DNA of 64,000 nt from positions 62,001-126,000 of the forward strand of contig WRLM01000004.1 in the NCBI GenBank assembly GCA_009777615.1, given 5' to 3'. The stretch's first letter is position 1. Every line of letters begins with the position of its first letter. This stretch comes from Candidatus Methanoplasma cognatum. GTDB taxonomy: Archaea; Thermoplasmatota; Thermoplasmata; Methanomassiliicoccales; Methanomethylophilaceae. Position numbers and translations under genes: made by a program. This document shows, piece by piece, positions 1-64,000 of this stretch. The notes below the pieces were generated by a model. The model had not been told where the DNA came from. It saw nothing but the letters and a program-made list of their open reading frames with translations, and ran no database searches.

Positions 1-440
1 AGGCCCTGACAGCCGCCGGGAACAAGCTGCCGACGGAAGGCGGGGTCTACGTCACGGTCAATGATTCCGATAAGGAGAGGGTGCTGCCCGTGGCCAGAGA
101 GCTCTCGGAGATGGGCTTCACCATCTACGCGACCAAAGGCACGTCAACGCATCTCAGGGAGAACGGAGTGGAAACGACGACCGTCTTCAAAATAGACGAT
201 AACATGAAACCCAATGCCATCGGGCTGATGAGGGAAGGCAGGATAAATCTCATTATCAACACACCGTCTCAGAAATCCGGGCCGGTAAGGGACGGGCATA
301 AGATGAGAAGGCTCGCCGTTGAACTGGAGATACCTTTCCTGACGACCATACAGGGCGCGGATGCGGCGGTAGGCGCGATCAAGGTCGCCAAGGATCAGAA
401 CTTCATGGTAAGATCTATGAAAGAGTTCCACACTCTCTGA
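1..440 (+). CDS. carB: Carbamoyl-phosphate synthase large subunit, C-terminal part (MGS-like domain), truncated by window start
   Basis: The frame is open from base 3 with no start in the window, so this is the last ~145 residues of a longer protein. It carries a methylglyoxal-synthase-like regulatory domain: the strand and helix around VYVTVNDSDKERVLPVA, then IYATKGTSTHLRENGV, the INLIINTP strand and a DGHKMRRLAVE helix. This is the allosteric C-terminal domain of CarB, which makes carbamoyl phosphate for pyrimidine and arginine synthesis. The stop codon TGA (438-440) abuts the TGA of the convergent downstream gene within a TGATCA palindrome. The family match is strong; the rest of the gene lies outside the window. 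Confidence 0.93.
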   Translation, partial: ALTAAGNKLPTEGGVYVTVNDSDKERVLPVARELSEMGFTIYATKGTSTHLRENGVETTTVFKIDDNMKPNAIGLMREGRINLIINTPSQKSGPVRDGHKMRRLAVELEIPFLTTIQGADAAVGAIKVAKDQNFMVRSMKEFHTL

Positions 441-1760
441 TCATTTGGCCTTCTTGCCTTTATTTTTGAGTGCAAAGAAGAACGCAAAGGCAATGAGGAC
501 CAGTATCACCAGTATGAGCAGGAGCGGAATGAGAATGTTGTCGCTCTGAGCAGAACGACCGCCGGAAGTGGTGAATGATGTTTCTCCCGCAACGTTGAAG
601 GAGGCCCCGGGTGTGAACTGGACCCCGTTCATGTATATGGTCGGCAGGTCGGAGTATCCGGGCGCCGACCTGATGCTTATTTTGTAAGGTGCGCCGTATA
701 CGCCGAATTCCTCAAAGGAGCTTCCCTGTTCTATGTCATTTACCACCCACCTTATGCTCTCGTTCTCAGTTGAGAATATCCTGTAGGTGCGAGGGGTCAC
801 TCCTCCGTAGACGTTGGTGCTTCCGATCTGTATGTCGGAAGTTTCCGTCACCGCCTTGCCGGAAGAATCCGTCCAGCCGGTAAGAATATAGTCCCTCAGG
901 TCAGAGGTCGAGGGAAGCACAATGTTCCGTTTCCCAGTCTGGTCTTTATATTCTGTGGCGTAGACCTTACCGCCTAAAATGAATTGAGTGGATGTATTTG
1001 CATACCAGATGTTCTTCGAAGCGAAGCTTGATTCTCCGTAGGCCAGGACGTACGCTGCGCTCTCAAGGATCACTCTTCCGGATATCAAGGCGCTGTTCCC
1101 CAATTCTGTTGTGAGGACAGGGGCGTTCCCTATGGTCAGAACATCATGTATCCTGAAAGTGCTCCCTTCGGAGATATCCAGCTTTCCCGTGACAACAGTG
1201 TTATTGGCGTTGACGGCGGAATTCAAAGCACCGCGGCCCACAGTCATTGTCCCCTCGATGAACAGTCTCCCCATCCCTAAGCTTGACAAAGTGCTGATCT
1301 TCCCGGAGCCGATGCTGAAGGTACCCCCTTCCTGTACCGTTAACGAACCCGACACAGAGGCGGTATTCCCTTCGTTGTCTATCGCCATCATACCTTCGCT
1401 GGCCACAACGACGGAGCCTATGACCGTGAGATTCCCTGAGGAGATGAGCGTTCCTTCTACGATCAGCGTTATGTTTGCAGAGATTCTGAGTGGAAAGCCC
1501 GCGTCGTCCAAAATGACGCCGGACCTGATCACGGCGTCTCTTGAGAGCACCGTGTCCTCAGGCAAAGTTACCGTATCTCCTGTGACGGCGTTCTCAAGCG
1601 CCGCAGCAAGGTCGATGGGGGCCGCATCGCTTCTGTCCGCAGCATCATCGCTGAGAGATACGAAGGCTATCGACCCTACCAGTGCGATAAGGCCGAAACA
1701 GATCAGCAGACTTTTTTTCCCGAGCACATTCCTTCCCTTAAAGCGGGTATTGCCATGCAC
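441..1760 (-). CDS. Membrane-anchored surface protein with beta-solenoid-like repeats
   Basis: About 430 residues. There is an N-terminal hydrophobic signal or anchor segment, LLICFGLIALVGSIAF. A long stretch follows of short Val/Ile/Thr/Ser-rich strand repeats (GNLTVIGSVVVASEGMM, GSLTVQEGGTFSIGSG, GKLDISEGSTFRIHDV) typical of a beta-solenoid. A C-terminal transmembrane helix comes next (ILIPLLLILVILVLIAF...), then a basic tail KNKGKKAK. This layout (export signal, repeat stalk, C-terminal membrane anchor) is that of an archaeal surface protein with a cytoplasmic stop-transfer. The true start may be GTG at 1727, because a TATA-like box sits only a few bases upstream of ATG 1760. No enzyme motif is visible and the function is unknown; adhesin-like is an inference. 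Confidence 0.7.
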   Translation of the reverse strand: MHGNTRFKGRNVLGKKSLLICFGLIALVGSIAFVSLSDDAADRSDAAPIDLAAALENAVTGDTVTLPEDTVLSRDAVIRSGVILDDAGFPLRISANITLIVEGTLISSGNLTVIGSVVVASEGMMAIDNEGNTASVSGSLTVQEGGTFSIGSGKISTLSSLGMGRLFIEGTMTVGRGALNSAVNANNTVVTGKLDISEGSTFRIHDVLTIGNAPVLTTELGNSALISGRVILESAAYVLAYGESSFASKNIWYANTSTQFILGGKVYATEYKDQTGKRNIVLPSTSDLRDYILTGWTDSSGKAVTETSDIQIGSTNVYGGVTPRTYRIFSTENESIRWVVNDIEQGSSFEEFGVYGAPYKISIRSAPGYSDLPTIYMNGVQFTPGASFNVAGETSFTTSGGRSAQSDNILIPLLLILVILVLIAFAFFFALKNKGKKAK

Positions 1761-1761
1761 A

Positions 1762-1776
1762 TATAAAAATACTTAA
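1762..1776 (-). promoter_or_regulatory. TATA-like box for the surface-protein gene
   Basis: On the minus strand the sequence reads AAGTATTTTTATATG directly upstream of the 441-1760 gene. The usual ~25-base distance to the transcription start puts initiation near 1743, which favours the downstream GTG (1727) as start codon. Confidence 0.45.
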
Positions 1777-1784
1777 CGGCGGCC

Positions 1785-2165
1785 TCAAAGCATCTTCAGT
1801 TCGCCAGTTATCTTATCCAGAACGGAGGATGCGGCGGGACCTATCCCGAGGCACGTATATGTCCCAGGCTCCAATTGAGTTCTCCCCGCGTCGCAGACGA
1901 CCGAGTTATTCAGGCCCTGGACGTCGGCCACCGCCTTGAAATCGAAAAGCTCCCTCTCGGAGTCAACCCTCAAGACTATCTTTGTCTGGCCGCTCAGCAT
2001 CCATTTGTCGAATGCTGAGGAATCCTTCTTCTTGATGCTGAGGGCGCAGTTTACGGCCGCGTGCGCAGCCTGTGCAGCGATCTTCCCTCTGCCCATCTTC
2101 AGGTCATTTCTCATCAGTATGACCATTTTGAAGTCTTCATCGCGCAGACCCAAGATGCGGAACAT
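1785..2165 (-). CDS. pth2: Peptidyl-tRNA hydrolase, Pth2 type
   Basis: A 126-residue protein with the Pth2 signature: MVILMRNDLKMGRGKIAAQAAHA near the N-terminus, then NCALSIKKKD, KIVLRVDSERELFDF and the C-terminal AGRTQLEPGTYTCLGIGPA. Pth2 releases amino acids from peptidyl-tRNAs that drop off the ribosome and is the archaeal/eukaryal form of the enzyme. Family members usually begin very close to the MVILMRND strand, so the first 13 residues may be untranslated and the real start may be ATG at 2126. No partner gene is in the same operon. Confidence 0.93.
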   Translation of the reverse strand: MFRILGLRDEDFKMVILMRNDLKMGRGKIAAQAAHAAVNCALSIKKKDSSAFDKWMLSGQTKIVLRVDSERELFDFKAVADVQGLNNSVVCDAGRTQLEPGTYTCLGIGPAASSVLDKITGELKML

Positions 2166-2265
2166 AGAGGGAAGAATGCGGTGGTTGATGATAAAGCTGT
2201 CAGTATGTCCGATCAGCCGGACGGTCGGGATCCGAGCGCAAACTAATTAAATAAACGTGAGACGA

Positions 2266-2280
2266 TGCTATATATGAAAA
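2266..2280 (+). promoter_or_regulatory. TATA-like box for the secreted metallo-beta-lactamase-fold gene
   Basis: GCTATATATGAAAAT precedes the gene at 2337. A GGTGAT ribosome-binding motif at 2322-2327 lies about nine bases from the ATG. The same AT-rich stretch could also serve the divergent pth2 gene. Confidence 0.45.
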
Positions 2281-2336
2281 TAGCGGCTCTCACAGAACGG
2301 CGGGGCGTGGTTTTCAAAGGGCGGTGATGGGTACTT

Positions 2337-3461
2337 ATGTCTAAAGCAGCTTCGATTATCTCTTTGGTCTGTGCGCTTTTGCTTATGGGGGGCATAGGAG
2401 GATATGTCGTACTGGTCGAAGATGGCGAACATGATCATGAAGAAACGAAAGTGACAGTAATAGAGGACAATGATCTTACCATTCACTTCTTGGAGTTAGG
2501 AAATAAATACACAGGAGATTGTGTCTATATCAATTACGGTGAGGTGGACATCCTCATTGACGCAGGTTCGCGCACGAGTTCATCGGAGACGATAATCGAC
2601 TACATCAATGAACACATACAAGACGGTAAAATAGAATACGTCATAGCGACGCATGCGCACCAGGACCACATTGCAGGGTTTTACAGTACAAAAACCAGCG
2701 CGGGAGCCCCTCTTACTGAGGGAGTCCTTGACGCTTTTGAAATAGGGACAATCATAGATTATTCTATGACGAACAGCACCAGTGCCACACGCAGTAATTA
2801 CGAAAATACAAGGGATGGTCTGGTCGCCAATGGCACCGAACATTACACCGCGTTGCAATGTTACAAAGAATCGAAGGAGGGTGCACAGCGCGTATATGAG
2901 CTGGGTCCCGGCGTGACAATGGAGATCCTATATCAGCGCTACTATGAGAACAAATCGAGCAGCGAGAACAACTATTCTGTCTGCATAATGATCACACAGA
3001 ACGGCAATCAATATCTGTTCACAGGTGATCTGGAAAAAGAAGGAGAAGACGCACTAGTAGACTATTATCAGGAAAATCACGGAGGCCTGGGTCACTGTGT
3101 ACTTTTAAAAGGCGGGCACCATGGCTCATCTACCTCATCCCATCCGAAGCTGCTTGAGGCCATTACTCCTGAATATGTCATAATCTGCACCTGTGCCGGC
3201 TCGTCAGAATATTCCTCCACCATTCCGAATCAGTTCCCCACGCAGCAATTCATCGACAGGATCGCAGAATACACAGACAAGGTCTATATCACCACCCTCA
3301 TAGTCAACTACAGCGGCGGTGTGTATGAGCCGTTCAACGGCAACGTCGTCTTTATGATGAAGGACGGGGAAGTGACCATCACATGCAGCGGCAACGATTG
3401 GGTGCTGAAAGACTCCGACTGGTTCAAGGATAATAGGGCCGCCCCGGACGCTTGGAAGTGA
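2337..3461 (+). CDS. Secreted/membrane-anchored metallo-beta-lactamase-fold hydrolase, ComEC-domain-like
   Basis: A 374-residue protein. An N-terminal hydrophobic helix (residues ~4-27) acts as export signal or anchor. The catalytic domain shows the metal-binding motif THAHQDH (His106, His108, Asp110, His111), preceded by DILIDAGSRTSS. Later ligand strands are YLFTGDLEKEG and LLKGGHHGSSTSSHP. The order resembles the stand-alone form of the C-terminal domain of ComEC/Rec2 DNA-uptake proteins, which in several cases acts as a nuclease or phosphodiesterase outside the cell. No ComEC transmembrane channel is present here. The substrate is unknown; an extracellular nuclease is an inference. Confidence 0.8.
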   Translation: MSKAASIISLVCALLLMGGIGGYVVLVEDGEHDHEETKVTVIEDNDLTIHFLELGNKYTGDCVYINYGEVDILIDAGSRTSSSETIIDYINEHIQDGKIEYVIATHAHQDHIAGFYSTKTSAGAPLTEGVLDAFEIGTIIDYSMTNSTSATRSNYENTRDGLVANGTEHYTALQCYKESKEGAQRVYELGPGVTMEILYQRYYENKSSSENNYSVCIMITQNGNQYLFTGDLEKEGEDALVDYYQENHGGLGHCVLLKGGHHGSSTSSHPKLLEAITPEYVIICTCAGSSEYSSTIPNQFPTQQFIDRIAEYTDKVYITTLIVNYSGGVYEPFNGNVVFMMKDGEVTITCSGNDWVLKDSDWFKDNRAAPDAWK

Positions 3462-3512
3462 TAAAAAGTGTAGCACCTATATACTTTTAATCGGTAAACC
3501 CGTTGACGTATC

Positions 3513-3908
3513 ATGGCCATGATCGACATAGAATACAGGCATTCGTCCGAACCTCCGGAAGATGAGAACTTGAGAAGGTGGTCGATAGAGGAGATGTCGG
3601 ATTATCTCAGGGGCCTTGTGAGCGAGATGCTGCTTTCCGACATATCCTCAAAATTCATCAGCACCGAAGGGGAAGGACCGAACACGCTGTTCATAAACGG
3701 GAAGAATATAACGGACATCCTCAGCGGGTTGGATATCAAAATGCTCGATTCGGAGGAAAGCTGCGACCAGGGGAAGGTCAATATTGTGAGCTTCGGACGT
3801 CCGACCCTTGACTGGAACAAAGATGTGATCGAGGATATACCCGACGTCCTGGTCAAGAACGCGATATCGAAAGCCTACGCGGACGTAGTAAAAGACAGAA
3901 TCCTTTAA
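3513..3908 (+). CDS. Conserved hypothetical protein, possibly DUF2703-like
   Basis: A 131-residue soluble protein. The opening strand IDIEYRH, a long helix, then GPNTLFINGKNITDIL followed by a Cys-containing loop (ESCD) recalls the thioredoxin-like DUF2703 family, where a small-molecule or metal role has been guessed from cysteines. Only one cysteine is present, so the match is weak. It is tightly followed by tgtA (23 bases) on the same strand, so the two may be co-transcribed. Two in-frame ATGs (3513, 3519) are possible starts. Function unknown. Confidence 0.6.
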   Translation: MAMIDIEYRHSSEPPEDENLRRWSIEEMSDYLRGLVSEMLLSDISSKFISTEGEGPNTLFINGKNITDILSGLDIKMLDSEESCDQGKVNIVSFGRPTLDWNKDVIEDIPDVLVKNAISKAYADVVKDRIL

Positions 3909-3931
3909 TTGGGTGACCATATCTACGCCTG

Positions 3932-5860
3932 ATGTTCGAGACAGTAAGAAGAGACGGACTTGCCAGGATAGGAAGGCTGCAGACCAGGTCAGGGGTGCTG
4001 GAGACCCCCGCGCTTCTCCCCGTGATCAATCCGAAGATATGCACTGTTTCCCCCAGGGAACTGTATGATGAGTTCGGCTTCTCCGCAATTATAACGAATT
4101 CTTACATCATAAAGAACACGCCGGACCTGAAAGCAAAGGCCCAGGAGACGGGGCTCCATGATATGCTTGACTTTCCCGGAGTGATAATGACCGATTCAGG
4201 AACATTCCAGAGCCATATGTACGGCGAGGTCGAGGTCACGAATGAGGAGATGATCGAGTTCCAGAAAAGCATCGGGACGGACATCGGGACGGTCCTCGAC
4301 ATCTTCACCGAGCCCTACTGGACAAAGGAACAGACGGCGCAGTCCATCGAGATAACGCTTGAAAGGACGAAGGAAGCCTGCGATATCAAAGGGGAAATGA
4401 TGATCAACGGAGTGGTCCAGGGCTCCGTATATCAGGATCTGAGAGAGGACTGCGCAAAGAGGATGGCCCCGATGGACGTCGACGTCCATCCCATCGGAGG
4501 GGTCGTCCCCCTTATGGAACAATACAGATACCTTGAGCTTGTCGATGTTGTGATATCCTCCAAAAAAGGGCTGAACCCGAACAGGCCGGTACACCTCTTC
4601 GGCGCGGGACATCCCATGGTGCTCGCACTCGCGGCACTGATGGGATGCGATCTCTTTGATTCTGCGTCCTACGCGAAGTTCGCAAGGGACGACCGGATGA
4701 TGTTCATAGACGGAACCTACCGCCTGCAGGATATGCAGTCCCTGGACTGCAACTGTCCGGCATGCCGGGGACTTAGTTTGGAAACGATCAGAAATATGGA
4801 CAGGAAGAAGAGGGAAGGCGTCATCGCGAGACACAATCTATACCAGATAGCGGACGAGCTGGCACTTGTTAAAAGGTATATCTGTGAGGGCCGTCTTTGG
4901 GAGCTGGCCGAGATCAGATGCAGAGCGCATCCCGCAATGCTCGACGCGCTGAGGCGGCTGGAGGAACATCAGGAGTTCATGGAAAGGTATGATCCGATCA
5001 GCAGGGACGGCGCCATGTTCTATACCGGGGCGGAAACAAGAGGGAGGCCGGTGTTCGGAAGATACATATCCAGGATAATGGAGAGATATGTTCCCCCGAC
5101 AGAAAAGGCAGCCCTTTTCTATGACGAGGGGAGCAAGCCGTACGGCAGGGCGATGGCGGCGGATTTCGACAGAGCGAGAAGGGCAGGGTACACGCCGGTC
5201 GTCATCTCGCCGTTCGGACCGGTCCCCGCCGAGCTGGATGAGATATATCCGATAGCGCAGTCCGTGTTCCCGAGGGTGCAGGATGTGGACACGCTGATGG
5301 AATCGGAGTCCTCCGCCGTCAGATTCCTCGAATGCAAATTCCGCGAAACGGCGAACGGCCGCGATATCGGCGACGGCGGAACAGAAGAATATGACGCGGA
5401 CATGATCCGGGCCAAGGCCGTGTCCAGATATCAGTTCGGTATCGAGGCCACCGACGCTCTTTTCACTGGGAAGATAGAGTTCGTCATCAGCAAGAACACA
5501 GGGAAGATAAGGAACGTCATTTCGGACGGGGAACACATCCTTTCCATGCGGGCGGGGGATGGGCTGTATACCTTAAGAAAAGAAGGGGCGGACAGGATAG
5601 CGTCCGCCGTTCCCGCGCCGTTCATGAGGGTCAGGGTTGCGGACGACGCGGTTCCTTTCGTATCGGAAGGGAGGAATGTGTTCTGCCAGTTCGTCACGGA
5701 ATGCGACGGCGGCCTGAGGCCTATGGAAGAGGTGATGGTCACCGACGCAAATGATAAAGTGATAGCCACGGGCCGCATGATGCTGGTGGCGGATGAGATA
5801 AGGTCATTCAAAAAGGGAGTCGCCGTCAAGGTCAGGAGCGGGGCCGGAGACGAGGCCTGA
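3932..5860 (+). CDS. tgtA: tRNA-guanine(15) transglycosylase (archaeosine pathway), with C-terminal PUA region
   Basis: A 642-residue archaeal TGT that exchanges guanine-15 in the tRNA D-loop for preQ0, the first step of archaeosine formation. The catalytic domain holds MTDSGTFQSHMYGE (Asp88), the base-pocket strand INGVVQGSVYQDLR, and GCDLFDSASYAKFARD carrying the nucleophilic Asp. The zinc site is CNCPACRG (Cys273, Cys275, Cys278) with His301. Residues ~340-560 form the archaeal C1/C2 domains and ~565-640 a PUA RNA-binding domain (FVSEGRNVFCQFV...). Length fits the full archaeal enzyme. Its last 57 bases overlap the convergent pcc1 gene. Confidence 0.96.
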   Translation: MFETVRRDGLARIGRLQTRSGVLETPALLPVINPKICTVSPRELYDEFGFSAIITNSYIIKNTPDLKAKAQETGLHDMLDFPGVIMTDSGTFQSHMYGEVEVTNEEMIEFQKSIGTDIGTVLDIFTEPYWTKEQTAQSIEITLERTKEACDIKGEMMINGVVQGSVYQDLREDCAKRMAPMDVDVHPIGGVVPLMEQYRYLELVDVVISSKKGLNPNRPVHLFGAGHPMVLALAALMGCDLFDSASYAKFARDDRMMFIDGTYRLQDMQSLDCNCPACRGLSLETIRNMDRKKREGVIARHNLYQIADELALVKRYICEGRLWELAEIRCRAHPAMLDALRRLEEHQEFMERYDPISRDGAMFYTGAETRGRPVFGRYISRIMERYVPPTEKAALFYDEGSKPYGRAMAADFDRARRAGYTPVVISPFGPVPAELDEIYPIAQSVFPRVQDVDTLMESESSAVRFLECKFRETANGRDIGDGGTEEYDADMIRAKAVSRYQFGIEATDALFTGKIEFVISKNTGKIRNVISDGEHILSMRAGDGLYTLRKEGADRIASAVPAPFMRVRVADDAVPFVSEGRNVFCQFVTECDGGLRPMEEVMVTDANDKVIATGRMMLVADEIRSFKKGVAVKVRSGAGDEA

Positions 5861-6067
5861 GGCCTCCTCGGCGGCCTTCACGCAAGCCATAAGATCGTCC
5901 GCGGTATTCCGCATGGTGCCGGCGTTGTCGGCGGTTATCTTCATGATCAGCATACTCCCGCACAGCTCTGTCGAAACATACCCTTCGTTGTCAGGGGATA
6001 CGGAATCGAAAACGGCTTTCGCCGTTCTTTCGTCATCGTATTGAATGCGGAGGTCCAGCTTGATCAC
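5804..6067 (-). CDS. pcc1: KEOPS complex subunit Pcc1
   Basis: An 87-residue protein with the Pcc1 pattern: LRIQYDDERTAKAVFDSVSPDN, a central strand STELCGSMLIMKITADNAGTM, then an amphipathic helix RNTADDLMACVKAAEEA. Pcc1 is the dimerisation subunit of KEOPS, which makes the universal t6A37 tRNA modification. Translation starts at GTG 6067, with an AGGTGA ribosome-binding motif that contains the leuB stop codon (TGA 6071-6073), so it is translationally coupled to the leucine operon. Its 3' end runs antisense through the last 57 bases of tgtA. Another KEOPS subunit, Cgi121, lies at 37720-38181. Confidence 0.85.
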   Translation of the reverse strand: MIKLDLRIQYDDERTAKAVFDSVSPDNEGYVSTELCGSMLIMKITADNAGTMRNTADDLMACVKAAEEASGLVSGPAPDLDGDSLFE

Positions 6068-6070
6068 GGT

Positions 6071-7189
6071 TCACCTCTTTTGTTCCAGTATGTATTTGCA
6101 GATAGCTTCTCCGGCTTCTCCGGTGGTCAGTTTCCCGCCCAGGTCCGGCGTGGTGAGCTTGTTGTCAAGGCAGTATCTCACCGATCTCTGAAGCATCTTT
6201 CCCTCTTCGGGGTAGCCTTGGTTCTCGAGCAGCATCTGCGCGGCAAGCACGGCGGCTATCGGATTGGCCTTTTTCTGACCCGCGATGTCGGGGGCGGATC
6301 CGTGTATGGGCTCGAACATGCTGACCCCTTTCGGATTTATGTTGCCGCTCCCACCCATGCCCAGGCCTCCCTGGAGCTGTGCGCCCAGGTCGGTGAGTAT
6401 GTCCCCGAATAAATTCGGGACCGCTACGGTGCCGAAGGTCTCCGGTCTGACTATCATCGCCATCGCCATCGCATCCACGTACATGAAGTCCAGACCCATC
6501 CCGTACTCCTTGGACTTCTCTTCGAATATCGCCCTCTGCATCCCGTAGATGTGGGTGCAGACGTTCGCTTTATCCACGAGCGTGATCTTATCCTGGCCTC
6601 TCGCCTTGGCATAGCTGAAGGCATAGTCCGCGAACCTTGTGATGCCTTTCCTTGAAAGCAGCCCTATCTCGAATGCGAAATCGTCGTTGTTCGAAGAATT
6701 GGTCCTGAGCTCCATCTCAAGATCGTACATCTCCCTTTTGACCCTGACATGCGCATCCTTCCGGCTTCCGCTGAAGGTCCCTCCCGCGCCCATATAGAAG
6801 TCCTCGGTGTTCTCCCTGAGGAAATGTATGTCGAAGGGGACCTCCCTCTTCAGCGGCACCAGCGGGAACCAGGACGTCACCGGCCTCAGGTTGATGTATT
6901 GGTCGAACACCGCCCTCATCTTAAGGAGGATGCCCTGTTCCAGTATTCCCGGTTTGACCCTCGGATCCCCTATGGCCCCGAAGTATATCGCATCCTTCCT
7001 CCTAAGCTCGGCTATGTCCTCGTCGGTGAGAAGCTCGCCCGTATCCAGATACCTTTCCGAACCTATGTCGAACAACTCTCCGTCATAATCGAAAGATGAT
7101 ATCTCACAGACGGCATCCAGGACGCTCATCCCGGCATCGATCACTTCCTTTCCGATCCCGTCGCCGGGTATTATCGCAAGATGCTTCAA
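6071..7189 (-). CDS. leuB: 3-isopropylmalate dehydrogenase
   Basis: A 372-residue member of the isocitrate/isopropylmalate dehydrogenase family. It begins LAIIPGDGIGKEVIDAG. The substrate loop contains HFLRENTEDFYMGAGG. Metal-binding Asp residues sit in YVDAMAMAMIVRPETFG and NLFGDILTDLGAQLQGGLG, with the NAD segment FEPIHGSAPDIAGQ. As the last enzyme of leuA-leuC-leuD-leuB it should oxidise and decarboxylate 3-isopropylmalate. Its start overlaps the leuD stop by four bases. The substrate loop RENTED is shared with isocitrate, homoisocitrate and tartrate-type members, so leucine specificity rests mainly on operon context. Confidence 0.88.
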   Translation of the reverse strand: MKHLAIIPGDGIGKEVIDAGMSVLDAVCEISSFDYDGELFDIGSERYLDTGELLTDEDIAELRRKDAIYFGAIGDPRVKPGILEQGILLKMRAVFDQYINLRPVTSWFPLVPLKREVPFDIHFLRENTEDFYMGAGGTFSGSRKDAHVRVKREMYDLEMELRTNSSNNDDFAFEIGLLSRKGITRFADYAFSYAKARGQDKITLVDKANVCTHIYGMQRAIFEEKSKEYGMGLDFMYVDAMAMAMIVRPETFGTVAVPNLFGDILTDLGAQLQGGLGMGGSGNINPKGVSMFEPIHGSAPDIAGQKKANPIAAVLAAQMLLENQGYPEEGKMLQRSVRYCLDNKLTTPDLGGKLTTGEAGEAICKYILEQKR

Positions 7190-7677
7190 AACTTACCCTC
7201 CCTGACCATGTTGACCAGCCCTCCGCACTCCATCAGCTGCGCTATGAACGGAGGATACCGAGGGAATACGGATTCCTTTCCCGTGTCAGTGTCCCTGACC
7301 TTTCCGCTGTCGGTGCACACCTCCAGCGTACCGCCTTCCCTGACGTCGGTCCCGCATTCGATAAGCAGCAATCCGATGTTCATCGAGTTGCGATAGAAGA
7401 TGCGCGCGAAGGATTCCGCCACGATGCAGGAGAATCCCGCCTGTACCAGCGACAGCGGAGCGTGCTCTCTGGACGATCCGCATCCGAAGTTCTTTCCCGC
7501 CACCAGTATGTCGCCTTTCCCTATCTCTTTCGCAACGCCGGGCCTTACTTTTTCGAATATAAAATCGTTAAGATGGGTGAGATTCGCGGACACCAGACGC
7601 TCCGCCGGTATTATCTGATCAGTGTCAACGTTATCCTCAAACCTCCAGACCTTTCCCTGTATGTTCACCATCAGCAT
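7186..7677 (-). CDS. leuD: 3-isopropylmalate dehydratase small subunit
   Basis: A 163-residue LeuD/aconitase swivel domain: GKVWRFEDNVDTDQIIPAERL, GDILVAGKNFGCGSSREHAP (the diagnostic substrate loop) and FARIFYRNSMNIGLLLIEC. It pairs with the large subunit LeuC, encoded just upstream with a seven-base overlap, to isomerise 2- and 3-isopropylmalate. Archaeal paralogues of this pair also serve methylmalate or homoaconitate chemistry, but the surrounding leuA and leuB support leucine synthesis. Confidence 0.93.
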   Translation of the reverse strand: MLMVNIQGKVWRFEDNVDTDQIIPAERLVSANLTHLNDFIFEKVRPGVAKEIGKGDILVAGKNFGCGSSREHAPLSLVQAGFSCIVAESFARIFYRNSMNIGLLLIECGTDVREGGTLEVCTDSGKVRDTDTGKESVFPRYPPFIAQLMECGGLVNMVREGKF

Positions 7678-8930
7678 CCCTCCAGTTTATCCGGGGTGAT
7701 TATTCTGCCGGCTATCGCAGAGGCCGCTACGACCTCCGGCCCTGCCAGATAGACCTCTGAATCCTTGTCCCCCATCCTTCCGATGAAGTTCCTGTTCGTT
7801 GAGGAGACGGCCTTCTCTCCCGCTGCCAGAATGCCCATGTATCCTCCCAGGCATGCGCCGCAGGTCGGGCCGGAAATGAACGCGCCCGCGTCCAGGAATA
7901 TCTGCATCAGCCCTTCGTCCAGCATCTGCCTGTATACTCTCTGGCTTGCTGGGACGATTAAGAACCTCACGTCCGGGTGCACTTTCTTCCCTTTCACGAT
8001 CCTCGCCGCTATGCGCATATCCTCGATGCGCCCGTTTGTGCAGGATCCCAGATACGCCTGGTCTATCCTCACGTCGGCGTCCTTCACGGCACGGCCGTTG
8101 CTGGGCAGGTGGGGGAATGCCACCATGGATTCTATTTCGGAAAGGTCGTATCTCAGGACACGGCAGTATTCCGCGTCCGGGTCCGCTGAAACGGGAGAAT
8201 ATGCGCCCCTCACGGTGCCTTTGATGTATTCTTCGGTCAGGCCGTCGCAGGGGAATATTCCCGCTTTCCCTCCGGCCTCTATCGCCATGTTCGAAACGGC
8301 CAGTCTGTCGGACACGCTCATGTTCCCTACGCCGTCTCCGTGGAACTCGAACGCTTTGTAGTTTGCTCCGTCCACTCCTATGTCGGTTATGATCTTGATT
8401 ATCAGGTCCTTTCCGCCGACATCCTTTTTGAACTTGCCGGAGAGCTCCACTTTGATCGTTTCCGGCACCTTGAACCATAGCTTTCCCGTTGCGAACGCGA
8501 CCGCAGCCTCAGTGGAGCCGATACCGGTCGAGAACGCATTGATGCCGCCGTATGTGCACGTATGGGAATCGGCGCCCACTATGAGCCTTCCGGGAGCCGC
8601 GAATCCCTCCTCGATCATGAGCTGGTGGCACACTCCGCCCTTCCCCACTTCGAAATAGTTGTCTATCTCGTGTTTCTTGACGAAAGTCCTCATCTCCTTG
8701 GCCTGCTCCGCAGAAGCGACGTCTTTGTTGGGGACGTAGTGATCCGGTATGATGACCATCCTGTCCTTGAGCATCTTCTTCGATCCGATCTTCTCATATT
8801 CCCTGAATGCGATGGGTCCGGTGACATCATTCACCATAACATAATCAATTTCCGCAATGACTATCTGTCCTGCTTTAGCATCTGTCCCAGATCTGTTTGA
8901 GAGTATCTTCTCGGCGATCGTCTTACCCAT
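7671..8930 (-). CDS. leuC: 3-isopropylmalate dehydratase large subunit
   Basis: A 419-residue aconitase-superfamily protein. Iron-sulfur ligands are visible in YLGSCTNGRIEDM and SGPTCGACLGGYMG. The N-terminal catalytic His region reads KHEIDNYFEVGKGGVCHQLM, with VGADSHTCTYGGINAF and GIGSTEAAVAFATGK. Length (about 420) is that of the archaeal stand-alone large subunit, which depends on LeuD. The start ATG at 8930 overlaps the leuA stop TAA. Confidence 0.94.
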   Translation of the reverse strand: MGKTIAEKILSNRSGTDAKAGQIVIAEIDYVMVNDVTGPIAFREYEKIGSKKMLKDRMVIIPDHYVPNKDVASAEQAKEMRTFVKKHEIDNYFEVGKGGVCHQLMIEEGFAAPGRLIVGADSHTCTYGGINAFSTGIGSTEAAVAFATGKLWFKVPETIKVELSGKFKKDVGGKDLIIKIITDIGVDGANYKAFEFHGDGVGNMSVSDRLAVSNMAIEAGGKAGIFPCDGLTEEYIKGTVRGAYSPVSADPDAEYCRVLRYDLSEIESMVAFPHLPSNGRAVKDADVRIDQAYLGSCTNGRIEDMRIAARIVKGKKVHPDVRFLIVPASQRVYRQMLDEGLMQIFLDAGAFISGPTCGACLGGYMGILAAGEKAVSSTNRNFIGRMGDKDSEVYLAGPEVVAASAIAGRIITPDKLEGC

Positions 8931-10522
8931 TATGCATCCCTCCTTCTCGCGAAGTCTCTGTTTATGGCGGCCATCATCGCATCCACGGATGTCTCCACGA
9001 TATCCAGGCCGACCGCTTTTCCTACGGATAAAGCACCGTCGTTCTGCACGTCCCTGACCGCCACGGTCACTTTACAGATCGAATCGCTCTTACCGGTTAT
9101 TGCGCTCAGATTGTATTCCTCCATGGTTATCTTGTCGTTGATAGCTTTCCGTATGGCGTTTATCGCCGCGTCCACAGGCCCGACGCCCGTATCGGCGGCC
9201 GTCCTTTTATCATCGCCGCCTATCGTAACCGTGACGACGGCCGTGGATGTGGTGTTCTTTCCCGTCAGTACCGTCAGCTCGTCCAGAGAGACGGTGTTCG
9301 TTTTGGTGTCGTTCTTCCACATGATGTTGTCCACTATCGCCAGCAGTTCGGCATCGTCGATCATTTTGTCGCCTATGGCGATCTTCTTGGTCATAGCCAG
9401 CAGTTCCGGCATACTGTCCGCGGGGAACTCGACGCCCAAGGCGTCCAGTCTGCTCTGTATCGAATGTGCGCCGGAGTGTTTACCTATGATTATTGCCCTG
9501 TCCGCGCCCACCATCTCCGGCAGGAAGGGTTCATATGTCAGGGAATTGCTCATCACGCCGTGCACATGTATCCCCGACTCATGGGCGAAAGCGTTCCTTC
9601 CGACGATCGATTTATTGCCCGCAATATTGAAACCGGTGATCCTTTCCACCAGTTTCGACGTCTGACCGATCTTGCTCATATCTATTGTCTGTATGCCGTA
9701 GTTGGCGAACAGGTTCACCGCAACTTCTTCCAAAGCGGCGTTGCCGGCCCTTTCGCCTATGCCGTTCATACAGACATGGCAGATCGTCGCCCCCGAATCG
9801 ATGGCGGCCAAGGAGTTGGCTACAGCCAGACCCATATCGTCGTGGCAGTGCACAGAGATAGGCACATTCACTGCGCTTTTCAGCTCGCCTATCAGATACC
9901 CCATCGCGCGGGGCGTGATGACGCCAACGGTATCAGGTATGTTGATCGAATCCACACCGGCATCCTGAACATCTTTCAGTATATCTTTCATGAAACCCAG
10001 GTCGGACCTCGTTGCATCCTCGCATGAGAACTGCACCTCCAGGCCGTGGGCCTTGGCGTATTCGACAGTCTCCACTGCCCTGGCCTTTACCTGTTCCGGC
10101 GTCATCTTCAGCTTGTACTTCATGTGCAGATCGGAAGTCGCGATGAAGGTGTGCACCATACCCGCCCCGGCGTCGATAACGGCGTCGATATCGGACCTTA
10201 CGGCACGTGCCAGACTGCATATTTTTGTATTCAGATTGGATCTCGTCAGCTCTGATATTATCTCTTTTTCCGTTTCGCCCGAAGCGGCGAATCCAGCTTC
10301 TATGATGTCCACTCCGAGGTCATCAAGGGCAATGGCTATGCGTATCTTGTCCTCCGGGCTCAATGCGATCCCAGGGGCCTGCTCACCGTCCCTCAGAGTG
10401 GTATCGAAGATTGTAACATCCTTGATGGGGCCCACACCGGAGAGCGCAAGCTGGTTGTAATGGCTCACAGCCAACATTTTTTCCAAATTCTTAGCGCTTT
10501 CACTGGTTTGTTGCGTTTTCAT
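8930..10522 (-). CDS. leuA: 2-isopropylmalate synthase (alpha-isopropylmalate/citramalate/homocitrate synthase family)
   Basis: About 530 residues. It has the HMGL-like TIM barrel with DTTLRDGEQAPGIALSPEDK, the metal-binding SVHCHDDMGLAVANSLAAID, and NAFAHESGIHVHGVMSN. After ~residue 400 comes a LeuA allosteric C-terminal domain (TVTIGGDDKRTAADTGVGPVDAAINA...). It condenses acetyl-CoA with 2-ketoisovalerate. The start at ATG 10522 is preferred over an upstream in-frame codon because GGTGG lies just before it. It is the first gene of the leuACDB-pcc1 operon. Citramalate synthase or the homocitrate synthase of coenzyme B synthesis cannot be excluded from sequence, but the complete leu cluster favours LeuA. 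Confidence 0.9.
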   Translation of the reverse strand: MKTQQTSESAKNLEKMLAVSHYNQLALSGVGPIKDVTIFDTTLRDGEQAPGIALSPEDKIRIAIALDDLGVDIIEAGFAASGETEKEIISELTRSNLNTKICSLARAVRSDIDAVIDAGAGMVHTFIATSDLHMKYKLKMTPEQVKARAVETVEYAKAHGLEVQFSCEDATRSDLGFMKDILKDVQDAGVDSINIPDTVGVITPRAMGYLIGELKSAVNVPISVHCHDDMGLAVANSLAAIDSGATICHVCMNGIGERAGNAALEEVAVNLFANYGIQTIDMSKIGQTSKLVERITGFNIAGNKSIVGRNAFAHESGIHVHGVMSNSLTYEPFLPEMVGADRAIIIGKHSGAHSIQSRLDALGVEFPADSMPELLAMTKKIAIGDKMIDDAELLAIVDNIMWKNDTKTNTVSLDELTVLTGKNTTSTAVVTVTIGGDDKRTAADTGVGPVDAAINAIRKAINDKITMEEYNLSAITGKSDSICKVTVAVRDVQNDGALSVGKAVGLDIVETSVDAMMAAINRDFARRRDA

Positions 10523-10645
10523 AAAAACCACCAAACCGTCACTGCTTTCACTGATTTACTTAAGAAGAATAAGTTCAGTCTTTAGCTTGAAGATCATTTT
10601 AGACCTCTGACGGTAGCACTCCATTGGAGAAACTGTATTTAAAAG

Positions 10646-12508
10646 TTAGCCATCTTTTTGTTCCCATGTGGGAAATAGAATATACTTTTCGTTCTCTATT
10701 TTAATATGGCCGCTTATTGGCTTACCGTTATAAACCCATCCCGCAAAAATGTAACCTTCTTTGCTTATAGTGGGTTCAGGCATTATATTGTAGCCACATC
10801 CTATTATTAGAGGATCTACTGGACCATCTCCTACTTCTGTCTCAAAATATCTCACATATGTAACGCCGGGGAATGAACAATTTTCTATAATATCATAATA
10901 TCCGTCTCCATAAACAGCAACACCACTTTCCGGCCCATAGCCATCTGGCAAAGGCAAATCAAAAGGAGTGTGTATTCTAACCTTTTCATCAGATCTTACT
11001 TGTATGATTCGAGGGGCGTTTTCTGCATTTCCTTCTTCAAACACAAAGCACTTATTTCCAACATCCACAATTAGATTTGGTCCAAAGAACACATCATGTG
11101 TCATTGGATCCCAAATAGACCTTATAGACAGGTCGCTCCTCACAGACGATGAGGCAATATCCCAGCCAGCAAAATAATATGCAATCCTTTTGGGGGCATT
11201 CTGCGGTAAAGGAATCGCCGCTCCGCCTATAACAAAGAATGTTTCATAAACAGAATTATGGCTGTTGAACACGACCTTATATATCGAAGGGAGCGCGGCG
11301 TCTTTACTGAATGTGAATCCCTGGGCGGAATACGCCGCCCCGTCCAAGCCCCTTATTGTGTCCATATAGTTGCCCGGCATACTGTATCCGGTTGACGCGG
11401 AGATAGTTATCCTGTCGCCGGGGCAGACGAAGACCGTTTTGGCGCTACTGCCGTTCATCGTTACATTGTCTCCGGCTGTGACCTTTGATACGGACGGGAA
11501 GGCGGTATTGCCCGTAATGCGGTACCCTTTCCCCTCCGCTTTGAACCCGCCCGTTATCTGGCCGTTGAATGTGCTCGGTATGATGTATCCTTCGGCAGGC
11601 TCAATTAGGATGAGGTCCTCCACGGTCGCTCTGGACACCGGTGCCCCGTTCACAAATGCGGTTATGTTCTTCCCAGCGGCGATGCTGTACTGGACCAGTT
11701 CGACGCCTGTAACGGTTATGACATGGTTGTCCCTCACGTCCTCTACCAATACCGCTCCGTCGATCGGCCTTTTCACATCCACTCCGTTTATATGGATGCC
11801 GAAATCGGATGTCTCCCCCCATCCCGGAAGAAGGGTGTACTGCATAGAATACGGTTCTCCGTGGTGGACGCTTTCCGCCGATGATGTCAGGATGTACCCT
11901 CTCTGCGGCTCAGGCAGGGTTATGCTGTGCATACGCCTGTCGTGCACCCCGGTGACGGTGACGATCTTATCCTCTTGTATATCGAAAAGATGTATCTCCT
12001 TCAGCGCGTCCAGTTTCATGGGGTTGCCGTTGACGGCGATGACCAGGTCATAGTCGACATGGCTGGGCAGAAGGGAGTACGTGAGTATCGAGATGCCGCC
12101 TTTGGCCACCATCATGCGGTCCGCCGTTATGGTGTATCCGTCCTGTTTTTCCGGAAGTATAATGGCGTACATATTGGAATTGATGAACATTGCGTAAAAG
12201 GAGAGGTTACCTTCCACTTTCAGCTTCGCCCCCGACTGGAATATCGTGCCCGACAGGTCCGGTTTGGTGTTCCAGCCTAAGAATCTCTCAGAAGCGCCGT
12301 TCGCGTCGATATCATCCTCGACCACTATGTAAGCTCCGGCAGGCACCTCCAGATCCCGGACCATCTCTCCGTTTTTGTAATATCTTAGTTCATAATTCGT
12401 AGCAACGGATGCGCTCCCGCCCTTATTGTCAGGCGGGCCGTTATCGTTCATGAGGAAAAGCACGCCAGCTAAACCTAATACCGCTGCGATGGCGGCGACG
12501 CCGATCAA
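10646..12508 (-). CDS. Membrane-anchored surface protein with InlB/Listeria-Bacteroides-type repeats
   Basis: About 620 residues. There is an N-terminal hydrophobic segment GVAAIAAVLGLAGVLFLM. Short modules of the InlB B-repeat style follow (NYELRYYKNGEMV ... FLGWNTKPDLSGT; KVVFNSHNSVYETFFVIGG ... YYFAGWDIASSSV; MPEPTISKEGYIFAGWVYNG). Between them sit three copies of a module with HSITLPEPQRGYIL, TYSLLPSH and NGxxxK. There is no C-terminal transmembrane helix. No standard start codon fits well: the first usable codon in frame is TTG 12508. Nine codons further upstream an ATC (12533-12535) sits exactly where a start would be expected, behind a G-rich ribosome-binding site. Adhesin-like function is inferred. 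Confidence 0.62.
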   Translation of the reverse strand: MIGVAAIAAVLGLAGVLFLMNDNGPPDNKGGSASVATNYELRYYKNGEMVRDLEVPAGAYIVVEDDIDANGASERFLGWNTKPDLSGTIFQSGAKLKVEGNLSFYAMFINSNMYAIILPEKQDGYTITADRMMVAKGGISILTYSLLPSHVDYDLVIAVNGNPMKLDALKEIHLFDIQEDKIVTVTGVHDRRMHSITLPEPQRGYILTSSAESVHHGEPYSMQYTLLPGWGETSDFGIHINGVDVKRPIDGAVLVEDVRDNHVITVTGVELVQYSIAAGKNITAFVNGAPVSRATVEDLILIEPAEGYIIPSTFNGQITGGFKAEGKGYRITGNTAFPSVSKVTAGDNVTMNGSSAKTVFVCPGDRITISASTGYSMPGNYMDTIRGLDGAAYSAQGFTFSKDAALPSIYKVVFNSHNSVYETFFVIGGAAIPLPQNAPKRIAYYFAGWDIASSSVRSDLSIRSIWDPMTHDVFFGPNLIVDVGNKCFVFEEGNAENAPRIIQVRSDEKVRIHTPFDLPLPDGYGPESGVAVYGDGYYDIIENCSFPGVTYVRYFETEVGDGPVDPLIIGCGYNIMPEPTISKEGYIFAGWVYNGKPISGHIKIENEKYILFPTWEQKDG

Positions 12509-12600
12509 GATAGCGATCGCATGCCTCCTGCTGATCTACTCCCCCCCTGCTCCGTATCCGGCGCGAGACGTGCGTCGGCTGAGCTGTATGGTATGGATAT

Positions 12601-12616
12601 GATATATATTTAAAAG
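12601..12616 (-). promoter_or_regulatory. TATA box of the InlB-repeat-like surface gene
   Basis: The minus strand reads CTTTTAAATATATATC about 65-80 bases upstream of the expected start. It is one of the clearest archaeal TATA boxes in the window. A G7 run at 12541-12547 lies in the presumed 5' leader. Confidence 0.55.
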
Positions 12617-12647
12617 AGGAGTATAACGGATCGATCAGGGTCGGAGA

Positions 12648-13175
12648 TCAATCCTTTTTCTCCGGGTCTTTGACCGTTTCAGGCTCCGGCACCTCTGCGG
12701 TTTCCTCCGGCGCTTCTGTTTCGGCAGCAGCATCGTCGTCGGCCGCTTCCTCTTCCGGCTCTATGGCAGGTACATCTTCGGCCAGAGGCTCTTCCGCCCC
12801 CTTTTTCTTTTTCTTTCCCTCTTTGACCCAGGCCTCATCATCGAAGGACCCTTTTCCGATCCTCTTCTCAGCTTTCTCCTCGTATATAAGTTCGCGGAGC
12901 TTCTCCCTGTCCCTCTCCTCGCCCTCTTTCCTCTTCCTGATAGATTCTTTCAGCTCCTCCTTTGCGGCGGCGCGTTCTTCTTTTGGAAGGGCTTTGATCT
13001 CCGTCTTTCGGTTAGATTCATACTTTTTTGCAAGGTACTTGTCGGTATCGATCTTTTTCTTAAACGAATCGATCTCGTCCTGCTTTGTCTTAGTAATTTT
13101 AGCATGCCTTGCGGTTGCCTTTGGCTGGTATCCCTTCTCACTGGCTTTGGGAGTGTCTTTCTTTTTTGACGCCAT
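12648..13175 (-). CDS. Highly charged Lys/Glu-rich hypothetical protein
   Basis: About 175 residues from ATG 13175 (MASKKKD). A second ATG two codons upstream is less likely. The first half is very basic (KATARHAKITKTKQDEIDSFKKK), the middle is a charged helical region (EERAAAKEELKESIRKRKEGEE), and the last ~60 residues are almost all Glu, Ala, Asp and Pro. No cysteines, transmembrane segments or known motifs are seen. The composition suggests a partly disordered coiled-coil protein, possibly nucleic-acid or ribosome associated, but no function can be assigned. Strong purine bias on the coding strand is expected from Lys/Glu codons and makes the opposite frame open too. Confidence 0.6.
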   Translation of the reverse strand: MASKKKDTPKASEKGYQPKATARHAKITKTKQDEIDSFKKKIDTDKYLAKKYESNRKTEIKALPKEERAAAKEELKESIRKRKEGEERDREKLRELIYEEKAEKRIGKGSFDDEAWVKEGKKKKKGAEEPLAEDVPAIEPEEEAADDDAAAETEAPEETAEVPEPETVKDPEKKD

Positions 13176-13262
13176 GATCATAACTCCGAAGATCGATGAT
13201 GCTTAATGCGTGCGGTAATTGCCGTCCGCCGATTTAAAACCAACAGGCGGAAAAATCGGGAC

Positions 13263-13281
13263 GGCCGTCTTTGGGACGGCC
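13263..13281 (-). terminator. Hairpin terminator of the desulfoferrodoxin gene
   Basis: A perfect seven-base stem (GGCCGTC with GACGGCC) closes a five-base loop just after the stop at 13288. On the minus strand it is followed a few bases later by a T-run (GATTTTTCC). Confidence 0.6.
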
Positions 13282-13287
13282 TAAGGT

Positions 13288-13689
13288 TCACTGGGCGGAT
13301 TTCCAGTATTTGTGGAGGTTGCAGAGTTCCCACGCGACGACGACATTCGCATCCGTCTTGAAGAACGCTTCCGGCGCGTCGCCCGGTTTGAGGTATTTCC
13401 TCATCAGGATGCCGTCCGCGCATATCTCGATGAACACTATGTAATGTTCGGGCGTCATGGGGTGGGGCGTCTCTTTACCGACCTTGACAAGCACTCCTCC
13501 GTCCTTCTTTTCGATGTAAGGAACATGCTTCTCCTTTGTGAAATCTGCGGTCTGAGGCTCCAGTTTCGTCATCTCTTCCCCGCAGCACTCAGGAATGGGT
13601 CCTCCCGCCGAGTATAACCCCTCCACATGGTTCTTGCAGGTCTCGCACATGTATATGGCTCTTTTCTCTACCTTTGATATTTTAATCAC
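13288..13689 (-). CDS. dfx: Desulfoferrodoxin-type superoxide reductase
   Basis: A 133-residue two-domain protein. The N-terminal desulforedoxin-like FeS4 domain has Cys15, Cys18, Cys35 and Cys36 (CETCKNHVEG ... PECCGEEM). The catalytic centre II shows Glu53, Lys54 and His55 in EKHVPYIEK, then His76 and His82, with Cys123 and His126 in ELCNLHKYWK. All iron ligands of the non-heme Fe(His)4Cys site and the catalytic Lys are present. The enzyme reduces superoxide to peroxide without releasing oxygen, as expected in a strict anaerobe. Start GTG 13689 follows a GGCG-type site. Confidence 0.95.
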   Translation of the reverse strand: MIKISKVEKRAIYMCETCKNHVEGLYSAGGPIPECCGEEMTKLEPQTADFTKEKHVPYIEKKDGGVLVKVGKETPHPMTPEHYIVFIEICADGILMRKYLKPGDAPEAFFKTDANVVVAWELCNLHKYWKSAQ

Positions 13690-13768
13690 CGCCTCCGAAT
13701 CTTTCTATAGAGTATATTACTCATTCGTTGCACTTAAACGGTTTATAGTGCTTAGGACATGTACATTC

Positions 13769-14389
13769 ATGGAGATACCTGCTTTATATTCTGTTTTCAA
13801 GAACGGCGAGGTGAGGTCGGCACCGGTGAGGTTCGACGGCACCCGCATATCTTTTGAGACGGAGCCGGCGCCGCCGGCATATTCGGCGGATGAGACGGAG
13901 GACAGGATGCCGATCCTGGTTGTGGATATGAGAGGGCTCGGCAGAAAGGAGATGGACGACCGCCTCATCACCGATATGAAGTTCCCGGGAAGCGATGTCT
14001 GGCTCATGACCCACATCAAAGACGTTGAGGACGTCTTCGACTCTTTCATGGGCGATATAGTAAAGCTGCTGATCCCCTACCATACCACAAGGAATGATCT
14101 CGTCATGAGCGAGGCCTATGAAGTGTCCGAGCACTGCATGCCTGTTCTGTTCGTCTCCCAAGGAAGGGTGCTGTGCAGAGGGGAACAGACAACGGATATC
14201 AGGGAAGCGATGGAAGGGCTGGCTGGGAGGGGATTCCTGGAGACCGCGGTCCTGGATACGGATTCTCTTTTGAGGGCGGAGGACTGGGCATACCTTTACG
14301 ACAGGTTCCCGGAGCTGATACCGTTCGTCAGGAAGAAGGACGGGCCGGCGGGAGACATAGGGTTCCAAAAGATCATTGTCGATCTTTGA
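13769..14389 (+). CDS. Conserved hypothetical protein
   Basis: A 206-residue protein from ATG 13769 (MEIPALYSVFKNGEV). The frame is open further upstream but that part is antisense to dfx. It alternates strands and helices: RMPILVVDMRGLG, DVWLMTHIKDVEDVFDSF, KLLIPYHTT, CMPVLFVSQGRVLC. This suggests a small alpha/beta or TIM-barrel-like fold; a distant relation to HisA-like barrels is conceivable but not supported by any motif. Its last 17 bases overlap the convergent flavoprotein gene. Function unknown. Confidence 0.6.
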   Translation: MEIPALYSVFKNGEVRSAPVRFDGTRISFETEPAPPAYSADETEDRMPILVVDMRGLGRKEMDDRLITDMKFPGSDVWLMTHIKDVEDVFDSFMGDIVKLLIPYHTTRNDLVMSEAYEVSEHCMPVLFVSQGRVLCRGEQTTDIREAMEGLAGRGFLETAVLDTDSLLRAEDWAYLYDRFPELIPFVRKKDGPAGDIGFQKIIVDL

Positions 14390-14918
14390 ACAGGGCCAGA
14401 CCGATCTCGTTCCCGTAATCGAAGGACGGCTTTGTCACGTCCGAGATCTCTTTCTTGTCCGTGTTTGTTATCTCCAGATGTCCGAGCCATTCCATACCGG
14501 TCGTGTTGGAGAATGCTTTGAAGATGGACACAGTGTTCGAAAAACGGGGGGACGGCCCTCCTCCGGAGAGCAGCGCGGCCGCGAACGCCGGGTGCCCTTT
14601 GTCCTTGAACCAAGCGGGCTGGAATCTGTCGATGACGGTCTTGACCGCCGACGACGGGCCGCTGAAATGCGTGGGCGTCGCCAGAACGAGCAGACAGCTT
14701 TCTCTGAAGTATCGATAGATTGCATCCATATCGTCGGATATGTTGCATTCCCCCTCGGCGGAGCAGGCGCCGCATCCTGTACAGTGTTTTATGTCCATTT
14801 CTATGGGAAAAATGATCTCCGAGGTTATGTTGTGAACGGCCAGACCTTTTGAGAAGGAGCGGCACATCTCGGATGTGAATCCTCCGTCCCTGCTTCCGCA
14901 AACGATCAAGGCTTTCAT
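14373..14918 (-). CDS. Iron-sulfur flavoprotein (NADPH-dependent FMN reductase family)
   Basis: About 180 residues from ATG 14918 (MKALIVCGSRDGGFTSEM). The flavodoxin-like fold starts with the FMN phosphate loop GSRDGGFTS. A compact cysteine motif CTGCGACSAEGEC (Cys49, Cys52, Cys55, Cys61 counted from the ATG at 14927) is the [4Fe-4S] site of the Isf family. LVLATPTHFSGPSSAVKTVIDR forms the second flavin loop. Isf proteins pass electrons between ferredoxin and FMN, with roles in oxidative-stress defence in methanogens. Two genes away lies desulfoferrodoxin, which fits that role. The 3' end overlaps the convergent hypothetical gene. Confidence 0.88.
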   Translation of the reverse strand: MKALIVCGSRDGGFTSEMCRSFSKGLAVHNITSEIIFPIEMDIKHCTGCGACSAEGECNISDDMDAIYRYFRESCLLVLATPTHFSGPSSAVKTVIDRFQPAWFKDKGHPAFAAALLSGGGPSPRFSNTVSIFKAFSNTTGMEWLGHLEITNTDKKEISDVTKPSFDYGNEIGLALFKDRQ

Positions 14919-14986
14919 ATGATGCAATAATATGATGCACTCCTTTTATATGTTCTGAGTGATTCTGGCAGTTGTAAAGTGGGATC

Positions 14987-16102
14987 ATGGCAGCTTTTCC
15001 TAAAAGAAGATCAGTTAGTCCTCCGGAGACATTGCTTATGGGAAATGACAGTTTCTCCAAAAGAAAAGCGATGGATTTTCCAAGGACCGTACTTTTAGGG
15101 CATGATATCGTGGACCAGGTCGCAGACGCCTGCAAGGCCCTCCAATTCGGTAAGAGAGGGATGATCGTGACCGGCACGGACACCCATAAAGCCGCCGGGA
15201 AGAAGGTCGAGGACCTCGTGTCAGAAAAGTATGATGTGGCCGTTTCGCTCACAGGCACCGCCACCCTGGACAATCTCAGGAAGGTCGAGGAGGAGGCAAA
15301 GGAGCACAAGGCGGCATTCCTGCTGGCAGTGGGAGGCGGAAGCAAGATCGACATCACTAAGATGGCCGCCAACGATCTCGGCATACCCTTCATAAGCATA
15401 CCCACCTCCGTAGCGCACGACGGGATCGCGTCGGACCGCGCCTCCATAAAATCGGACGGCAGGTCCGTGTCGGTAAGCGCGGTATCCCCCAGCGGAATAA
15501 TCGCGGATACCAAAGTGATCAACGACGCGCCGTTCAGATATCTGGCGGCGGGCTGTGCGGACGTCATATCCAACCTCACCGCGCTCAGGGATTGGGAGAT
15601 CGCCAACAAAGCGAAGGGCGAGGAGATAAGCAGTTCCGCCTGCCTTATATCGAGATATGCCGCAGAGGAGATAATATTCAACTGCGGGGCCATAAAACCC
15701 GGGTACGAAGAGAGCGTGTGGCTTGTCCTGAAGCCCATAATAGCGTCCGGACTGTCAATGGGCGTGGCCGGGAGCTCCAGACCCACCAGCGGTTCCGAGC
15801 ACATGTTCTCCCACGCGCTGGATGTCATAAGGCCGGAGACCGCCCTTCACGGGGAACAGTGCGGAGTGGGGTCGATAATGATGATGAAACTCCAGCGCGG
15901 CAACTGGAAAAGGATAAGGGATTCTCTTAAGAGCATCGGCGCCCCGACCACCGCAAGGGAGCTCGGGTTCACCGACGATGAGATAATAGAAGCATTGGTC
16001 AGGGCGAAGGGCATGCGCGAGGACAGATACACTGTGCTTAGGGAAAAGGGGCTGACACGAAGGGCGGCGGAAAAGGTAGCTAAGGATACCGGAGTGATCT
16101 GA
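14987..16102 (+). CDS. egsA: Glycerol-1-phosphate dehydrogenase [NAD(P)+]
   Basis: A 371-residue iron/zinc-dependent dehydrogenase-fold protein. NAD-binding loops are FLLAVGGGSKIDITKMAA and FISIPTSVAHDGIASDRASI. Metal ligands lie in YLAAGCADVISNLTALRDW (Asp) and SGSEHMFSHALD (His), plus ALHGEQCGVGSI (His). This enzyme forms sn-glycerol-1-phosphate, the backbone of archaeal ether lipids. The first 28 residues (before MDFPRTVLLGHD) are not typical of the family, so ATG 15071 is an alternative start. UPF0179 follows after three bases. Confidence 0.94.
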   Translation: MAAFPKRRSVSPPETLLMGNDSFSKRKAMDFPRTVLLGHDIVDQVADACKALQFGKRGMIVTGTDTHKAAGKKVEDLVSEKYDVAVSLTGTATLDNLRKVEEEAKEHKAAFLLAVGGGSKIDITKMAANDLGIPFISIPTSVAHDGIASDRASIKSDGRSVSVSAVSPSGIIADTKVINDAPFRYLAAGCADVISNLTALRDWEIANKAKGEEISSSACLISRYAAEEIIFNCGAIKPGYEESVWLVLKPIIASGLSMGVAGSSRPTSGSEHMFSHALDVIRPETALHGEQCGVGSIMMMKLQRGNWKRIRDSLKSIGAPTTARELGFTDDEIIEALVRAKGMREDRYTVLREKGLTRRAAEKVAKDTGVI

Positions 16103-16105
16103 GAC

Positions 16106-16531
16106 ATGGCGGCTATAACGCTGATAAGCGAGGCGCAGGCAAAGGAAGGCAACCGGTTCTATTACATCGGGCCGCAGCTGGAATGCAGGGAATGCAGGCT
16201 TAAAGGGGTATGTTTCAATCTCGAACACGGCTCCATGTACGAGATCACAGCGGTGAGGGAACAGACGCACGACTGTGAGTTCAACGAGGACAGGGTGCGT
16301 GTGGTTGAGATCAAAAAGGTCGCTCAAAGACTGGTCGTGCCGAAGAAGTCGGCGATAGAAGGCAGCATAATAACGTTCCAAAAGCCGGGATGCGGGATGC
16401 TGGATTGTGAGATCTATCTGTTATGCCACCCCTATGCCTCGGAGAACGGCAAGAAGTATTCCGTGATCGAGATCGAAGGGGATGCGGAGTGTCCCATCAA
16501 CGAGGATCTGGTGTTTGTGAAATTATTCTGA
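16106..16531 (+). CDS. UPF0179 family protein
   Basis: A 141-residue protein with the family pattern LISEAQAKEGNRFYYIGP, then a Cys cluster LECRECRLKGVCFNLEHG, YEITAVREQTHDCEF, and a second Cys region GCGMLDCEIYLLCHP. Seven or more conserved-looking cysteines suggest a metal or Fe-S site. The family is widespread in Euryarchaeota and uncharacterised. It lies three bases after the glycerol-1-phosphate dehydrogenase gene and is surely co-transcribed with it. Confidence 0.88.
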   Translation: MAAITLISEAQAKEGNRFYYIGPQLECRECRLKGVCFNLEHGSMYEITAVREQTHDCEFNEDRVRVVEIKKVAQRLVVPKKSAIEGSIITFQKPGCGMLDCEIYLLCHPYASENGKKYSVIEIEGDAECPINEDLVFVKLF

Positions 16532-16556
16532 CGGGGACGTTCCGCGGCAGCCTGGA

Positions 16557-17027
16557 TCAAACGGGGAGCGTACCGATAAGAAGCTGGATCGCGGCGTTGA
16601 CCGCGCTTGTCCGTATCTCTTCTCTGCTGCCGTCAAAGTTGAACTTTCTGGCGAACGATCCGTTCTCCGAAGAGATACCGATCCAAACGAGCCCGACTGG
16701 CTTGGCGGCAGTGCCGCCTTCGGGGCCCGCTATGCCCGTCACCGACACGGCGACGTCCGATCCGAACAGCTCCCTCGCGCCCTCGGCCATTTCGACGGCG
16801 GTCTTTCCGCTCACTGAGCCGTTCTCGATCATCGTGGCTTTTTTGACATTCAGAAGATCTTCTTTCGACTCGTTGCCGTATGTTATCGCTCCGCCGAGGA
16901 AATATCGGGATGATCCCGGGACCGAGGTGATGACCGATCCGAGCATCCCTCCGGTACATGATTCTGCGACCGACAGCGTGATATCGTTCCTGGAAAGGAT
17001 CCAGGAGAGGTCCTCCGCAAGGGTCAT
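16557..17027 (-). CDS. pncC: CinA C-terminal-domain protein, nicotinamide-nucleotide amidase (PncC type)
   Basis: A 156-residue stand-alone CinA C-terminal domain. It shows SVAESCTGGMLGSVITSVPGSS, GGAITYGNESKEDLL, SGKTAVEMAEGARELF and VSVTGIAGPEGGT(A)AKPVGLVWIG, which carry the known active-site Ser, Lys-type and Thr positions. It hydrolyses NMN to nicotinate mononucleotide. The gene starts one base after the nadM stop, so the two form an NAD-salvage pair. Confidence 0.9.
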   Translation of the reverse strand: MTLAEDLSWILSRNDITLSVAESCTGGMLGSVITSVPGSSRYFLGGAITYGNESKEDLLNVKKATMIENGSVSGKTAVEMAEGARELFGSDVAVSVTGIAGPEGGTAAKPVGLVWIGISSENGSFARKFNFDGSREEIRTSAVNAAIQLLIGTLPV

Positions 17028-17028
17028 T

Positions 17029-17559
17029 TCACTCTCCTCCCGATATCTCTCTCAGCCTTTCAACGCCGTCCATATAGTCGATGACTTCGGCCACCTTCCT
17101 TGGCACGAGGGGGCGCCAATCGTCGCCTTCGATCATTTTCTTCCTCACTGCCGTTCCAGAATAGACCTCCCGGTTGTAAAGGGGGGTCTCTCTCAGCTCA
17201 TACCCCGCCTCTCTGAACAAACGCCTGGTAAGGGGATTGTTGCTGTACACTATCGAGAACGGAGGGGAAAGGGATTCGACCTGGGCCACCCATAAGGAGT
17301 ATCTGTTGATGTCCTCGATCGGCACGATGCAGTAATTCGTTATGCCCTCGTCCTTCATCACTTCGTCTATCATCAGGTACCTTTCCCCCGCTGTGAAGGG
17401 GTTGTCGCGTTCGTGCGAATACTGGGCGCTGCCGATGCCTATAGTAAGGTTCTCGGATTCCGCCGCGCATTTGCGTATAACTTCTAAATGTCCGTTATGG
17501 AGGGGCTGGAACCTTCCGACCATCAGCGAATAATCGCCGAAATAGCGCTTGGAGACCAT
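17029..17559 (-). CDS. nadM: Nicotinamide-nucleotide adenylyltransferase
   Basis: A 176-residue archaeal NadM. The nucleotidyl-transferase motif GRFQPLHNGHLEVI (HxGH) is near the N-terminus, then IGIGSAQYSHERDNPFTAGER, and the second motif YSGTAVRKKMIEGDDW (ISxT-like). It joins NMN and ATP to give NAD. It is the first gene of a two-gene operon with the PncC-type amidase, linking NMN deamidation and adenylation. Confidence 0.94.
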   Translation of the reverse strand: MVSKRYFGDYSLMVGRFQPLHNGHLEVIRKCAAESENLTIGIGSAQYSHERDNPFTAGERYLMIDEVMKDEGITNYCIVPIEDINRYSLWVAQVESLSPPFSIVYSNNPLTRRLFREAGYELRETPLYNREVYSGTAVRKKMIEGDDWRPLVPRKVAEVIDYMDGVERLREISGGE

Positions 17560-17614
17560 GGTACCCTATCGGCGTCAAAAGATAAAATATTCCTTCCCCG
17601 GATTAAATGAAAAT

Positions 17615-17646
17615 GACCGGAAAGCGCCGGCGTGAGCTTTCCGGTC
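17615..17646 (-). terminator. Long hairpin downstream of the 2068-residue surface-protein gene
   Basis: Two perfect 11-base arms (GACCGGAAAGC and GCTTTCCGGTC) surround a 10-base loop. It lies between the stop of the giant gene (17655) and the nadM start. On the minus strand it is followed by ATTTTCATTTAATC, a T-rich tail typical of termination. Confidence 0.65.
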
Positions 17647-17654
17647 GGAAGTGA

Positions 17655-20600
17655 TCAAGGGTGTTTCGTTCCGTCCTCCACCTCGTCCTCTTTTCTCCTG
17701 CGCCACAGCAGCAGAAGCAAAAGTAAGATCAGGAACAATGCAATCCCAGCTATCAGCCAGGGGAAGCCGCCGCCATCCTCAGTGAAGTACAGGTCCAGAC
17801 CTATGGACGAATTGACCTCCAGAGATATCTCCGAACTGGCGTATACGGCTGCTCCCTGCCGCCACTCCTTGAACTGGTATCCGTCGCCTGCGTATGCTCT
17901 CAGTTCGACCGAGGAACCTCCCTGCAGGGAGACCGTCTCCGTGTATGGTACGAAGGGCGACCCATTTATGCTGTATTCCACGCGGCCGTCTCCGTCCTTT
18001 ATTTCGATCGAAAGAGTGACGACCGCCCTCGGGCCGGTACCTCTGGCATCAATGGTGTGGCTCATCGCGACATTGCGGAAGGTGTAGTATCCTTTCGCAA
18101 CATCTTCCGGAGAGAGGGGCATGCCGTCCACCGTTACCGTAGCGGCGGAGAAGAAGAATGTCGCACTCCCTCCTCTGCTGACAGTAACTTTCCCTTCCGG
18201 AGACATGGTCGCGCCCTGGCTGGATGTCGCGGTTATGATATATTGCGCGGTGGTCAAGGAGGGGACGACCCTCTGTTCCAATAGGTGGGAGGCGGAAGCG
18301 TTGAAGTTAGAGTTCCCAAGATACTCTGCGGTAACAGGATGGATACCCAGACCCAGCGCCGCCGTCGCAAGGGTCGCTTTACCGGAAGCGTCCAACGCAG
18401 CTGTGCCGATGAGGACGCCGTCATCATAGAACTCGACCGTGCCGACAGGTATGCCGGTGCTGGGCAGTACGGCGGTGACGGTGGCAGTGAAGGTGACCGA
18501 TGCGCCTGTCAGCGAAGGATTCGGGGCCGATATTATCGAGGCAGTGGTGTCTGCAGGGCTTACCATAAGGCTCACTGGGGCGGACCCTGAGGTCGCGTAA
18601 CAGTAGTCCCCCCCGTAGACTGCGGTGATCGTGCGGGCGCCGGCGTCCAGAGCAGACGTTGAGAAAACAGCTATGCCGCCTGCGCTGAGTATGCCGCCGC
18701 CGATCGGGACGCCGCCGTCATAGAATTCGACCTCATCACCCGGTATGCCGGAACCGGGGCCGATGACGGTCACCGTTGCGGTGAATGTCACGGTCTGCCC
18801 ATGCACCGACGAGGCCATGTTCGAGGAGAGCGTGGTCACTGTGTCAGCTTTGCTCACTGTGTGGTCAAGCGCGGATTCGGAGGCGTTGTAGTAACCGTCG
18901 CCGATGTAGGCCGCTTTGACCGGACGGATACCTACACTCAGCGCAGCCGTCGAGAATACAGCTTCGCCGTTGATATCGAGAGCAACGGTATCCGTCAGAA
19001 TGCCGTCGATATAGAAGCAGACATCCCCTGTCGGCGTACCCGCGCCGGCAGCGGTCACCGTTGCGGTGAATGTCACGGTCTGCCCATAGACAGATGAGAT
19101 AAGGTCTGAGGAAAGTGAGGTCGCCGTATCCTCTTCGCTCACTATGTAGCTCAACGAGACGGTTCCTGAGGTGTTGTATTCGGCGTCTCCCCCGTAGACG
19201 GCCGTGATCGGATGGGTGCCTACGATCAACGCTGCAGTAGATAGGACGGCCTTTCCGTTGATATCAAGCACGTCGCTACCGATCAGCGAGCTGCCGTCAT
19301 AGAACTCGACGGTGCCTGTAGGCGTACCGGAGCCGGATCCCGCGGCCTCCACCGTGGCTGTGAAGGTAACCGTGCCTCCGAAGACAGATGATGCCGGGTC
19401 CGCTGAAAGCGATGTCCCGGTGTTCGCTTTGGTCACTTCGTGGCCCAACGAGGCGGGCCCGGAAACGTCATAATTGCCGTCTCCGATGTAAGATGCGGTG
19501 ATCGTGCGGCTGCCTACGCTTGACAATATTACGGACAAGGCCGCTTGGCCGGAAGCGTCCAGCGGGGCCGTGCCGATAGGAACGCCGTTGTCATAGAACT
19601 CGACGTCGCCTGTCGGCACGCCTAAGCCTGTGCCTATGACGTCCACACTGGCGATGAAGGTCACTTCCTGCCCATAGGCGGAAGAGGCAAGGTCCGCCGT
19701 CAGTGATATCGCGGTGTCCGCCGCGATCACCGTATGGACCACGCCGATGTTATCTTGTGAGGTGTCGTAATTGTCATCTCCCATATATTCGACGGTTATG
19801 GTATGGGGGCCTGCGCTCAACGCTGACGTAGAGAAGGCCGCTTGGCCGGAAGCGTCCAAAGTAGCCGTGCCGATAGGGATGCCGCCGTCATAGAACTCGA
19901 CGTCACCCGTCGGTATGCCTAAGCCTGTGCTTGCGTCGACCACTGCGGCGCTGAACGTCACGCTCTGCCCGTAAACAGAAGACAGGGCAGGGCCGGTCAG
20001 CTGGGTATCGGTCGTTGCTTTGTTAACTACGTAAGCGGTACTTGCGGAGGCGGAAGACAGTAAGCTTGCGTCCCCTGCAAATTCAGCGGAGATCGCATGG
20101 CTGCCTACGCTCAGCTGTATCGGTATCAGAAGAGAAGCGACCCCGGACAGATCACATGAACCTGTTCCGATAATATCCGCGCCGTCATAGAATATGATGG
20201 TCTTGCCGGACAGATCTCCTTCGCTGCCAGGCAATACAACCGAAAGCGTCGCGGTGATCGTTACGCTCTGTCCGTACACCGCCGGGGAAGCAGGCGCAAC
20301 GGCGATGCTGACCCCGGTCTGCGCTCTGTCCACATCATGCTCGGTCTTTCCCGTGCTTCCGTTCATGTTCACGTTGCCGTCGTACTTGGCGGAGATCGTG
20401 TTTATGCCAAACGGCAGAGGAACAGAGATAGAGGCAACCCCTAAAGAGTTGCAGTTATCTGATCCGATGACCGTTGCGCCGTTATAGAAGATAATGAGTT
20501 TCCCGTTCGCCGTGTCGCCGATGATATCCAATATCGAAAGCGTCGCGGTTATTGTCACAGTCTCTCCATGCACGGAAGTGCCAGGTGTGACAGAGACGCT

Positions 20601-23600
20601 TACTTCGGTATCGGCTTTGTATATGTCGTATACGAAATTCGCCGATTCGGTCCCGTTCAGATAGGCGCTGCCCTCGAACACGGCTTTGATAAGGTGTTCG
20701 CCGACAATCAATATTCCCATATCGATCAGATCGACCATACTGATGGTGAAGTAAACGCCGCCTGTGCCATCGCTGTTGCTTTGGCCCAGAAGTACGCCGT
20801 CCACGTAGAAGCTGACCGTCTTGCCCGCCAGCGTATCGTAGCCGGGGGGCACCACCGCCAGATGCGCGATGGCCGTTACCTGAGTGGTCTCGACTATTAT
20901 GGCGGCTACGACAAGGGCGGTATCCGCTTTGTTCACTGTATGCGGCACTCCCGCCGCTGAGGATGAGCCGCTGTAGTAGCTGTCGCCGCCATAGGCCGCT
21001 GTGATGTTGTGGCCTCCGAGAGACAGACTGTTTATCAAGAGGGAAGCAACGCCGGATTCATCGCAGGCCGCGGTCCCTATGAGCGCACTCCCGTCGTAGA
21101 AAGTGACTGTGCCGGAAGGCACGCCGCTTCCAGCATGACCGGGGGTCACGTGGGCATAGAAAGTGACATCTTCCCCATACATGCTCGGGCCGCCGCCGGA
21201 GGTCACCGCAGTCAAAGTGCTGTCCGTCACTGTGATGTTCAGGCAGGTGCCTCCGGTGGTTGTTACACCCAGGAAGGTGAAGTGGACCGGTTTGTCTCCG
21301 ACTGTGTGGGTGTCTACGCTTTCGGAGGTGTTGGTCATGCCTGGCTCTGTGTAAGAAACGCCGCTGTCGGTACCGTTTGTGTACTCCAGGGTCAGCAGCG
21401 TTCCGGTAAGGTCGATCGTTTCTCCGATGGCATATGTTGTTTTTGCGGGATCGGTGCCGACGGCGATGCCGATAAGCGAGTTTGCGCTCTCCTCGACCGC
21501 ACCGTAGGTGACGGCGCCGGCTTTCGCGCGATCCGCGCCGGTTTGATCAAAGGCAAGAGCTGCTAGGGCATTATCCACAGCCATTCTTTCGCCTGAGGAA
21601 AGGGTCGAATAGCCAAGGATATCGGAGATGGTGACGGCGGCGGCCGTTCCTGCCGCGATGCCGTTTGTAAGCACATTCTTGGTGCCGGTCGCCGGGTCGA
21701 ATACGTTAAGTCCGAAGACCCGCCTGTGAGTGGTGGGGCCGCTTTGGATCGGTATCCCCTCGATCAGGTTCCTTCCGGCGGTATAGTTGACGGTGCCGCC
21801 TCCGTAGGTCTGCAAAAGTGCTGTTCCGGCCGCGTTGGTGTTGCCGGTGACTATACAGTTGTACAGGTATGCGGTTCGCCCGCTGTCAGCGTAGATCCCC
21901 CCGCCCCTGTTGTTCGTTATCGTGAGATGGAAAAGATATGTCTTCGTTGCACAGTCGATCCCCCCGCCGTCAGTCGCTGTGTTATCGGTGAAGGTACAGT
22001 TGGTCAGGACCATCAGCGAGCCATTGTGCGCGCTCACCCCCCCGCCGGCGACCCTTGCCGTATTGCCTGCAAATACGCAGCCGGTAAGGAAGGCGTTGTT
22101 ATTCGTCCATATGCCGCCGCCGTTGCCGTTTGTCGCGTTGGTGGTCTCGTTTCCTGTGAAGATGCAGTCGGTGGCCGTTACGGGGCCCCATGAACGCACC
22201 CCGCCGCCGTTGCCGCCGGTCGCCCTGTTGTTGGTGAAGGCACAGTTGGTCAGGCTGGTGTTGCTGTTCCCGTAGACCCCGCCGCCCGCGGAGGTCGATC
22301 CGTTGCCGGTGAAGATGCAGTTCTCCAGGACGGCGGTGCCTCCTGAATAGACCCCGCCGCCCGAAGAACTCGCGTTGTTGCCGGCGAAGATGCAGTTCAT
22401 CAGCGTAACGGCGCCTCCGGCATAGATCCCGCCGCCGGTGGAGCCTGTCCTGTTGCCGTCGAAGTCGCAGTTCTGTGCGGTGACGTTGCCGTTGCTGTGT
22501 ATCCCGCCGCCGCTGTTAGAACCGGTGGTCCTGCCGTTCTTGATGGCCAGGCCGAAGTATTGCGAAGATCCGGAGTCGATCTGGTTGAAGACACGCCACG
22601 TCTTGTATGTCGCGTCCACGGTGATCTCCGGGGCGCCGTCAATGCCGAGGCGCCCGTAGATAACAATGTCTTTGGAGAATATGATCTCACTCCCCGTCTG
22701 GATATTGAACGTACTGCCGCCGGTCGAGGAATCATGGCTGTCAAAATAAACCACACGCCAATTCTCCGCTCCGCCGTCGTTATCGGCGTCGGTCACGCAT
22801 TGGCGCAGGGAACCGGCCCCGCCGTCGCTGCTGTTCGTGACGATCCAGCTCTTTGCGGTCCAGTTGACGGCGCCGAAGAGGCAGTTGGCTGAGGCTCGCA
22901 GGTTCCCCGCCGCATCTCTTTCATGACCCGTGATCACCGCCGCGCCGCCCGCAATACCGGACAGCGGCATGATATAGCCGAATGTGAAGGTGTTGTTCCC
23001 GAACCATGCCGCATAATCGTCGGTGCCGGTTCCGAGCAGGTTGCTGCCGCCGAGGGGGAGGTTGCAGTTTCCTTTCAGCAGATCTTCTGTCATCAGGCAG
23101 TTATCGGCTGAGACAGAAGAGCCGGCGTATACATTGTACACATTATTGTTCACCTGTTCGTTGCAAGTGAACGTGCAGTGGCGCAGGACCGCGCTGACGC
23201 CGGCATCCACGACGCCGGTTTCGGTACCGGGGCTCGCAATGGAGTTCGCAAAGAAAGTAGTGTTGTCCGCAATGACGTTGTCTGAATAGACCGTGCCGTA
23301 CAGTGAACTGTTATCTGCAAAGCCGCAATTTATGAGCGTAATGGAGCCGCCGGCATATATCCCGCCGCCGCTGGTCGCCGTGTTGCCGGTAAATATGCAG
23401 TTGGTAAGCACGGCATCGGCGACCGCCCGCACCCCGCCTCCGTCGCCGGATGCGGCGCCGTTCTCGATCGTCAGCCCTTTAAGCGTCAGCGTGCCCGCGG
23501 GCGCCGTACTGTTCAGCAGGCGGAAGCTGGATGCACCGATGCGCTGTATGGTCACGCCGGCCCCTCCGTCTATAGTTATGTCAGGCAGATCGAATAAGAT

Positions 23601-23855
23601 CTCGCCGCTTGTCAGCGTGACAGCGGTCACTGACGGATCGAATCTGATGGTATCGCCGTCTTCCGCGGCAGTGAGGGCCGCACGCAGGGAGCCGTCGCCG
23701 GCGTCATTGCCGTTGGTGACGACAAGTGCATTCCCCGCCCCAGCTCCCTCCGCCATGGGGGAGGGCAGGCCGAGCATGGCCGTGGCGGTGAATAACATCA
23801 GGATTATCAGCATTACCGCCGGTATATGTCTGGGTGTGTTCGTTTTTGTTTTCAT
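17655..23855 (-). CDS. Giant surface protein: beta-helix (Pmp-like) N-terminal half, ten Ig-like repeats, C-terminal membrane anchor
   Basis: About 2066 residues from ATG 23855 (MKTKTN); GAGGAG precedes it by six bases. A signal peptide covers residues 1-40. Residues ~45-760 form a parallel beta-helix with two long blocks of repeats like NCIFTGNTATSGGGIYAGG, matching the GG(I/V) and FTGN motifs of chlamydial Pmp-type helices. A Big_4-like domain follows, then ten Ig-like (Big_3_5-type) repeats of ~90 residues (SVYGQSVTFTATV ... GTPTGTVEFYDGGVPIG ... YGGDxxYxxS). The end holds a two-part stalk module, a transmembrane helix WLIAGIALFLILLLLLLLW and a basic-acidic tail. The C-terminal module recurs in the 31992-37538 protein. 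Adhesion or shielding is inferred. Confidence 0.85.
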   Translation of the reverse strand: MKTKTNTPRHIPAVMLIILMLFTATAMLGLPSPMAEGAGAGNALVVTNGNDAGDGSLRAALTAAEDGDTIRFDPSVTAVTLTSGEILFDLPDITIDGGAGVTIQRIGASSFRLLNSTAPAGTLTLKGLTIENGAASGDGGGVRAVADAVLTNCIFTGNTATSGGGIYAGGSITLINCGFADNSSLYGTVYSDNVIADNTTFFANSIASPGTETGVVDAGVSAVLRHCTFTCNEQVNNNVYNVYAGSSVSADNCLMTEDLLKGNCNLPLGGSNLLGTGTDDYAAWFGNNTFTFGYIMPLSGIAGGAAVITGHERDAAGNLRASANCLFGAVNWTAKSWIVTNSSDGGAGSLRQCVTDADNDGGAENWRVVYFDSHDSSTGGSTFNIQTGSEIIFSKDIVIYGRLGIDGAPEITVDATYKTWRVFNQIDSGSSQYFGLAIKNGRTTGSNSGGGIHSNGNVTAQNCDFDGNRTGSTGGGIYAGGAVTLMNCIFAGNNASSSGGGVYSGGTAVLENCIFTGNGSTSAGGGVYGNSNTSLTNCAFTNNRATGGNGGGVRSWGPVTATDCIFTGNETTNATNGNGGGIWTNNNAFLTGCVFAGNTARVAGGGVSAHNGSLMVLTNCTFTDNTATDGGGIDCATKTYLFHLTITNNRGGGIYADSGRTAYLYNCIVTGNTNAAGTALLQTYGGGTVNYTAGRNLIEGIPIQSGPTTHRRVFGLNVFDPATGTKNVLTNGIAAGTAAAVTISDILGYSTLSSGERMAVDNALAALAFDQTGADRAKAGAVTYGAVEESANSLIGIAVGTDPAKTTYAIGETIDLTGTLLTLEYTNGTDSGVSYTEPGMTNTSESVDTHTVGDKPVHFTFLGVTTTGGTCLNITVTDSTLTAVTSGGGPSMYGEDVTFYAHVTPGHAGSGVPSGTVTFYDGSALIGTAACDESGVASLLINSLSLGGHNITAAYGGDSYYSGSSSAAGVPHTVNKADTALVVAAIIVETTQVTAIAHLAVVPPGYDTLAGKTVSFYVDGVLLGQSNSDGTGGVYFTISMVDLIDMGILIVGEHLIKAVFEGSAYLNGTESANFVYDIYKADTEVSVSVTPGTSVHGETVTITATLSILDIIGDTANGKLIIFYNGATVIGSDNCNSLGVASISVPLPFGINTISAKYDGNVNMNGSTGKTEHDVDRAQTGVSIAVAPASPAVYGQSVTITATLSVVLPGSEGDLSGKTIIFYDGADIIGTGSCDLSGVASLLIPIQLSVGSHAISAEFAGDASLLSSASASTAYVVNKATTDTQLTGPALSSVYGQSVTFSAAVVDASTGLGIPTGDVEFYDGGIPIGTATLDASGQAAFSTSALSAGPHTITVEYMGDDNYDTSQDNIGVVHTVIAADTAISLTADLASSAYGQEVTFIASVDVIGTGLGVPTGDVEFYDNGVPIGTAPLDASGQAALSVILSSVGSRTITASYIGDGNYDVSGPASLGHEVTKANTGTSLSADPASSVFGGTVTFTATVEAAGSGSGTPTGTVEFYDGSSLIGSDVLDINGKAVLSTAALIVGTHPITAVYGGDAEYNTSGTVSLSYIVSEEDTATSLSSDLISSVYGQTVTFTATVTAAGAGTPTGDVCFYIDGILTDTVALDINGEAVFSTAALSVGIRPVKAAYIGDGYYNASESALDHTVSKADTVTTLSSNMASSVHGQTVTFTATVTVIGPGSGIPGDEVEFYDGGVPIGGGILSAGGIAVFSTSALDAGARTITAVYGGDYCYATSGSAPVSLMVSPADTTASIISAPNPSLTGASVTFTATVTAVLPSTGIPVGTVEFYDDGVLIGTAALDASGKATLATAALGLGIHPVTAEYLGNSNFNASASHLLEQRVVPSLTTAQYIITATSSQGATMSPEGKVTVSRGGSATFFFSAATVTVDGMPLSPEDVAKGYYTFRNVAMSHTIDARGTGPRAVVTLSIEIKDGDGRVEYSINGSPFVPYTETVSLQGGSSVELRAYAGDGYQFKEWRQGAAVYASSEISLEVNSSIGLDLYFTEDGGGFPWLIAGIALFLILLLLLLLWRRRKEDEVEDGTKHP

Positions 23856-23918
23856 CGTCATCTCCTCTCTGGAACGTTTCCTATCCCCCTATATATCCAA
23901 GAATGGCGCTCTATAAGT

Positions 23919-23929
23919 TTTATACTTGT
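23919..23929 (-). promoter_or_regulatory. TATA-like box of the giant surface-protein gene
   Basis: The minus strand reads CAAGTATAAAA at this position, about 65 bases upstream of the preferred ATG 23855, leaving a leader of roughly 40 bases with a GAGGAG ribosome-binding site. Confidence 0.5.
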
Positions 23930-24043
23930 GTATTTACAAAATCAATGGATAAAGGTACTTGCTTCTCAGATCACTGAAATAAAGATGCACCGCGCCAGCC
24001 TCTTTTCAGCCGGAGCGGAAAGAAAAAATGGTGTTTAAGCAGT

Positions 24044-26128
24044 TTACAGTGGGCAGGGGTTGCCGTCTTTCGGTATGGTCCTTTCCGTGATCGTCGCGGT
24101 ATCCTCGACCTCTTCCGGTAGGGGTTCCGTCTTAGGGGGATCCTTTCTTTCCTCGTGTTTTGCAGTGATTACGTACTCAGGCGGAGGCTCGATCTTCTTT
24201 ACCGTGGACACCCCGCCCTCGGTCAGAGGCAGAAGCTTGGTCATCAGATCCTTCTTTTTCGGACAATCGACGAAAGCATATTCAACGACGTCGCGGAAGT
24301 TCTCCACAGAGTAGACGTCCATATCCTTGTAGAATTTGTTCAGGATCATCACGTCGTTAGAGTTCGCTTCGGGTATCAGCGCCATTTTTATTCCCGATGC
24401 CGCCGCCGCCTCCAATTTAGCGGTCACGGCGCCTACTGGGAGCACCTTCCCTCTGACGCTGAGACTTCCGGTCATCGCGAGGTCCTGCCTTATAGGTATT
24501 CCCTCCATCGCGGATAAGATGACGGTCGCCATCGTTATGGATGCGCTGTCTCCTTCTACTCCGTCATATGTCCCTATGTATTGAAGGTGTATGTCGTAAT
24601 CGGATATCGATTTCGAGGTATAGTTCTTGATCACCGCCGATATGTTGTCGACGGCCTCCTTTGCGATATCGCCAAGGCGTCCGGTGGCTATCAGCTTCCC
24701 TCCCTTCTTTGTCTGGGGCGGTGCTATGGCCGCTACGATCGGCAATACTATTCCTGAATATTCTGCCATGCCGGAGTCTGCGCCCAGAGCGGCAAGGCCG
24801 TTGATCATCCCGATCTCGGAACCGCTCGTTTCGAACAGAGAGTACTTCTTGCTGTTCTCTATGTGGCGGTCCGCTATCTGCTGTTCGAGGCTGCGTGCGG
24901 TTCCCTTGGCGGAAAGCACATCGTCTATCGTGACTATGTCAGACCCTCTTTCGACGGCCACATCGCCGGATACGCGGACAAGGCCTCCGAGCTCCCTCAT
25001 CCTGAGGGTGAGCTCCCCCTTTCTTCCTGCGCGGCGCTGGGCCTCCTTAACGATCTCTCCCACAGCGTATTTGTCGAACGGAGGTATCTTTTCGTCTTTT
25101 TTGACTTCCTGCGCGACGAATCTTGCTATGTCGTAGCGGTTCTCGTCCGTATCAGGCATAGTGCTGCGCATGTATACTTCGTAACCGTACCCCCTTATTC
25201 TGGATCTTAACGCGGGGTGCATCCCGTGGATGGCGTCCAAGTTGCCGGCGCAGACGAGAATGAAATCGCACGGGACCGGCTCGGATTTCACCAGCGCGCC
25301 CGAGGACCTCTCCGACTGGCCGGTGATGGACATCTTCTTCTCCTGCATTGCGGTCAGAAGCGCCTGCTGGGACTCTATCCTGAGCAGGTTTATCTCGTCG
25401 ATAAAGAGGACGCCTTTGTTTGCTTTGTGTATCGCGCCGGACTCCAGCCTGTCGTGGGACGGGGTCTCCAGACCTCCGCTCTGGAACGGGTCGTGTCTAA
25501 CGTCTCCCAGCAGCGAACCCGCATGCGCGCCCGTCGCATCTATGAAAGGCGGCATATCGTCGGGATTATGTCCCACCAGCAGTTTCGGCACGATGGCCGT
25601 TTCCGTTCTCTGGTTGGGCGTCCTTGTGAAGAGCCATATGATTATTATCACAAAAAGGCATACGAGCAGTATCTCCCACTGTCCGAAGATGTATACTCCC
25701 ATTGCCCCTATCAATGCCACCAGGATGCATATGTAAATGAAAAAGGAGCCTTTCTGGTTCTTCATCGCCGCGGCGTGTGCTTTTTGCTCGCTCACGACCG
25801 CTTTGCCCCTTCCGGCCGGGAATTCGCGTATCCTGGGCTCGTTGACATCCTCAGGATTGTGATATGAGACAATATCCTGAAGCGCTTCCTTGGGAAGATA
25901 CTCCACCATGGAGTTGGCCAGCATCGATTTTCCGGTGCCGGGTTCACCGATAAGCATGACATGCCTTTTTTGGAAGGCCGCCTTCTTCATCACTTCCACG
26001 GCTTTTTCCTGACCTATGACACGGTCTGACAGTTTCTCCGGTATCTCGATGTCTTTGGTAGTGCGGAAGGTCTGCCGCTCTACCCAATCTTCGAGGAGTG
26101 ATGGTTTTTTATTGACAACTGTTTCCAT
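24044..26128 (-). CDS. lonB: Archaeal membrane-bound ATP-dependent Lon protease (LonB)
   Basis: A 694-residue archaeal LonB. Walker [10 protein letters not shown] is at residues ~61-69. Two transmembrane helices (~128-149 and ~151-168) are inserted between Walker A and Walker [12 protein letters not shown] (~239-249), the hallmark of the archaeal form. The sensor and arginine-finger region is [15 protein letters not shown]. The C-terminal protease domain has [16 protein letters not shown] (Ser528) and [15 protein letters not shown] (Lys571), the Ser-Lys dyad. It degrades misfolded and regulatory proteins at the membrane. A Glu/Pro-rich tail ends the protein. A small palindrome lies in its leader. 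Confidence 0.96.
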
Positions 26129-26139
26129 GCATTCCCTTC

Positions 26140-26152
26140 CTAACAGTGTTAG
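26140..26152. promoter_or_regulatory. Palindrome in the lonB leader, possible operator
   Basis: CTAACAGTGTTAG is a perfect six-plus-six inverted repeat about a single base. It lies between the lonB start (26128) and an upstream minus-strand TATA-like box (TTATATAC near 26161-26168). Repressor binding here would block initiation of the protease gene; this is inferred from position only. Confidence 0.35.
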
Positions 26153-26179
26153 TTTGTACTCGTATATAATTGTTGTTCA

Positions 26180-27250
26180 TCAACCGCTCCTTTTTGCATA
26201 TCTGTACAAAGCCACTGACAGCAACGCTACTATCGCGAATGCCATCACCCACGCATAACTCATATACCACGCAGGGGGCCCGGAATCGTACGAGGTGGTG
26301 CTCAGGACAGGATCCTCGAATGGATTAGGCAGATGGCCGCTTCCTAGATACGTTCCCTGGTGGTGCGTCTGGAAGAATGTGTCTGAGCCCTTCAGGAAAT
26401 AGGAATTGTTGGTGTTGTCATTCCAGGTCACATCTATGGCATACCATTTCCCGTCATCCATCAGGACATAGTTCCAGGCGTGGTTGACCATATCTACTAG
26501 GGATGTTCCCGATACCACCACGCACTCTATGTTCTCTTTCTCACACAGGAGAAGGAATGCTTTGGAGTAGCCGTCGCATACCGCATAGTGGTTCGGATCG
26601 ACAAAAACGCCATAGGCGTCGTGGGAATAGATGCTTATTTTTTTGTCATCATTCCAGTTCGGATCATATGTAGCAAGTTTGGTAATGTAGTTATTTATGT
26701 CCAAGACCTTGCCGCGGACGGTCGTACTTTCCGTAGAGAATTTGTCCACTGCGGCGTTGAGGTCGTCCAGCATTTTCTGTATGCCCTGGAACTCTCCCGT
26801 CACCGGATCTTTTGGATAGCTTGTTAAAGATACCTGGAACGAAAAGGTCGTCACCGTCGCAGTGTTACCTGCGACCGTAATGTCGGCCGCGGGATATGAG
26901 AACGAACTCGCCCCCCAGCCCCAATACGCCATCGGCGAGCTGGACCTGAGAGCATCGGCCGCATCATCGACGATCTTTTTGATTATACTCAAAAGATATG
27001 CTCTGGCATCATCGGGGTTGTCCGATGTCGCGCTCAGTTTAACAGGGAGATCAACAACAAGGCTGCTGGTATAAGCGTCTGCCGAATTCATCGCATCAAA
27101 TACGGCCTTGCCGTTGGCATCCAGCTGGTCATAATATGAGACGAACTCGTAAGTATCGTCCGATCCCGCCGCATAGATCGCTCCGGCGGTCGGAACGAGA
27201 AATACGGCGGCAGTGAACATGACCATTAATATCTTTAGAGATTCTCTCAT
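26180..27250 (-). CDS. Extracellular transglutaminase-like protease-fold protein with C-terminal membrane anchor
   Basis: A 356-residue protein. A signal peptide ends near residue 28 (VPTAGAIYAAG). The transglutaminase-like core shows the triad Cys225 (YAVCDGYSKAFLLLC), His257 (MVNHAWNYVLMDDG) and Asp273 (WYAIDVTWND). A C-terminal transmembrane helix (YAWVMAFAIVALLSVALY) with a basic tail anchors it outside the cell. Members act as peptidases or crosslinking enzymes on surface proteins or peptides. It is transcribed divergently from hel308 through a shared TTTAAA box. Confidence 0.88.
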   Translation of the reverse strand: MRESLKILMVMFTAAVFLVPTAGAIYAAGSDDTYEFVSYYDQLDANGKAVFDAMNSADAYTSSLVVDLPVKLSATSDNPDDARAYLLSIIKKIVDDAADALRSSSPMAYWGWGASSFSYPAADITVAGNTATVTTFSFQVSLTSYPKDPVTGEFQGIQKMLDDLNAAVDKFSTESTTVRGKVLDINNYITKLATYDPNWNDDKKISIYSHDAYGVFVDPNHYAVCDGYSKAFLLLCEKENIECVVVSGTSLVDMVNHAWNYVLMDDGKWYAIDVTWNDNTNNSYFLKGSDTFFQTHHQGTYLGSGHLPNPFEDPVLSTTSYDSGPPAWYMSYAWVMAFAIVALLSVALYRYAKRSG

Positions 27251-27280
27251 ATCTTTTTCAATTACTCCATATTTCCGCCG

Positions 27281-27290
27281 TATTTAAACT
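27281..27290. promoter_or_regulatory. Shared TATA-like box between the transglutaminase-like gene and hel308
   Basis: TATTTAAACT contains a symmetric TTTAAA core, roughly 40 bases from both divergent start codons (27250 minus, 27327 plus), so one box could serve both directions. Confidence 0.4.
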
Positions 27291-27326
27291 GAATGCATAA
27301 ACGTCCGACGAACGCATAAATAAACC

Positions 27327-29597
27327 ATGCTCGATAGAGAACCGCCCATGAAGGTCGAGGAGTTAGAGGTCGATAAGGAGGTCAGGGAGATCCTGATCAA
27401 AAGCGGGTTCGTTGAACTCTACCCGCCGCAGGCGGAGGCCCTGCCTATCGCAATTTCTGGAAGGAACCTCATCGCGGCGATGCCCACTGCAAGCGGCAAA
27501 TCGCTCATAGGTTTCATACCGGCCGTAAGCACCGTGCTGAAAAAGGGCGGAAAGGTGCTGTACATAGTTCCGCTCAAGGCCCTGGCTTCGGAGAAGAAGG
27601 ACGACCTTGATAAATTCTCCGCGCTGGGCGTTAAGGTCGTGATGAGCACGGGGGACCTGGACTCCGACGACGGAAAACTTGCGGATGCGGACATAATCGT
27701 GGCGACGTCCGAAAAAGCGGACTCCATGATGCGCCACGGAAGCATATGGATGGACGACGTGAGACTGGTGATCGCGGACGAGATACATCTGATCCACGAT
27801 CCCGGCAGAGGCCCCACACTTGAGATCATACTGACAAAACTCATGCGTAAGAACAGGGACACGCAGATGATCGCGCTGTCGGCGACCATCTCCAACGCAG
27901 AGGACCTCGCCCGCTGGCTGAAAGCGGATCTTGTGACAAGCGATTGGCGCCCCATACCTCTGAGGGAAGGCGTCTATTACGATGGGGAGATAACCTTTGA
28001 GGACGGATCCTCCATAGAGGTGCCGCAGAGCAAGGACAGCGTCTGGGACATGATAAACCAGACCTTTGCGGAAGGCGGACAGTGCATGATCTTCGTGAAC
28101 ACAAGGAGGTCCACCGAATCGCTTGCGGCGAAGTATTCCGGCAAGATGGGAGCCCTTGCCGGAAGGGAACTGTCCGAGAAAGAGGCGGACATCCTGGAGG
28201 GGGATTCCGAGACGACGTCGCTAGGCAGGAAGCTGCTGTCCTGCGTAAAATGCGGAATGGCGTTCCATAACGCCGGGCTCACATACAAGCAGAGAAGGTA
28301 TGTTGAGGATAACTTCCGCAGCGGCGGCATAAAATGCATTGTCGCCACACCGACGCTCGCGGCGGGCATAAATCTGCCCGCAAGAAGGGTCATAGTGAGG
28401 GATACCCACAGGTACGACTCCAACGCAGGTAATGTTCCGATCTCCGTCATGGAGGTGAAGCAGATGTGCGGAAGGGCCGGAAGGCCCGGGTACGACCCTT
28501 ACGGAGAGGCCGTGCTTGTCGGCAAAAGCCTCGGCGATTTCGATCACCTCATGGAAGACTATGTGATGCATGACACGGAGAGGCTGACGTCCAAACTCAA
28601 CAACGAAACGGTTCTCAGAAGCCATATCCTGGGGTTGATCGCGACCGGCGACGCCGGCACAGAAGAAGGCATAGTGGACTTCATGCGCGATACGTTCTTC
28701 GGGAACACCTCTCAGATGTACGGGATAGAGAGCGTCGTCGAGAGCGTGGTGGATTTTCTGGAAAGGGAAGAGATGGTCGCGAGGGAGGGAGGATCGCTCC
28801 GAATACTTCCGTTCGGAAAGAGGATATCCGATCTGTACATAGATCCGAAATCGGCGGTCATCCTGAGGGATGCGGTAATGAGGATAAAGGACGACACGGA
28901 AGATCTCATGATACTGCACGCGGCGGCCTCCACCCCCGACGTCCTCGGCCTTTACCCCAAGAAGAACGACTTCGACAGGCTGTCGAAGCTGGAGATCGAG
29001 CATTCAAGGGATTTCCTGGCGGAGCCGGCGGATGAGGAAGATGACTTCATGTTCGAGAGTTTCATGAGCGACCTGAAGGTGGCCGTTCTCATGGATGATT
29101 GGATCAGCGAGGTCTCCGAGGAAGAGATAACATCTTCCATGGGCATCGGGCCAGGAGACATAAGGTCCAGGGTGGAGATGATCGACTGGCTTCTCTATTC
29201 GATGAACGAGGTGGCGTACATCTTCAAGCCGGAGGCGACAAAAAGGATCAAACCGCTGCTAACCCGCGTGCGATACGGCGTGAAAGAAGAGCTCCTGGGA
29301 CTCATATCGTTAAGAGGGGTCGGAAGGGTAAGGGCAAGGGTGCTTTATGACAACGGCATACGCTCAAGGTCGGATATCATCACAGCCGATGTCGACTTCC
29401 TGTCAAGGCTGCCTAAGATCGGCCAAGCTCTCGCGAACAGCATGAAGGCGCAGTCAGGAGGCACGACGGAAAGGAGAGAGGCTCCGGCTGTGAGCGAAGA
29501 GGAAGAATACATGCTGGATAAGATGGCGGAAGAGTATGTCCGTGAGAAAATGGGCCAAACCGATATCCAGAAGCAATCGAGGATACACGATTATTGA
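27327..29597 (+). CDS. hel308: ATP-dependent DNA helicase Hel308 (Hjm)
   Basis: A 756-residue Ski2-like superfamily 2 helicase. Walker A AMPTASGKSLIGF is at ~51-63, DEIH box at 151-154 (IADEIHLIHD), motif III LSATISNAEDLARWL, motif IV MIFVNTRRSTESLAAKY, and motifs V/VI CIVATPTLAAGINLPAR and QMCGRAGRPGYDPYGEA. A winged-helix and ratchet region follows, with a C-terminal helix-hairpin-helix (LLGLISLRGVGRVRARVL). Hel308 unwinds lagging strands at stalled forks. The Met at 27348 (MKVEELEVD) is an alternative start. A Cys pair, LSCVKCGMAFHN, lies before motif V. Confidence 0.95.
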   Translation: MLDREPPMKVEELEVDKEVREILIKSGFVELYPPQAEALPIAISGRNLIAAMPTASGKSLIGFIPAVSTVLKKGGKVLYIVPLKALASEKKDDLDKFSALGVKVVMSTGDLDSDDGKLADADIIVATSEKADSMMRHGSIWMDDVRLVIADEIHLIHDPGRGPTLEIILTKLMRKNRDTQMIALSATISNAEDLARWLKADLVTSDWRPIPLREGVYYDGEITFEDGSSIEVPQSKDSVWDMINQTFAEGGQCMIFVNTRRSTESLAAKYSGKMGALAGRELSEKEADILEGDSETTSLGRKLLSCVKCGMAFHNAGLTYKQRRYVEDNFRSGGIKCIVATPTLAAGINLPARRVIVRDTHRYDSNAGNVPISVMEVKQMCGRAGRPGYDPYGEAVLVGKSLGDFDHLMEDYVMHDTERLTSKLNNETVLRSHILGLIATGDAGTEEGIVDFMRDTFFGNTSQMYGIESVVESVVDFLEREEMVAREGGSLRILPFGKRISDLYIDPKSAVILRDAVMRIKDDTEDLMILHAAASTPDVLGLYPKKNDFDRLSKLEIEHSRDFLAEPADEEDDFMFESFMSDLKVAVLMDDWISEVSEEEITSSMGIGPGDIRSRVEMIDWLLYSMNEVAYIFKPEATKRIKPLLTRVRYGVKEELLGLISLRGVGRVRARVLYDNGIRSRSDIITADVDFLSRLPKIGQALANSMKAQSGGTTERREAPAVSEEEEYMLDKMAEEYVREKMGQTDIQKQSRIHDY

Positions 29598-30815
29598 TCA
29601 CTCTGAAAGTATCCTCTCGACATCCTCCACAGAGTTCTTGCACGGTATCGGCGAAGGGGAATTCTGTATTATCGTATCGGGGTCCTTCAGTCCGTTCCCG
29701 GTGCAGATGCAGACCACCCTCTCGCTCTTGTCAACGATCCCCATGGACAGAAGCTTCCTGAGCCCCGCCACGGAAGCGGCGGACGCGGGCTCAACGCATA
29801 CTCCTTCAGTCTTTCCGAGAAGCCTCTGGGCGTTTATGATCTCCTCGTCCGTGACAGTGGTGCAGTATCCCCCTGTGTCGTACATCGCGCGGAGCGCCCT
29901 TCTTCCGTTCACGGGGTTCCCTATCCTTATGGCGGTGGCGACCGTTTCAGGATTATCCTCGGGTACAAAGTCTTCCTTTCTCTCCCCGAACGCTCTCGCG
30001 ACCGGCGGCGCGCCGGCGGCCTGTATCCCGGTGAGCATTGGAATTTTGTTTATCCATCCAACTTCTTCCAGTTCCTGCACCGCTTTATGGACGGCCGTGA
30101 TGTTGCCAGCGTTGCCGACCGGGAGGATTATCCTGTCAGGGACGTCATATTCCAACTGATCCATTATCTCGAACAGCACTGACTTCTGCCCTTCCGGCCT
30201 GTATGGGTTTATCGAGTTCAGGAGGTAGAGCTTTCTTTTCTCGGCCATCTTTCTTGCAAGGTCCAAAGCCTCATCGAAGTTGCCGTCGACCGAAAGGACC
30301 TTTGCGCCGTAGAACAGCGCCTGGGCAAGTTTTCCGGCCGCGACCTTTCCTGACGGAAGGAACACGGCGCACTTCATGTCTGCCTTGGCGGCATATGCCG
30401 CCAGCGACGCGGACGTGTTCCCGGTGGAGGCGCAGCCGACCACCTTCGCGCCGAGTTCTTTGGCGCGGGATACTCCGACAGTCATCCCCCTGTCCTTGAA
30501 CGAACCGGTCGGGTTAAGGCCGTCGAATTTAACATGTACCTCTGAGACGCCGATCTCTCCGGCCAATCTGTCGGTCCTGTAAAGGGGAGTGCCTCCCTCC
30601 TGTATCGATACTTTATGAGAAGGGTCCACTGGCATGAAGGGGGCGTATCTCCATACGCCCAGCATCTCTTTCCTGAGGTCCTGCGGTCTCATCTCCTTTA
30701 CGGGTTCCAGATCCATTTTCACCGAGAGGAGCCCTCCGCATCTCGGACACAAGTACACGTAGGGGTCATCGACGTCAGCGCCGCAGTCCCAGCAGACAAC
30801 TTTGTGATATGCCAT
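29598..30815 (-). CDS. thrC: Threonine synthase
   Basis: A 405-residue PLP enzyme of the archaeal type. An N-terminal zinc ribbon (Cys8, Cys11, Cys23, Cys26: VVCWDCGADV ... YLCPRCGGLL) precedes the catalytic core. Lys107 in GLNPTGSFKDRG binds PLP, with the phosphate loop VGCASTGNTSASLAAYAA, and ILPVGNAGNITAVHKA. It converts O-phosphohomoserine to threonine. It follows thrB by one base (stop at 30817), forming a two-gene threonine operon. Confidence 0.95.
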   Translation of the reverse strand: MAYHKVVCWDCGADVDDPYVYLCPRCGGLLSVKMDLEPVKEMRPQDLRKEMLGVWRYAPFMPVDPSHKVSIQEGGTPLYRTDRLAGEIGVSEVHVKFDGLNPTGSFKDRGMTVGVSRAKELGAKVVGCASTGNTSASLAAYAAKADMKCAVFLPSGKVAAGKLAQALFYGAKVLSVDGNFDEALDLARKMAEKRKLYLLNSINPYRPEGQKSVLFEIMDQLEYDVPDRIILPVGNAGNITAVHKAVQELEEVGWINKIPMLTGIQAAGAPPVARAFGERKEDFVPEDNPETVATAIRIGNPVNGRRALRAMYDTGGYCTTVTDEEIINAQRLLGKTEGVCVEPASAASVAGLRKLLSMGIVDKSERVVCICTGNGLKDPDTIIQNSPSPIPCKNSVEDVERILSE

Positions 30816-30816
30816 G

Positions 30817-31749
30817 TCAGATCCTCCTGCAGCCGGTGCCGGGTTTCGTTACCCACGTATCGCATTTGATGTTGTTGTCCGTATAAACGGCCTTCACTCT
30901 CTCAGCTATGGCGCCGCCGATATCCATCTTCGCATCGTAGAATGACATGATGCATGGTCCGGACCCGCCCAGGAAGGACACCAGCGCGCCGTTGGACATC
31001 GCTTCTTTCTCGGCCTCTTTCAGGTGCGGGACGAGCTTTGCCCTCGCGGGTTCGAAGACGGCGTCCTTCACCGACCTGCCTATGATCTTCAGGTCTCCTG
31101 TCATCATGCCGTAGACCAGCGTAGAAGCGTTGCCGACATGGAAAACAAGGTCCTTAATAGGAACTTCCCTCGGAAGCACCTTTCTAGCGTCACACGTTGC
31201 GACCATTACGTCTGGAAGGACGACGACCATTCCGAGGTCTTTGGGGGGATCTACCCTGATGACGTCGAATGGTTCATACGACCTTATGATGGTGAACCCG
31301 CCCAGGATGCACGGGGAGACATTGTCTGCGTGAAGTCCGCCTGATATAACGTCCTCGGCGTGGGCGGCGCAGAGTATCACTTCGGTGGGGCCGAGCTTCT
31401 CTCCGCACATGATGTTCGCAAGGAACGCCCCTCCGGCGGCGCTCGCTCCGGATGAGCCCATCCCGCTGCATGGCCTTATTCCTTTTTTTATCTTCAGCTC
31501 TATTCCGAAATCCGCGTTGCACCTTTTCAAGACCTGTTCCGCGGCAATGCTCACGGAATTGATCTTTGGGTCGGTCGGTATGCCCTCGGACCCCGGGCCG
31601 GAGACCTCTGTTATAATGAAACCTGAATCGATCTTTCTTCCTTCGATGATATCGCACGGCTCGCTCATCGCGAGCCCGAACGTGTCGAACCCCGGACCGA
31701 TGTTCGAGGTGGTGGCGGGGGCCGCGACCCTTATCCATTCGCCTGACAT
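30817..31749 (-). CDS. thrB: Homoserine kinase
   Basis: A 310-residue GHMP kinase. It opens VAAPATTSNIGPGFDTFGLAM, carries the ATP loop GIRPCSGMGSSGASAAGGAFLA, and ends with the C-terminal GGSGPCIMSFYD motif. It phosphorylates homoserine for the downstream thrC product. It is the first gene of the operon. A 16-base palindrome lies about 140 bases upstream of its start. Confidence 0.94.
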   Translation of the reverse strand: MSGEWIRVAAPATTSNIGPGFDTFGLAMSEPCDIIEGRKIDSGFIITEVSGPGSEGIPTDPKINSVSIAAEQVLKRCNADFGIELKIKKGIRPCSGMGSSGASAAGGAFLANIMCGEKLGPTEVILCAAHAEDVISGGLHADNVSPCILGGFTIIRSYEPFDVIRVDPPKDLGMVVVLPDVMVATCDARKVLPREVPIKDLVFHVGNASTLVYGMMTGDLKIIGRSVKDAVFEPARAKLVPHLKEAEKEAMSNGALVSFLGGSGPCIMSFYDAKMDIGGAIAERVKAVYTDNNIKCDTWVTKPGTGCRRI

Positions 31750-31887
31750 GCTACACTTTCCTGTCTTTCCGTACAGCAGTCCATTTGATAAAGGTTTTCA
31801 GGCGAGGACATGCGGCCTCGCCCCACCTGATGGCATGGGCGGCTGTATATAGGGCGCCGTCCTCCCTCCTGATGTCAAGACAGGCAC

Positions 31888-31903
31888 GCCGTGCCGGCAC
31901 GGC
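31888..31903. promoter_or_regulatory. 16-base perfect palindrome between thrB and the Gly-rich surface-protein gene
   Basis: GCCGTGCCGGCACGGC is fully self-complementary. It sits in the 242-base divergent intergenic region and could be an operator for either gene. No other copy was noticed in the window. Confidence 0.3.
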
Positions 31904-31928
31904 GGATTCCGTCGAAACTGTTTTATCT

Positions 31929-31941
31929 TCTCTATATAAGT
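31929..31941 (+). promoter_or_regulatory. TATA box of the Gly-rich surface-protein gene
   Basis: TCTCTATATAAGT lies about 60 bases upstream of ATG 31992. A GGAGGA ribosome-binding motif (31975-31980) follows, eleven bases before the start. Confidence 0.5.
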
Positions 31942-31991
31942 ACGTAATAAAAAGCAGGCCGGCCTCCGGGGCCGGGAGGAATGTGTTATTC

Positions 31992-34900
31992 ATGCGAACA
32001 GACAAAAAGAAAGTTATAGGGAGGGGAAAATGCTCATCAAGTAAGCTGTTGCTGACAGCGGCGCTCGCGGTGGCGATGCTAGCGGTCGCCGTCGCGGCGC
32101 TTATGGCGCCGACGGCGGTCGCCGCCTCCGGGGACGACGTCCCTTATATGGATGAGAATGGAGTAATGCAGATTTGCCCGACGGCCATCGTGCTGGAGGG
32201 CGGCGGTGCGACTGTGCTGAGCGACGGGTGGTATCTCGCGAGCGGCATGGTCAGCTATGACACATTGACAATAAGCGGCAGCGATGTCCACCTGATACTT
32301 GAGGACGGTTGCGACATGACCGTGATGTCCCCTGCCGGCGCGGGCATCCTCGTCACAGGGGCTGATAGCCTGACGATATACGCCCAGTCGGCAGGGACGG
32401 GTATGCTCACAGCCAACGGCGGTAGCGACGGCGGCGCGGGCATCGGCGGCTCCGGCGGCGGCAACGGCGGCGCGATAACCATCAACGGTGGTGTCGTCAC
32501 GGCCACCGGCGGCGGCAGCGGCAGCGGCGGCGCGGGCATCGGCGGCGGGCAGGGCGGCAACGGCGGCGCGATAACCATCAACGGCGGCATCATCACGGCC
32601 AACGGCGGCGGCAACGGCGGCGGCGGCAACGGCGGCGCGGGCATCGGCGGCGGCTCCGGCGGCAACGGCACCACCACCATAATCAACGGCGGCGCGGTCA
32701 CGGCCACCGGCGGCGGCAACGGCGGCGGCGCAGGCGGCGCAGGCATCGGCGGCGGGCAGAACAACGGCGGCTCCGGCGGCTCCGGCGGCACCATTATCAT
32801 CAACGGCGGCACGGTCACGGCCAACGGCGGCGGTTCCAGCGGCTCCGGCGGCGCGGGCATCGGCGGCGGGAGGAACACCAGCGGCGGCCCCAGCGGCTCG
32901 GTCGCCATCACCGGCGGCACGGTCACGGCCACCGGCGGCGGCCCCGGCAGCGATGGCATCGGCGGCGGCAACGGCGGCGCGGGCGCAACGGTCAGGATCA
33001 TAGGCGGCAGCGTCCTCGCCACCGCGGGGCCAGGCGGCGACCCTGTTGACGTCAGGCCGACGAACTACGCTCTGGACGACCTCTACTTATTCACAGTCAC
33101 AGTGGACCCCGCTCTGGGGGGCAGGGATGTAATCATCACGGACCTGACCGGCGCGGCATCATACTATATCTTCAAAGACATCGTGACGGACTCGGCGGGC
33201 AAGATATACCTGTGGCTCCCGGTGGGGATCACGAACATGAGCCTGGCGGTTGGCAGCAAGATATACGACGCGACCATGACCGTGCCCTTGGTGTCACCAG
33301 ATGATACAGGCGCGCTCACGGCGACCCTGTCTTCGCTCGTGCCCTACGTCGACGTGAACGGCGACATGCAGGTTTCGCCCTCAGCGCCCTCCGTGCTGAC
33401 GCCGGGCGCCCATGGCGCCACGGCGCTGGCAGCAGGATGGTACTACGCCGACGGCATCTTCACCTACTCGGGCACCATCACTATCAACGGCGACGTGCAC
33501 CTAGTCCTGGCGAACGACGCGGTGATGAACACCTGGGGCGACTATACGATCTTTGAGGGCGGCTTCACGGTCACGCCGGGGAGCAGCCTGTCTATCTACT
33601 CCCAGCCCGAGGAGGCCGGCTACGACATGGGCAGGGTCGTAGAGCAGAACGGGGATGCCGTCTTACTGCTCAATGGCTCCGCGCTCCTCAACACCGCCCA
33701 CATATCCGCCGTACTGTCTTCATACTTTGGCGTATGGGGGGACATTGCTGCCGCGGTCGCCGTCACCAACGGCGTCACAGGCACAATCCAAGGCGGCGAC
33801 ACTGGAATCCTCATCGATGGCCGCGCCTCGGTGGTCAACATGGGGGCGGTGACCGGGGCCAACGGGGTCTGGTTAGCGGGATTCGACGGGTCGGCGGGGG
33901 ACGTCTTCTCCAACTATGGCCTTATACAGGGCGCAACGGGAGGCACCGGGGTGTACGTCCAGAGCGGGACGGACGTACTCCTCGAGAACTATGGCACCAT
34001 CACGGCCGGCGAAGCCGGCATCTTCCTCATCGTCAGCGGTGAGGTCGAGAACCACGGATACATCGCGGCGACCGACGCGACCGACAGCTATGGCGTGTAC
34101 GCTTACGCCTCAACCACTGTCAGCAACACCGTGTCGGGCGCGGGCACAGGCGTGATCACAGGCGCCTATGGGGTGTTCATCAGAGTGGGGAACGCCTCGG
34201 ACACTATCACCAACACCGGCGGCCTGATCGAGGGCACCGACCCAGTGGTAGGGGTAGGCGTCAAGGTCGAAGGAGGGGCAGGCATGCTGGTCACCAACAT
34301 CAACCGCCTCCCTGACATTGGCACGATCATCGGCGCGTTGCACGGCATAGAGATGCCGAGCGGGGCGGTCGACAACGAGGGCCGCATCCAGGGCGGTTCC
34401 GCGGCGAGCCAGTACGGAGTGTACGTCACAGGCTCCGCGACCATTGACAATGCCGCCAACGCGACCATAACCGGTCACGGCGGGGTGCGCATCGGGAACT
34501 TCGTCGGCGGGCCGGGGAACGACACGTTCGCCAACAATGGCCTGATAGAGGGCACGACAGGCGACGGGGTGCACATCGACGCCGGGTCCGACGTCCTCAT
34601 TACCAACAACAGCGGCGGCGAGATCAAAGGCGGTAACCACGGTATCTACCTCGCCAGCGGCATAGTGGGCAACAATGGCTATATCGAGGGCGGCACGGCG
34701 GCTGGCCAGTACGGAGTGTACGTTACCGGCTCTGCCACGATAAACAACCCAGCCGGCCACATGATAACGGGCCATGGCGGGGTTTACATCGGGAACTTCG
34801 TCGGCGGGCCGGGGAACGACACGTTCGCCAACAGCGGCCTGATCGAGGGCACGTCGGGGAACGGTGTTCAGATTGATGCTGGGACAGATGTCCTGATAAC

Positions 34901-37538
34901 CAATAACGGCGTGGTCACAGGAGGCACCAACGGTATCTACCTCGCCAGCGGCACAGTGGGCAACAATGGCTATATCGAGGGCGGCACGGCGGCTGGCCAG
35001 TACGGAGTGTACGTTACCGGCTCTGCCACGATAAACAACCCAGCCGGCCATACCATAATGGGCCACGGCGGGGTGTACATCGGGAACTTCGTCGGCGGGC
35101 CGGGTAACGACACGTTCGCCAACAACGGTCGTATCGAGGGCACGTCGGGAATGGGCGTGCAAGTCGTGAGCGGGACAGATGTCCTGATAACCAATAACGG
35201 CGTGGTCACAGGAGGCACCCACGGGGTCGCCATTCAGAGCGGGGCGGTCGTCAACAACGGCTCGATCGTCGGTGTCGTCAACAACGGCGTCACCGGCTCC
35301 TCTGCTGAGGTCAGCAACAACGCAGGAGGCTACATAAAAGGCGGTGAGATCGGCATCTCCATCGGCAACGGCTCTGTGGACAACGCGGGCTATGTCGAGG
35401 GCGGCGCGGGGTTCGACCACTACGGCTTGTACGTAGCGGGGTCGGCGACGATAGACAACGCCGCCGGCGCAACCATCACGGGCCGCGTCGGAGTGTATAT
35501 CGGCGACTTCGACGGCGGGGCGGACACCTTTGACAACTCCGGCCTGATCGAGGGGATATGGTCTGACGGCGTGCAGATAGACGATGGAACAGACATCCTG
35601 ATAACCAATGACGGCTCGATTACGGGCTTGGGCGGCGGCCATGGAGTGTACCTCAACGTCAGCGGCGCTGTTCACAACGAGGGCGGGATCGCAGGTCTCA
35701 GCACCGGAATCTACGCCGAGGCCTCCGCCGATATATACAACGCCGCTAGCGGGGTGATCTCAGGCTACACGGGGGTACGCATAGAGGACTTCGTCGGGTT
35801 CGACGGGACGGCAGGCGACACCTTCGTCAACTACGGTCTGATAGACGGCACTTCCGGGAGCGGCGTGTTCATCGCCGCCGGGAGCGACGTCCTCGTCGAG
35901 AACGGCGCCGGCGGTGTCATCAACGGCATCAACAACGGGATAGAGATGGCTGAGGGCACGGTGTACAACTACGGCACTGTCTACTGCGCCCCCGGCGGCG
36001 AGTACGGCATCCGCATCGGCGGCGCTGGCTCGGTGAGAAACAACACGGGAGGCTACATCGAGGGCCCCAGCGGCATCATGGCCGGCTGGCTAGACTACGG
36101 CGACTACGAGATAACCAACTACGGCACCATCAAGGGCAGCCCGAGCAACGGCATTGAGGTCGCCGATGGGGACATACCATTCGTAAACAACTACGGCACG
36201 ATCATAGGCGACTCGTCGGGTATAGTGTTCGTCTCGTACTCCTTTTATGCAAGGGTGGACAACTCCAACGCAGGTTCCATCACAGGCGGCGACGACGGCA
36301 TAGCCTTCATGGGCGTCAGCGGAGGCGTGGTCAACAACTACGCCCCGACCTCGGTCATCGTGGGCGGGAACAACGGGATACTTGCCAACACCGCGGGCAG
36401 CTTGACAGATGTGATCAACAACGGCTCCATCACCGGCACGGCAGGCGACGGCGTCCAGCTCGCCGGCGGGGGCCTAATCGAGAACCACGGGGGCATAACC
36501 GGAGGGGCCAACGGCATAGTCGCGGCAGACGCGGCCGACTTCATGAACGACAGCACGGTGTCCGGCAATGTCGTGCTGAACGGCACCGGCAACTTCGTGG
36601 TGTCCGTCCCAGGCAGTGTGATCACGGGTGATCTCTCCCTTGGCCCGCTGTCGTCGCTGTTGTTTGTTGACACCCCCGGCGCCCCCCCTGTCTACTTGAC
36701 AGTTGGCGGCAACACGGACATAGGCAACGCGGTCGTCGACATCGACCCGGTCGGGCTGCCTGCCGGCCTTGTCCCCGGCGATACCCTCGTCCTCATCGAC
36801 GGGAGCGCCGGGACTATGACGGGGACGCCTGCTAACACGACGCTCGCCGTCGGAGGATACAACTTCCGGATAGAGGTGAATGGCGATCAGCTGACCGCCG
36901 TGGTGTTCATACCTGCCACGTCCCCCACTTCAAGGACGTACTACGTGACCGCGACGTCGGACTCGTCCTCGAGTCTATCCCCTGTCGGAAAGGTGGCTGT
37001 GACCGGCGGGACGAGCCAGACGTTCGCTTTCTCGGCGAACGCCGGCTATGTCGTGTCTTCAGTGACCGTGGACGGCATGGCGCTCTCGCAGGCCGACATA
37101 GACCTGGGGCAGTACACCTTCCGTAACGTGGGCACGAATCACTCCATAGACGTGAAGAGCAGGGTGGCCGGCAACGTGCCCATCAGGATAGGCACGGGCG
37201 ACGGCGGCCACGCCGAGTACAGCGTGAACGGCGGCGCGTTCCAGAGGTACACAACAGGGACAACCTTCCCGGAGGGCTCCCAGGTGACCCTGAGGGCGGT
37301 CGCCGACGACGGCTACGAGTTCGAGGAATGGGTTATCGGCGGCGCTTTCTACTACACACAGGAGATTACCCTCGACAGCAGCATGCTGGCAGGGGACATC
37401 CAGCTCTACTTCACCGGCGGCCCCGACGACGGCTACCTGATATGGATAGTCATCGCTGTTGTGATCGCCGCGCTGATACTGCTGACGATCATATTTGTGC
37501 TGTACAGGAGGAAGGGCTCGGAGGCCGGGCGCAGCTGA
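31992..37538 (+). CDS. Giant surface protein: Gly-rich domain, beta-helix repeats and C-terminal membrane anchor
   Basis: About 1848 residues from ATG 31992 (MRTDKKKVIG); the frame is open further upstream but lacks a ribosome site. A signal peptide ends near LMAPTAVAAS. Next is a carbohydrate-binding-like strand module (GWYLASGMVSYDTLTISG), repeated later as GWYYADGIFTYSGTITING. A Gly/Asn-rich tract follows with repeats like GGAGIGGGQGGNGGAITING. A long beta-helix of autotransporter style covers ~residues 550-1550 (GVYVTGSATINNPAG ... GNDTFANNGLIEGTSG). The end is a stalk module (SLSPVGKVAVTGGTS ... YFTGGPDDGYLIW), a transmembrane helix and RRKGSEAGRS. The C-terminal module matches that of the 17655-23855 protein. 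Surface adhesion or matrix role is inferred. Confidence 0.83.
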   Translation: MRTDKKKVIGRGKCSSSKLLLTAALAVAMLAVAVAALMAPTAVAASGDDVPYMDENGVMQICPTAIVLEGGGATVLSDGWYLASGMVSYDTLTISGSDVHLILEDGCDMTVMSPAGAGILVTGADSLTIYAQSAGTGMLTANGGSDGGAGIGGSGGGNGGAITINGGVVTATGGGSGSGGAGIGGGQGGNGGAITINGGIITANGGGNGGGGNGGAGIGGGSGGNGTTTIINGGAVTATGGGNGGGAGGAGIGGGQNNGGSGGSGGTIIINGGTVTANGGGSSGSGGAGIGGGRNTSGGPSGSVAITGGTVTATGGGPGSDGIGGGNGGAGATVRIIGGSVLATAGPGGDPVDVRPTNYALDDLYLFTVTVDPALGGRDVIITDLTGAASYYIFKDIVTDSAGKIYLWLPVGITNMSLAVGSKIYDATMTVPLVSPDDTGALTATLSSLVPYVDVNGDMQVSPSAPSVLTPGAHGATALAAGWYYADGIFTYSGTITINGDVHLVLANDAVMNTWGDYTIFEGGFTVTPGSSLSIYSQPEEAGYDMGRVVEQNGDAVLLLNGSALLNTAHISAVLSSYFGVWGDIAAAVAVTNGVTGTIQGGDTGILIDGRASVVNMGAVTGANGVWLAGFDGSAGDVFSNYGLIQGATGGTGVYVQSGTDVLLENYGTITAGEAGIFLIVSGEVENHGYIAATDATDSYGVYAYASTTVSNTVSGAGTGVITGAYGVFIRVGNASDTITNTGGLIEGTDPVVGVGVKVEGGAGMLVTNINRLPDIGTIIGALHGIEMPSGAVDNEGRIQGGSAASQYGVYVTGSATIDNAANATITGHGGVRIGNFVGGPGNDTFANNGLIEGTTGDGVHIDAGSDVLITNNSGGEIKGGNHGIYLASGIVGNNGYIEGGTAAGQYGVYVTGSATINNPAGHMITGHGGVYIGNFVGGPGNDTFANSGLIEGTSGNGVQIDAGTDVLITNNGVVTGGTNGIYLASGTVGNNGYIEGGTAAGQYGVYVTGSATINNPAGHTIMGHGGVYIGNFVGGPGNDTFANNGRIEGTSGMGVQVVSGTDVLITNNGVVTGGTHGVAIQSGAVVNNGSIVGVVNNGVTGSSAEVSNNAGGYIKGGEIGISIGNGSVDNAGYVEGGAGFDHYGLYVAGSATIDNAAGATITGRVGVYIGDFDGGADTFDNSGLIEGIWSDGVQIDDGTDILITNDGSITGLGGGHGVYLNVSGAVHNEGGIAGLSTGIYAEASADIYNAASGVISGYTGVRIEDFVGFDGTAGDTFVNYGLIDGTSGSGVFIAAGSDVLVENGAGGVINGINNGIEMAEGTVYNYGTVYCAPGGEYGIRIGGAGSVRNNTGGYIEGPSGIMAGWLDYGDYEITNYGTIKGSPSNGIEVADGDIPFVNNYGTIIGDSSGIVFVSYSFYARVDNSNAGSITGGDDGIAFMGVSGGVVNNYAPTSVIVGGNNGILANTAGSLTDVINNGSITGTAGDGVQLAGGGLIENHGGITGGANGIVAADAADFMNDSTVSGNVVLNGTGNFVVSVPGSVITGDLSLGPLSSLLFVDTPGAPPVYLTVGGNTDIGNAVVDIDPVGLPAGLVPGDTLVLIDGSAGTMTGTPANTTLAVGGYNFRIEVNGDQLTAVVFIPATSPTSRTYYVTATSDSSSSLSPVGKVAVTGGTSQTFAFSANAGYVVSSVTVDGMALSQADIDLGQYTFRNVGTNHSIDVKSRVAGNVPIRIGTGDGGHAEYSVNGGAFQRYTTGTTFPEGSQVTLRAVADDGYEFEEWVIGGAFYYTQEITLDSSMLAGDIQLYFTGGPDDGYLIWIVIAVVIAALILLTIIFVLYRRKGSEAGRS
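32420..33010 (+). repeat. Gly-codon-rich short tandem repeats
   Basis: Runs of GGCGGC-type codons build imperfect 60-100-base units (GGCGCGGGCATCGGCGGC, ATCAACGGCGGC, ACGGCCACCGGCGGCGGC). Units recur about six times with changes in length, which suggests slippage and expansion. Confidence 0.7.
34380..35250 (+). repeat. 291-base tandem repeats encoding beta-helix units
   Basis: Three consecutive units of 97 codons begin near 34380, 34671 and 34962. The last two are nearly identical over long stretches (for example AACAATGGCTATATCGAGG at both 34671 and 34962). This suggests recent duplication or gene conversion within the surface-protein gene. Confidence 0.75.
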
Positions 37539-37601
37539 CGGAACACAGTCAAAAACCATGAGGGGCCCCGGCCCCTGTCAAACCGTTTCCCAAACATTTA
37601 T

Positions 37602-37624
37602 GCGCCGGGGCCTGTCCCCGGCGC
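37602..37624 (+). terminator. GC-rich hairpin after the Gly-rich surface-protein gene
   Basis: Nine-base arms GCGCCGGGG and CCCCGGCGC enclose CCTGT and are followed by CCCCCTTCTTTTCC. A second GC palindrome (GGGGCCCCGGCCCC) lies about 40 bases closer to the stop. Position and form fit a transcription terminator. Confidence 0.5.
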
Positions 37625-37719
37625 CCCCTTCTTTTCCGCACCTCCTATGCTCACTCTCACCCCCGTCTGCAGGATCCGCCCGCAGTTAGGATTAAAGAAT
37701 ACGACGATATTACGAAACA

Positions 37720-38181
37720 ATGAACGTTCAAGTCATCGGTATCAAGTGCGATATAGGATTCGACGAGATAGTCCGGCACTTCACGGAGATGGGAGGGGAC
37801 GTAGTACTTTTGGATCCTGACATGGTCTGCGGCAGGGACCACATCATTTCGGCCGCGACGCATGCGGAAAGAGCGTTCAGGAATGGCACGAACAGGTCGA
37901 AAACGCTGCTGACAGAAACGATCTTATACGCAGCGGGCGAGAGGCAGATAGGCCGCGCGATGGAAAAGATGAGGCCTAAAGAAGGCAGGTATGAAATGGT
38001 CGCCGTGCTGTTCGGCACAGATGATCCGAAGCTCGGCCTGATAGGTGCGGAAAGATGTGACGTCATCATGGAAGCGTCCCCGGAAAAGGTGAAGAACCTC
38101 GGCGCGGATCTGTTTGACGGAATATCATGCGAAGATGCCGCTTTGGAGCATGTGGCTATGTCAGACCTTTTGAAACCTTGA
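37720..38181 (+). CDS. cgi121: KEOPS complex subunit Cgi121
   Basis: A 153-residue protein. It shows the Cgi121 pattern: VVLLDPDMVCGRDHIISAATHAERAF, a helix SKTLLTETILYAAGERQIGRAMEKM, then YEMVAVLFG. Cgi121 binds the tRNA 3' CCA end for the t6A-forming KEOPS machine. Pcc1 is encoded separately at 5804-6067. The gene stands alone, followed on the same strand by an unrelated nuclease gene. Confidence 0.85.
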   Translation: MNVQVIGIKCDIGFDEIVRHFTEMGGDVVLLDPDMVCGRDHIISAATHAERAFRNGTNRSKTLLTETILYAAGERQIGRAMEKMRPKEGRYEMVAVLFGTDDPKLGLIGAERCDVIMEASPEKVKNLGADLFDGISCEDAALEHVAMSDLLKP

Positions 38182-38372
38182 TCCCGTTGCGACCGGCGGT
38201 GCCTGCACTACATGGTCAGTTTTTTCATGGTCACTTTCGGTCGATTCGGAGACCCCCTAGTCAACCTTTTAAGCAAAAAGGAGCATCAAAAACTACTCTC
38301 AGAATGGGGACAGGTCCAGCACCTTTTTCAGAAAAGGCGGACCAAAGCCGCCAGGCAGAGGGGAGGGAGAAC

Positions 38373-39404
38373 ATGCAAAGAGAACCGAACAAAGAAACAA
38401 TGGCAAAAGACCATTCCGATTTCAAAGAGATCTTATCCATCATCGAACGTACTCGCGAGAACGTTTTTCGCTCCGTGAACCGTGAACTCATCTCAATGTA
38501 TTTGGATATCGGGCAGTATGTCAGTGAAAAGGTTGCCGCCGGTAATTGGGGAAAGTCTATAGTGCAGAGCCTTTCACAATCAATCCAATCGCATTTTATG
38601 GGAATAAAAGGCTTTTCTCCCCAGAATATATGGCGCATGAAACAGTTCTATGAGTTGTATAAAGGGAATGAAAAACTCTCGCCACTGGTGAGAGAAATCA
38701 GCTGGACCAACAACATCCTGATAATGATGGCGGCGAGAACTGACGAGGAGCGGGAATTTTACCTGTTACTCTCGGCAAAGAACAACTACTCCAAACGCGA
38801 GCTGGAGCGGCAGATCAGCAGCAGTCTGTATGAACGGACAATGATCTCCGCAGAGAGAGACCAACCCGCCCTCTTTCAGAACACCCAGCATGCCTTATTG
38901 CGCGATAGCTATGTGCTTGAGTTTCTGGACATCCCCGAGCGTCACAAAGAAAAAGAACTTCGCAGGGCGATCATAGCCAACATGCGTGACTTCATCCTCG
39001 AATTTGGTAAAACCTTCACATTCGTCGGCGAGGAATACCGCATACAAGTAGGCAGCACAGACTTCAGCATTGATCTGTTGTTCTATAACCGCGAATTGTC
39101 ATGCCTTGTTGCCGTCGAGCTGAAGGCCGGCCATTTCAAGCCGGAACATATGGGGCAGCTTGAGTTCTACCTTGAAGCTCTCGACCGTGATGTGAAAAGG
39201 CCGGACGAAAATCCAAGCGTGGGACTCATACTTTGCACGGGAAAGGATGACGCCGTTGTGGAATATTCCATGAGCCGCAGCATGTCCCCTGCGCTCGTGG
39301 CCGCATACCAGTTGTGCCTTCCCGATAAGGCTTTGCTTGAAAGCAAGCTACGAGAACTGAAAGAGTTCGCAGAGTTAGAAGAAAGCGACGAGGAAGAGAA
39401 TTAG
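38373..39404 (+). CDS. PDDEXK-fold nuclease of the DUF1016 (YhcG) family
   Basis: About 343 residues from ATG 38373, with GGGAGG eight bases upstream. The N-terminal DUF1016 helical domain (SVNRELISMYLDIGQYVSEKV ... GFSPQNIWRMKQFYELY) is followed by a C-terminal nuclease domain: FILEFGKTFTFVGEEYRI, FSIDLLFYNRELSCLVAVELKAGHFKPEHMGQ (the D...ExK catalytic core) and GLILCTGKDD. The family occurs in bacteria near restriction-modification and defence genes and spreads horizontally. This is the only gene in the window ending in TAG; reading through would add ten residues before TGA. No methylase is adjacent. Confidence 0.9.
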   Translation: MQREPNKETMAKDHSDFKEILSIIERTRENVFRSVNRELISMYLDIGQYVSEKVAAGNWGKSIVQSLSQSIQSHFMGIKGFSPQNIWRMKQFYELYKGNEKLSPLVREISWTNNILIMMAARTDEEREFYLLLSAKNNYSKRELERQISSSLYERTMISAERDQPALFQNTQHALLRDSYVLEFLDIPERHKEKELRRAIIANMRDFILEFGKTFTFVGEEYRIQVGSTDFSIDLLFYNRELSCLVAVELKAGHFKPEHMGQLEFYLEALDRDVKRPDENPSVGLILCTGKDDAVVEYSMSRSMSPALVAAYQLCLPDKALLESKLRELKEFAELEESDEEEN

Positions 39405-39557
39405 GATAAAGAATGCAGGCCGCAGGCCTTATGAACCTCCGACGAAACCATGAGTAGTAAGAGTTCCCCGCAGATAGATCAAGGAAGCAGTCCGAGCCCG
39501 GAAAGCTACGGCAAGCTCATACCTTCGGCGGAAATGTCCGCCTTATACAAGGGGAAC

Positions 39558-39989
39558 TCACTCGATCTTAAAGTCCTGCGAACTGAAGTTTGAGTAGTAC
39601 CTTCCCATGTTCGCAGTGAACCTCAGAACGCAGTAGTCCGGGTCGCTGACCCCTTGAGAATAATACATTGTGTACTTATCACCCCACAGCATCTCTTTGC
39701 TTGCAGCGTCCTCCAGCACCTCCATCGTACCTTTCAGCATCACGCCTCTGAAGAACCTTTTGTCGCAGAAGTAGATGCATGCTTTGGGATCCTTCCGGTA
39801 CTGAGATACCCGCATTGATGAAGTGTTCGTGTGGTAATAGAATGTCTTTATTCCCTCGCGCCTGCTCGGCGGCAGCATGGCCTTCGTGTTGGGAAAACCG
39901 TCTCCGTCCACCGAGCTTATGAATGATACTCCCTGTTTATCGATCAGGTTGCCGATCGTCTGTTCTGCGTCCTTAAGCATTCTTATCAC
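39558..39989 (-). CDS. Pyridoxamine 5'-phosphate oxidase-family flavin-binding protein
   Basis: A 143-residue split-barrel protein. It reads VSFISSVDGDGFPNTKAMLPPSRREGIKTFYYHTNTSS, then RVSQYRKDPKACIYFCD and GVMLKGTMEVLEDAASKEMLW, the order of the PNPOx-like FMN/F420-binding family. Such small members reduce or bind flavins; the substrate is unknown. It stands alone. The 150-base gap before it (39405-39557) contains only a short overlapping ORF with no recognisable signal. Confidence 0.85.
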   Translation of the reverse strand: MIRMLKDAEQTIGNLIDKQGVSFISSVDGDGFPNTKAMLPPSRREGIKTFYYHTNTSSMRVSQYRKDPKACIYFCDKRFFRGVMLKGTMEVLEDAASKEMLWGDKYTMYYSQGVSDPDYCVLRFTANMGRYYSNFSSQDFKIE

Positions 39990-40090
39990 CTGCCCGTATT
40001 CACATATGGGTTAAGACATTTATAAGTGGTATTCTGGCCGCATATATTCTCAGAAAAAATAAAAGATGCCCGCCGAAGCGGGAAAAGGAT

Positions 40091-40495
40091 TTACACGATG
40101 GGTACGAACTTGAATCCGTAGTTTATGACGCCTGCCGCCCCGTCCTCGTCCAGTTTCCTGAGGACCGCGCGCACCGGCATGCCGATGGCGATCTTCTCCA
40201 GCTCCACGTCGACGAGCTGTCCGGAAATCAGCACCCCGTCCTTGGTCCTGACCATCGCGACGGCATACGGCTTAAGGAAGCTGTTGCACGCCGGGGCCTC
40301 GTAGATGACCGAGAATGAGAATATCTCTCCTTCCCTCTGCACTTTGTGCTTCTGCATCTTCCCGATCCCTTCCCTGCGGCACTTCGGGCAGAAGTCGCGC
40401 TTAGGGAAGAACACCGTCCCGCAGTTCCCGCATTTCGTTCCCTCAAGGTTGTATTTACCCGGGAACTCTCTCCATGCTCTTGCTACCGATGACAT
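40091..40495 (-). CDS. DUF35 zinc-ribbon/OB-fold acyl-CoA-binding scaffold protein
   Basis: A 134-residue protein. The rubredoxin-like zinc ribbon is CGNCGTVFFPKRDFCPKCRREG, followed by an OB fold (GEIFSFSVIYEAP, YAVAMVRTKDGVLISGQLVD, GMPVRAVLRKLDEDGA). In archaea this protein bridges thiolase and HMG-CoA synthase so that acetoacetyl-CoA is channelled. It is the last gene of the regulator-HMGS-thiolase-DUF35 operon; its ATG overlaps the thiolase stop. Confidence 0.92.
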   Translation of the reverse strand: MSSVARAWREFPGKYNLEGTKCGNCGTVFFPKRDFCPKCRREGIGKMQKHKVQREGEIFSFSVIYEAPACNSFLKPYAVAMVRTKDGVLISGQLVDVELEKIAIGMPVRAVLRKLDEDGAAGVINYGFKFVPIV

Positions 40496-41670
40496 CAGAC
40501 CGCCTCCATTATGCTCACGGTGACGGCTGAACCTGTTCCGCCGACACTCTGCGCAAGCCCGTATTTAGCGTTCGCAACCTGCCTCTTATCCGCTTTGCCT
40601 CTCAGCTGCTCGGCGATCTCCACTATCTGTGCGACGCCGGCCGCCCCGATGGGGTAACCTCTTGCCTTAAGGCCGCCGGATGTGTTGATGGCGACCTTTC
40701 CGCCGCCGACCCGTGTCTCTCCGTTGAGGAACGCCTTACCGGCCGTTCCTTTCTTATAGAATCCGAGGTCCTGCAGCGCAAGTATGCCGGCAATGCTGAA
40801 GTCGTCGTGTATCTCTGCGACGGAGATATCGGATGCGGTTATGCCCGCCATCTCATATGCTCTCTTGGAGGCGGCGACGGTGGCTCCGAATGTGGTGATG
40901 TCAGGCCTCTGGGACAGTGCCAGGGTATCGCTGCCCTGCGCGAACGCGGATACCTTCACATAACTGTCTGTGTGCTTCTTCGCTTCCTCCAGCGGGCACA
41001 GGACGACCGCCGCTGCGCCGTCGGTGATGGGCGCGCAGTCGAACATGCCGAGGGGGTCTGCGACCGGGCCGGATTTCATTACCACCTCTAAAGCTACCTC
41101 TTTTCTGAACTGCGCTCCGGGGTTGAGTGCGCCGTGGAAGTGACTGTTCACCGCGACTGAGGCGATCTCTTCGCGGGTCGCCGTGCCCTCGTGCATGACC
41201 CTTCTTGCGATCATCGCATACAGGGACGCAAGGGTAAGACCCATTCCGGCCTCCCACTCCGCATCTGCGGTAGCGTCCATGGCGGTATTGATCGAAGTGT
41301 CATCCTGGTCGGTCATCTTCTCCGCGCCTCCTACGAGCACGGTGTTGTGTATTCCGGAGGCAACTGCCATCACCGCCTGTCCGAACGCCACTCCGCCGGA
41401 CGCCCCTCCAGCTTCTACCCTTACTGCGGGTATGTTGTGTGTCGCCATTCCCGAATAGTCGGCGATCAGGGCGTCGATGTGCTTCTGGTTGATGAAACGT
41501 CCGGCCGACATATTCCCTATGAAAAGGCCGTCTATCTCGCTGCCGGAGAGGTTGGCGTCCTCTATCGCTTTCATTCCGGCCTCTATGCCGATGCTCCTGA
41601 ACGAGTTGTCCCAAAGTTCTCCGAACTTCGTCGCTCCCACTCCTATTATCGCTACTTCTCTCATGTTCAT
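40495..41670 (-). CDS. Thiolase-fold protein (acetyl-CoA acetyltransferase homologue) with altered active site
   Basis: A 391-residue archaeal thiolase homologue in the mevalonate-entry operon. The fold motifs are clear ([77 protein letters not shown]). However, the usual nucleophile motif with Cys (CASG) reads VEAGGASGG here (Gly89). The usual HDCF reads HDDF (residues 289-292). The usual GHPIGA reads GYPIGA (Tyr339). With the normal Cys and His absent, classical thiolase chemistry is doubtful, although operon position points to acetoacetyl-CoA supply for HMG-CoA synthase. The 3' and 5' ends overlap the neighbouring genes. Confidence 0.85.
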
Positions 41671-42722
41671 CCCTCCGGCATCACGATCATCTTTCTGAAC
41701 TTCGTGTATAATCCGTAGTCAACGTAGACGGGGTTCTCCATCACTTTCGCGACTGTCGGTGCGTTCTGTCTCTTGTAATTCTTTATCTCATCGGTGACCG
41801 TGATATCGAAGGCGTCGCTTCCGGCTCCGGAGCCGTATGACGTGACGAATATCCTGTCGCCGGGCTCGGCCTTGTCCAGAACGGCGGCGAGACCCAGAGG
41901 GACGGCTCCGCTGTATGTGTTCCCGATGTTGGGCGTAAGCAGGCCGGCTTCTATCTGCTCCTGCTCGAATCCCACCATTCCGGCTACCCTTGTGGGGAAC
42001 TTTCCGTTGGGCTGGTGGAATATGGCGTATTTGTAGTCTTTAGGAGTGGTGCCCATCTCCTTGAGAAGCATCTTCGCTGCGGACGTTATGTGCTTGAAGT
42101 ATGCCGGGTCCCCGGTGAACCTTCCTCCGTGGAGAGGGTACGGCTGCCCCTCCCTCCTCCAGAAGTCGGGGGTGTCGGTGGTGAAACTGACCGTCTTATT
42201 GATCTTGGCGATGACCTTCTCGCTGCCTATCAGGAAGGCCGCCCCTCCGGCGGATGCGGAGAACTCCAAAGCGTCCCCCGGCGCTCCCTGGGCCGTGTCC
42301 GCGCCGATCGCAACTCCGTATTTTATCATGTTGGACGCCACCATTCCCATGCAGGCCTGGATTCCGGCGGTCCCCGCCTTGCATGCGAACTCCAGGTCGG
42401 CGGCCGTCAGGGCCGGCGTCGCTTCTATTGCCTCGGCGACTATCGTCGCGGTCGGCTTGACCGCATATGGGTGGGATTCGGACCCCACGTACAATGCGCC
42501 GATATCGTGCGGGTTGACCTCCGGGACCCTCGCCATCATATATCTGGCGGCCTCGGTCGATATCGTTATCACATCTTCGTCTATACCGGGAACGGACTTC
42601 TGGTAGATCATCAGTCCTTTCCCCATTCCTTTGCCGTCCACTCCCCAGATCCTTCCGAGCTCCTCGGGTTTGATCCTGTAACGGGGGATGTACGCGCCGT
42701 AGCTTACAATTCCTACATCCAT
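41667..42722 (-). CDS. Hydroxymethylglutaryl-CoA synthase (archaeal type)
   Basis: A 351-residue archaeal HMG-CoA synthase. The catalytic residues appear as Glu82 ([13 protein letters not shown]), Cys114 ([17 protein letters not shown]) and His236 ([16 protein letters not shown]). It makes HMG-CoA for isoprenoid ether lipids. Order in the operon is regulator, this gene, thiolase homologue, DUF35, with overlaps of up to four bases, as in other archaea where the three enzymes form one complex. Confidence 0.95.
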
Positions 42723-43436
42723 TTATTTCCCTTCCTTAAGTATGTTCATTTTTTCCACAAGTTCTTCAACGCTGAGCTTGGTAACGACCAGCGGGATGCT
42801 CTCGAGCTTTGCCAGCTTTATCGCGAGCGGATCCGTTTTTTCTGGTTGCTGGTACACGACCATTGCCGGCGTGAGGGGGTGTGCCCTTATGGCGACCATG
42901 GGAGAGCGTCCGAAGTGCACGTTCGTAAAGATCAGGGCTCTTTCGATGCTCCATCCGTATATCTTCAGGTAATCTTCCGAACCCAGGCTGAGGATGGCCT
43001 TCAGAGAGTCCACGATGGTGTATCCGTAGACCCTCTTGGCAGGCATCTTCTCCGTGTTCAGGTTCCTACCGCCGATCGCCTCTATGAACCTCTGCTCATC
43101 AATGCCCCCTAAGAATTCATCCATGGCAATGATGCATTCGAGCTTCATTTCGGGTAAGTAGCGCGAGGCCACAGGAGAGCCGTTCTCAGAGTCCAGTTTT
43201 ATGAAGGCGTCCACCATCTTTTTGATGACGTTGACCCCAGGCGATCTTCTGCGTCCGGACTCATAATCACTTATCACGGAATGCGAGATGCCCATAGCAT
43301 CCGCAAGCTGGTGTTGGGACAGTTTGAATTCCTCCCTCCACTTGCGGATGGTCTTTCCCGGCTCGGAGGACAGGGTTATCTCCCCTGCGATTTTCTCCTT
43401 GAACTCATCGACCATTGGTGGAAGATATACTGGCAT
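42723..43436 (-). CDS. HTH transcriptional regulator of the mevalonate-entry operon
   Basis: A 237-residue protein. The Xre-type helix-turn-helix is at ~30-75 (TIRKWREEFKLSQHQLADAMGISHSVISDYESGRRRSPG). The C-terminal ~120 residues (KRVYGYTIVDSLKAILSLGSEDYL ... RSPMVAIRAHPLTPAMVVYQQPEK) form a possible ligand-sensing domain conserved in archaeal regulators at this locus. It directly precedes HMG-CoA synthase (stop 42723, next ATG 42722), so it likely controls its own operon. An alternative leaderless start is ATG 43415, since an AT-rich TATA-like palindrome overlaps ATG 43436. Confidence 0.86.
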   Translation of the reverse strand: MPVYLPPMVDEFKEKIAGEITLSSEPGKTIRKWREEFKLSQHQLADAMGISHSVISDYESGRRRSPGVNVIKKMVDAFIKLDSENGSPVASRYLPEMKLECIIAMDEFLGGIDEQRFIEAIGGRNLNTEKMPAKRVYGYTIVDSLKAILSLGSEDYLKIYGWSIERALIFTNVHFGRSPMVAIRAHPLTPAMVVYQQPEKTDPLAIKLAKLESIPLVVTKLSVEELVEKMNILKEGK

Positions 43437-43448
43437 TATTTAATAATG
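43434..43448. promoter_or_regulatory. 15-base palindrome at the start of the mevalonate-operon regulator gene
   Basis: CATTATTTAATAATG is a perfect inverted repeat around one central base and overlaps the annotated ATG. It may be a TATA element for a leaderless transcript starting at ATG 43415, an operator for self-repression, or both. Confidence 0.4.
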
Positions 43449-43484
43449 TCGAATCTGTAAAACGTCAATCGACGGATACAGATA

Positions 43485-44888
43485 TCATGACCTTAGCTCT
43501 TTCTTCAAAGTTTCGGCCACCGTCTTAAGGACTTTGACCCTTGCGTATTTCTTGCTATTGGAGTCGACGACCGTCCAGGGGGCGTATTCGGTGTTGGTGG
43601 ATTCTATCATGACGTCCACGTGCTCGTCGTACTCCTTCCACTTGGAGCGGTTGCGCCAGTCCTCGTCGGTGAGCTTCCACTGTTTCAGCGGGTCTTTGGC
43701 TCTTTTCTTGAATCTCGCCAACTGTTCGTCGGGCGTGATGTCCATCCAGAACTTCAGCAGTATGGCGCCGTTGTTGACCAGCATCTTCTCAAAGGCATTG
43801 ATCTCCAAAGGAGACCTTCTGTACTCTTCCTTCCGGCAGAAGCCTTCGACGGACTCCACCATCATCCTTCCGTACCATGTCCTGTCAAAGACGGTGATGT
43901 GGCCTTTTTGGGGGATCCCTCTGCAGAATCTCCACAGATAGGTATGCTTCAATTCCTCTTCTGTGGGGGCTTTGGTCTGAAGCACCTCGTAACCTCTCGG
44001 GTTGAGAGCGTGGCAGAGGTGCTTTATGCACGAACCTTTTCCGGCGGCGTCCCACCCCTCGAAACAAATGACCATCGAACGGTCGCTGAGGGAAAGGTCC
44101 ATCTGCAGTTCGCCGAGCTGCTCGGACAGTTCATTCATGATCTCGCCGTACGGCTTGCAGTCCTTCTTGGTTCTAACATCTCTGCGCGGGTTGGCATATA
44201 TGCGTTTGATCTCCGGCACTGCATACGCCGCAGGCTCCGAACTCAGCCTTTCCCTGATCTTCCTGATGATGGTCTCAGTGGTTTCAAGGACCGTTTCTCC
44301 GATGTCCCTCACCATTATCGTGTTCCAGGGGGCATATTCCGTGTCAGTCCTCTCGCAGATCCTGTTGTCGTACATCATCTCCCTGTACTTTGCGGGGTCG
44401 ATGTGGTCCAGGGAAAGGAACGATTTCTTCGGCGTGTTCGGACCGTACTGCGGACCGTATTCGTTCACGGCGGACTCATCCGCCCCGAGGACGATCTTGA
44501 TAAGCAGGACCCCGTTCAGAGCGAGGTATCTTTCGAAATCGTTGCACGCGTCGAGCTTCTTATCAAGATTCTCTTTACATTCATCCTCTTTGCACCTTTC
44601 TATCATCATGGAGTACCAGGACCTGTCGCAGAGGCCCAGCTGCCCTTTGCCCGGTGTACGCTGGAGAAAGTCCATTATCGATCCCGGGCCGCCGGCGTCG
44701 GAAGGGTCGAAATGAGTGTACAGCACGCCTCTGGGCTCAAGACATCTTATGAGCTCGCTGTTAACCCTGCCTATGACCCTTCCGCTGCTGCCTTCGAAGA
44801 TGATGAGAACAGGCAATCCTTCTGCGAGGATGCTTTGCTGCAGCTGGTTCAGCTCGCTCTCAAGACAGTTCGGCATCAGCGCCTGCAT
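43485..44888 (-). CDS. PPK2-family polyphosphate:AMP phosphotransferase-like protein (two kinase domains)
   Basis: About 467 residues from ATG 44888 (other possible starts 44912 and 44876; further upstream codons overlap the divergent gene). Two PPK2 domains lie in tandem. The C-terminal copy has a full Walker A (FEGWDAAGKGSCIKHL) with HITVFDRTWYGRMMVESVEGF. The N-terminal copy keeps QLGLCDRSWYSMMIERC but its loop reads FEGSSGRVIGRVN, lacking the Asp, Ala and Lys needed for phosphate binding. The layout is that of class II PPK2, which phosphorylates AMP with polyphosphate; the first domain is usually regulatory. The product links polyphosphate to ADP supply. Confidence 0.88.
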   Translation of the reverse strand: MQALMPNCLESELNQLQQSILAEGLPVLIIFEGSSGRVIGRVNSELIRCLEPRGVLYTHFDPSDAGGPGSIMDFLQRTPGKGQLGLCDRSWYSMMIERCKEDECKENLDKKLDACNDFERYLALNGVLLIKIVLGADESAVNEYGPQYGPNTPKKSFLSLDHIDPAKYREMMYDNRICERTDTEYAPWNTIMVRDIGETVLETTETIIRKIRERLSSEPAAYAVPEIKRIYANPRRDVRTKKDCKPYGEIMNELSEQLGELQMDLSLSDRSMVICFEGWDAAGKGSCIKHLCHALNPRGYEVLQTKAPTEEELKHTYLWRFCRGIPQKGHITVFDRTWYGRMMVESVEGFCRKEEYRRSPLEINAFEKMLVNNGAILLKFWMDITPDEQLARFKKRAKDPLKQWKLTDEDWRNRSKWKEYDEHVDVMIESTNTEYAPWTVVDSNSKKYARVKVLKTVAETLKKELRS

Positions 44889-44935
44889 GCAGTGCCTATC
44901 GCCATATCGCATATAAACAGGATGCGGGCAGCAAT

Positions 44936-44948
44936 TTCTATATAACAT
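44936..44948. promoter_or_regulatory. Shared TATA-like element between PPK2 and the AhpD-like gene
   Basis: TTCTATATAACAT reads as a TATA box toward the + gene at 44968 and as ATGTTATATAGAA toward the PPK2 gene. The transcription start predicted on the minus strand (~44915) supports the later PPK2 start codons. Confidence 0.45.
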
Positions 44949-44967
44949 ACAAATAGATGCCTGTATC

Positions 44968-45348
44968 ATGCCATGCAACGATCCCGACAAGCATTACTGT
45001 GAGATGTGCAGCGACATGGGAGGGTTCGCGCCGGACACTCTCAAGGGGATAAAAGAGCTTAACCCCGGGTTTCTGGAGAACCTGCACATGATGGAAAAGT
45101 TCATGACCGAAGATAAAGCGCTGGACAGGAAGACCAAAAGGCTGATCGCGCTTGCATGTGTCGCCATAAGGATGTGCGACGACTGCATCTATCCTCAGGC
45201 AAAGGTCGCCAAGAACTACGGGGCGAGCAAAGAGGAGATAATCGAAGCGATACAGGTAGCGGTGCTTACCGGCGGGGTCCCATGCTGGTCCTCCGCAAAG
45301 GAAGGTATCGCGAAGCTTTTCGCGGAATGGGACCGGACAGATCTGTGA
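44968..45348 (+). CDS. Carboxymuconolactone decarboxylase/AhpD-family protein
   Basis: A 126-residue all-helical protein. The CxxC redox motif is in IRMCDDCIYPQAKVAKNYGASKEEIIEAIQVA, the AhpD-fold signature. Extra cysteines near the N-terminus (CEMCSDMG) and at VPCWSS are unusual. AhpD-like proteins act in peroxide defence or as small redox enzymes. It is divergent from PPK2 and stands alone. Exact role unknown. Confidence 0.85.
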   Translation: MPCNDPDKHYCEMCSDMGGFAPDTLKGIKELNPGFLENLHMMEKFMTEDKALDRKTKRLIALACVAIRMCDDCIYPQAKVAKNYGASKEEIIEAIQVAVLTGGVPCWSSAKEGIAKLFAEWDRTDL

Positions 45349-45459
45349 AGTACGGCTAAGGGCCGTGCACGCTGCTCCTCCGCTCCTGACATTTCCCTGC
45401 CGCATTTTTGCCGGCCGTATCGGAAGGAACAGTCATACCGGTCAGGCCGAAGGCATCTA

Positions 45460-46890
45460 TCATACCGCCGGGGAAGGCTCGCCGGCGGGAGAGGATACGA
45501 TGTCCTTCTGTTTCGTGACGAACGCGTCATTGCTGCCCTTCCCGTTCACGCCGGACCAGTCGCCGTTGCCGAAGGAACCCGAAGCGGATTCTCCCGCTGT
45601 GACGAAACCGCCGGACACCGCCGTCACCGATTGATAAGCATCGCTGCCTGACCCTCCGAAGCTTCTCTTTCCCGTGATATTTCCGTCGCCGTCATACTTC
45701 ACGGCGATCGCATCACTGTCCCCCTTACCGTTCACGCCGGACCAGTCGCCGTTGCCGAAGGAACCCTCTTCAGAATACCCTGCGGCGGTGAAACCGCCGG
45801 GCGCCGCCGTTACCGATCTGAAATAATCGCCGTCCGCCCCGCCGAAGTTCTTCGCCCACAACACGTCGCCGTTGTTATCATACTTCACGATGATCGCGTC
45901 ATTGCCGCCCTTCCCGTTCACGCCGGACCAGTCGCCGTTACCGAAGGAATCCTCTTCAGAATACCCCGCGGCAACGAAACCGCCGGGCGCCGCCGTTACC
46001 GAATAATAGTAATCGCCGCCCGCCCCGCCGAAGTTCTTCGCCCACAACACGTCGCCGTTGTCATCATATTTCACGATGATCGCGTCATTGCCGCCCTTCC
46101 CGGTCACGCCGGACCAGTCGCCGTTACCGAAGGAACCGTTCCCCGAATACCCCGCAGCGATGAAACCGCCGGACACCGCTATTACCGAATGGTAGTAATC
46201 GCCGCCCGCCCCGCCGAAGTTCTTCGCCCACAACACGTCTCCGTTGTCATCATACTTCACGATGATCGCGTCATTGCCGCCCTTTTTGGTCAAGCCGGAT
46301 AAGTCGCCGTTACCGATGGAACCGGAATCTCCGGCGGCGACAACGCCGCCCGGCACAGCCGTTACAGACTGAAAGAGATCAACGTCCGACCCGCCGAAGT
46401 TCTTCGCCCACAACACGTCGCCGTTGTCATCATATTTCACGATGATCGCGTCATTGCCGCCCTTCCCGGTCACGCCGGACCAGTCGCCGTTGCCGAAGGA
46501 ACCGTTCCCCGAATACCCTACGGCGACGAAACCGCCGGGCACTGGCGTTACCGAGTTAAAACAATCATGGCCGGATCCGCCGAAGTTCTTCGCCCACACC
46601 ATGTCGCCGTTGTCATCATATTTCACGATGATCGCGTCATAGCCGCCCTTCCCGGTCACGCCGGACCAGTCGCCGTTGCCGAAAGAGCTGTTCTCCGAGT
46701 ACCCTACGGCGACGAAACCGCCAGGTATCTCTGCCACCGAATAATATATGTCGGTGCCGGATCCGCCGAAGTTCTTTCTGTAAACGACATCTCCGTCCGC
46801 CCCTCTGACAGAAACGACGGCTATGATCAGGACCAGCGCCGCTGCCAGAACCAGCAGGACATAGATCATCCTTTTGCTTTTTGTCTGCAT
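45460..46890 (-). CDS. Secreted beta-propeller-like repeat protein (SBBP/delta-60-like)
   Basis: A 476-residue protein with an N-terminal membrane segment (MIYVLLVLAAALVLIIAVVSV). The rest is about seven tandem 62-residue units: GGNDAIIVKYDDNGDVLWAKNFGG, then DYYHSVTAVPGGFVAAGYS and GNGSFGNGDWSGVTGK. Each unit would form blades of a propeller exposed outside the cell. No C-terminal transmembrane helix is present, so anchoring is by the N-terminus. Function unknown; likely surface or envelope. Confidence 0.8.
   Translation of the reverse strand: MQTKSKRMIYVLLVLAAALVLIIAVVSVRGADGDVVYRKNFGGSGTDIYYSVAEIPGGFVAVGYSENSSFGNGDWSGVTGKGGYDAIIVKYDDNGDMVWAKNFGGSGHDCFNSVTPVPGGFVAVGYSGNGSFGNGDWSGVTGKGGNDAIIVKYDDNGDVLWAKNFGGSDVDLFQSVTAVPGGVVAAGDSGSIGNGDLSGLTKKGGNDAIIVKYDDNGDVLWAKNFGGAGGDYYHSVIAVSGGFIAAGYSGNGSFGNGDWSGVTGKGGNDAIIVKYDDNGDVLWAKNFGGAGGDYYYSVTAAPGGFVAAGYSEEDSFGNGDWSGVNGKGGNDAIIVKYDNNGDVLWAKNFGGADGDYFRSVTAAPGGFTAAGYSEEGSFGNGDWSGVNGKGDSDAIAVKYDGDGNITGKRSFGGSGSDAYQSVTAVSGGFVTAGESASGSFGNGDWSGVNGKGSNDAFVTKQKDIVSSPAGEPSPAV
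45640..46780 (-). repeat. 186-base tandem repeats in the propeller-repeat gene
   Basis: Units start near 46025, 46211, 46391 (one shorter, 180 bases) and elsewhere, with very similar DNA (the motif CCGCCGAAGTTCTTCGCCCA recurs in most of them). DNA-level identity beyond protein need suggests recent duplication or homogenisation. Confidence 0.75.
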
Positions 46891-47171
46891 TTCTCTTCCC
46901 CCTTGTTCACGCTCTCAGCATATAGTAAAGGTGACGGCCCGCCATACTGCGGAGGTCATATCTATAATCGGATACGCATATCTCCATATTATAATGATTA
47001 CATGCGGCCCGCCGGACCTGGCTTTACTTCTTTGGCCGATCGTCGTATCTCCGGTCCGGAATGTACCACGATGAGGACGCCCCGCGCCCCGCCGGAGAAG
47101 GGATTCGGGCAGGGCCGCCTTCGGTCAAATTTGATATATCTATTCTTTATTAGCAAAGTCACGTGAGAACA

Positions 47172-49805
47172 ATGTCGGATATAAGCGGCTGCACCAAAGA
47201 ACTGATGACGGACGAGGGCAACATCACAATATACAGCCTCAGGGAACTGGAGAGGCAGGGTGTGATAAAGGACCTCGGGAAGATGCCGTATTCCATAAAA
47301 GTGATAACGGAGTCGATGCTCAGGAATCAGGACGGAGAGGTGATCACCGGTGACGACGTAAAAGCGATAGCGTCATGGGATCCAAAAGGGAACGCCGGCC
47401 GCGACATACCGTGGATGCCGGCAAGGGTGCTGCTCCAGGACCTTACCGGAGGCGCAGCGGTGACAGATCTGGCGTCTATGAGGGAAGCGGTTTCCATGAT
47501 GGGGAAAGACCCGGAATCGATCAACCCCCTGGTGCCTGTGGACCTGGTTATAGATCACTCGATACAGACAGATTTCGCAGGCAGAGGGGACGCTCAGGAC
47601 CTGAACGAGGAGCTCGAGTTCAGAAGGAACAGCGAGAGGTACGCCCTGTTCAAATGGGCGCAGAAGGCGTTCAGGAACTTCAGGGCGGTCCCGCCGGGGA
47701 ACGGAATATGCCATCAGGTGAACCTGGAGTATCTTTCTCCGCTCATACATGTAAAAAAGGAGAACGGCGTGCTGACGGCATACCCCGACTCTTGCTTCGG
47801 GACCGACTCCCACACGACACAGATCAACGGTCTGGGAGTGGCGGGATGGGGCGTAGGGGGGATAGAGGCGGAGGCCGTGATGGTCGGCCAGCCCAGCTAT
47901 ATGGAGATCCCGGAGGTCATAGGCTTCAGGCTGACCGGTAGACTTTCCCCAGGGGTGAACGCAACGGATCTTGTGCTCACCGTTGTCCAAATGCTCAGGA
48001 AGAAGAAGGTCGTGGGGAAGTTCGTCGAGTTCTTCGGACCGGGATATCAGAACCTGTGCCTTGCGGACAGATCCACAATAGCCAACATGGCCCCTGAGTA
48101 CGGCGCGACGATGGGATACTGCCCCATAGACAGCAAGACCATCGAATATCTGAGGCTCACGGGAAGGGACCCGAAGCACATAGACGCCGTGGAGAAGTAT
48201 GCGAAAGAACAGACCCTCTGGTACGAGGGGGAGCCGGAATACACAGACACGCTGGAACTTGATCTGTCCACAGTAAGGCCGTGTCTCGCGGGATACAAAA
48301 GACCGCAGGACCGCATTCTTCTTCAGGATATGAAAAAGGAGTTCGCCGAGGTCCTGAAAGCGTTTGATATCAAAGAACAGAGGATACCGTCGGGAGAGAG
48401 GATGGGCGACGGTTCGCTGGCGATAGCGTCGATCACGTCCTGCACGAACACAGCAAATCCGTCAGTGATGATAGCCGCCGGACTTGTAGCAAAGAAAGCC
48501 AGCGAGCTCGGGCTTAGGCCGAAAAGATATGTCAAAACATCGCTTGCCCCCGGCTCAAAGGCCGTCACAGAATACTTGAGGAACTCCGGACTGCAGGAGC
48601 ATCTTGATGCCATGGGTTTCCAATGCTGCGGATACGGGTGCATGACCTGCATCGGGAACAGCGGACCGCTCCCGGACGCGGTCGCCAAGGAGATAACATC
48701 CAGTGATCTGGCTGTAGCGGCGATAGCCTCAAGCAACAGGAACTTTGAAGGGAGGATACACCCGCTGGTGAAAGCGAATTACCTGGCGTCCCCGCCGTTG
48801 GTGGTGGCGTTCGCGATCGCGGGACGTGTGGATATTGATATGGAGAACGAACCTCTTGCATCCGTTAAAGGCAAGGACATATTCCTCAGGGACATCTGGC
48901 CCGCCGACGAGGAGATCCTGGCACTTACAGAAAAATACGTCACCGGCGAAACTTTCTCATCACAGTACAGGGACATATTCAAAGGGTCCGCAAGATGGGA
49001 GGATGTCGAAAGCAGGGACTCTCCCTTATTTGACTGGGATGAGAGTTCCACTTACATCAGGAACCCGCCCTTCTTCGACGAACTGTTCGAAGAACCGGAG
49101 ATCAGGAGCATAAAGGGGGCGAGGTGTCTCGCAATGCTGGGGGATTCGATAACCACAGACCACATCTCTCCGGCCGGTTCGTTCGATTCCGGATCGGACG
49201 CCGGAAGGTATCTGATATCTTTGGGAGTGAAGGAAAAGGATTTCAACTCGTACGGTTCGAGAAGGGCTAACCATGAGGTCATGGTAAGGGGAACGTTTGC
49301 CAACATCAGGCTGAAGAACCAGCTGACGCCTGGGACGGAGGGAAGCTCGTCCAAGTATTTCCCGGAGAACAGAGACGACACGATCTTCGAAGTATCCAGA
49401 TCGTATTATGAGGACATGACGCCTCTTATCATACTTGCCGGAAAGGAATACGGCACCGGAAGTTCTAGGGACTGGGCGGCAAAGGGCCCGAACCTCCTTG
49501 GGATAAAGGCAGTGATCGCAGAATCGTTCGAAAGGATACACAGGTCGAACCTTGTGGGAATGGGGATAGTCCCGCTGCAGTATCTGGAAGGGCAGAACGC
49601 TGGCACATTGAAGCTGAACGGCTCGGAAGTGTTCGATATCGATCTGGATGAGATCGAACCTAAAGGAGCTGTAAGAGTAACAGCATACAGGGACGGCAAG
49701 AAACTGGAGTTCGACACCATATGCAGAGCGGATGTTCCTATCGAGGTCGAATACATCGCGAACGGCGGGATACTCCAGTATGTGCTTAGGAACATGACCG
49801 GGTAA
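47172..49805 (+). CDS. acnA: Aconitate hydratase (AcnA/IRP type)
   Basis: About 877 residues from ATG 47172; GTG 47163 is an alternative. Typical motifs include DLVIDHSIQTDFAG, GICHQVNLEYLSP, DSCFGTDSHTTQINGLGVAGWGVGGIEAEAVM, the Fe-S ligands in SITSCTNTANPSVM and CCGYGCMTCIGNSGP, and the swivel domain GDSITTDHISPAG, YGSRRANHEVMVRG and YGTGSSRDWAAKG. It interconverts citrate and isocitrate in the partial TCA pathway toward 2-oxoglutarate. A TATA-like TTTGATATATC lies ~40 bases upstream. A hairpin after the stop may end transcription before the tRNA. Confidence 0.95.
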   Translation: MSDISGCTKELMTDEGNITIYSLRELERQGVIKDLGKMPYSIKVITESMLRNQDGEVITGDDVKAIASWDPKGNAGRDIPWMPARVLLQDLTGGAAVTDLASMREAVSMMGKDPESINPLVPVDLVIDHSIQTDFAGRGDAQDLNEELEFRRNSERYALFKWAQKAFRNFRAVPPGNGICHQVNLEYLSPLIHVKKENGVLTAYPDSCFGTDSHTTQINGLGVAGWGVGGIEAEAVMVGQPSYMEIPEVIGFRLTGRLSPGVNATDLVLTVVQMLRKKKVVGKFVEFFGPGYQNLCLADRSTIANMAPEYGATMGYCPIDSKTIEYLRLTGRDPKHIDAVEKYAKEQTLWYEGEPEYTDTLELDLSTVRPCLAGYKRPQDRILLQDMKKEFAEVLKAFDIKEQRIPSGERMGDGSLAIASITSCTNTANPSVMIAAGLVAKKASELGLRPKRYVKTSLAPGSKAVTEYLRNSGLQEHLDAMGFQCCGYGCMTCIGNSGPLPDAVAKEITSSDLAVAAIASSNRNFEGRIHPLVKANYLASPPLVVAFAIAGRVDIDMENEPLASVKGKDIFLRDIWPADEEILALTEKYVTGETFSSQYRDIFKGSARWEDVESRDSPLFDWDESSTYIRNPPFFDELFEEPEIRSIKGARCLAMLGDSITTDHISPAGSFDSGSDAGRYLISLGVKEKDFNSYGSRRANHEVMVRGTFANIRLKNQLTPGTEGSSSKYFPENRDDTIFEVSRSYYEDMTPLIILAGKEYGTGSSRDWAAKGPNLLGIKAVIAESFERIHRSNLVGMGIVPLQYLEGQNAGTLKLNGSEVFDIDLDEIEPKGAVRVTAYRDGKKLEFDTICRADVPIEVEYIANGGILQYVLRNMTG

Positions 49806-49818
49806 CGATACATTTAAT

Positions 49819-49841
49819 AGCAGGATGGAAATCATCCTGCT
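49819..49841 (+). terminator. Hairpin between aconitase and tRNA-Pro
   Basis: AGCAGGAT and ATCCTGCT form a perfect eight-base stem with a seven-base loop, 14 bases after the aconitase stop and just before the tRNA. It may act as terminator or as a structured tRNA leader. Confidence 0.45.
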
Positions 49842-49845
49842 GAAG

Positions 49846-49918
49846 GGGCCCGTGGGGTAGCTTGGTATCCTTGTAGCTTCGGGAGCTATTGACTCCGGTT
49901 CAAATCCGGGCGGGCCCA
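49846..49918 (+). tRNA. tRNA-Pro (CGG)
   Basis: All arms fold: acceptor GGGCCCG with CGGGCCC, D-arm GGGT ... ATCC, anticodon arm GTAGC-TTCGGGA-GCTAT giving anticodon CGG, and T-arm TCCGG-TTCAAAT-CCGGG with discriminator A. CCA is not encoded. A TATA-like ACATTTAATAG lies ~30 bases upstream. Its 3' half is repeated, in degraded form, further downstream, marking it as an integration site. Confidence 0.95.
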
Positions 49919-50157
49919 CTATCCTGCTCTACCCAGGCGTAGTTTTTCTGAACCTAATAAATTTTAGGCCATTTCATCTTTATTTCACCAAAGCGCGTCT
50001 CACTCGAACTTCAATAAAAATTTAACATAATAACAATGTCGCATTGGTGTTAGTATGCTGGTTAGGCGACTATTCAGAAAAAACATTGTTATATTTAAGC
50101 TAAAAACAGCTCATATTTATGTTATTATCACAACTATTACTTTTGTCATGTGTCATT

Positions 50158-50172
50158 AATTAGTTGATATTA
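50158..50172 (+). repeat. Left terminal inverted repeat of the IS1-like element
   Basis: AATTAGTTGATATTA; its exact complement is at 51263-51277. Confidence 0.75.
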
Positions 50173-50254
50173 TTTCGATAAGAAAAAGACATCATTTTGC
50201 GCACGCTCCAAACCTCATATGTGATGCCTAATTTCATTGCCGGGGTCACATTCT

Positions 50255-50808
50255 TCAATAAGCTCGAAGCGGCGAAGAAAAATTGTACATCGCACTAAAA
50301 ACATCAACCGATAAGTTCAACATATTGAGATCCTTGGAGAAGGTCTGGCACCTTCTTTTCAGTCTTGCCATTCTGCTCCTGATGGTCAGATTCATTCGCT
50401 CTATCGCAGACGTGTTCAGATACTCCCACGGGACAGAACCTGATATGTTGATGTATTCTACAGATTCCAGTTTCTTGCCCTGTCTGGTCTTTACGACCTG
50501 CCCGTGGTTCAGATCATCCGGAAGACGATATTTCCAAACGGGAGGCCTCCCCCTTCCTCGAATGGTTCCTTGGACCATTTCCCGTAGATGCGTTCTATCG
50601 CTTCGCTGTGCACACGATATCCGTCGGTCATGAAATACGGTCTGTGGTTCTCAGACATCTTGGATGTAGTTTCGGTAACAAATGAATATCCGGCAGTTGC
50701 ACCGCGTTCATCCGCATGCATATTGAGAAGATATTTGGAGAAAGGGTCCACCGAGGTACATATCCACAGGCCCTCGGAAGTGAAATGTTCCCCGACAAAA
50801 CTCAGTTT
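50255..50808 (-). pseudogene. IS1-like transposase InsB' part, frameshifted
   Basis: In the -1 frame after the A8 tract the protein reads LSFVGEHFTSEGLWICTSVD ... YFMTDGYRVHSEAIERIYGKW, containing catalytic DDE-type Asp residues. Near 50560 the frame must shift again to continue into RGRGRPPVWKYRLPDDLNHGQ ... LNTSAIERMNLTIRSRMARL, the usual IS1 C-terminus. The second shift is not at a slippery site and looks like a one-base deletion. The transposase is therefore probably inactive. Confidence 0.7.
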
Positions 50809-51224
50809 TTTTTAAGGGTGCCCATCATCACATCGAACTGAACGCCATCCGGGGCGAGGTCATGCTCGAATCTTTCCATTACCGCCTTTGCCTGGTGTCC
50901 CGATCTGGAGGTCCATTTCTTAACCGTGTTCACACTGCATCCTGCGGTCCGTGCGGTCGCTCGGACACCCATGCCTTCGTTCAAACACTTGACGACAAGA
51001 TCGAACTTATCCTGAGAACTGCGGAGACCCTCGTACGCAGTACCTGTGCGGCTGTTGAACACCTGTCCGCACTCTCTACAGATGAATTTCCTCACGGTAC
51101 CGGCGCTTGTCTCATACGTCCCGTTGCCGACGACATTACCTTCGTTCACTAGATCGTACTTCTTACATTTCATATTAGGACACGAAACGTCCACGAATTG
51201 TTGTTTAGGGCCTCTTTCTCCCAT
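50802..51224 (-). CDS. IS1-like InsA protein (zinc ribbon plus helix-turn-helix)
   Basis: A 140-residue first frame of the transposase. Zinc-ribbon cysteines are in CPNMKCKKYD and KFICRECGQVFNSRTG, followed by the HTH GMGVRATARTAGCSVNTVKKW. It ends at TGA 50802-50804, immediately after AAA AAA AAC, the point where a -1 shift enters the InsB' frame. In IS1 the shorter InsA product represses transposition while the fusion is the transposase. Confidence 0.78.
   Translation of the reverse strand: MGERGPKQQFVDVSCPNMKCKKYDLVNEGNVVGNGTYETSAGTVRKFICRECGQVFNSRTGTAYEGLRSSQDKFDLVVKCLNEGMGVRATARTAGCSVNTVKKWTSRSGHQAKAVMERFEHDLAPDGVQFDVMMGTLKKN
50804..50815 (-). promoter_or_regulatory. Programmed -1 frameshift site (A8C) of the IS1-like element
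   Basis: On the coding strand the sequence is CTT AAA AAA AAC TGA, so A AAA AAC forms a canonical -1 slippery heptamer directly before the stop. Slipping back one base joins InsA to the downstream frame (CTG AGT TTT GTC), matching the mechanism known for IS1. Confidence 0.7.
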
Positions 51225-51262
51225 CTTGATGACCTCAATGGAGATAATGCCTTATAAATATT

Positions 51263-51277
51263 TAATATCAACTAATT
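51263..51277 (-). repeat. Right terminal inverted repeat of the IS1-like element
   Basis: TAATATCAACTAATT, the exact complement of 50158-50172. Confidence 0.75.
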
Positions 51278-51437
51278 GCTGATACACGACCAATAAAAAT
51301 GGGGTATTTAAATGAAGTCAGTTGTAAGAAGTATTTTGAAATGGCAGCCAATGCCTTTAAGATTTTTTGAACTAATTATTGTTTGGTTATCTGCCTGTAC
51401 TAGTAATCCTTAAATGGCAGAGTAATCAATACATCCT

Positions 51438-51965
51438 TCACTTTTTCGTATGTTGTTGCTCTTTTACATATTTCTTCGCATCGAGTTTAATCTTAGTTTT
51501 CTCAATGTATGTACTCCCATTAAGGTTGAATTTACTGGTCTCAATGGACCCCATAACATCTTTGTACCTGCTTTCTATGGCATTTTCTTCTGAAGTAAGT
51601 ACCCTGTAAACAACATCGTTGTAATGCGTTAGATCGCTAGTTTGGTTACTGAAATATTTTTCGCGAAAATCACGCCAAACGGCAAAAATAGAATCAATAG
51701 CAGTCTTATGTACATCTGTCAATTCAATTTCTCTTTCTTCAATGCTCTTTAAGGTCAGTCCCATTTGAGAATAAATTTCTACAAGGTCTGTTTCTATTTC
51801 TGAATACATCATTGATATATTCTTTGCAAGTAAGACCTCTATTTGTATGTCATCCATTTTTGTTCGAGATTCCATAGACTTCTTTCTGATGCTATGTATT
51901 GCACTTATTGTTAAGTCATGCATATGTTTTTGAATTTTTGCATGCTCCATATTATTGAATCGCAC
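51438..51965 (-). CDS. Hypothetical coiled-coil protein of the integrated replicon
   Basis: A 175-residue protein rich in Lys, Glu, Ile and Ser with no cysteines. Heptad-like stretches run through MMYSEIETDLVEIYSQMGLTLKSIEEREIEL, so an elongated helical protein is likely. There is no membrane segment or known motif. Codon use is far more AT-rich than in chromosomal neighbours. It lies six bases downstream of the broken Rep-like gene on the same strand, as a likely second plasmid gene. Unrecognised. Confidence 0.55.
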   Translation of the reverse strand: MRFNNMEHAKIQKHMHDLTISAIHSIRKKSMESRTKMDDIQIEVLLAKNISMMYSEIETDLVEIYSQMGLTLKSIEEREIELTDVHKTAIDSIFAVWRDFREKYFSNQTSDLTHYNDVVYRVLTSEENAIESRYKDVMGSIETSKFNLNGSTYIEKTKIKLDAKKYVKEQQHTKK

Positions 51966-51970
51966 TCAAA

Positions 51971-53430
51971 TTATTTTAACTTAGACGCCGACACTGCACC
52001 ATCCAATGACACATAGCCACCGCTTACGTAAAACCATGGAGAAAACTCTATTTTTAATCTGAACAGTTCTCTCTCGAGTCTATTTCTTTCTCTCAACAGT
52101 GTGAAGTATATTTGCAAATCAGAGTAGATAGAGAAAGTGAAGGCGTTGAATCCCCCTTTGTTGTTAATTTCTGTTGTTAATTTATTTAGCTTATTTCTTG
52201 TTTGTTTTAGCTCATTACGAATATAATTAAGTAGGGTAAGTTCCTCGACATAACCCAGTTTCTCAAGGAACTTCTTCCCCATCATATCACGTTGGTTATG
52301 AAGCGACTGATTGAGATGTGTGTTCAAACATACAGCTTGCTCATGGGTCATGTTGTCAAGGTCTGAGATATCAAGGCTGATTGACTTCATTACATACTTG
52401 AAAGCATAGGCGAATCCGCCGGCAGAGATTATTGCGTTTATTTTACAATGCGAGCCTGCGATACGTTCCCAAATGGCTTGGATCGAGTTCACAAGACTTC
52501 GGTCATAAGATTGACCGCCGAGGGCCATTGTTTCTTGTAGCGATGCGCCAGCATAGGTTTATCGAATAGGATTATCAGGTGAGGGGCGGGGTACATGTCT
52601 GCACATCCTTCTTTGACAAGACAGGAGCCGTATGAAGATTGTTTATTGTTTTCTTCATTTAGTTCCAAGTGGTATTCTCCGACGATCCTTGAGAGCTCCA
52701 TCTTGAATTGATTTACTAAGGGAGTTATAGATTTCCAAGCATCGTATGAATTCCATTTTTTGATGGGAAAGCCTTGTTTGGTATGTTCTTCGTTTGAGTA
52801 ATCTCTTGTGTATGAGGAGGTTATCATCAGGGCATGCACTTGGCGTACTTCAGATGGGCGCATACCTTTAACGGGTCTTGAGAATTCTTTTTCCGCAAAG
52901 GCATCGATGATAGGTTGCATCCTTTTACGTTTCTTCCGCGAGTGTGCTTTGTTACCTCTAAAAGGAGTCATGGGGAAGATGTATTCTCCCGTCACTTCAT
53001 TCCTTATTATGCTGTATTTGGCATCCTTCATTTTATCGATGAAAGATGATTGCATCGTCTTAATGAAGTTTGGATCGGAAAGAAGACTTCTGTCGCCCAT
53101 GTTGTTTATCTCGTCTTTTAGATCGTTCCACTCAAGATAGTAAAATGGAGCATAATGGGATGTTGAATCCTCCAGTTCAAATTCAGGGCGGTATTCAAAG
53201 AACTCATAATCAAGAGAGTTCAGATTATCACCCCCACAATGGCAAACCACAGGTTGGAAGGCGGCCATGGCCGTACCTTCCACCCTGTGGTTTGCAGTCA
53301 AAGGCACCTGATGAAAAGCGGAAGATTCTGCTACGTACCCCACCATGGGAGTACTTGCAGAATCTTCCTTTTGAACAAGAAGATGGACTCTGATAGTTGC
53401 TCTGTGGAGTGAAAACTGATGAAAAATCAA
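51971..53430 (-). pseudogene. Rep-like replication initiator, broken by a frameshift
   Basis: Two overlapping frames (53430-52489 and 52528-51971) read as one protein. The first contains RQVHALMITSSYTRDYS, then W...I...V..F, and YPAPHLIILFDKP. The second continues with SLVNSIQAIWERIAGSHCKINAI and FAYAFKYVMKSISLD. The order (beta strand motif, PH(x)II strand, then YxxxYxxxK helix) resembles HUH rolling-circle initiators of small archaeal plasmids and viruses, with the last motif carrying the catalytic Tyr and Lys. The frame changes between about 52489 and 52528. The true start within 53270-53430 is uncertain. The gene is no longer intact. Confidence 0.55.
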
Positions 53431-53483
53431 TCAAAATCTTATGGCAAAATTGATAGCCGTTTAAGGTTTAGAAAAGAGGTAAT

Positions 53484-53522
53484 CTGGAAGCCGAAGGAGA
53501 ATGACTCCGGCCGGCCCGCTCA
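53484..53522 (+). repeat. Degenerate tRNA-Pro 3' fragment (att-like remnant 1)
   Basis: GAATGACTCCGG followed at once by CCGGCCCGCTCA matches the tRNA-Pro variable loop, T-stem and acceptor end with the T-loop deleted. The last bases CCCGCTCA recur in remnants at 53664 and 57528. Confidence 0.5.
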
Positions 53523-53612
53523 TATATGCTTGTGATTCTATTCATTTTCACTTCCGATTATAATTCAAGGTTCATTGAAAGCAGATGTCATGGTTTACAA
53601 AATAGCCAGTTA

Positions 53613-53664
53613 TTGTAACTTCGGGAGCTATTGACTCCGGTTAGAATACCGGCCCGCCCGCTCA
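53613..53664 (+). repeat. tRNA-Pro 3' half copy (att-like remnant 2)
   Basis: It begins TTGTAACTTCGGGAGCTATT and continues GACTCCGGTT, matching the intact tRNA from 49871 with one change in 30 bases, then diverges (AGAATACCGGCCCGCCCGCTCA). This is the expected product of integration into the tRNA 3' half and marks the right end of the element. Confidence 0.7.
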
Positions 53665-53722
53665 AGTACATCCGGACAAGCGGTTTCCTGTTTCCTAAGT
53701 TGTTTCGTTTTTAGCCGAGCGA

Positions 53723-53748
53723 GTGGCAGACCATTGCCGGTCTGCCAC
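53723..53748 (-). terminator. Hairpin downstream of cooS
   Basis: GTGGCAGACC and GGTCTGCCAC form a perfect ten-base stem with a six-base loop, about 75 bases after the cooS stop. A second inverted repeat (GAAGAAG ... CTTCTTC, 53759-53800) with an inner CCCC/GGGG stem lies between. On the minus strand no T-run follows, so the terminator role is likely but unproven. The rest of 53431-53820 holds the two tRNA remnants and no gene. Confidence 0.45.
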
Positions 53749-53820
53749 CGTTTGACCTGAAGAAGTTTCCGTACCCCGGAGGGGCCGGGAAGCTTCTTCT
53801 TTTCGTCTGTATCCGCCGCT

Positions 53821-55707
53821 TTACGGCAGATTCAGATCTTTGCGTTTTTGAAGTATGATGTCCTCGAACATCTTTGCCGATTCGACGGCGTCATCGTTGA
53901 TGAACACATATCCTCCGGTCAGGGCCTTCATATCCTCGAACAGTACCTTTACGATAAGATCGCTTCCGGTGACGAACGGAGGGATACCCAGATGCAGAGG
54001 GAGACCGAGCGCAAGCCCGAACGCGCCGTCCGCCAGCGCCTGCTCCTCAAGCCACTGCGCCGCAGACAATACGAGCGGAAGCTGCGGCAGATCCACACCG
54101 AGCGCTTCAGCAAGCTCGGTGGCGACTATCTCCAGCCTCCCTATGGCAAGACACGGGCCGAAGTTCAGGACTGGAGGTATGCCGAGTTGTCTGCATACTG
54201 CTTTGAGGCCAGGTCCGGCCAGCTCTGCCGCCTCAGGGTCCATAAGGCCGCAGTTCTCAATACCGCCGGATGAACAGCCCGCGGTAAGGACTATTATGTC
54301 CTTTTTGATCAGTTCTTTGGTCAGTTCGACCGTCAGCACGTCGTGGCCGCCGCACATGAGGTTAGAGCAGCCGACAACCCCCGCGACTCCCTTTATGGTG
54401 CCTGCGGCTATCAGGTCGATCAGCGGCTTCCATGAATTACCCAGGAAAGCCTTCAGCGAGACTTCGCTGACTCCCGTCAAAGAATTTCCGTTGCCGTGCT
54501 CGGGGAGCAGTTTCATCGGCACGACACCGCGCCTCGATTTGTAAGAGGATATGATCTCGTCGATGATCTCATTGACGACCGTTTCGCGCGTCTCATATGT
54601 GAATTCTTTCAGTATGGCGTTTGCTTTCTTTGCTATCGGATCAACACAGATCTGTTTTATCTTGAGCTCGTCACAGATTGGCTCGATGCCAGGAAGGGTG
54701 CAGTTGAACTCAGATATGACCGCATCTATGGCGCCTGTGGCCAGGACCGCCTCGCTGGTGAAGTTGTTGCCCGCGTGTCCGTCAAATATCTTTGTGCAGT
54801 GCGCCCCGCGGAGCTGCATGTCCTGACCTACGCAGGTGCAGCCGACGATCTTGAAGCCCTTTGCCCCGGCGGCCTGGGCCTTTTTTACGATGTCGTCTTG
54901 GATCAGGCGGTCCTGAATATATGAGAACCTAGAGTGCTGGTGCCCGGTGATCATGATGTTTATGTAATCCGGATCGATAACGCGGAGCCCTACCGGCGCC
55001 ATGCGGATCTCGGGTTCGCCGATGACCACATCATTCAGCAGGTTGGTCAGCGTGAGGCCGTAGAGGCCAGTCGAGATGCCGAGCCTGAGACACTGGAACA
55101 GCATATGTACGGGATCGGAGTTCAGATTCGTGGAGGTCTTCACCACACCGGAGAACACTTCGGCTTTGGCTCCTCCCGGCAGAATGCCGAGTTCCTCCCA
55201 GCGTTTATAGCGCGGTGCGTACGCCATGTTCTTCGTAAGCACCATTTTCTTATAATCCGGTTTATAGAGATCGTCAAGCACCGCATCCGCCACCTTGACG
55301 GCTTTGTCATGGTCATCGGTACCTTTTATGCCGAACTTCTCGCAGAGACGGTCCAGGGTCTTTTTCCCTCTTAATTCGCCCTTGGCGAGAGCGATGCTCC
55401 TGAGATTCAAGGCCGCATTCTCGACGACATGTATGTAACATCCCGAACCTGCCGCGACCGTGCGCAGGAAATTACGCGCCGCGATCACATCGGCGGTCGC
55501 GCCGCAGACCCCTCTCGGAGCATCATCAGTTATGCGGCAGGGGCCGTTCGTGCAAAGTTTGCAGCAGATGCCCCTCAGGCCGAATTCGCATTTCAATATC
55601 TGGGTATCCACGCGGTGGAACGCTGTGTTCACCGGCAGTTCTATGATGAAATTCCCAAGTGTTTCATCCGCACTCTTACATATCTTATTATTAGACCATT
55701 TTGTCAT
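53821..55707 (-). CDS. cooS: Anaerobic (Ni-Fe) carbon-monoxide dehydrogenase catalytic subunit
   Basis: A 628-residue CooS. The N-terminal B/D-cluster cysteines are Cys40, Cys48, Cys49, Cys52, Cys57 and Cys68 (CEFGLRGICCKLCTNGPC ... GVC). C-cluster ligands are His256 (ITGHQHSR), Cys290/292 (GCTCVGQD), Cys336 (EFNCTLP), Cys447 (VGCSNLMCGG), Cys478 (TAGCSSGGIENCG) and Cys519 (FGPC). The spacing between Cys292 and Cys336 is slightly expanded, with an extra Cys304. It oxidises CO to CO2 and gives two electrons. No acetyl-CoA synthase subunit, CooC or CooF is nearby; instead it ends an hdrC-hdrB-cooS operon. Confidence 0.96.
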   Translation of the reverse strand: MTKWSNNKICKSADETLGNFIIELPVNTAFHRVDTQILKCEFGLRGICCKLCTNGPCRITDDAPRGVCGATADVIAARNFLRTVAAGSGCYIHVVENAALNLRSIALAKGELRGKKTLDRLCEKFGIKGTDDHDKAVKVADAVLDDLYKPDYKKMVLTKNMAYAPRYKRWEELGILPGGAKAEVFSGVVKTSTNLNSDPVHMLFQCLRLGISTGLYGLTLTNLLNDVVIGEPEIRMAPVGLRVIDPDYINIMITGHQHSRFSYIQDRLIQDDIVKKAQAAGAKGFKIVGCTCVGQDMQLRGAHCTKIFDGHAGNNFTSEAVLATGAIDAVISEFNCTLPGIEPICDELKIKQICVDPIAKKANAILKEFTYETRETVVNEIIDEIISSYKSRRGVVPMKLLPEHGNGNSLTGVSEVSLKAFLGNSWKPLIDLIAAGTIKGVAGVVGCSNLMCGGHDVLTVELTKELIKKDIIVLTAGCSSGGIENCGLMDPEAAELAGPGLKAVCRQLGIPPVLNFGPCLAIGRLEIVATELAEALGVDLPQLPLVLSAAQWLEEQALADGAFGLALGLPLHLGIPPFVTGSDLIVKVLFEDMKALTGGYVFINDDAVESAKMFEDIILQKRKDLNLP

Positions 55708-55762
55708 AGTATTTTCCTCCTATCTTATTTAATCCATATTTAACGTTATTTTATCATTTTCT

Positions 55763-56614
55763 TTAAAGTTTAACGGGCGTTATGTGTGCGTCCAGGCCCA
55801 GGTCTTTCGCATCCATTCCCATCGCTATGCCGTAAAGCTGCGACAGGTGGAGCACGGGGAACGCGAATCCGCTGTCTTTCTGGCTCGCATCGAATTGAAG
55901 GTGGCAGAACGGGCATACGTCCACAATCATTTCGGCACCGGCGTTCTTCATGATCTCCAAGTTCGTCTTAGTGAACTTCAGCGCCGTCTCGCCGAACTGT
56001 GATCTGAGACCTCCTCCAGCACCGCAGCACATCGTCTTGACCTTGCTCTTACGGAGCACGCTTTTAGCGCCTACGGCCTCGATCAGCTCGTCCAGGATCT
56101 TCGGGTTCTCCGAATCGTCGAGCTGTTTCAATTTACTCGGTTTCAGGAAGTGGCATCCGTAGAACGCCGCCACGTTATATTCGGCAGGTTTCTTTACCAC
56201 TTTTTTGATTTGCTCGATGCCGACCTCTTTATACAATATTTCGGCGAAATGTCTTACTTTCGTTTCTCCGCTGTACTTCAGTCCTATTTCGGCGAGGATC
56301 TTGTTCACTTCCTCCAGCATATCTTTGTCTTCATGCAGCTCGTGGGCGGCATCGAACAATGAGCCGTAGCAGCCGTTGCATACCGTGACCACGTCCAATC
56401 CTTCTTTCTCGGCAAGAGCGAGGTTCCTTGCGGCCGCTGCCAGCCATGTTGCTTTGCTGAACGATTTTATCACGCCCGGCGCGGGGCAGCAGTTTGCGCC
56501 CTTCAGATCCACAAGTTCAACTCCGAGCGCCTTGAACACTTCCCTCGTCGACTTCTCGATACCAGGGTACCTGAGAGGCGCGATACATCCTAAGAAAAAT
56601 GCATATTTTTTCAT
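55763..56614 (-). CDS. hdrB: Heterodisulfide reductase subunit B-like protein (two CCG domains)
   Basis: A 283-residue protein with both CCG motifs complete: Cys10, Cys42-Cys43, Cys79, Cys82, and Cys154, Cys196-Cys197, Cys234, Cys237. In HdrB these cysteines bind the noncubane [4Fe-4S] clusters that cleave the CoM-S-S-CoB heterodisulfide. The gene overlaps the end of hdrC by one base and precedes cooS by 55 bases. No HdrA is encoded in the window. All ligands are present, so a catalytic heterodisulfide or related disulfide site is likely. Confidence 0.92.
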   Translation of the reverse strand: MKKYAFFLGCIAPLRYPGIEKSTREVFKALGVELVDLKGANCCPAPGVIKSFSKATWLAAAARNLALAEKEGLDVVTVCNGCYGSLFDAAHELHEDKDMLEEVNKILAEIGLKYSGETKVRHFAEILYKEVGIEQIKKVVKKPAEYNVAAFYGCHFLKPSKLKQLDDSENPKILDELIEAVGAKSVLRKSKVKTMCCGAGGGLRSQFGETALKFTKTNLEIMKNAGAEMIVDVCPFCHLQFDASQKDSGFAFPVLHLSQLYGIAMGMDAKDLGLDAHITPVKL

Positions 56615-57111
56615 TAATCCACCAACTCGGCAAACTTTGTTAATTTGAGTACTTTGTCGAAGTCCGCCTTCGCCGCCGCATTATCCATCACCGTCTCGGG
56701 GTTCTCCCGAAGCCCGAGGTCCTTTCTGATCGCTTTGATCTTTTCGTTGTTCTCAACAGTGTGACCATTTTTTATCAGGCTCTGGGCCACCTTTTTATGA
56801 TTTTCGCGCAGGTCTCCTTCGGCAACAGCGATGTTCCTCAGCGCGGTGATGACGTCAACGACCTTAACGTTGCACGGGCACCACTCCACGCACGTGTAAC
56901 ACGTGGTGCACTGCCACAGGGCGTCGCCGTTTATCGCTTCGTCTTTCAGTCCGAGCTGGGACGCCCTCATGAGGTGCGCCGGCCGCAATGAGGTCTTTAG
57001 CTTGGCAGAAGGGCATTTGAGCGTACACGTACCGCATTGGAAGCATAACGTGGCGCTAGATCCGCCTTTTGCAGCTAATTCCTCTGTGAATTCAGATTCC
57101 ACTTTTTTCAT
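56614..57111 (-). CDS. hdrC: Heterodisulfide reductase subunit C-like ferredoxin protein
   Basis: About 165 residues with two [4Fe-4S] motifs, CFQCGTCTLKCPSAK and CTTCYTCVEWCPCNV (the second Pro/Cys-rich with an extra Cys). This matches HdrC, which passes electrons to HdrB. The start is ATG 57111 (MKKVESEF), because a TATA-like box ends only six bases before the earlier in-frame codon at 57135. It is the first gene of hdrC-hdrB-cooS. Confidence 0.92.
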   Translation of the reverse strand: MKKVESEFTEELAAKGGSSATLCFQCGTCTLKCPSAKLKTSLRPAHLMRASQLGLKDEAINGDALWQCTTCYTCVEWCPCNVKVVDVITALRNIAVAEGDLRENHKKVAQSLIKNGHTVENNEKIKAIRKDLGLRENPETVMDNAAAKADFDKVLKLTKFAELVD

Positions 57112-57140
57112 AGATAACACTGCAAGCGCAATCACTTGCT

Positions 57141-57151
57141 CATATTTAAAC
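57141..57151 (-). promoter_or_regulatory. TATA box of the hdrC-hdrB-cooS operon
   Basis: The minus strand reads GTTTAAATATG about 30 bases upstream of ATG 57111, which predicts a very short leader or leaderless transcript. Confidence 0.5.
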
Positions 57152-57300
57152 CAGAACGGCGTTAAAATATTTCAGTTTACAGCGAAATTATTTGCTCATT
57201 TCCGTCGACTCAGCGGCCCGTTCATTTTACATGATTTTCTATATAGCCAATTTTTCTTTTAGGGTTTACCAGCAGATCGATCATGTGGAATTACGGCTAC

Positions 57301-57346
57301 CTATAGCTTTGGGGATCATCGCCCCGGTTCAAATACGTGCGGGCTC
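57301..57346 (+). repeat. Degenerate tRNA-like remnant 3
   Basis: CTATAGCTTTGGGGATCATC then GCCCCGGTTCAAATACGTGC resembles a Pro-type anticodon arm followed by a T-arm (GGTTCAAAT retained). The 5' half and acceptor pairing are lost. Confidence 0.45.
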
Positions 57347-57480
57347 GATCTCCCTGTTATTCTAGATAGCCCCCGCGAGAGATTAAGAACTCCGACACTT
57401 TTCTAAAAATGGGCGTCCGCCGGACTCTTAATACTACGGTCTTGGGAGGTTCCATGAACGATCACAAAGATTCGACAATT

Positions 57481-57529
57481 GCAGCTTCCGGAGCTGTGAC
57501 TCTGGCTTAGATCAGGAGGGCCCGCTCAG
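57481..57529 (+). repeat. Degenerate tRNA-like remnant 4
   Basis: GCAGCTTCCGGAGCTGT keeps an anticodon-arm shape, then GACTCTGGCTTAGATCAGG and GGGCCCGCTCAG. The terminal GGCCCGCTCA is identical to remnant 1 and close to remnant 2, tying this site to the same family. The gap 57136-57592 otherwise shows no gene. Confidence 0.5.
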
Positions 57530-57592
57530 TTCCAGTATATTTTTATCACTCATTACCAGCACGCTTATCTATCTGGAAAAAATACTTCAGGC

Positions 57593-58453
57593 ATGGACAA
57601 GGAGCAGGCAGCGCAGTTAATGAAAAGGGTCAGGGAAGGGGCCAGCAAATTCAAACCGGAAAGCACTGTGGCCAAAGAACGTTACGTGGACACATCATAC
57701 GGTAAGATCAGGGTACTGGAATACGGCTTCGACTCGGATGAAGTAAAACCGCTGTATGTGGACATACACGGGGGAGGTTACTGCATCGGATTCCCGGAGA
57801 TGGATGAGGAGATCAACCTTCTCATCAGAAGCAGGGTCGATGTGAAGATAATAAGCATAGATTGGCTGAAAGCTCCCGAACACCCATACCCGATAGGGCT
57901 GGAAGCGGCATATGAGGTCGTAAAGCACTATTCGGACAATGCCGAGAAATATAAGATCAACAAAGAATGCATCGGCACTGGAGGTTACAGCTCCGGAGGG
58001 AATTTTGCTACCGTCATACCCATTAAGGCCAAAGAAAGAGGGAACCTCAAAATAAAGTATCAGATGATCTGTTTCCCCGGAGTGGACATATCGGGAGACC
58101 CGTACGGTAAACCCGGAAGCGACAAGGTCCTCAGCGGCGAATTCCTGGAGGCGATCTATCTTTGTTACCTGCCGGAGCCGAAGTACGGTAAAGAACCATA
58201 TGCTTCGCCCAGGATCGCGCCGAAGGAGATGCTGATCGGACTTCCCCCCGCACTGTTGATCTCCGCGGGCCAGGACCCGCTTTATCCGCAATATATCGAT
58301 TACGCCGCAAGACTCAAAGATGCGGGCGTAGATGTGGAGATACATCATTTCGAGAACGCTGACCACGGGTTCATCTACCAGGGACAGACCGAGGATGCGG
58401 AGAAGGCGCGCGAGGCCATCGTGAATTTCATTAAGAAGCATGCGCGAGGATGA
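57593..58453 (+). CDS. Alpha/beta-hydrolase esterase (hormone-sensitive-lipase type)
   Basis: A 286-residue protein. The oxyanion motif is HGGGY (59-63). The nucleophile elbow reads GYSSGG with Ser133, where most relatives have GDSAGG. The acid region is SAGQDPLYPQYIDYAARL, and the catalytic His is in NADHGFIYQG. There is no signal peptide, so it acts in the cytoplasm on short acyl esters; substrate unknown. It stands alone downstream of the tRNA remnants. Confidence 0.88.
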   Translation: MDKEQAAQLMKRVREGASKFKPESTVAKERYVDTSYGKIRVLEYGFDSDEVKPLYVDIHGGGYCIGFPEMDEEINLLIRSRVDVKIISIDWLKAPEHPYPIGLEAAYEVVKHYSDNAEKYKINKECIGTGGYSSGGNFATVIPIKAKERGNLKIKYQMICFPGVDISGDPYGKPGSDKVLSGEFLEAIYLCYLPEPKYGKEPYASPRIAPKEMLIGLPPALLISAGQDPLYPQYIDYAARLKDAGVDVEIHHFENADHGFIYQGQTEDAEKAREAIVNFIKKHARG

Positions 58454-58720
58454 GAAACGCACGCTTCCATACTCTTCGGCGGAAATACTCTGGGTAAGCA
58501 GCTCAGACATTCGTCGCGGATGAGGATGTTTTCTTCGGCAGTGTACGCTTCCAGAATGACTGTACGTTCACATTGACCCAGATAGTGGAGATAATAAAGC
58601 GTTTATCTCAGGGACCCACAGCGAAGTATCCAAGCCCGGAACAGCATAGTCAATCTCAGGGACGCCATATTCCTGTCATCGTGTCCGCATTACCGATCGT
58701 CTGCGGGGCAGGCTTAGAAA

Positions 58721-58734
58721 TGTTTATAATATAT
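58721..58734 (+). promoter_or_regulatory. TATA box of the PadR operon
   Basis: TGTTTATAATATAT precedes the large inverted repeat at 58735. The rest of 58454-58720 has no gene; it contains a pair of short direct repeats (TCTCAGGGAC at ~58606 and ~58653). Confidence 0.5.
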
Positions 58735-58773
58735 GTATCATATTACTATGATAGTCATAGTAATGTATGATAC
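58735..58773. promoter_or_regulatory. Large inverted-repeat operator upstream of the PadR regulator
   Basis: The core arms ATTACTATGA and TCATAGTAAT are perfect complements around TAG (58742-58764). Flanking GTATCAT and GTATGATAC extend the symmetry with two extra bases. It lies just after the TATA box, over the expected transcription start, and includes ATGTAT/ATACAT-type elements known from PadR operators. Autorepression is the likely mechanism. Confidence 0.7.
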
Positions 58774-58806
58774 CATATACTCAATAAATCAAGTGAGGTG
58801 AGACGA

Positions 58807-59139
58807 ATGGAAGCAAGAACATCTGCCGATCTGCTCCGGGGGCATACCGATACCGTTGTCCTGAGCATACTGCTGAAAGGCGATAATTATGGTTATGAGA
58901 TCCACAAGACCATAATGGACAAACTCGGCGGCGAATATGAGATGAAGGAGGCCACCCTGTATTCCAGCTATAAACGGCTTGAATCAGACGGCTACATCAC
59001 ATCATACTGGGGGGACGAGACCCTCGGAGGCCGCCGTAAATATTATCGCATCACAGCCAGCGGGAAAGAGCTTTACCGGCAGAACAAAGCAGACTGGAAC
59101 AAAACACAAACGATACTTAACAAATTATTGGAGGAGTGA
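58807..59139 (+). CDS. PadR-family transcriptional regulator
   Basis: About 110 residues from ATG 58807, with GAGGTGAGACG just upstream; ATG codons further upstream lack a site. The winged-helix core reads HTDTVVLSILLKGDNYGYEIHKTIMDKLGGEYEMKEATLYSSYKRLESDGYITSYWG, then RRKYYRITASGKELY and a C-terminal dimer helix. Its stop overlaps the next gene, a membrane protein with the PadR-linked prefix domain. The palindrome at 58735-58773 is its probable operator. Confidence 0.92.
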   Translation: MEARTSADLLRGHTDTVVLSILLKGDNYGYEIHKTIMDKLGGEYEMKEATLYSSYKRLESDGYITSYWGDETLGGRRKYYRITASGKELYRQNKADWNKTQTILNKLLEE

Positions 59140-59141
59140 GG

Positions 59142-60038
59142 ATGAAAGAAGAAGTCTATGTCGACCGCTTGTTTGCGGATTACGAAGACACACCCGGGAT
59201 CAGAGATTTCAAGGAGGAGATCGCAGGGAATCTCAAAGAGCGTATAAAAGAACTGAGGTCAAAGGGTCTCGGTGAGGATGAAGCTTTCGAAAAAGCCACC
59301 GCCGAGCTCGGAGACATCACGGCGATCGCCGACGAAGCGGGAAAGAGAAAGCGCAACCAGGCCATCGGCCAGATGTACATGAGCGCGAAGGTGCCGGTCA
59401 CGAAAAGGACGGCCGCGGGACTGACGGCCGCTTCCGGGTTGCTGCTGGCGGCCTTGGGGTTGGCGATCGTTACATTTTTCAGCGAAACGGACAACGTGTG
59501 GCTATATTACGTCGCGGCCGCTTTCTTTGCGACCGCCTGCTGCCTGTATACATATTTTGGCCTGACCCAAGAGACCTCCGCCCATTACCCTATGAAGAAC
59601 GGGCGCGCGGCGGCGTACGGGATCGCTTGCGCAATGGCTTTCCTGGCCATGCCTCTCGGAGCTGTGATGTACTTCTTCGACGGATGGGAGTTGTATATGG
59701 CTTTAGGGTTGGAGACCGTGTTGCTGCTCCCCGCCGTCTGCGCTTTGATATTCATGCTTGCGACGGAAAGCGACCGCAAGAAGCCGTGGCTTAAGGAAAA
59801 AACGGATAGGGAGTTCCAATGCTCAATGGAGTTCGAATACTCTTTCAACGAGGATATGGTAGATCCCATCAAAGCTGCAAGGTTCGGGGTGGCTAGCGGC
59901 GGTATGTGGCTATTCGCTATAGCGCTCTTCGTCACGCTCTTTTTCGCTACGGACCTGCCGCACCCCTGGCTTGTTTTCCTCTTTGCGCTGCCGGCGCAGG
60001 TCGTTATGGTGGCGACGATATTCGGGAGAAGCAAGTGA
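59142..60038 (+). CDS. Membrane protein with permease-prefix (DUF1700-like) domain, partner of PadR
   Basis: About 298 residues from ATG 59142 (MKEEVYVDR). The first ~65 residues form the helical prefix seen next to PadR genes (LFADYEDTPGIRDFKEEIAGNLKERIKELRSKG ... ATAELGDITAIADE). Six hydrophobic helices follow (for example TAASGLLLAALGLAIVTFF and YVAAAFFATACCLYTYFG). PadR-prefix pairs often respond to membrane or antibiotic stress; the role here is not known. Confidence 0.8.
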   Translation: MKEEVYVDRLFADYEDTPGIRDFKEEIAGNLKERIKELRSKGLGEDEAFEKATAELGDITAIADEAGKRKRNQAIGQMYMSAKVPVTKRTAAGLTAASGLLLAALGLAIVTFFSETDNVWLYYVAAAFFATACCLYTYFGLTQETSAHYPMKNGRAAAYGIACAMAFLAMPLGAVMYFFDGWELYMALGLETVLLLPAVCALIFMLATESDRKKPWLKEKTDREFQCSMEFEYSFNEDMVDPIKAARFGVASGGMWLFAIALFVTLFFATDLPHPWLVFLFALPAQVVMVATIFGRSK

Positions 60039-60081
60039 GTCGTTCTTAGCCGTAGATAAAACATCTTTCCTTCTTTTTTAT

Positions 60082-61167
60082 TCAATACCGGACGCGCTTT
60101 GATCCCGGCTCGTCAGCGGCGGGATCCCAGTAGCTTATCCCTGACATGCCCATCGCTCTGACGTTCTCGTCCGGGCTGGCCTGCGGCGTCTCGCACCCCG
60201 GGGCCAATATGAATCCTCCGTCCCTTCCGGCTATGCCGATGAGTCTGTGGCATTCGGCGGTTATGTCATCCGGAGTGCCGCTCAGTATCATGCGGACGGG
60301 GTCGATGTTGCCCATAAGGGCCATCTTGCCGCCCGCTTTCTTCTTAGCTTTTTCAATGTCCACCGCATGGTCGAAACTGAAGCAGTCCACTTTAAGTTCA
60401 GGCAGCATGAGCATGGTGTCCAGGGTGTTACCGCAAATGTGAAGGAACGACGGCACGTCATGTTCTTTTTTCACGTCGGATATCACTTCTTTCAATGCGG
60501 GATACGAGTACTCCTTGAACATGGCCGGAGATATCAGATCCTCGGAGGAGGTTGGGTCCGCCATCCACATGACCGTAGCGCCGGAGTCGATCATCTTGTT
60601 CTGCATCGAGGTGACGAAGGGCGCCGTTTTTTTCATGAGTTTCTTCACCATGTCCGGTTCCATCATCGTCATCATGAGCATGTCCTCCGTTCCCATGAGA
60701 TAGCCGGCGGTGGTTATCGGTCCCCAGGACAACCCGCATATGTGCAGATCCTCATCCAGCATCCTGCTTGTTTCTTCCAGGCCTTTCACCATCACCTGAG
60801 TGAAGAGCGGGCATTCCTTCGCCGCATTCGGGTCGAAGAATGCCAGATCGTCGATGCCCTCCATATCCTTCACCGGATGTTCTTTGATGTAGCCGTAGTC
60901 GTCCTCCGGGAATTTTACCTTCATGCCGAGGTCGGCGAAGGGGACCTGCGAATCCAGAACAGGCTTCACAAAATCCGACAGCGTCTTCATGGAATAGTCG
61001 ATGGAGACCCTGGCCGAGATCTTCGGATCCTTTCTGGCCTCTTCGACTGTGAACCCGGCGCTCCTCGCGGCCGTGACCAGCGCAAAGTTGTTGACGGGGG
61101 TCCTTTCTGTGTTCTCATGTTCGAGAGCGGCTCTTACGCATTCACGGTGTCCGGCGTCCTTCATCAT
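60082..61167 (-). CDS. Corrinoid:thiol methyltransferase of the MtaA/MtbA (uroporphyrinogen-decarboxylase-like) family
   Basis: A 361-residue TIM-barrel protein. Zinc ligands appear as His243 and Cys245 (FLHICGNTLD) and Cys325 (LAPGCETPQASPDENV), the exact pattern of methylcobamide:coenzyme M methyltransferases. The central region GLSWGPITTAGYLMGTEDMLMMTMMEP is also typical. It would move methyl groups from a corrinoid protein to coenzyme M. It is the last gene of the dys-IPMDH-like-MtaA-like operon, with no corrinoid protein or substrate-specific methyltransferase beside it. Confidence 0.86.
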   Translation of the reverse strand: MMKDAGHRECVRAALEHENTERTPVNNFALVTAARSAGFTVEEARKDPKISARVSIDYSMKTLSDFVKPVLDSQVPFADLGMKVKFPEDDYGYIKEHPVKDMEGIDDLAFFDPNAAKECPLFTQVMVKGLEETSRMLDEDLHICGLSWGPITTAGYLMGTEDMLMMTMMEPDMVKKLMKKTAPFVTSMQNKMIDSGATVMWMADPTSSEDLISPAMFKEYSYPALKEVISDVKKEHDVPSFLHICGNTLDTMLMLPELKVDCFSFDHAVDIEKAKKKAGGKMALMGNIDPVRMILSGTPDDITAECHRLIGIAGRDGGFILAPGCETPQASPDENVRAMGMSGISYWDPAADEPGSKRVRY

Positions 61168-61173
61168 AATCCC

Positions 61174-62178
61174 TCATTTTGTATCTTTAAGCATGTTTAT
61201 CACGGAATCGGTGAACTCTTTTGTCGTCGCGGTCCCGCCGACGTCGGGCGTGATCTCCCCTTTACTGTAAACGCACCTTACGGCTTTTCTAATTTTCTCT
61301 GCCTGGGACGACATCCCGAGATGGTCCAGGGCCATCGCGCCCGATAATATCGCGGACGTCGGGTTCGCCATCCCGTCCCTGACCGCTTTCGGGTTGGGGC
61401 CGTGCATAGGCTCGAAGAGCCCGGAATTATCGCCGATGCTTCCCACCGGCGTCAGATAACTGCCGCCGACCATTCCGGCGGCGACCCCCGCAAGGACCGT
61501 CCCGTATATGTCCGTAGTTACGATGACGTCCATGGAAGAGGGATCCTTCACAAGCTCGGATGCGACCTCTCCCACTTCCATGTCCTCGATAAGGAATCCG
61601 GAGCCGGCAAGCTCTTTGTAAAAGAGTTCGACGAACATGCCGTCCAAGGCCTGGAACATACTCGTCCTGTGCGCGCATGTTATTTTTTTTCGTTTCATCG
61701 CCGAGGATATCCGTCTCGTTTCCTGGAACAGCTTCTTACCGCTTGCGGCCGACATGAACTTATGGAGATCGACCCCGTCCAGGGATTCCGTTTCCAGTAT
61801 GTTCAGGAGCGCGTCGGGATTACCGTTGATGATAAGCAGATCAACGCCGCGGACCCCGATGCTCTCGCATAGAGGGAAGAATTTCCTTACCACCGAATGC
61901 AGGTTCAGCTGTTTCTTCAGTACCCTGACGGGGTTCCTGTAGCTTCTGTCGGAGGGCGTATCGACCACTCCGCCCACGATTATCGCATCGGCATCGGCCG
62001 CCAGACCGACGGTCTCCCCCGGGAGGTATTCGGACGTCTTAACGAACGCGGACTGGCCGATGTCACCATATGTCAGCTCGATGCTGCCGCCCGCCGCCTG
62101 CTCCAGCACGCCGACGGCCGAACAGATGACCTCGGGACCTATGCCGTCCCCCGGAAGTACCAGTATCTTTTTTGTCAT
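61174..62178 (-). CDS. Isocitrate/isopropylmalate dehydrogenase-family protein with divergent substrate loop
   Basis: A 334-residue protein. It starts ILVLPGDGIGPEVICSAVGVLEQA and keeps the metal-binding Asp segment (VIVTTDIYGTVLAGVAAGMVGG) and the NAD loop LFEPMHGPNPKAV. However, the substrate loop normally reading RENTEG here reads LLIINGNPDALLN, and a stretch LDGVDLHKFMSAASG follows. LeuB is already encoded at 6071-7189, so this may be a paralogue for another 2-hydroxy acid, such as the coenzyme B pathway, or of unknown substrate. It overlaps no gene but is spaced five and six bases from its operon neighbours. Confidence 0.8.
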   Translation of the reverse strand: MTKKILVLPGDGIGPEVICSAVGVLEQAAGGSIELTYGDIGQSAFVKTSEYLPGETVGLAADADAIIVGGVVDTPSDRSYRNPVRVLKKQLNLHSVVRKFFPLCESIGVRGVDLLIINGNPDALLNILETESLDGVDLHKFMSAASGKKLFQETRRISSAMKRKKITCAHRTSMFQALDGMFVELFYKELAGSGFLIEDMEVGEVASELVKDPSSMDVIVTTDIYGTVLAGVAAGMVGGSYLTPVGSIGDNSGLFEPMHGPNPKAVRDGMANPTSAILSGAMALDHLGMSSQAEKIRKAVRCVYSKGEITPDVGGTATTKEFTDSVINMLKDTK

Positions 62179-62183
62179 CTGTT

Positions 62184-63125
62184 TCAGATCCTGCTGATGA
62201 CCCCGGCGTATATCATCGGAAGGGTGATGGTGGCGTCCCCCTCCACGGTCATCTTCTTCGCATCGGCCTTTACTTTCCCCCAGGACACGGCCTCCCTTAT
62301 GCGTGCGCCGGACAGCGAACCGTCATATTCCTCGGCGGTCGTCAGATATATGCAGTAGTCCAACCCGCCTCTGAATTGGCTCCACCATATAACGTGGTGT
62401 TTGGATATTCCGCCGCCGACTATTATCGCACCGATGGTCTTTGCCCCGTTGGTCAGCTCGCTTAGCATCTGCTCGTCGCCGAAAAGATCTATGCGCAGCT
62501 TCCTGTGCGTCTGATAGTACATCCAGAGCTGGCATCCGAAGGACCCGTCCGTTATTCCCGGAACGACGATCGGGACCCCCATTTTATGGCATTGGTAAAG
62601 AAGGCTGTCCTCGTCGTTCAACCTTGATCCGACGGCGTCTATTATCTCACGCGTGGTCATCGACTGGGTCTCCGCGAATATCTCATCGAACATAGGCAGG
62701 AGGTTCTCTTCAAGAACCGCTCCGTAGCACTCGTCCGGGACCAGCACGTTCCCCAGTCTGCTGATCTCGTACTTCTCCCGGAGCATCTCATCGTCCATCA
62801 TGAAATCCCCTTTGTAGTACTCGGCGTAGCTTCTTGACAGATCGTGATCGAGCGTTCCGCAGGTCGTTATGATAAGATCCACGAGGCCGTTCCTGACCAT
62901 GTCGACGATGACCCCTCTCGTCCCCGTTGCCATTATGCAGGCAGGGAATGAGAGTATCTTCAGGCAGTCCTTGTCCTTCGCCATGGATTCTGCGATGCCG
63001 GTCGCGTCAGCAAGCTTCTGGGCGGTGAATCCCCCGGCTTCCCCCATCGCTCTGAGCAGCTGATCGGCGGTCATGTTCTTTGTTATTTTGATATCCCTGA
63101 CAGGGATAAGTTCTAGGTCCGTCAT
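62184..63125 (-). CDS. dys: Deoxyhypusine synthase
   Basis: A 313-residue protein. It shows the NAD-binding region IATGTRGVIVDMVRNGLVDLIITTCGTLDHDLSRSY (Met-Ala variant) and GVPIVVPGITDGSFGCQLW. The catalytic Lys is Lys284 in WGKVKADAKKMTVEGDATITLP. It attaches the aminobutyl group of spermidine to aIF5A. It is the first gene of a three-gene operon with a TATA box near 63165-63175, an unexpected partner for an MtaA-like methyltransferase. Confidence 0.95.
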   Translation of the reverse strand: MTDLELIPVRDIKITKNMTADQLLRAMGEAGGFTAQKLADATGIAESMAKDKDCLKILSFPACIMATGTRGVIVDMVRNGLVDLIITTCGTLDHDLSRSYAEYYKGDFMMDDEMLREKYEISRLGNVLVPDECYGAVLEENLLPMFDEIFAETQSMTTREIIDAVGSRLNDEDSLLYQCHKMGVPIVVPGITDGSFGCQLWMYYQTHRKLRIDLFGDEQMLSELTNGAKTIGAIIVGGGISKHHVIWWSQFRGGLDYCIYLTTAEEYDGSLSGARIREAVSWGKVKADAKKMTVEGDATITLPMIYAGVISRI

Positions 63126-63163
63126 TTCAATAACCTGTTCCTTGTTTCACGTTCAGGCATTGT

Positions 63164-63176
63164 TCTATTTAAAATC
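63164..63176 (-). promoter_or_regulatory. TATA box of the dys operon
   Basis: The minus strand reads GATTTTAAATAGA about 45 bases upstream of ATG 63125. Confidence 0.5.
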
Positions 63177-63321
63177 TGTCGGTACTAAGCTTTCCCATGA
63201 GGTAATCTCCTCTCCCATCAGTTGGAGATTCTGCATTGAAACATTAACAAAGTCTGCATCGAGGCCGCAATGTGCGGCAACAGCAATATTATACATGTTA
63301 ACGGATTTCACGTACGTGTTG

Positions 63322-63783
63322 ATGATAGCAAGGGACAGACCCTATTCGGAACTGAGGGACAGCCTCGCGGGAAAGAAGGTCGCTATATGGACATGTAACA
63401 CATGTGCCAGATTATGTTTTGATATAGGCGGGGCGGAGTCTGCGGAGAGGCTTGCGTCCGCGCTCAGGGCCGACGGAGTGGATGTGTTGGGAATCCTGCA
63501 CACGAACGCTTCCTGCCTGCAGAAAAAGGTCCGGGAGAAATATGACGACGAGATCATAGGCGGGGCCGACGTCGTCCTTTCGCTGACCTGCAACATCGGC
63601 GCGCTTTGCGCAAAGAACGCCTTCGGGAAGGAGGTCCTCAATCCGATCGCCACGCTGGGGGCCGGTTTCGTAGGCGAGAGAAGAGAGATAATGGTGTGCG
63701 AGGACGAGGACGGCGGACTTGCGGTCAGAGAACTTTTAGACATAGCCAAAGAAAAAGGACTTTGGTGCGACCCTTACGCCTGA
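63322..63783 (+). CDS. MetV-like Cys-rich protein (methylenetetrahydrofolate-reductase partner family)
   Basis: About 153 residues from ATG 63322 (MIARDRPYSEL); an upstream ATG at 63295 is possible. It shows the MetV pattern: VAIWTCNTCARLCFDIGGAESAERLASAL, then NASCLQKKVREKYDDEIIGGADVVLSLTCNIGALC and IATLGAGFVG. The usual C-terminal zinc ribbon of MetV is missing, so it is a short form. In acetogens MetV works beside methylenetetrahydrofolate reductase. No MetF is adjacent here, so its partner and substrate are unknown. Confidence 0.7.
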   Translation: MIARDRPYSELRDSLAGKKVAIWTCNTCARLCFDIGGAESAERLASALRADGVDVLGILHTNASCLQKKVREKYDDEIIGGADVVLSLTCNIGALCAKNAFGKEVLNPIATLGAGFVGERREIMVCEDEDGGLAVRELLDIAKEKGLWCDPYA

Positions 63784-63813
63784 TCCACTGCAGGCCGTTT
63801 TCGTACCTTTAAG

Positions 63814-63825
63814 GATTATATACAA
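63814..63825 (+). promoter_or_regulatory. TATA box of hppA
   Basis: GATTATATACAA lies about 45 bases upstream of ATG 63862. Confidence 0.5.
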
Positions 63826-63861
63826 AGAGTGGGTACAGAATATTATAGGGGTTAAATCGAA

Positions 63862-64000
63862 ATGATTGACATACTGGATTTAAACAATATGCTTTTCATG
63901 ATCCCCGTCGCTGCGGTCATCGCATTGATCTTCGCTCTGTATTTCTTCAGGAATATCTGGTCAAGAGACAAAGGCACTCCTGAAATGCAGAAGATATCCG
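63862..64000 (+). CDS. hppA: Membrane-bound ion-translocating pyrophosphatase, N-terminal part (truncated by window end)
   Basis: 46 residues are visible: a transmembrane helix FMIPVAAVIALIFALYFF followed by RNIWSRDKGTPEMQKIS, which matches the first cytoplasmic loop of HppA (RGTPEM..IS before the second helix). The enzyme pumps H+ or Na+ with pyrophosphate hydrolysis. The remaining ~600 residues are outside the window, so pumping specificity cannot be read. Confidence 0.85.
   Translation, partial: MIDILDLNNMLFMIPVAAVIALIFALYFFRNIWSRDKGTPEMQKIS

Follow-up and report, generated by a model that had tools for sequence, protein, structure and literature searches.

A TAG-terminated DUF1016/YhcG nuclease gene at a variable gene junction in a Methanoplasma genome with pyrrolysine genes

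The nuclease gene and the Cgi121-PNPOx junction

The stretch of DNA analyzed here (the window, 64,000 nucleotides) corresponds to C4:62001-126000 of the Candidatus Methanoplasma cognatum genome, which comprises 1.62 Mb on 7 contigs. It contains a nuclease gene ending in TAG between two convergent genes, with the following features:

37720 to 38181, plus strand: Cgi121-family (KEOPS subunit) gene, left border, ends with TGA (PF08617, E=6.7e-11)
38182 to 38372: spacer from Cgi121 to the nuclease, in which no conserved end of a mobile element was found
38373 to 39404, plus strand: intact DUF1016_N plus YhcG_C PD-(D/E)XK nuclease gene, 343 amino acids (Pfam, PADLOC, catalytic residues)
39072 to 39125, plus strand: codons of the predicted catalytic residues D234, E249 and K251 (IDLLFY ... 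VELK), from the alignment
39402 to 39404, plus strand: TAG codon at the usual C-terminal end of the family (sequence and tail lengths)
39405 to 39434, plus strand: possible read-through extension DKECRPQAL followed by TGA (sequence)
39405 to 39557: spacer between the TAG of the nuclease and the 3' end of the PNPOx-like gene, no repeat elsewhere in the sampled DNA
39558 to 39989, minus strand: PNPOx-like gene, right border, ends with TGA (PF01243, E=4.3e-15)

The assignment of the nuclease is based on matches to PF17761 (E=3.6e-41, 140.9 bits, cut-off 32.8), to PF06250 (E=7.9e-55, 185.4 bits, cut-off 32.5) and to the PADLOC profile PDC-S02 (E=7e-123). In an alignment of 27 sequences D234 and K251 are invariant and E249 is conserved in at least 90%. 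The nuclease domain of the AlphaFold model (mean pLDDT 75, pTM 0.44) matches NucS/EndoMS in fold, and the C-terminal tail is modeled with a pLDDT of about 45-59 and a weakly predicted helix. The gene shares with the DUF1016/YhcG family (PF17761 plus PF06250; PDC-S02) the full-length domains, the catalytic D/ExK residues, the usual length, the C-terminus and the stand-alone organization at an accessory site that varies, whereas the archaeal host and the TAG end are unlike the family in general. It is an ordinary stand-alone member of this PD-(D/E)XK family, a predicted nuclease and a candidate defence gene with a putative defence function. Its codon score lies at the 12th percentile, which is mildly atypical, and because of this weaker score the gene was missed at first by the gene caller; the GC content is 48% compared with 54% for the window.

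Cgi121 was found in 14 of the 17 genomes of the genus, and the region behind it was readable in 14. In G015 the junction is empty with Cgi121 and PNPOx about 50 bases apart, G004 carries a Phd/YefM-PIN pair and G001 an SLFN_AlbA_2 protein between both genes, and G007 has a decayed DUF1016 gene behind Cgi121 at this junction. In the other nine readable genomes a ChsH2-type gene is located directly after Cgi121, and most congeners lack the nuclease at this junction. Because the contents vary among the genomes of the genus (window:38182-39557 and loci L166, L167, L170 and L171), the convergent Cgi121-PNPOx junction, as judged from the sequences, repeatedly takes up small defence or toxin-antitoxin modules. 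A blastn search for mobile-element ends around the nuclease against all sampled loci yielded nothing beyond a 28-bp match at another place in the genome, and neither a target-site duplication nor a recombinase was found. The motif GGGGACAGG upstream of the nuclease was discarded, as it is scattered and not specific. In G001, one contig (L147:350-1320) combines a 3' fragment of Cgi121, an adhesin-like 3' end and a nuclease remnant, as if it were a rearranged copy of the region. Two very long ORFs are also present in the window, 31785-37538 (plus strand, 1917 aa) and 17655-23861 (minus strand, 2068 aa); the product of the first is repetitive, rich in Gly and resembles a surface protein, with a membrane anchor at its C-terminus.

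Stop codons and pyrrolysine decoding

Genes in the window were called with a codon-score caller for which long ORFs of the same genome served as the training set. Apart from the nuclease, 47 genes were obtained, 37 ending with TGA and 10 with TAA and none with TAG, so that the single TAG among 48 genes reported in the preliminary description was reproduced. At the genome-wide rate of about 0.8% (see below) the probability of at least one TAG gene in 48 is about 0.29-0.35, and one such gene is therefore unremarkable, as it is expected in about one of three cases. The nuclease had been regarded as a lone exception, which holds for the window but not for the genome, where TAG also terminates two ordinary genes and the genes of a transposase, a toxin and an antitoxin.

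A census of stretches amounting to 1.25 Mb (77% of the genome) included all ORFs with a score of at least 12 and returned 987 ORFs, 740 with TGA, 234 with TAA and 13 with TAG. These 13 comprise two methyltransferase genes with a sense TAG, one DUF5050 gene in which TAG is probably sense and two doubtful ORFs. This leaves eight, of which six are intact, namely the nuclease, an IS5 transposase, a HepT-like toxin, an AbrB/MazE antitoxin, a MarR regulator and a type 2 isopentenyl-diphosphate isomerase (IDI-2), and two are fragments, one of a transposase and one of an AAA-ATPase (the latter named by reading). Several TAG "genes" of the raw census (L213, L211, L004, L122 and L111) were dropped as antisense or repeat-driven ORFs. 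TAG thus ends 8 of about 983 curated genes (six of them intact) or about 0.8%, compared with a TAG share of 18% among the stop trinucleotides in the sampled DNA, which bears out the assumption that TAG stops are avoided. This avoidance is real here and already known for the order, as TAG stops account for 1.6% in Ca. Methanomethylophilus alvus and for 11.3% in M. luminyensis (PMC4153887). Ca. M. alvus has the same complete pyl cassette, in-frame TAG codons in methylamine methyltransferase genes and very rare TAG stops (PMC4153887), but TAG is rarer still in the genome studied here and the remaining TAG ends belong mostly to mobile or toxin-antitoxin type genes.

The last point was evaluated with a comparison for which the classes were defined once the list was known and only few genes are available: 4 of the 6 intact TAG-ended genes (4 of 6-7 TAG-ended genes in the test) are of the mobile, defence or toxin-antitoxin type, compared with 2-3 of 30 random genes (Fisher P 0.003-0.015). 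The core gene IDI-2 (L117:11779-12837, minus strand, contig C2) ends with TAG and has a TGA five codons on. Together with the MarR regulator, this gene indicates that a TAG end does not require import, which counts against reading the TAG of the nuclease as a sign of import. A back-up stop behind TAG-ended genes was considered and rejected (median distance to the next stop 8 codons for five TAG-ended genes versus 20 in the pool, P=0.15).

The genes for pyrrolysine decoding are located at contig ends. On C1, pylT, pylS and pylB follow each other in this order; pylS at the end of the contig is over the cut-off with 289.5 bits and pylB runs off the contig. The putative pylT, a tRNA-like sequence with a CTA (CUA) anticodon before pylS, was identified by eye; a tRNA-Pyl was called by neither ARAGORN nor Rfam, and folding of the single RNA sequence did not give a full cloverleaf. 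At the end of C7, pylC is over the cut-off and the adjoining ORF reads as pylD, with pylB and pylD being assigned by position and sequence reading. Furthermore, two mtbB genes (named by sequence reading, L015) contain an in-frame TAG followed by 257-259 coding residues, and a PylS match over the cut-off is present in 14 of the 17 genus genomes. The presence of pylT, pylS, pylB, pylC and pylD together with the two mtbB genes indicates that the lineage can decode UAG as pyrrolysine; absent pyl genes or common TAG stops, which had been named as contrary signs, were both looked for and neither came true.

Relatives and origin of the nuclease

The best relatives of the nuclease in named genomes are from termite-gut Treponema, Acidobacteriota, Bathycorpusculum and Clostridia with 72-73% identity, and none above 74% was found. 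In a tree the nuclease is joined with a copy from G006 of the same genus (SH-aLRT 91, quick method), and both are placed inside the gut-bacterial set. A phylogeny had been proposed as a check of the import, and its outcome is divided: the position among gut bacteria fits an import, but the grouping with the copy of a congener does not fit a recent one. This sister gene in G006 is 68-70% identical, ends with TGA and is situated away from the Cgi121 site (1,010,888 versus 304,462 in an assembly of one contig with 1,488,669 bases). G001 contains a decayed relative with 81% DNA identity over 158 bp and, because decayed relatives are found in both G001 and G007, the family seems to have resided in the genus for a time sufficient for decay. 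The DUF1016 family is expanded and turning over in the own genome as well; at least seven further loci were detected, several of them broken by stops (C4:11007, C4:14857, C4:139870, C1:597098, C1:234124, C1:596546 and C1:225370), and the other intact copies end with TGA or TAA.

The notion that the family spreads horizontally is well in line with the nearest relatives in gut bacteria (up to 73%) and with a junction that is empty or filled with other cargo in sibling species, and a horizontal origin of the nuclease is supported by these sequence comparisons. The family circulates among gut bacteria. As to the direction and age of the transfer, which are inferred, we assume that it would have entered a Methanoplasma-like, pyrrolysine-decoding methanogen horizontally, in at least one event before or outside this species.

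A recent import, as proposed in the preliminary description, was not supported. With a TAG carried over from a bacterial donor and no time to change, it could explain that the nearest intact bacterial relatives are 72-73% identical, that 9 of 72 homologues from named genomes end with TAG, among them L038 from a termite-gut Lachnospiraceae (72%), and that the GC content is 48% versus 54%. Yet nothing above 74% was found, the best bacterial identity is 73%, the sister copy in G006 ends with TGA, decayed relatives are present in G001 and G007 and the codon usage is only mildly atypical, and we consider a very recent import improbable. The fraction of TAG ends is higher among the homologues from named genomes (9/72) than in the genus and family (1/19), a difference short of significance, and a genus-level TAG signal in the DUF1016 family was dismissed with only 1 of 19.

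It is also conceivable that the TAG arose in place by chance, for instance from TGA or TAA, in a long-resident gene, in which case it would say nothing on import. The TGA end of the G006 sister gene, the TAG ends of two non-mobile genes and the merely mild codon bias of the nuclease fit such an event, but TAG-ended genes are mostly accessory and the nuclease is missing at the junction in most congeners, and as a full explanation it appears rather unlikely to us. On the reading that we favor, horizontal entry of a gut-bacterial family, the TAG may either have come with the nuclease or have arisen in place, and it would have been kept because accessory genes, unlike core genes, are not purged of TAG stops. 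This account as a whole, from a gut-bacterial nuclease family over horizontal entry, a variable junction and an unpurged TAG to mixed products, seems probable. In the TAG of the nuclease we see a genuine yet rather ordinary mark left by a mobile accessory gene and not a unique event.

Termination and read-through at the UAG codon

The nuclease ORF ends with ...EESDEEEN-TAG, and the next in-frame stop is a TGA at 39432-39434, nine sense codons (DKECRPQAL) on. Read-through would therefore add pyrrolysine plus nine residues, which agrees with the ten residues predicted before. The tail after the LPDK motif comprises 28 residues in the nuclease and 21-39 residues in 67 homologues (median 26), and a tail of at least 38 residues, as it would result from read-through, is present in only 2 of these 67. 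No coding signal was detected in the extension (39405-39434), and no conservation past the TAG was found among the homologues, which end near this position. Predicted pyrrolysine proteins with an in-frame TAG and conserved downstream sequence (PMC4153887) share the codon and the kind of organism, but the nuclease does not qualify as one of them as it has no conserved sequence after the TAG.

Three further genes with an in-frame TAG were observed outside the methyltransferases. In G006 nothing but an in-frame TAG interrupts a double CbiX (cobaltochelatase) gene (L190:19065-19934, minus strand); CbiX is matched on either side, and the TAG aligns inside a conserved stretch of the second copy, so that it is probably a pyrrolysine codon. 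On C7 of the own genome, a DUF5050 repeat gene (L217:8115-9185, minus strand) has its TAG in register within a repeat, with a TGA after 40 more residues, and this TAG is probably sense, too. A transposase-like gene of G006 (L185:13705-15195, plus strand) shows an in-frame TAG, after which the coding-like sequence runs on for 101 residues. Because the double CbiX and the DUF5050 gene carry such codons, efficient UAG decoding in the genus is likely, which in turn makes an at least partial extension of the nuclease likely. Since TAG appears to be a sense codon in other genes of the genus, it is plausible that the nuclease is read through as far as the TGA after ten residues. Most likely UAG would give rise to a mixture of a 343-residue protein by termination and a 353-residue protein with pyrrolysine and DKECRPQAL that stops at the TGA. 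The extension, attached to the acidic, low-confidence tail that follows the catalytic domain, is probably neutral.

A stricter reading is that UAG is fully sense, every TAG encodes pyrrolysine and the 353-residue protein ending at the TGA is the sole product. Some archaea are reportedly argued to read all TAG codons as pyrrolysine, in a paper in Science from 2025. TAG ends only about 0.8% of the genes and thus less than the 1.6% of Ca. M. alvus, a value that has been taken as a sign of constitutive, efficient pyrrolysine incorporation (PMC4153887), and in-frame TAG codons lie in conserved sequence of the non-methyltransferase genes for DUF5050, double CbiX and probably the L185 transposase. 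On the other side, the TAG of the nuclease is located at the normal end of the family with nothing conserved after it, and six or so intact genes have a TAG exactly at their ends. We regard exclusive sense decoding as possible, though only tentatively so, and prefer mixed products.

Where the host decodes TAG as an amino acid, incoming TAG-ended genes would meet a small barrier, which seems to be weak given that TAG ends are concentrated in mobile and toxin-antitoxin genes of this genome. If all TAG codons in the genus were sense, mobile genes arriving with a TAG stop would gain a C-terminal pyrrolysine and a short tail, and the TAG-ended nuclease, transposase and toxin-antitoxin genes would encode incoming proteins with ends rewritten by the host code; we consider this generalization doubtful. 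The TAG-ended genes provide a short list of proteins for measuring read-through by mass spectrometry. A further TAG-ended ORF in G006, at 11660 of L185, has a weak match to an IS110 transposase.
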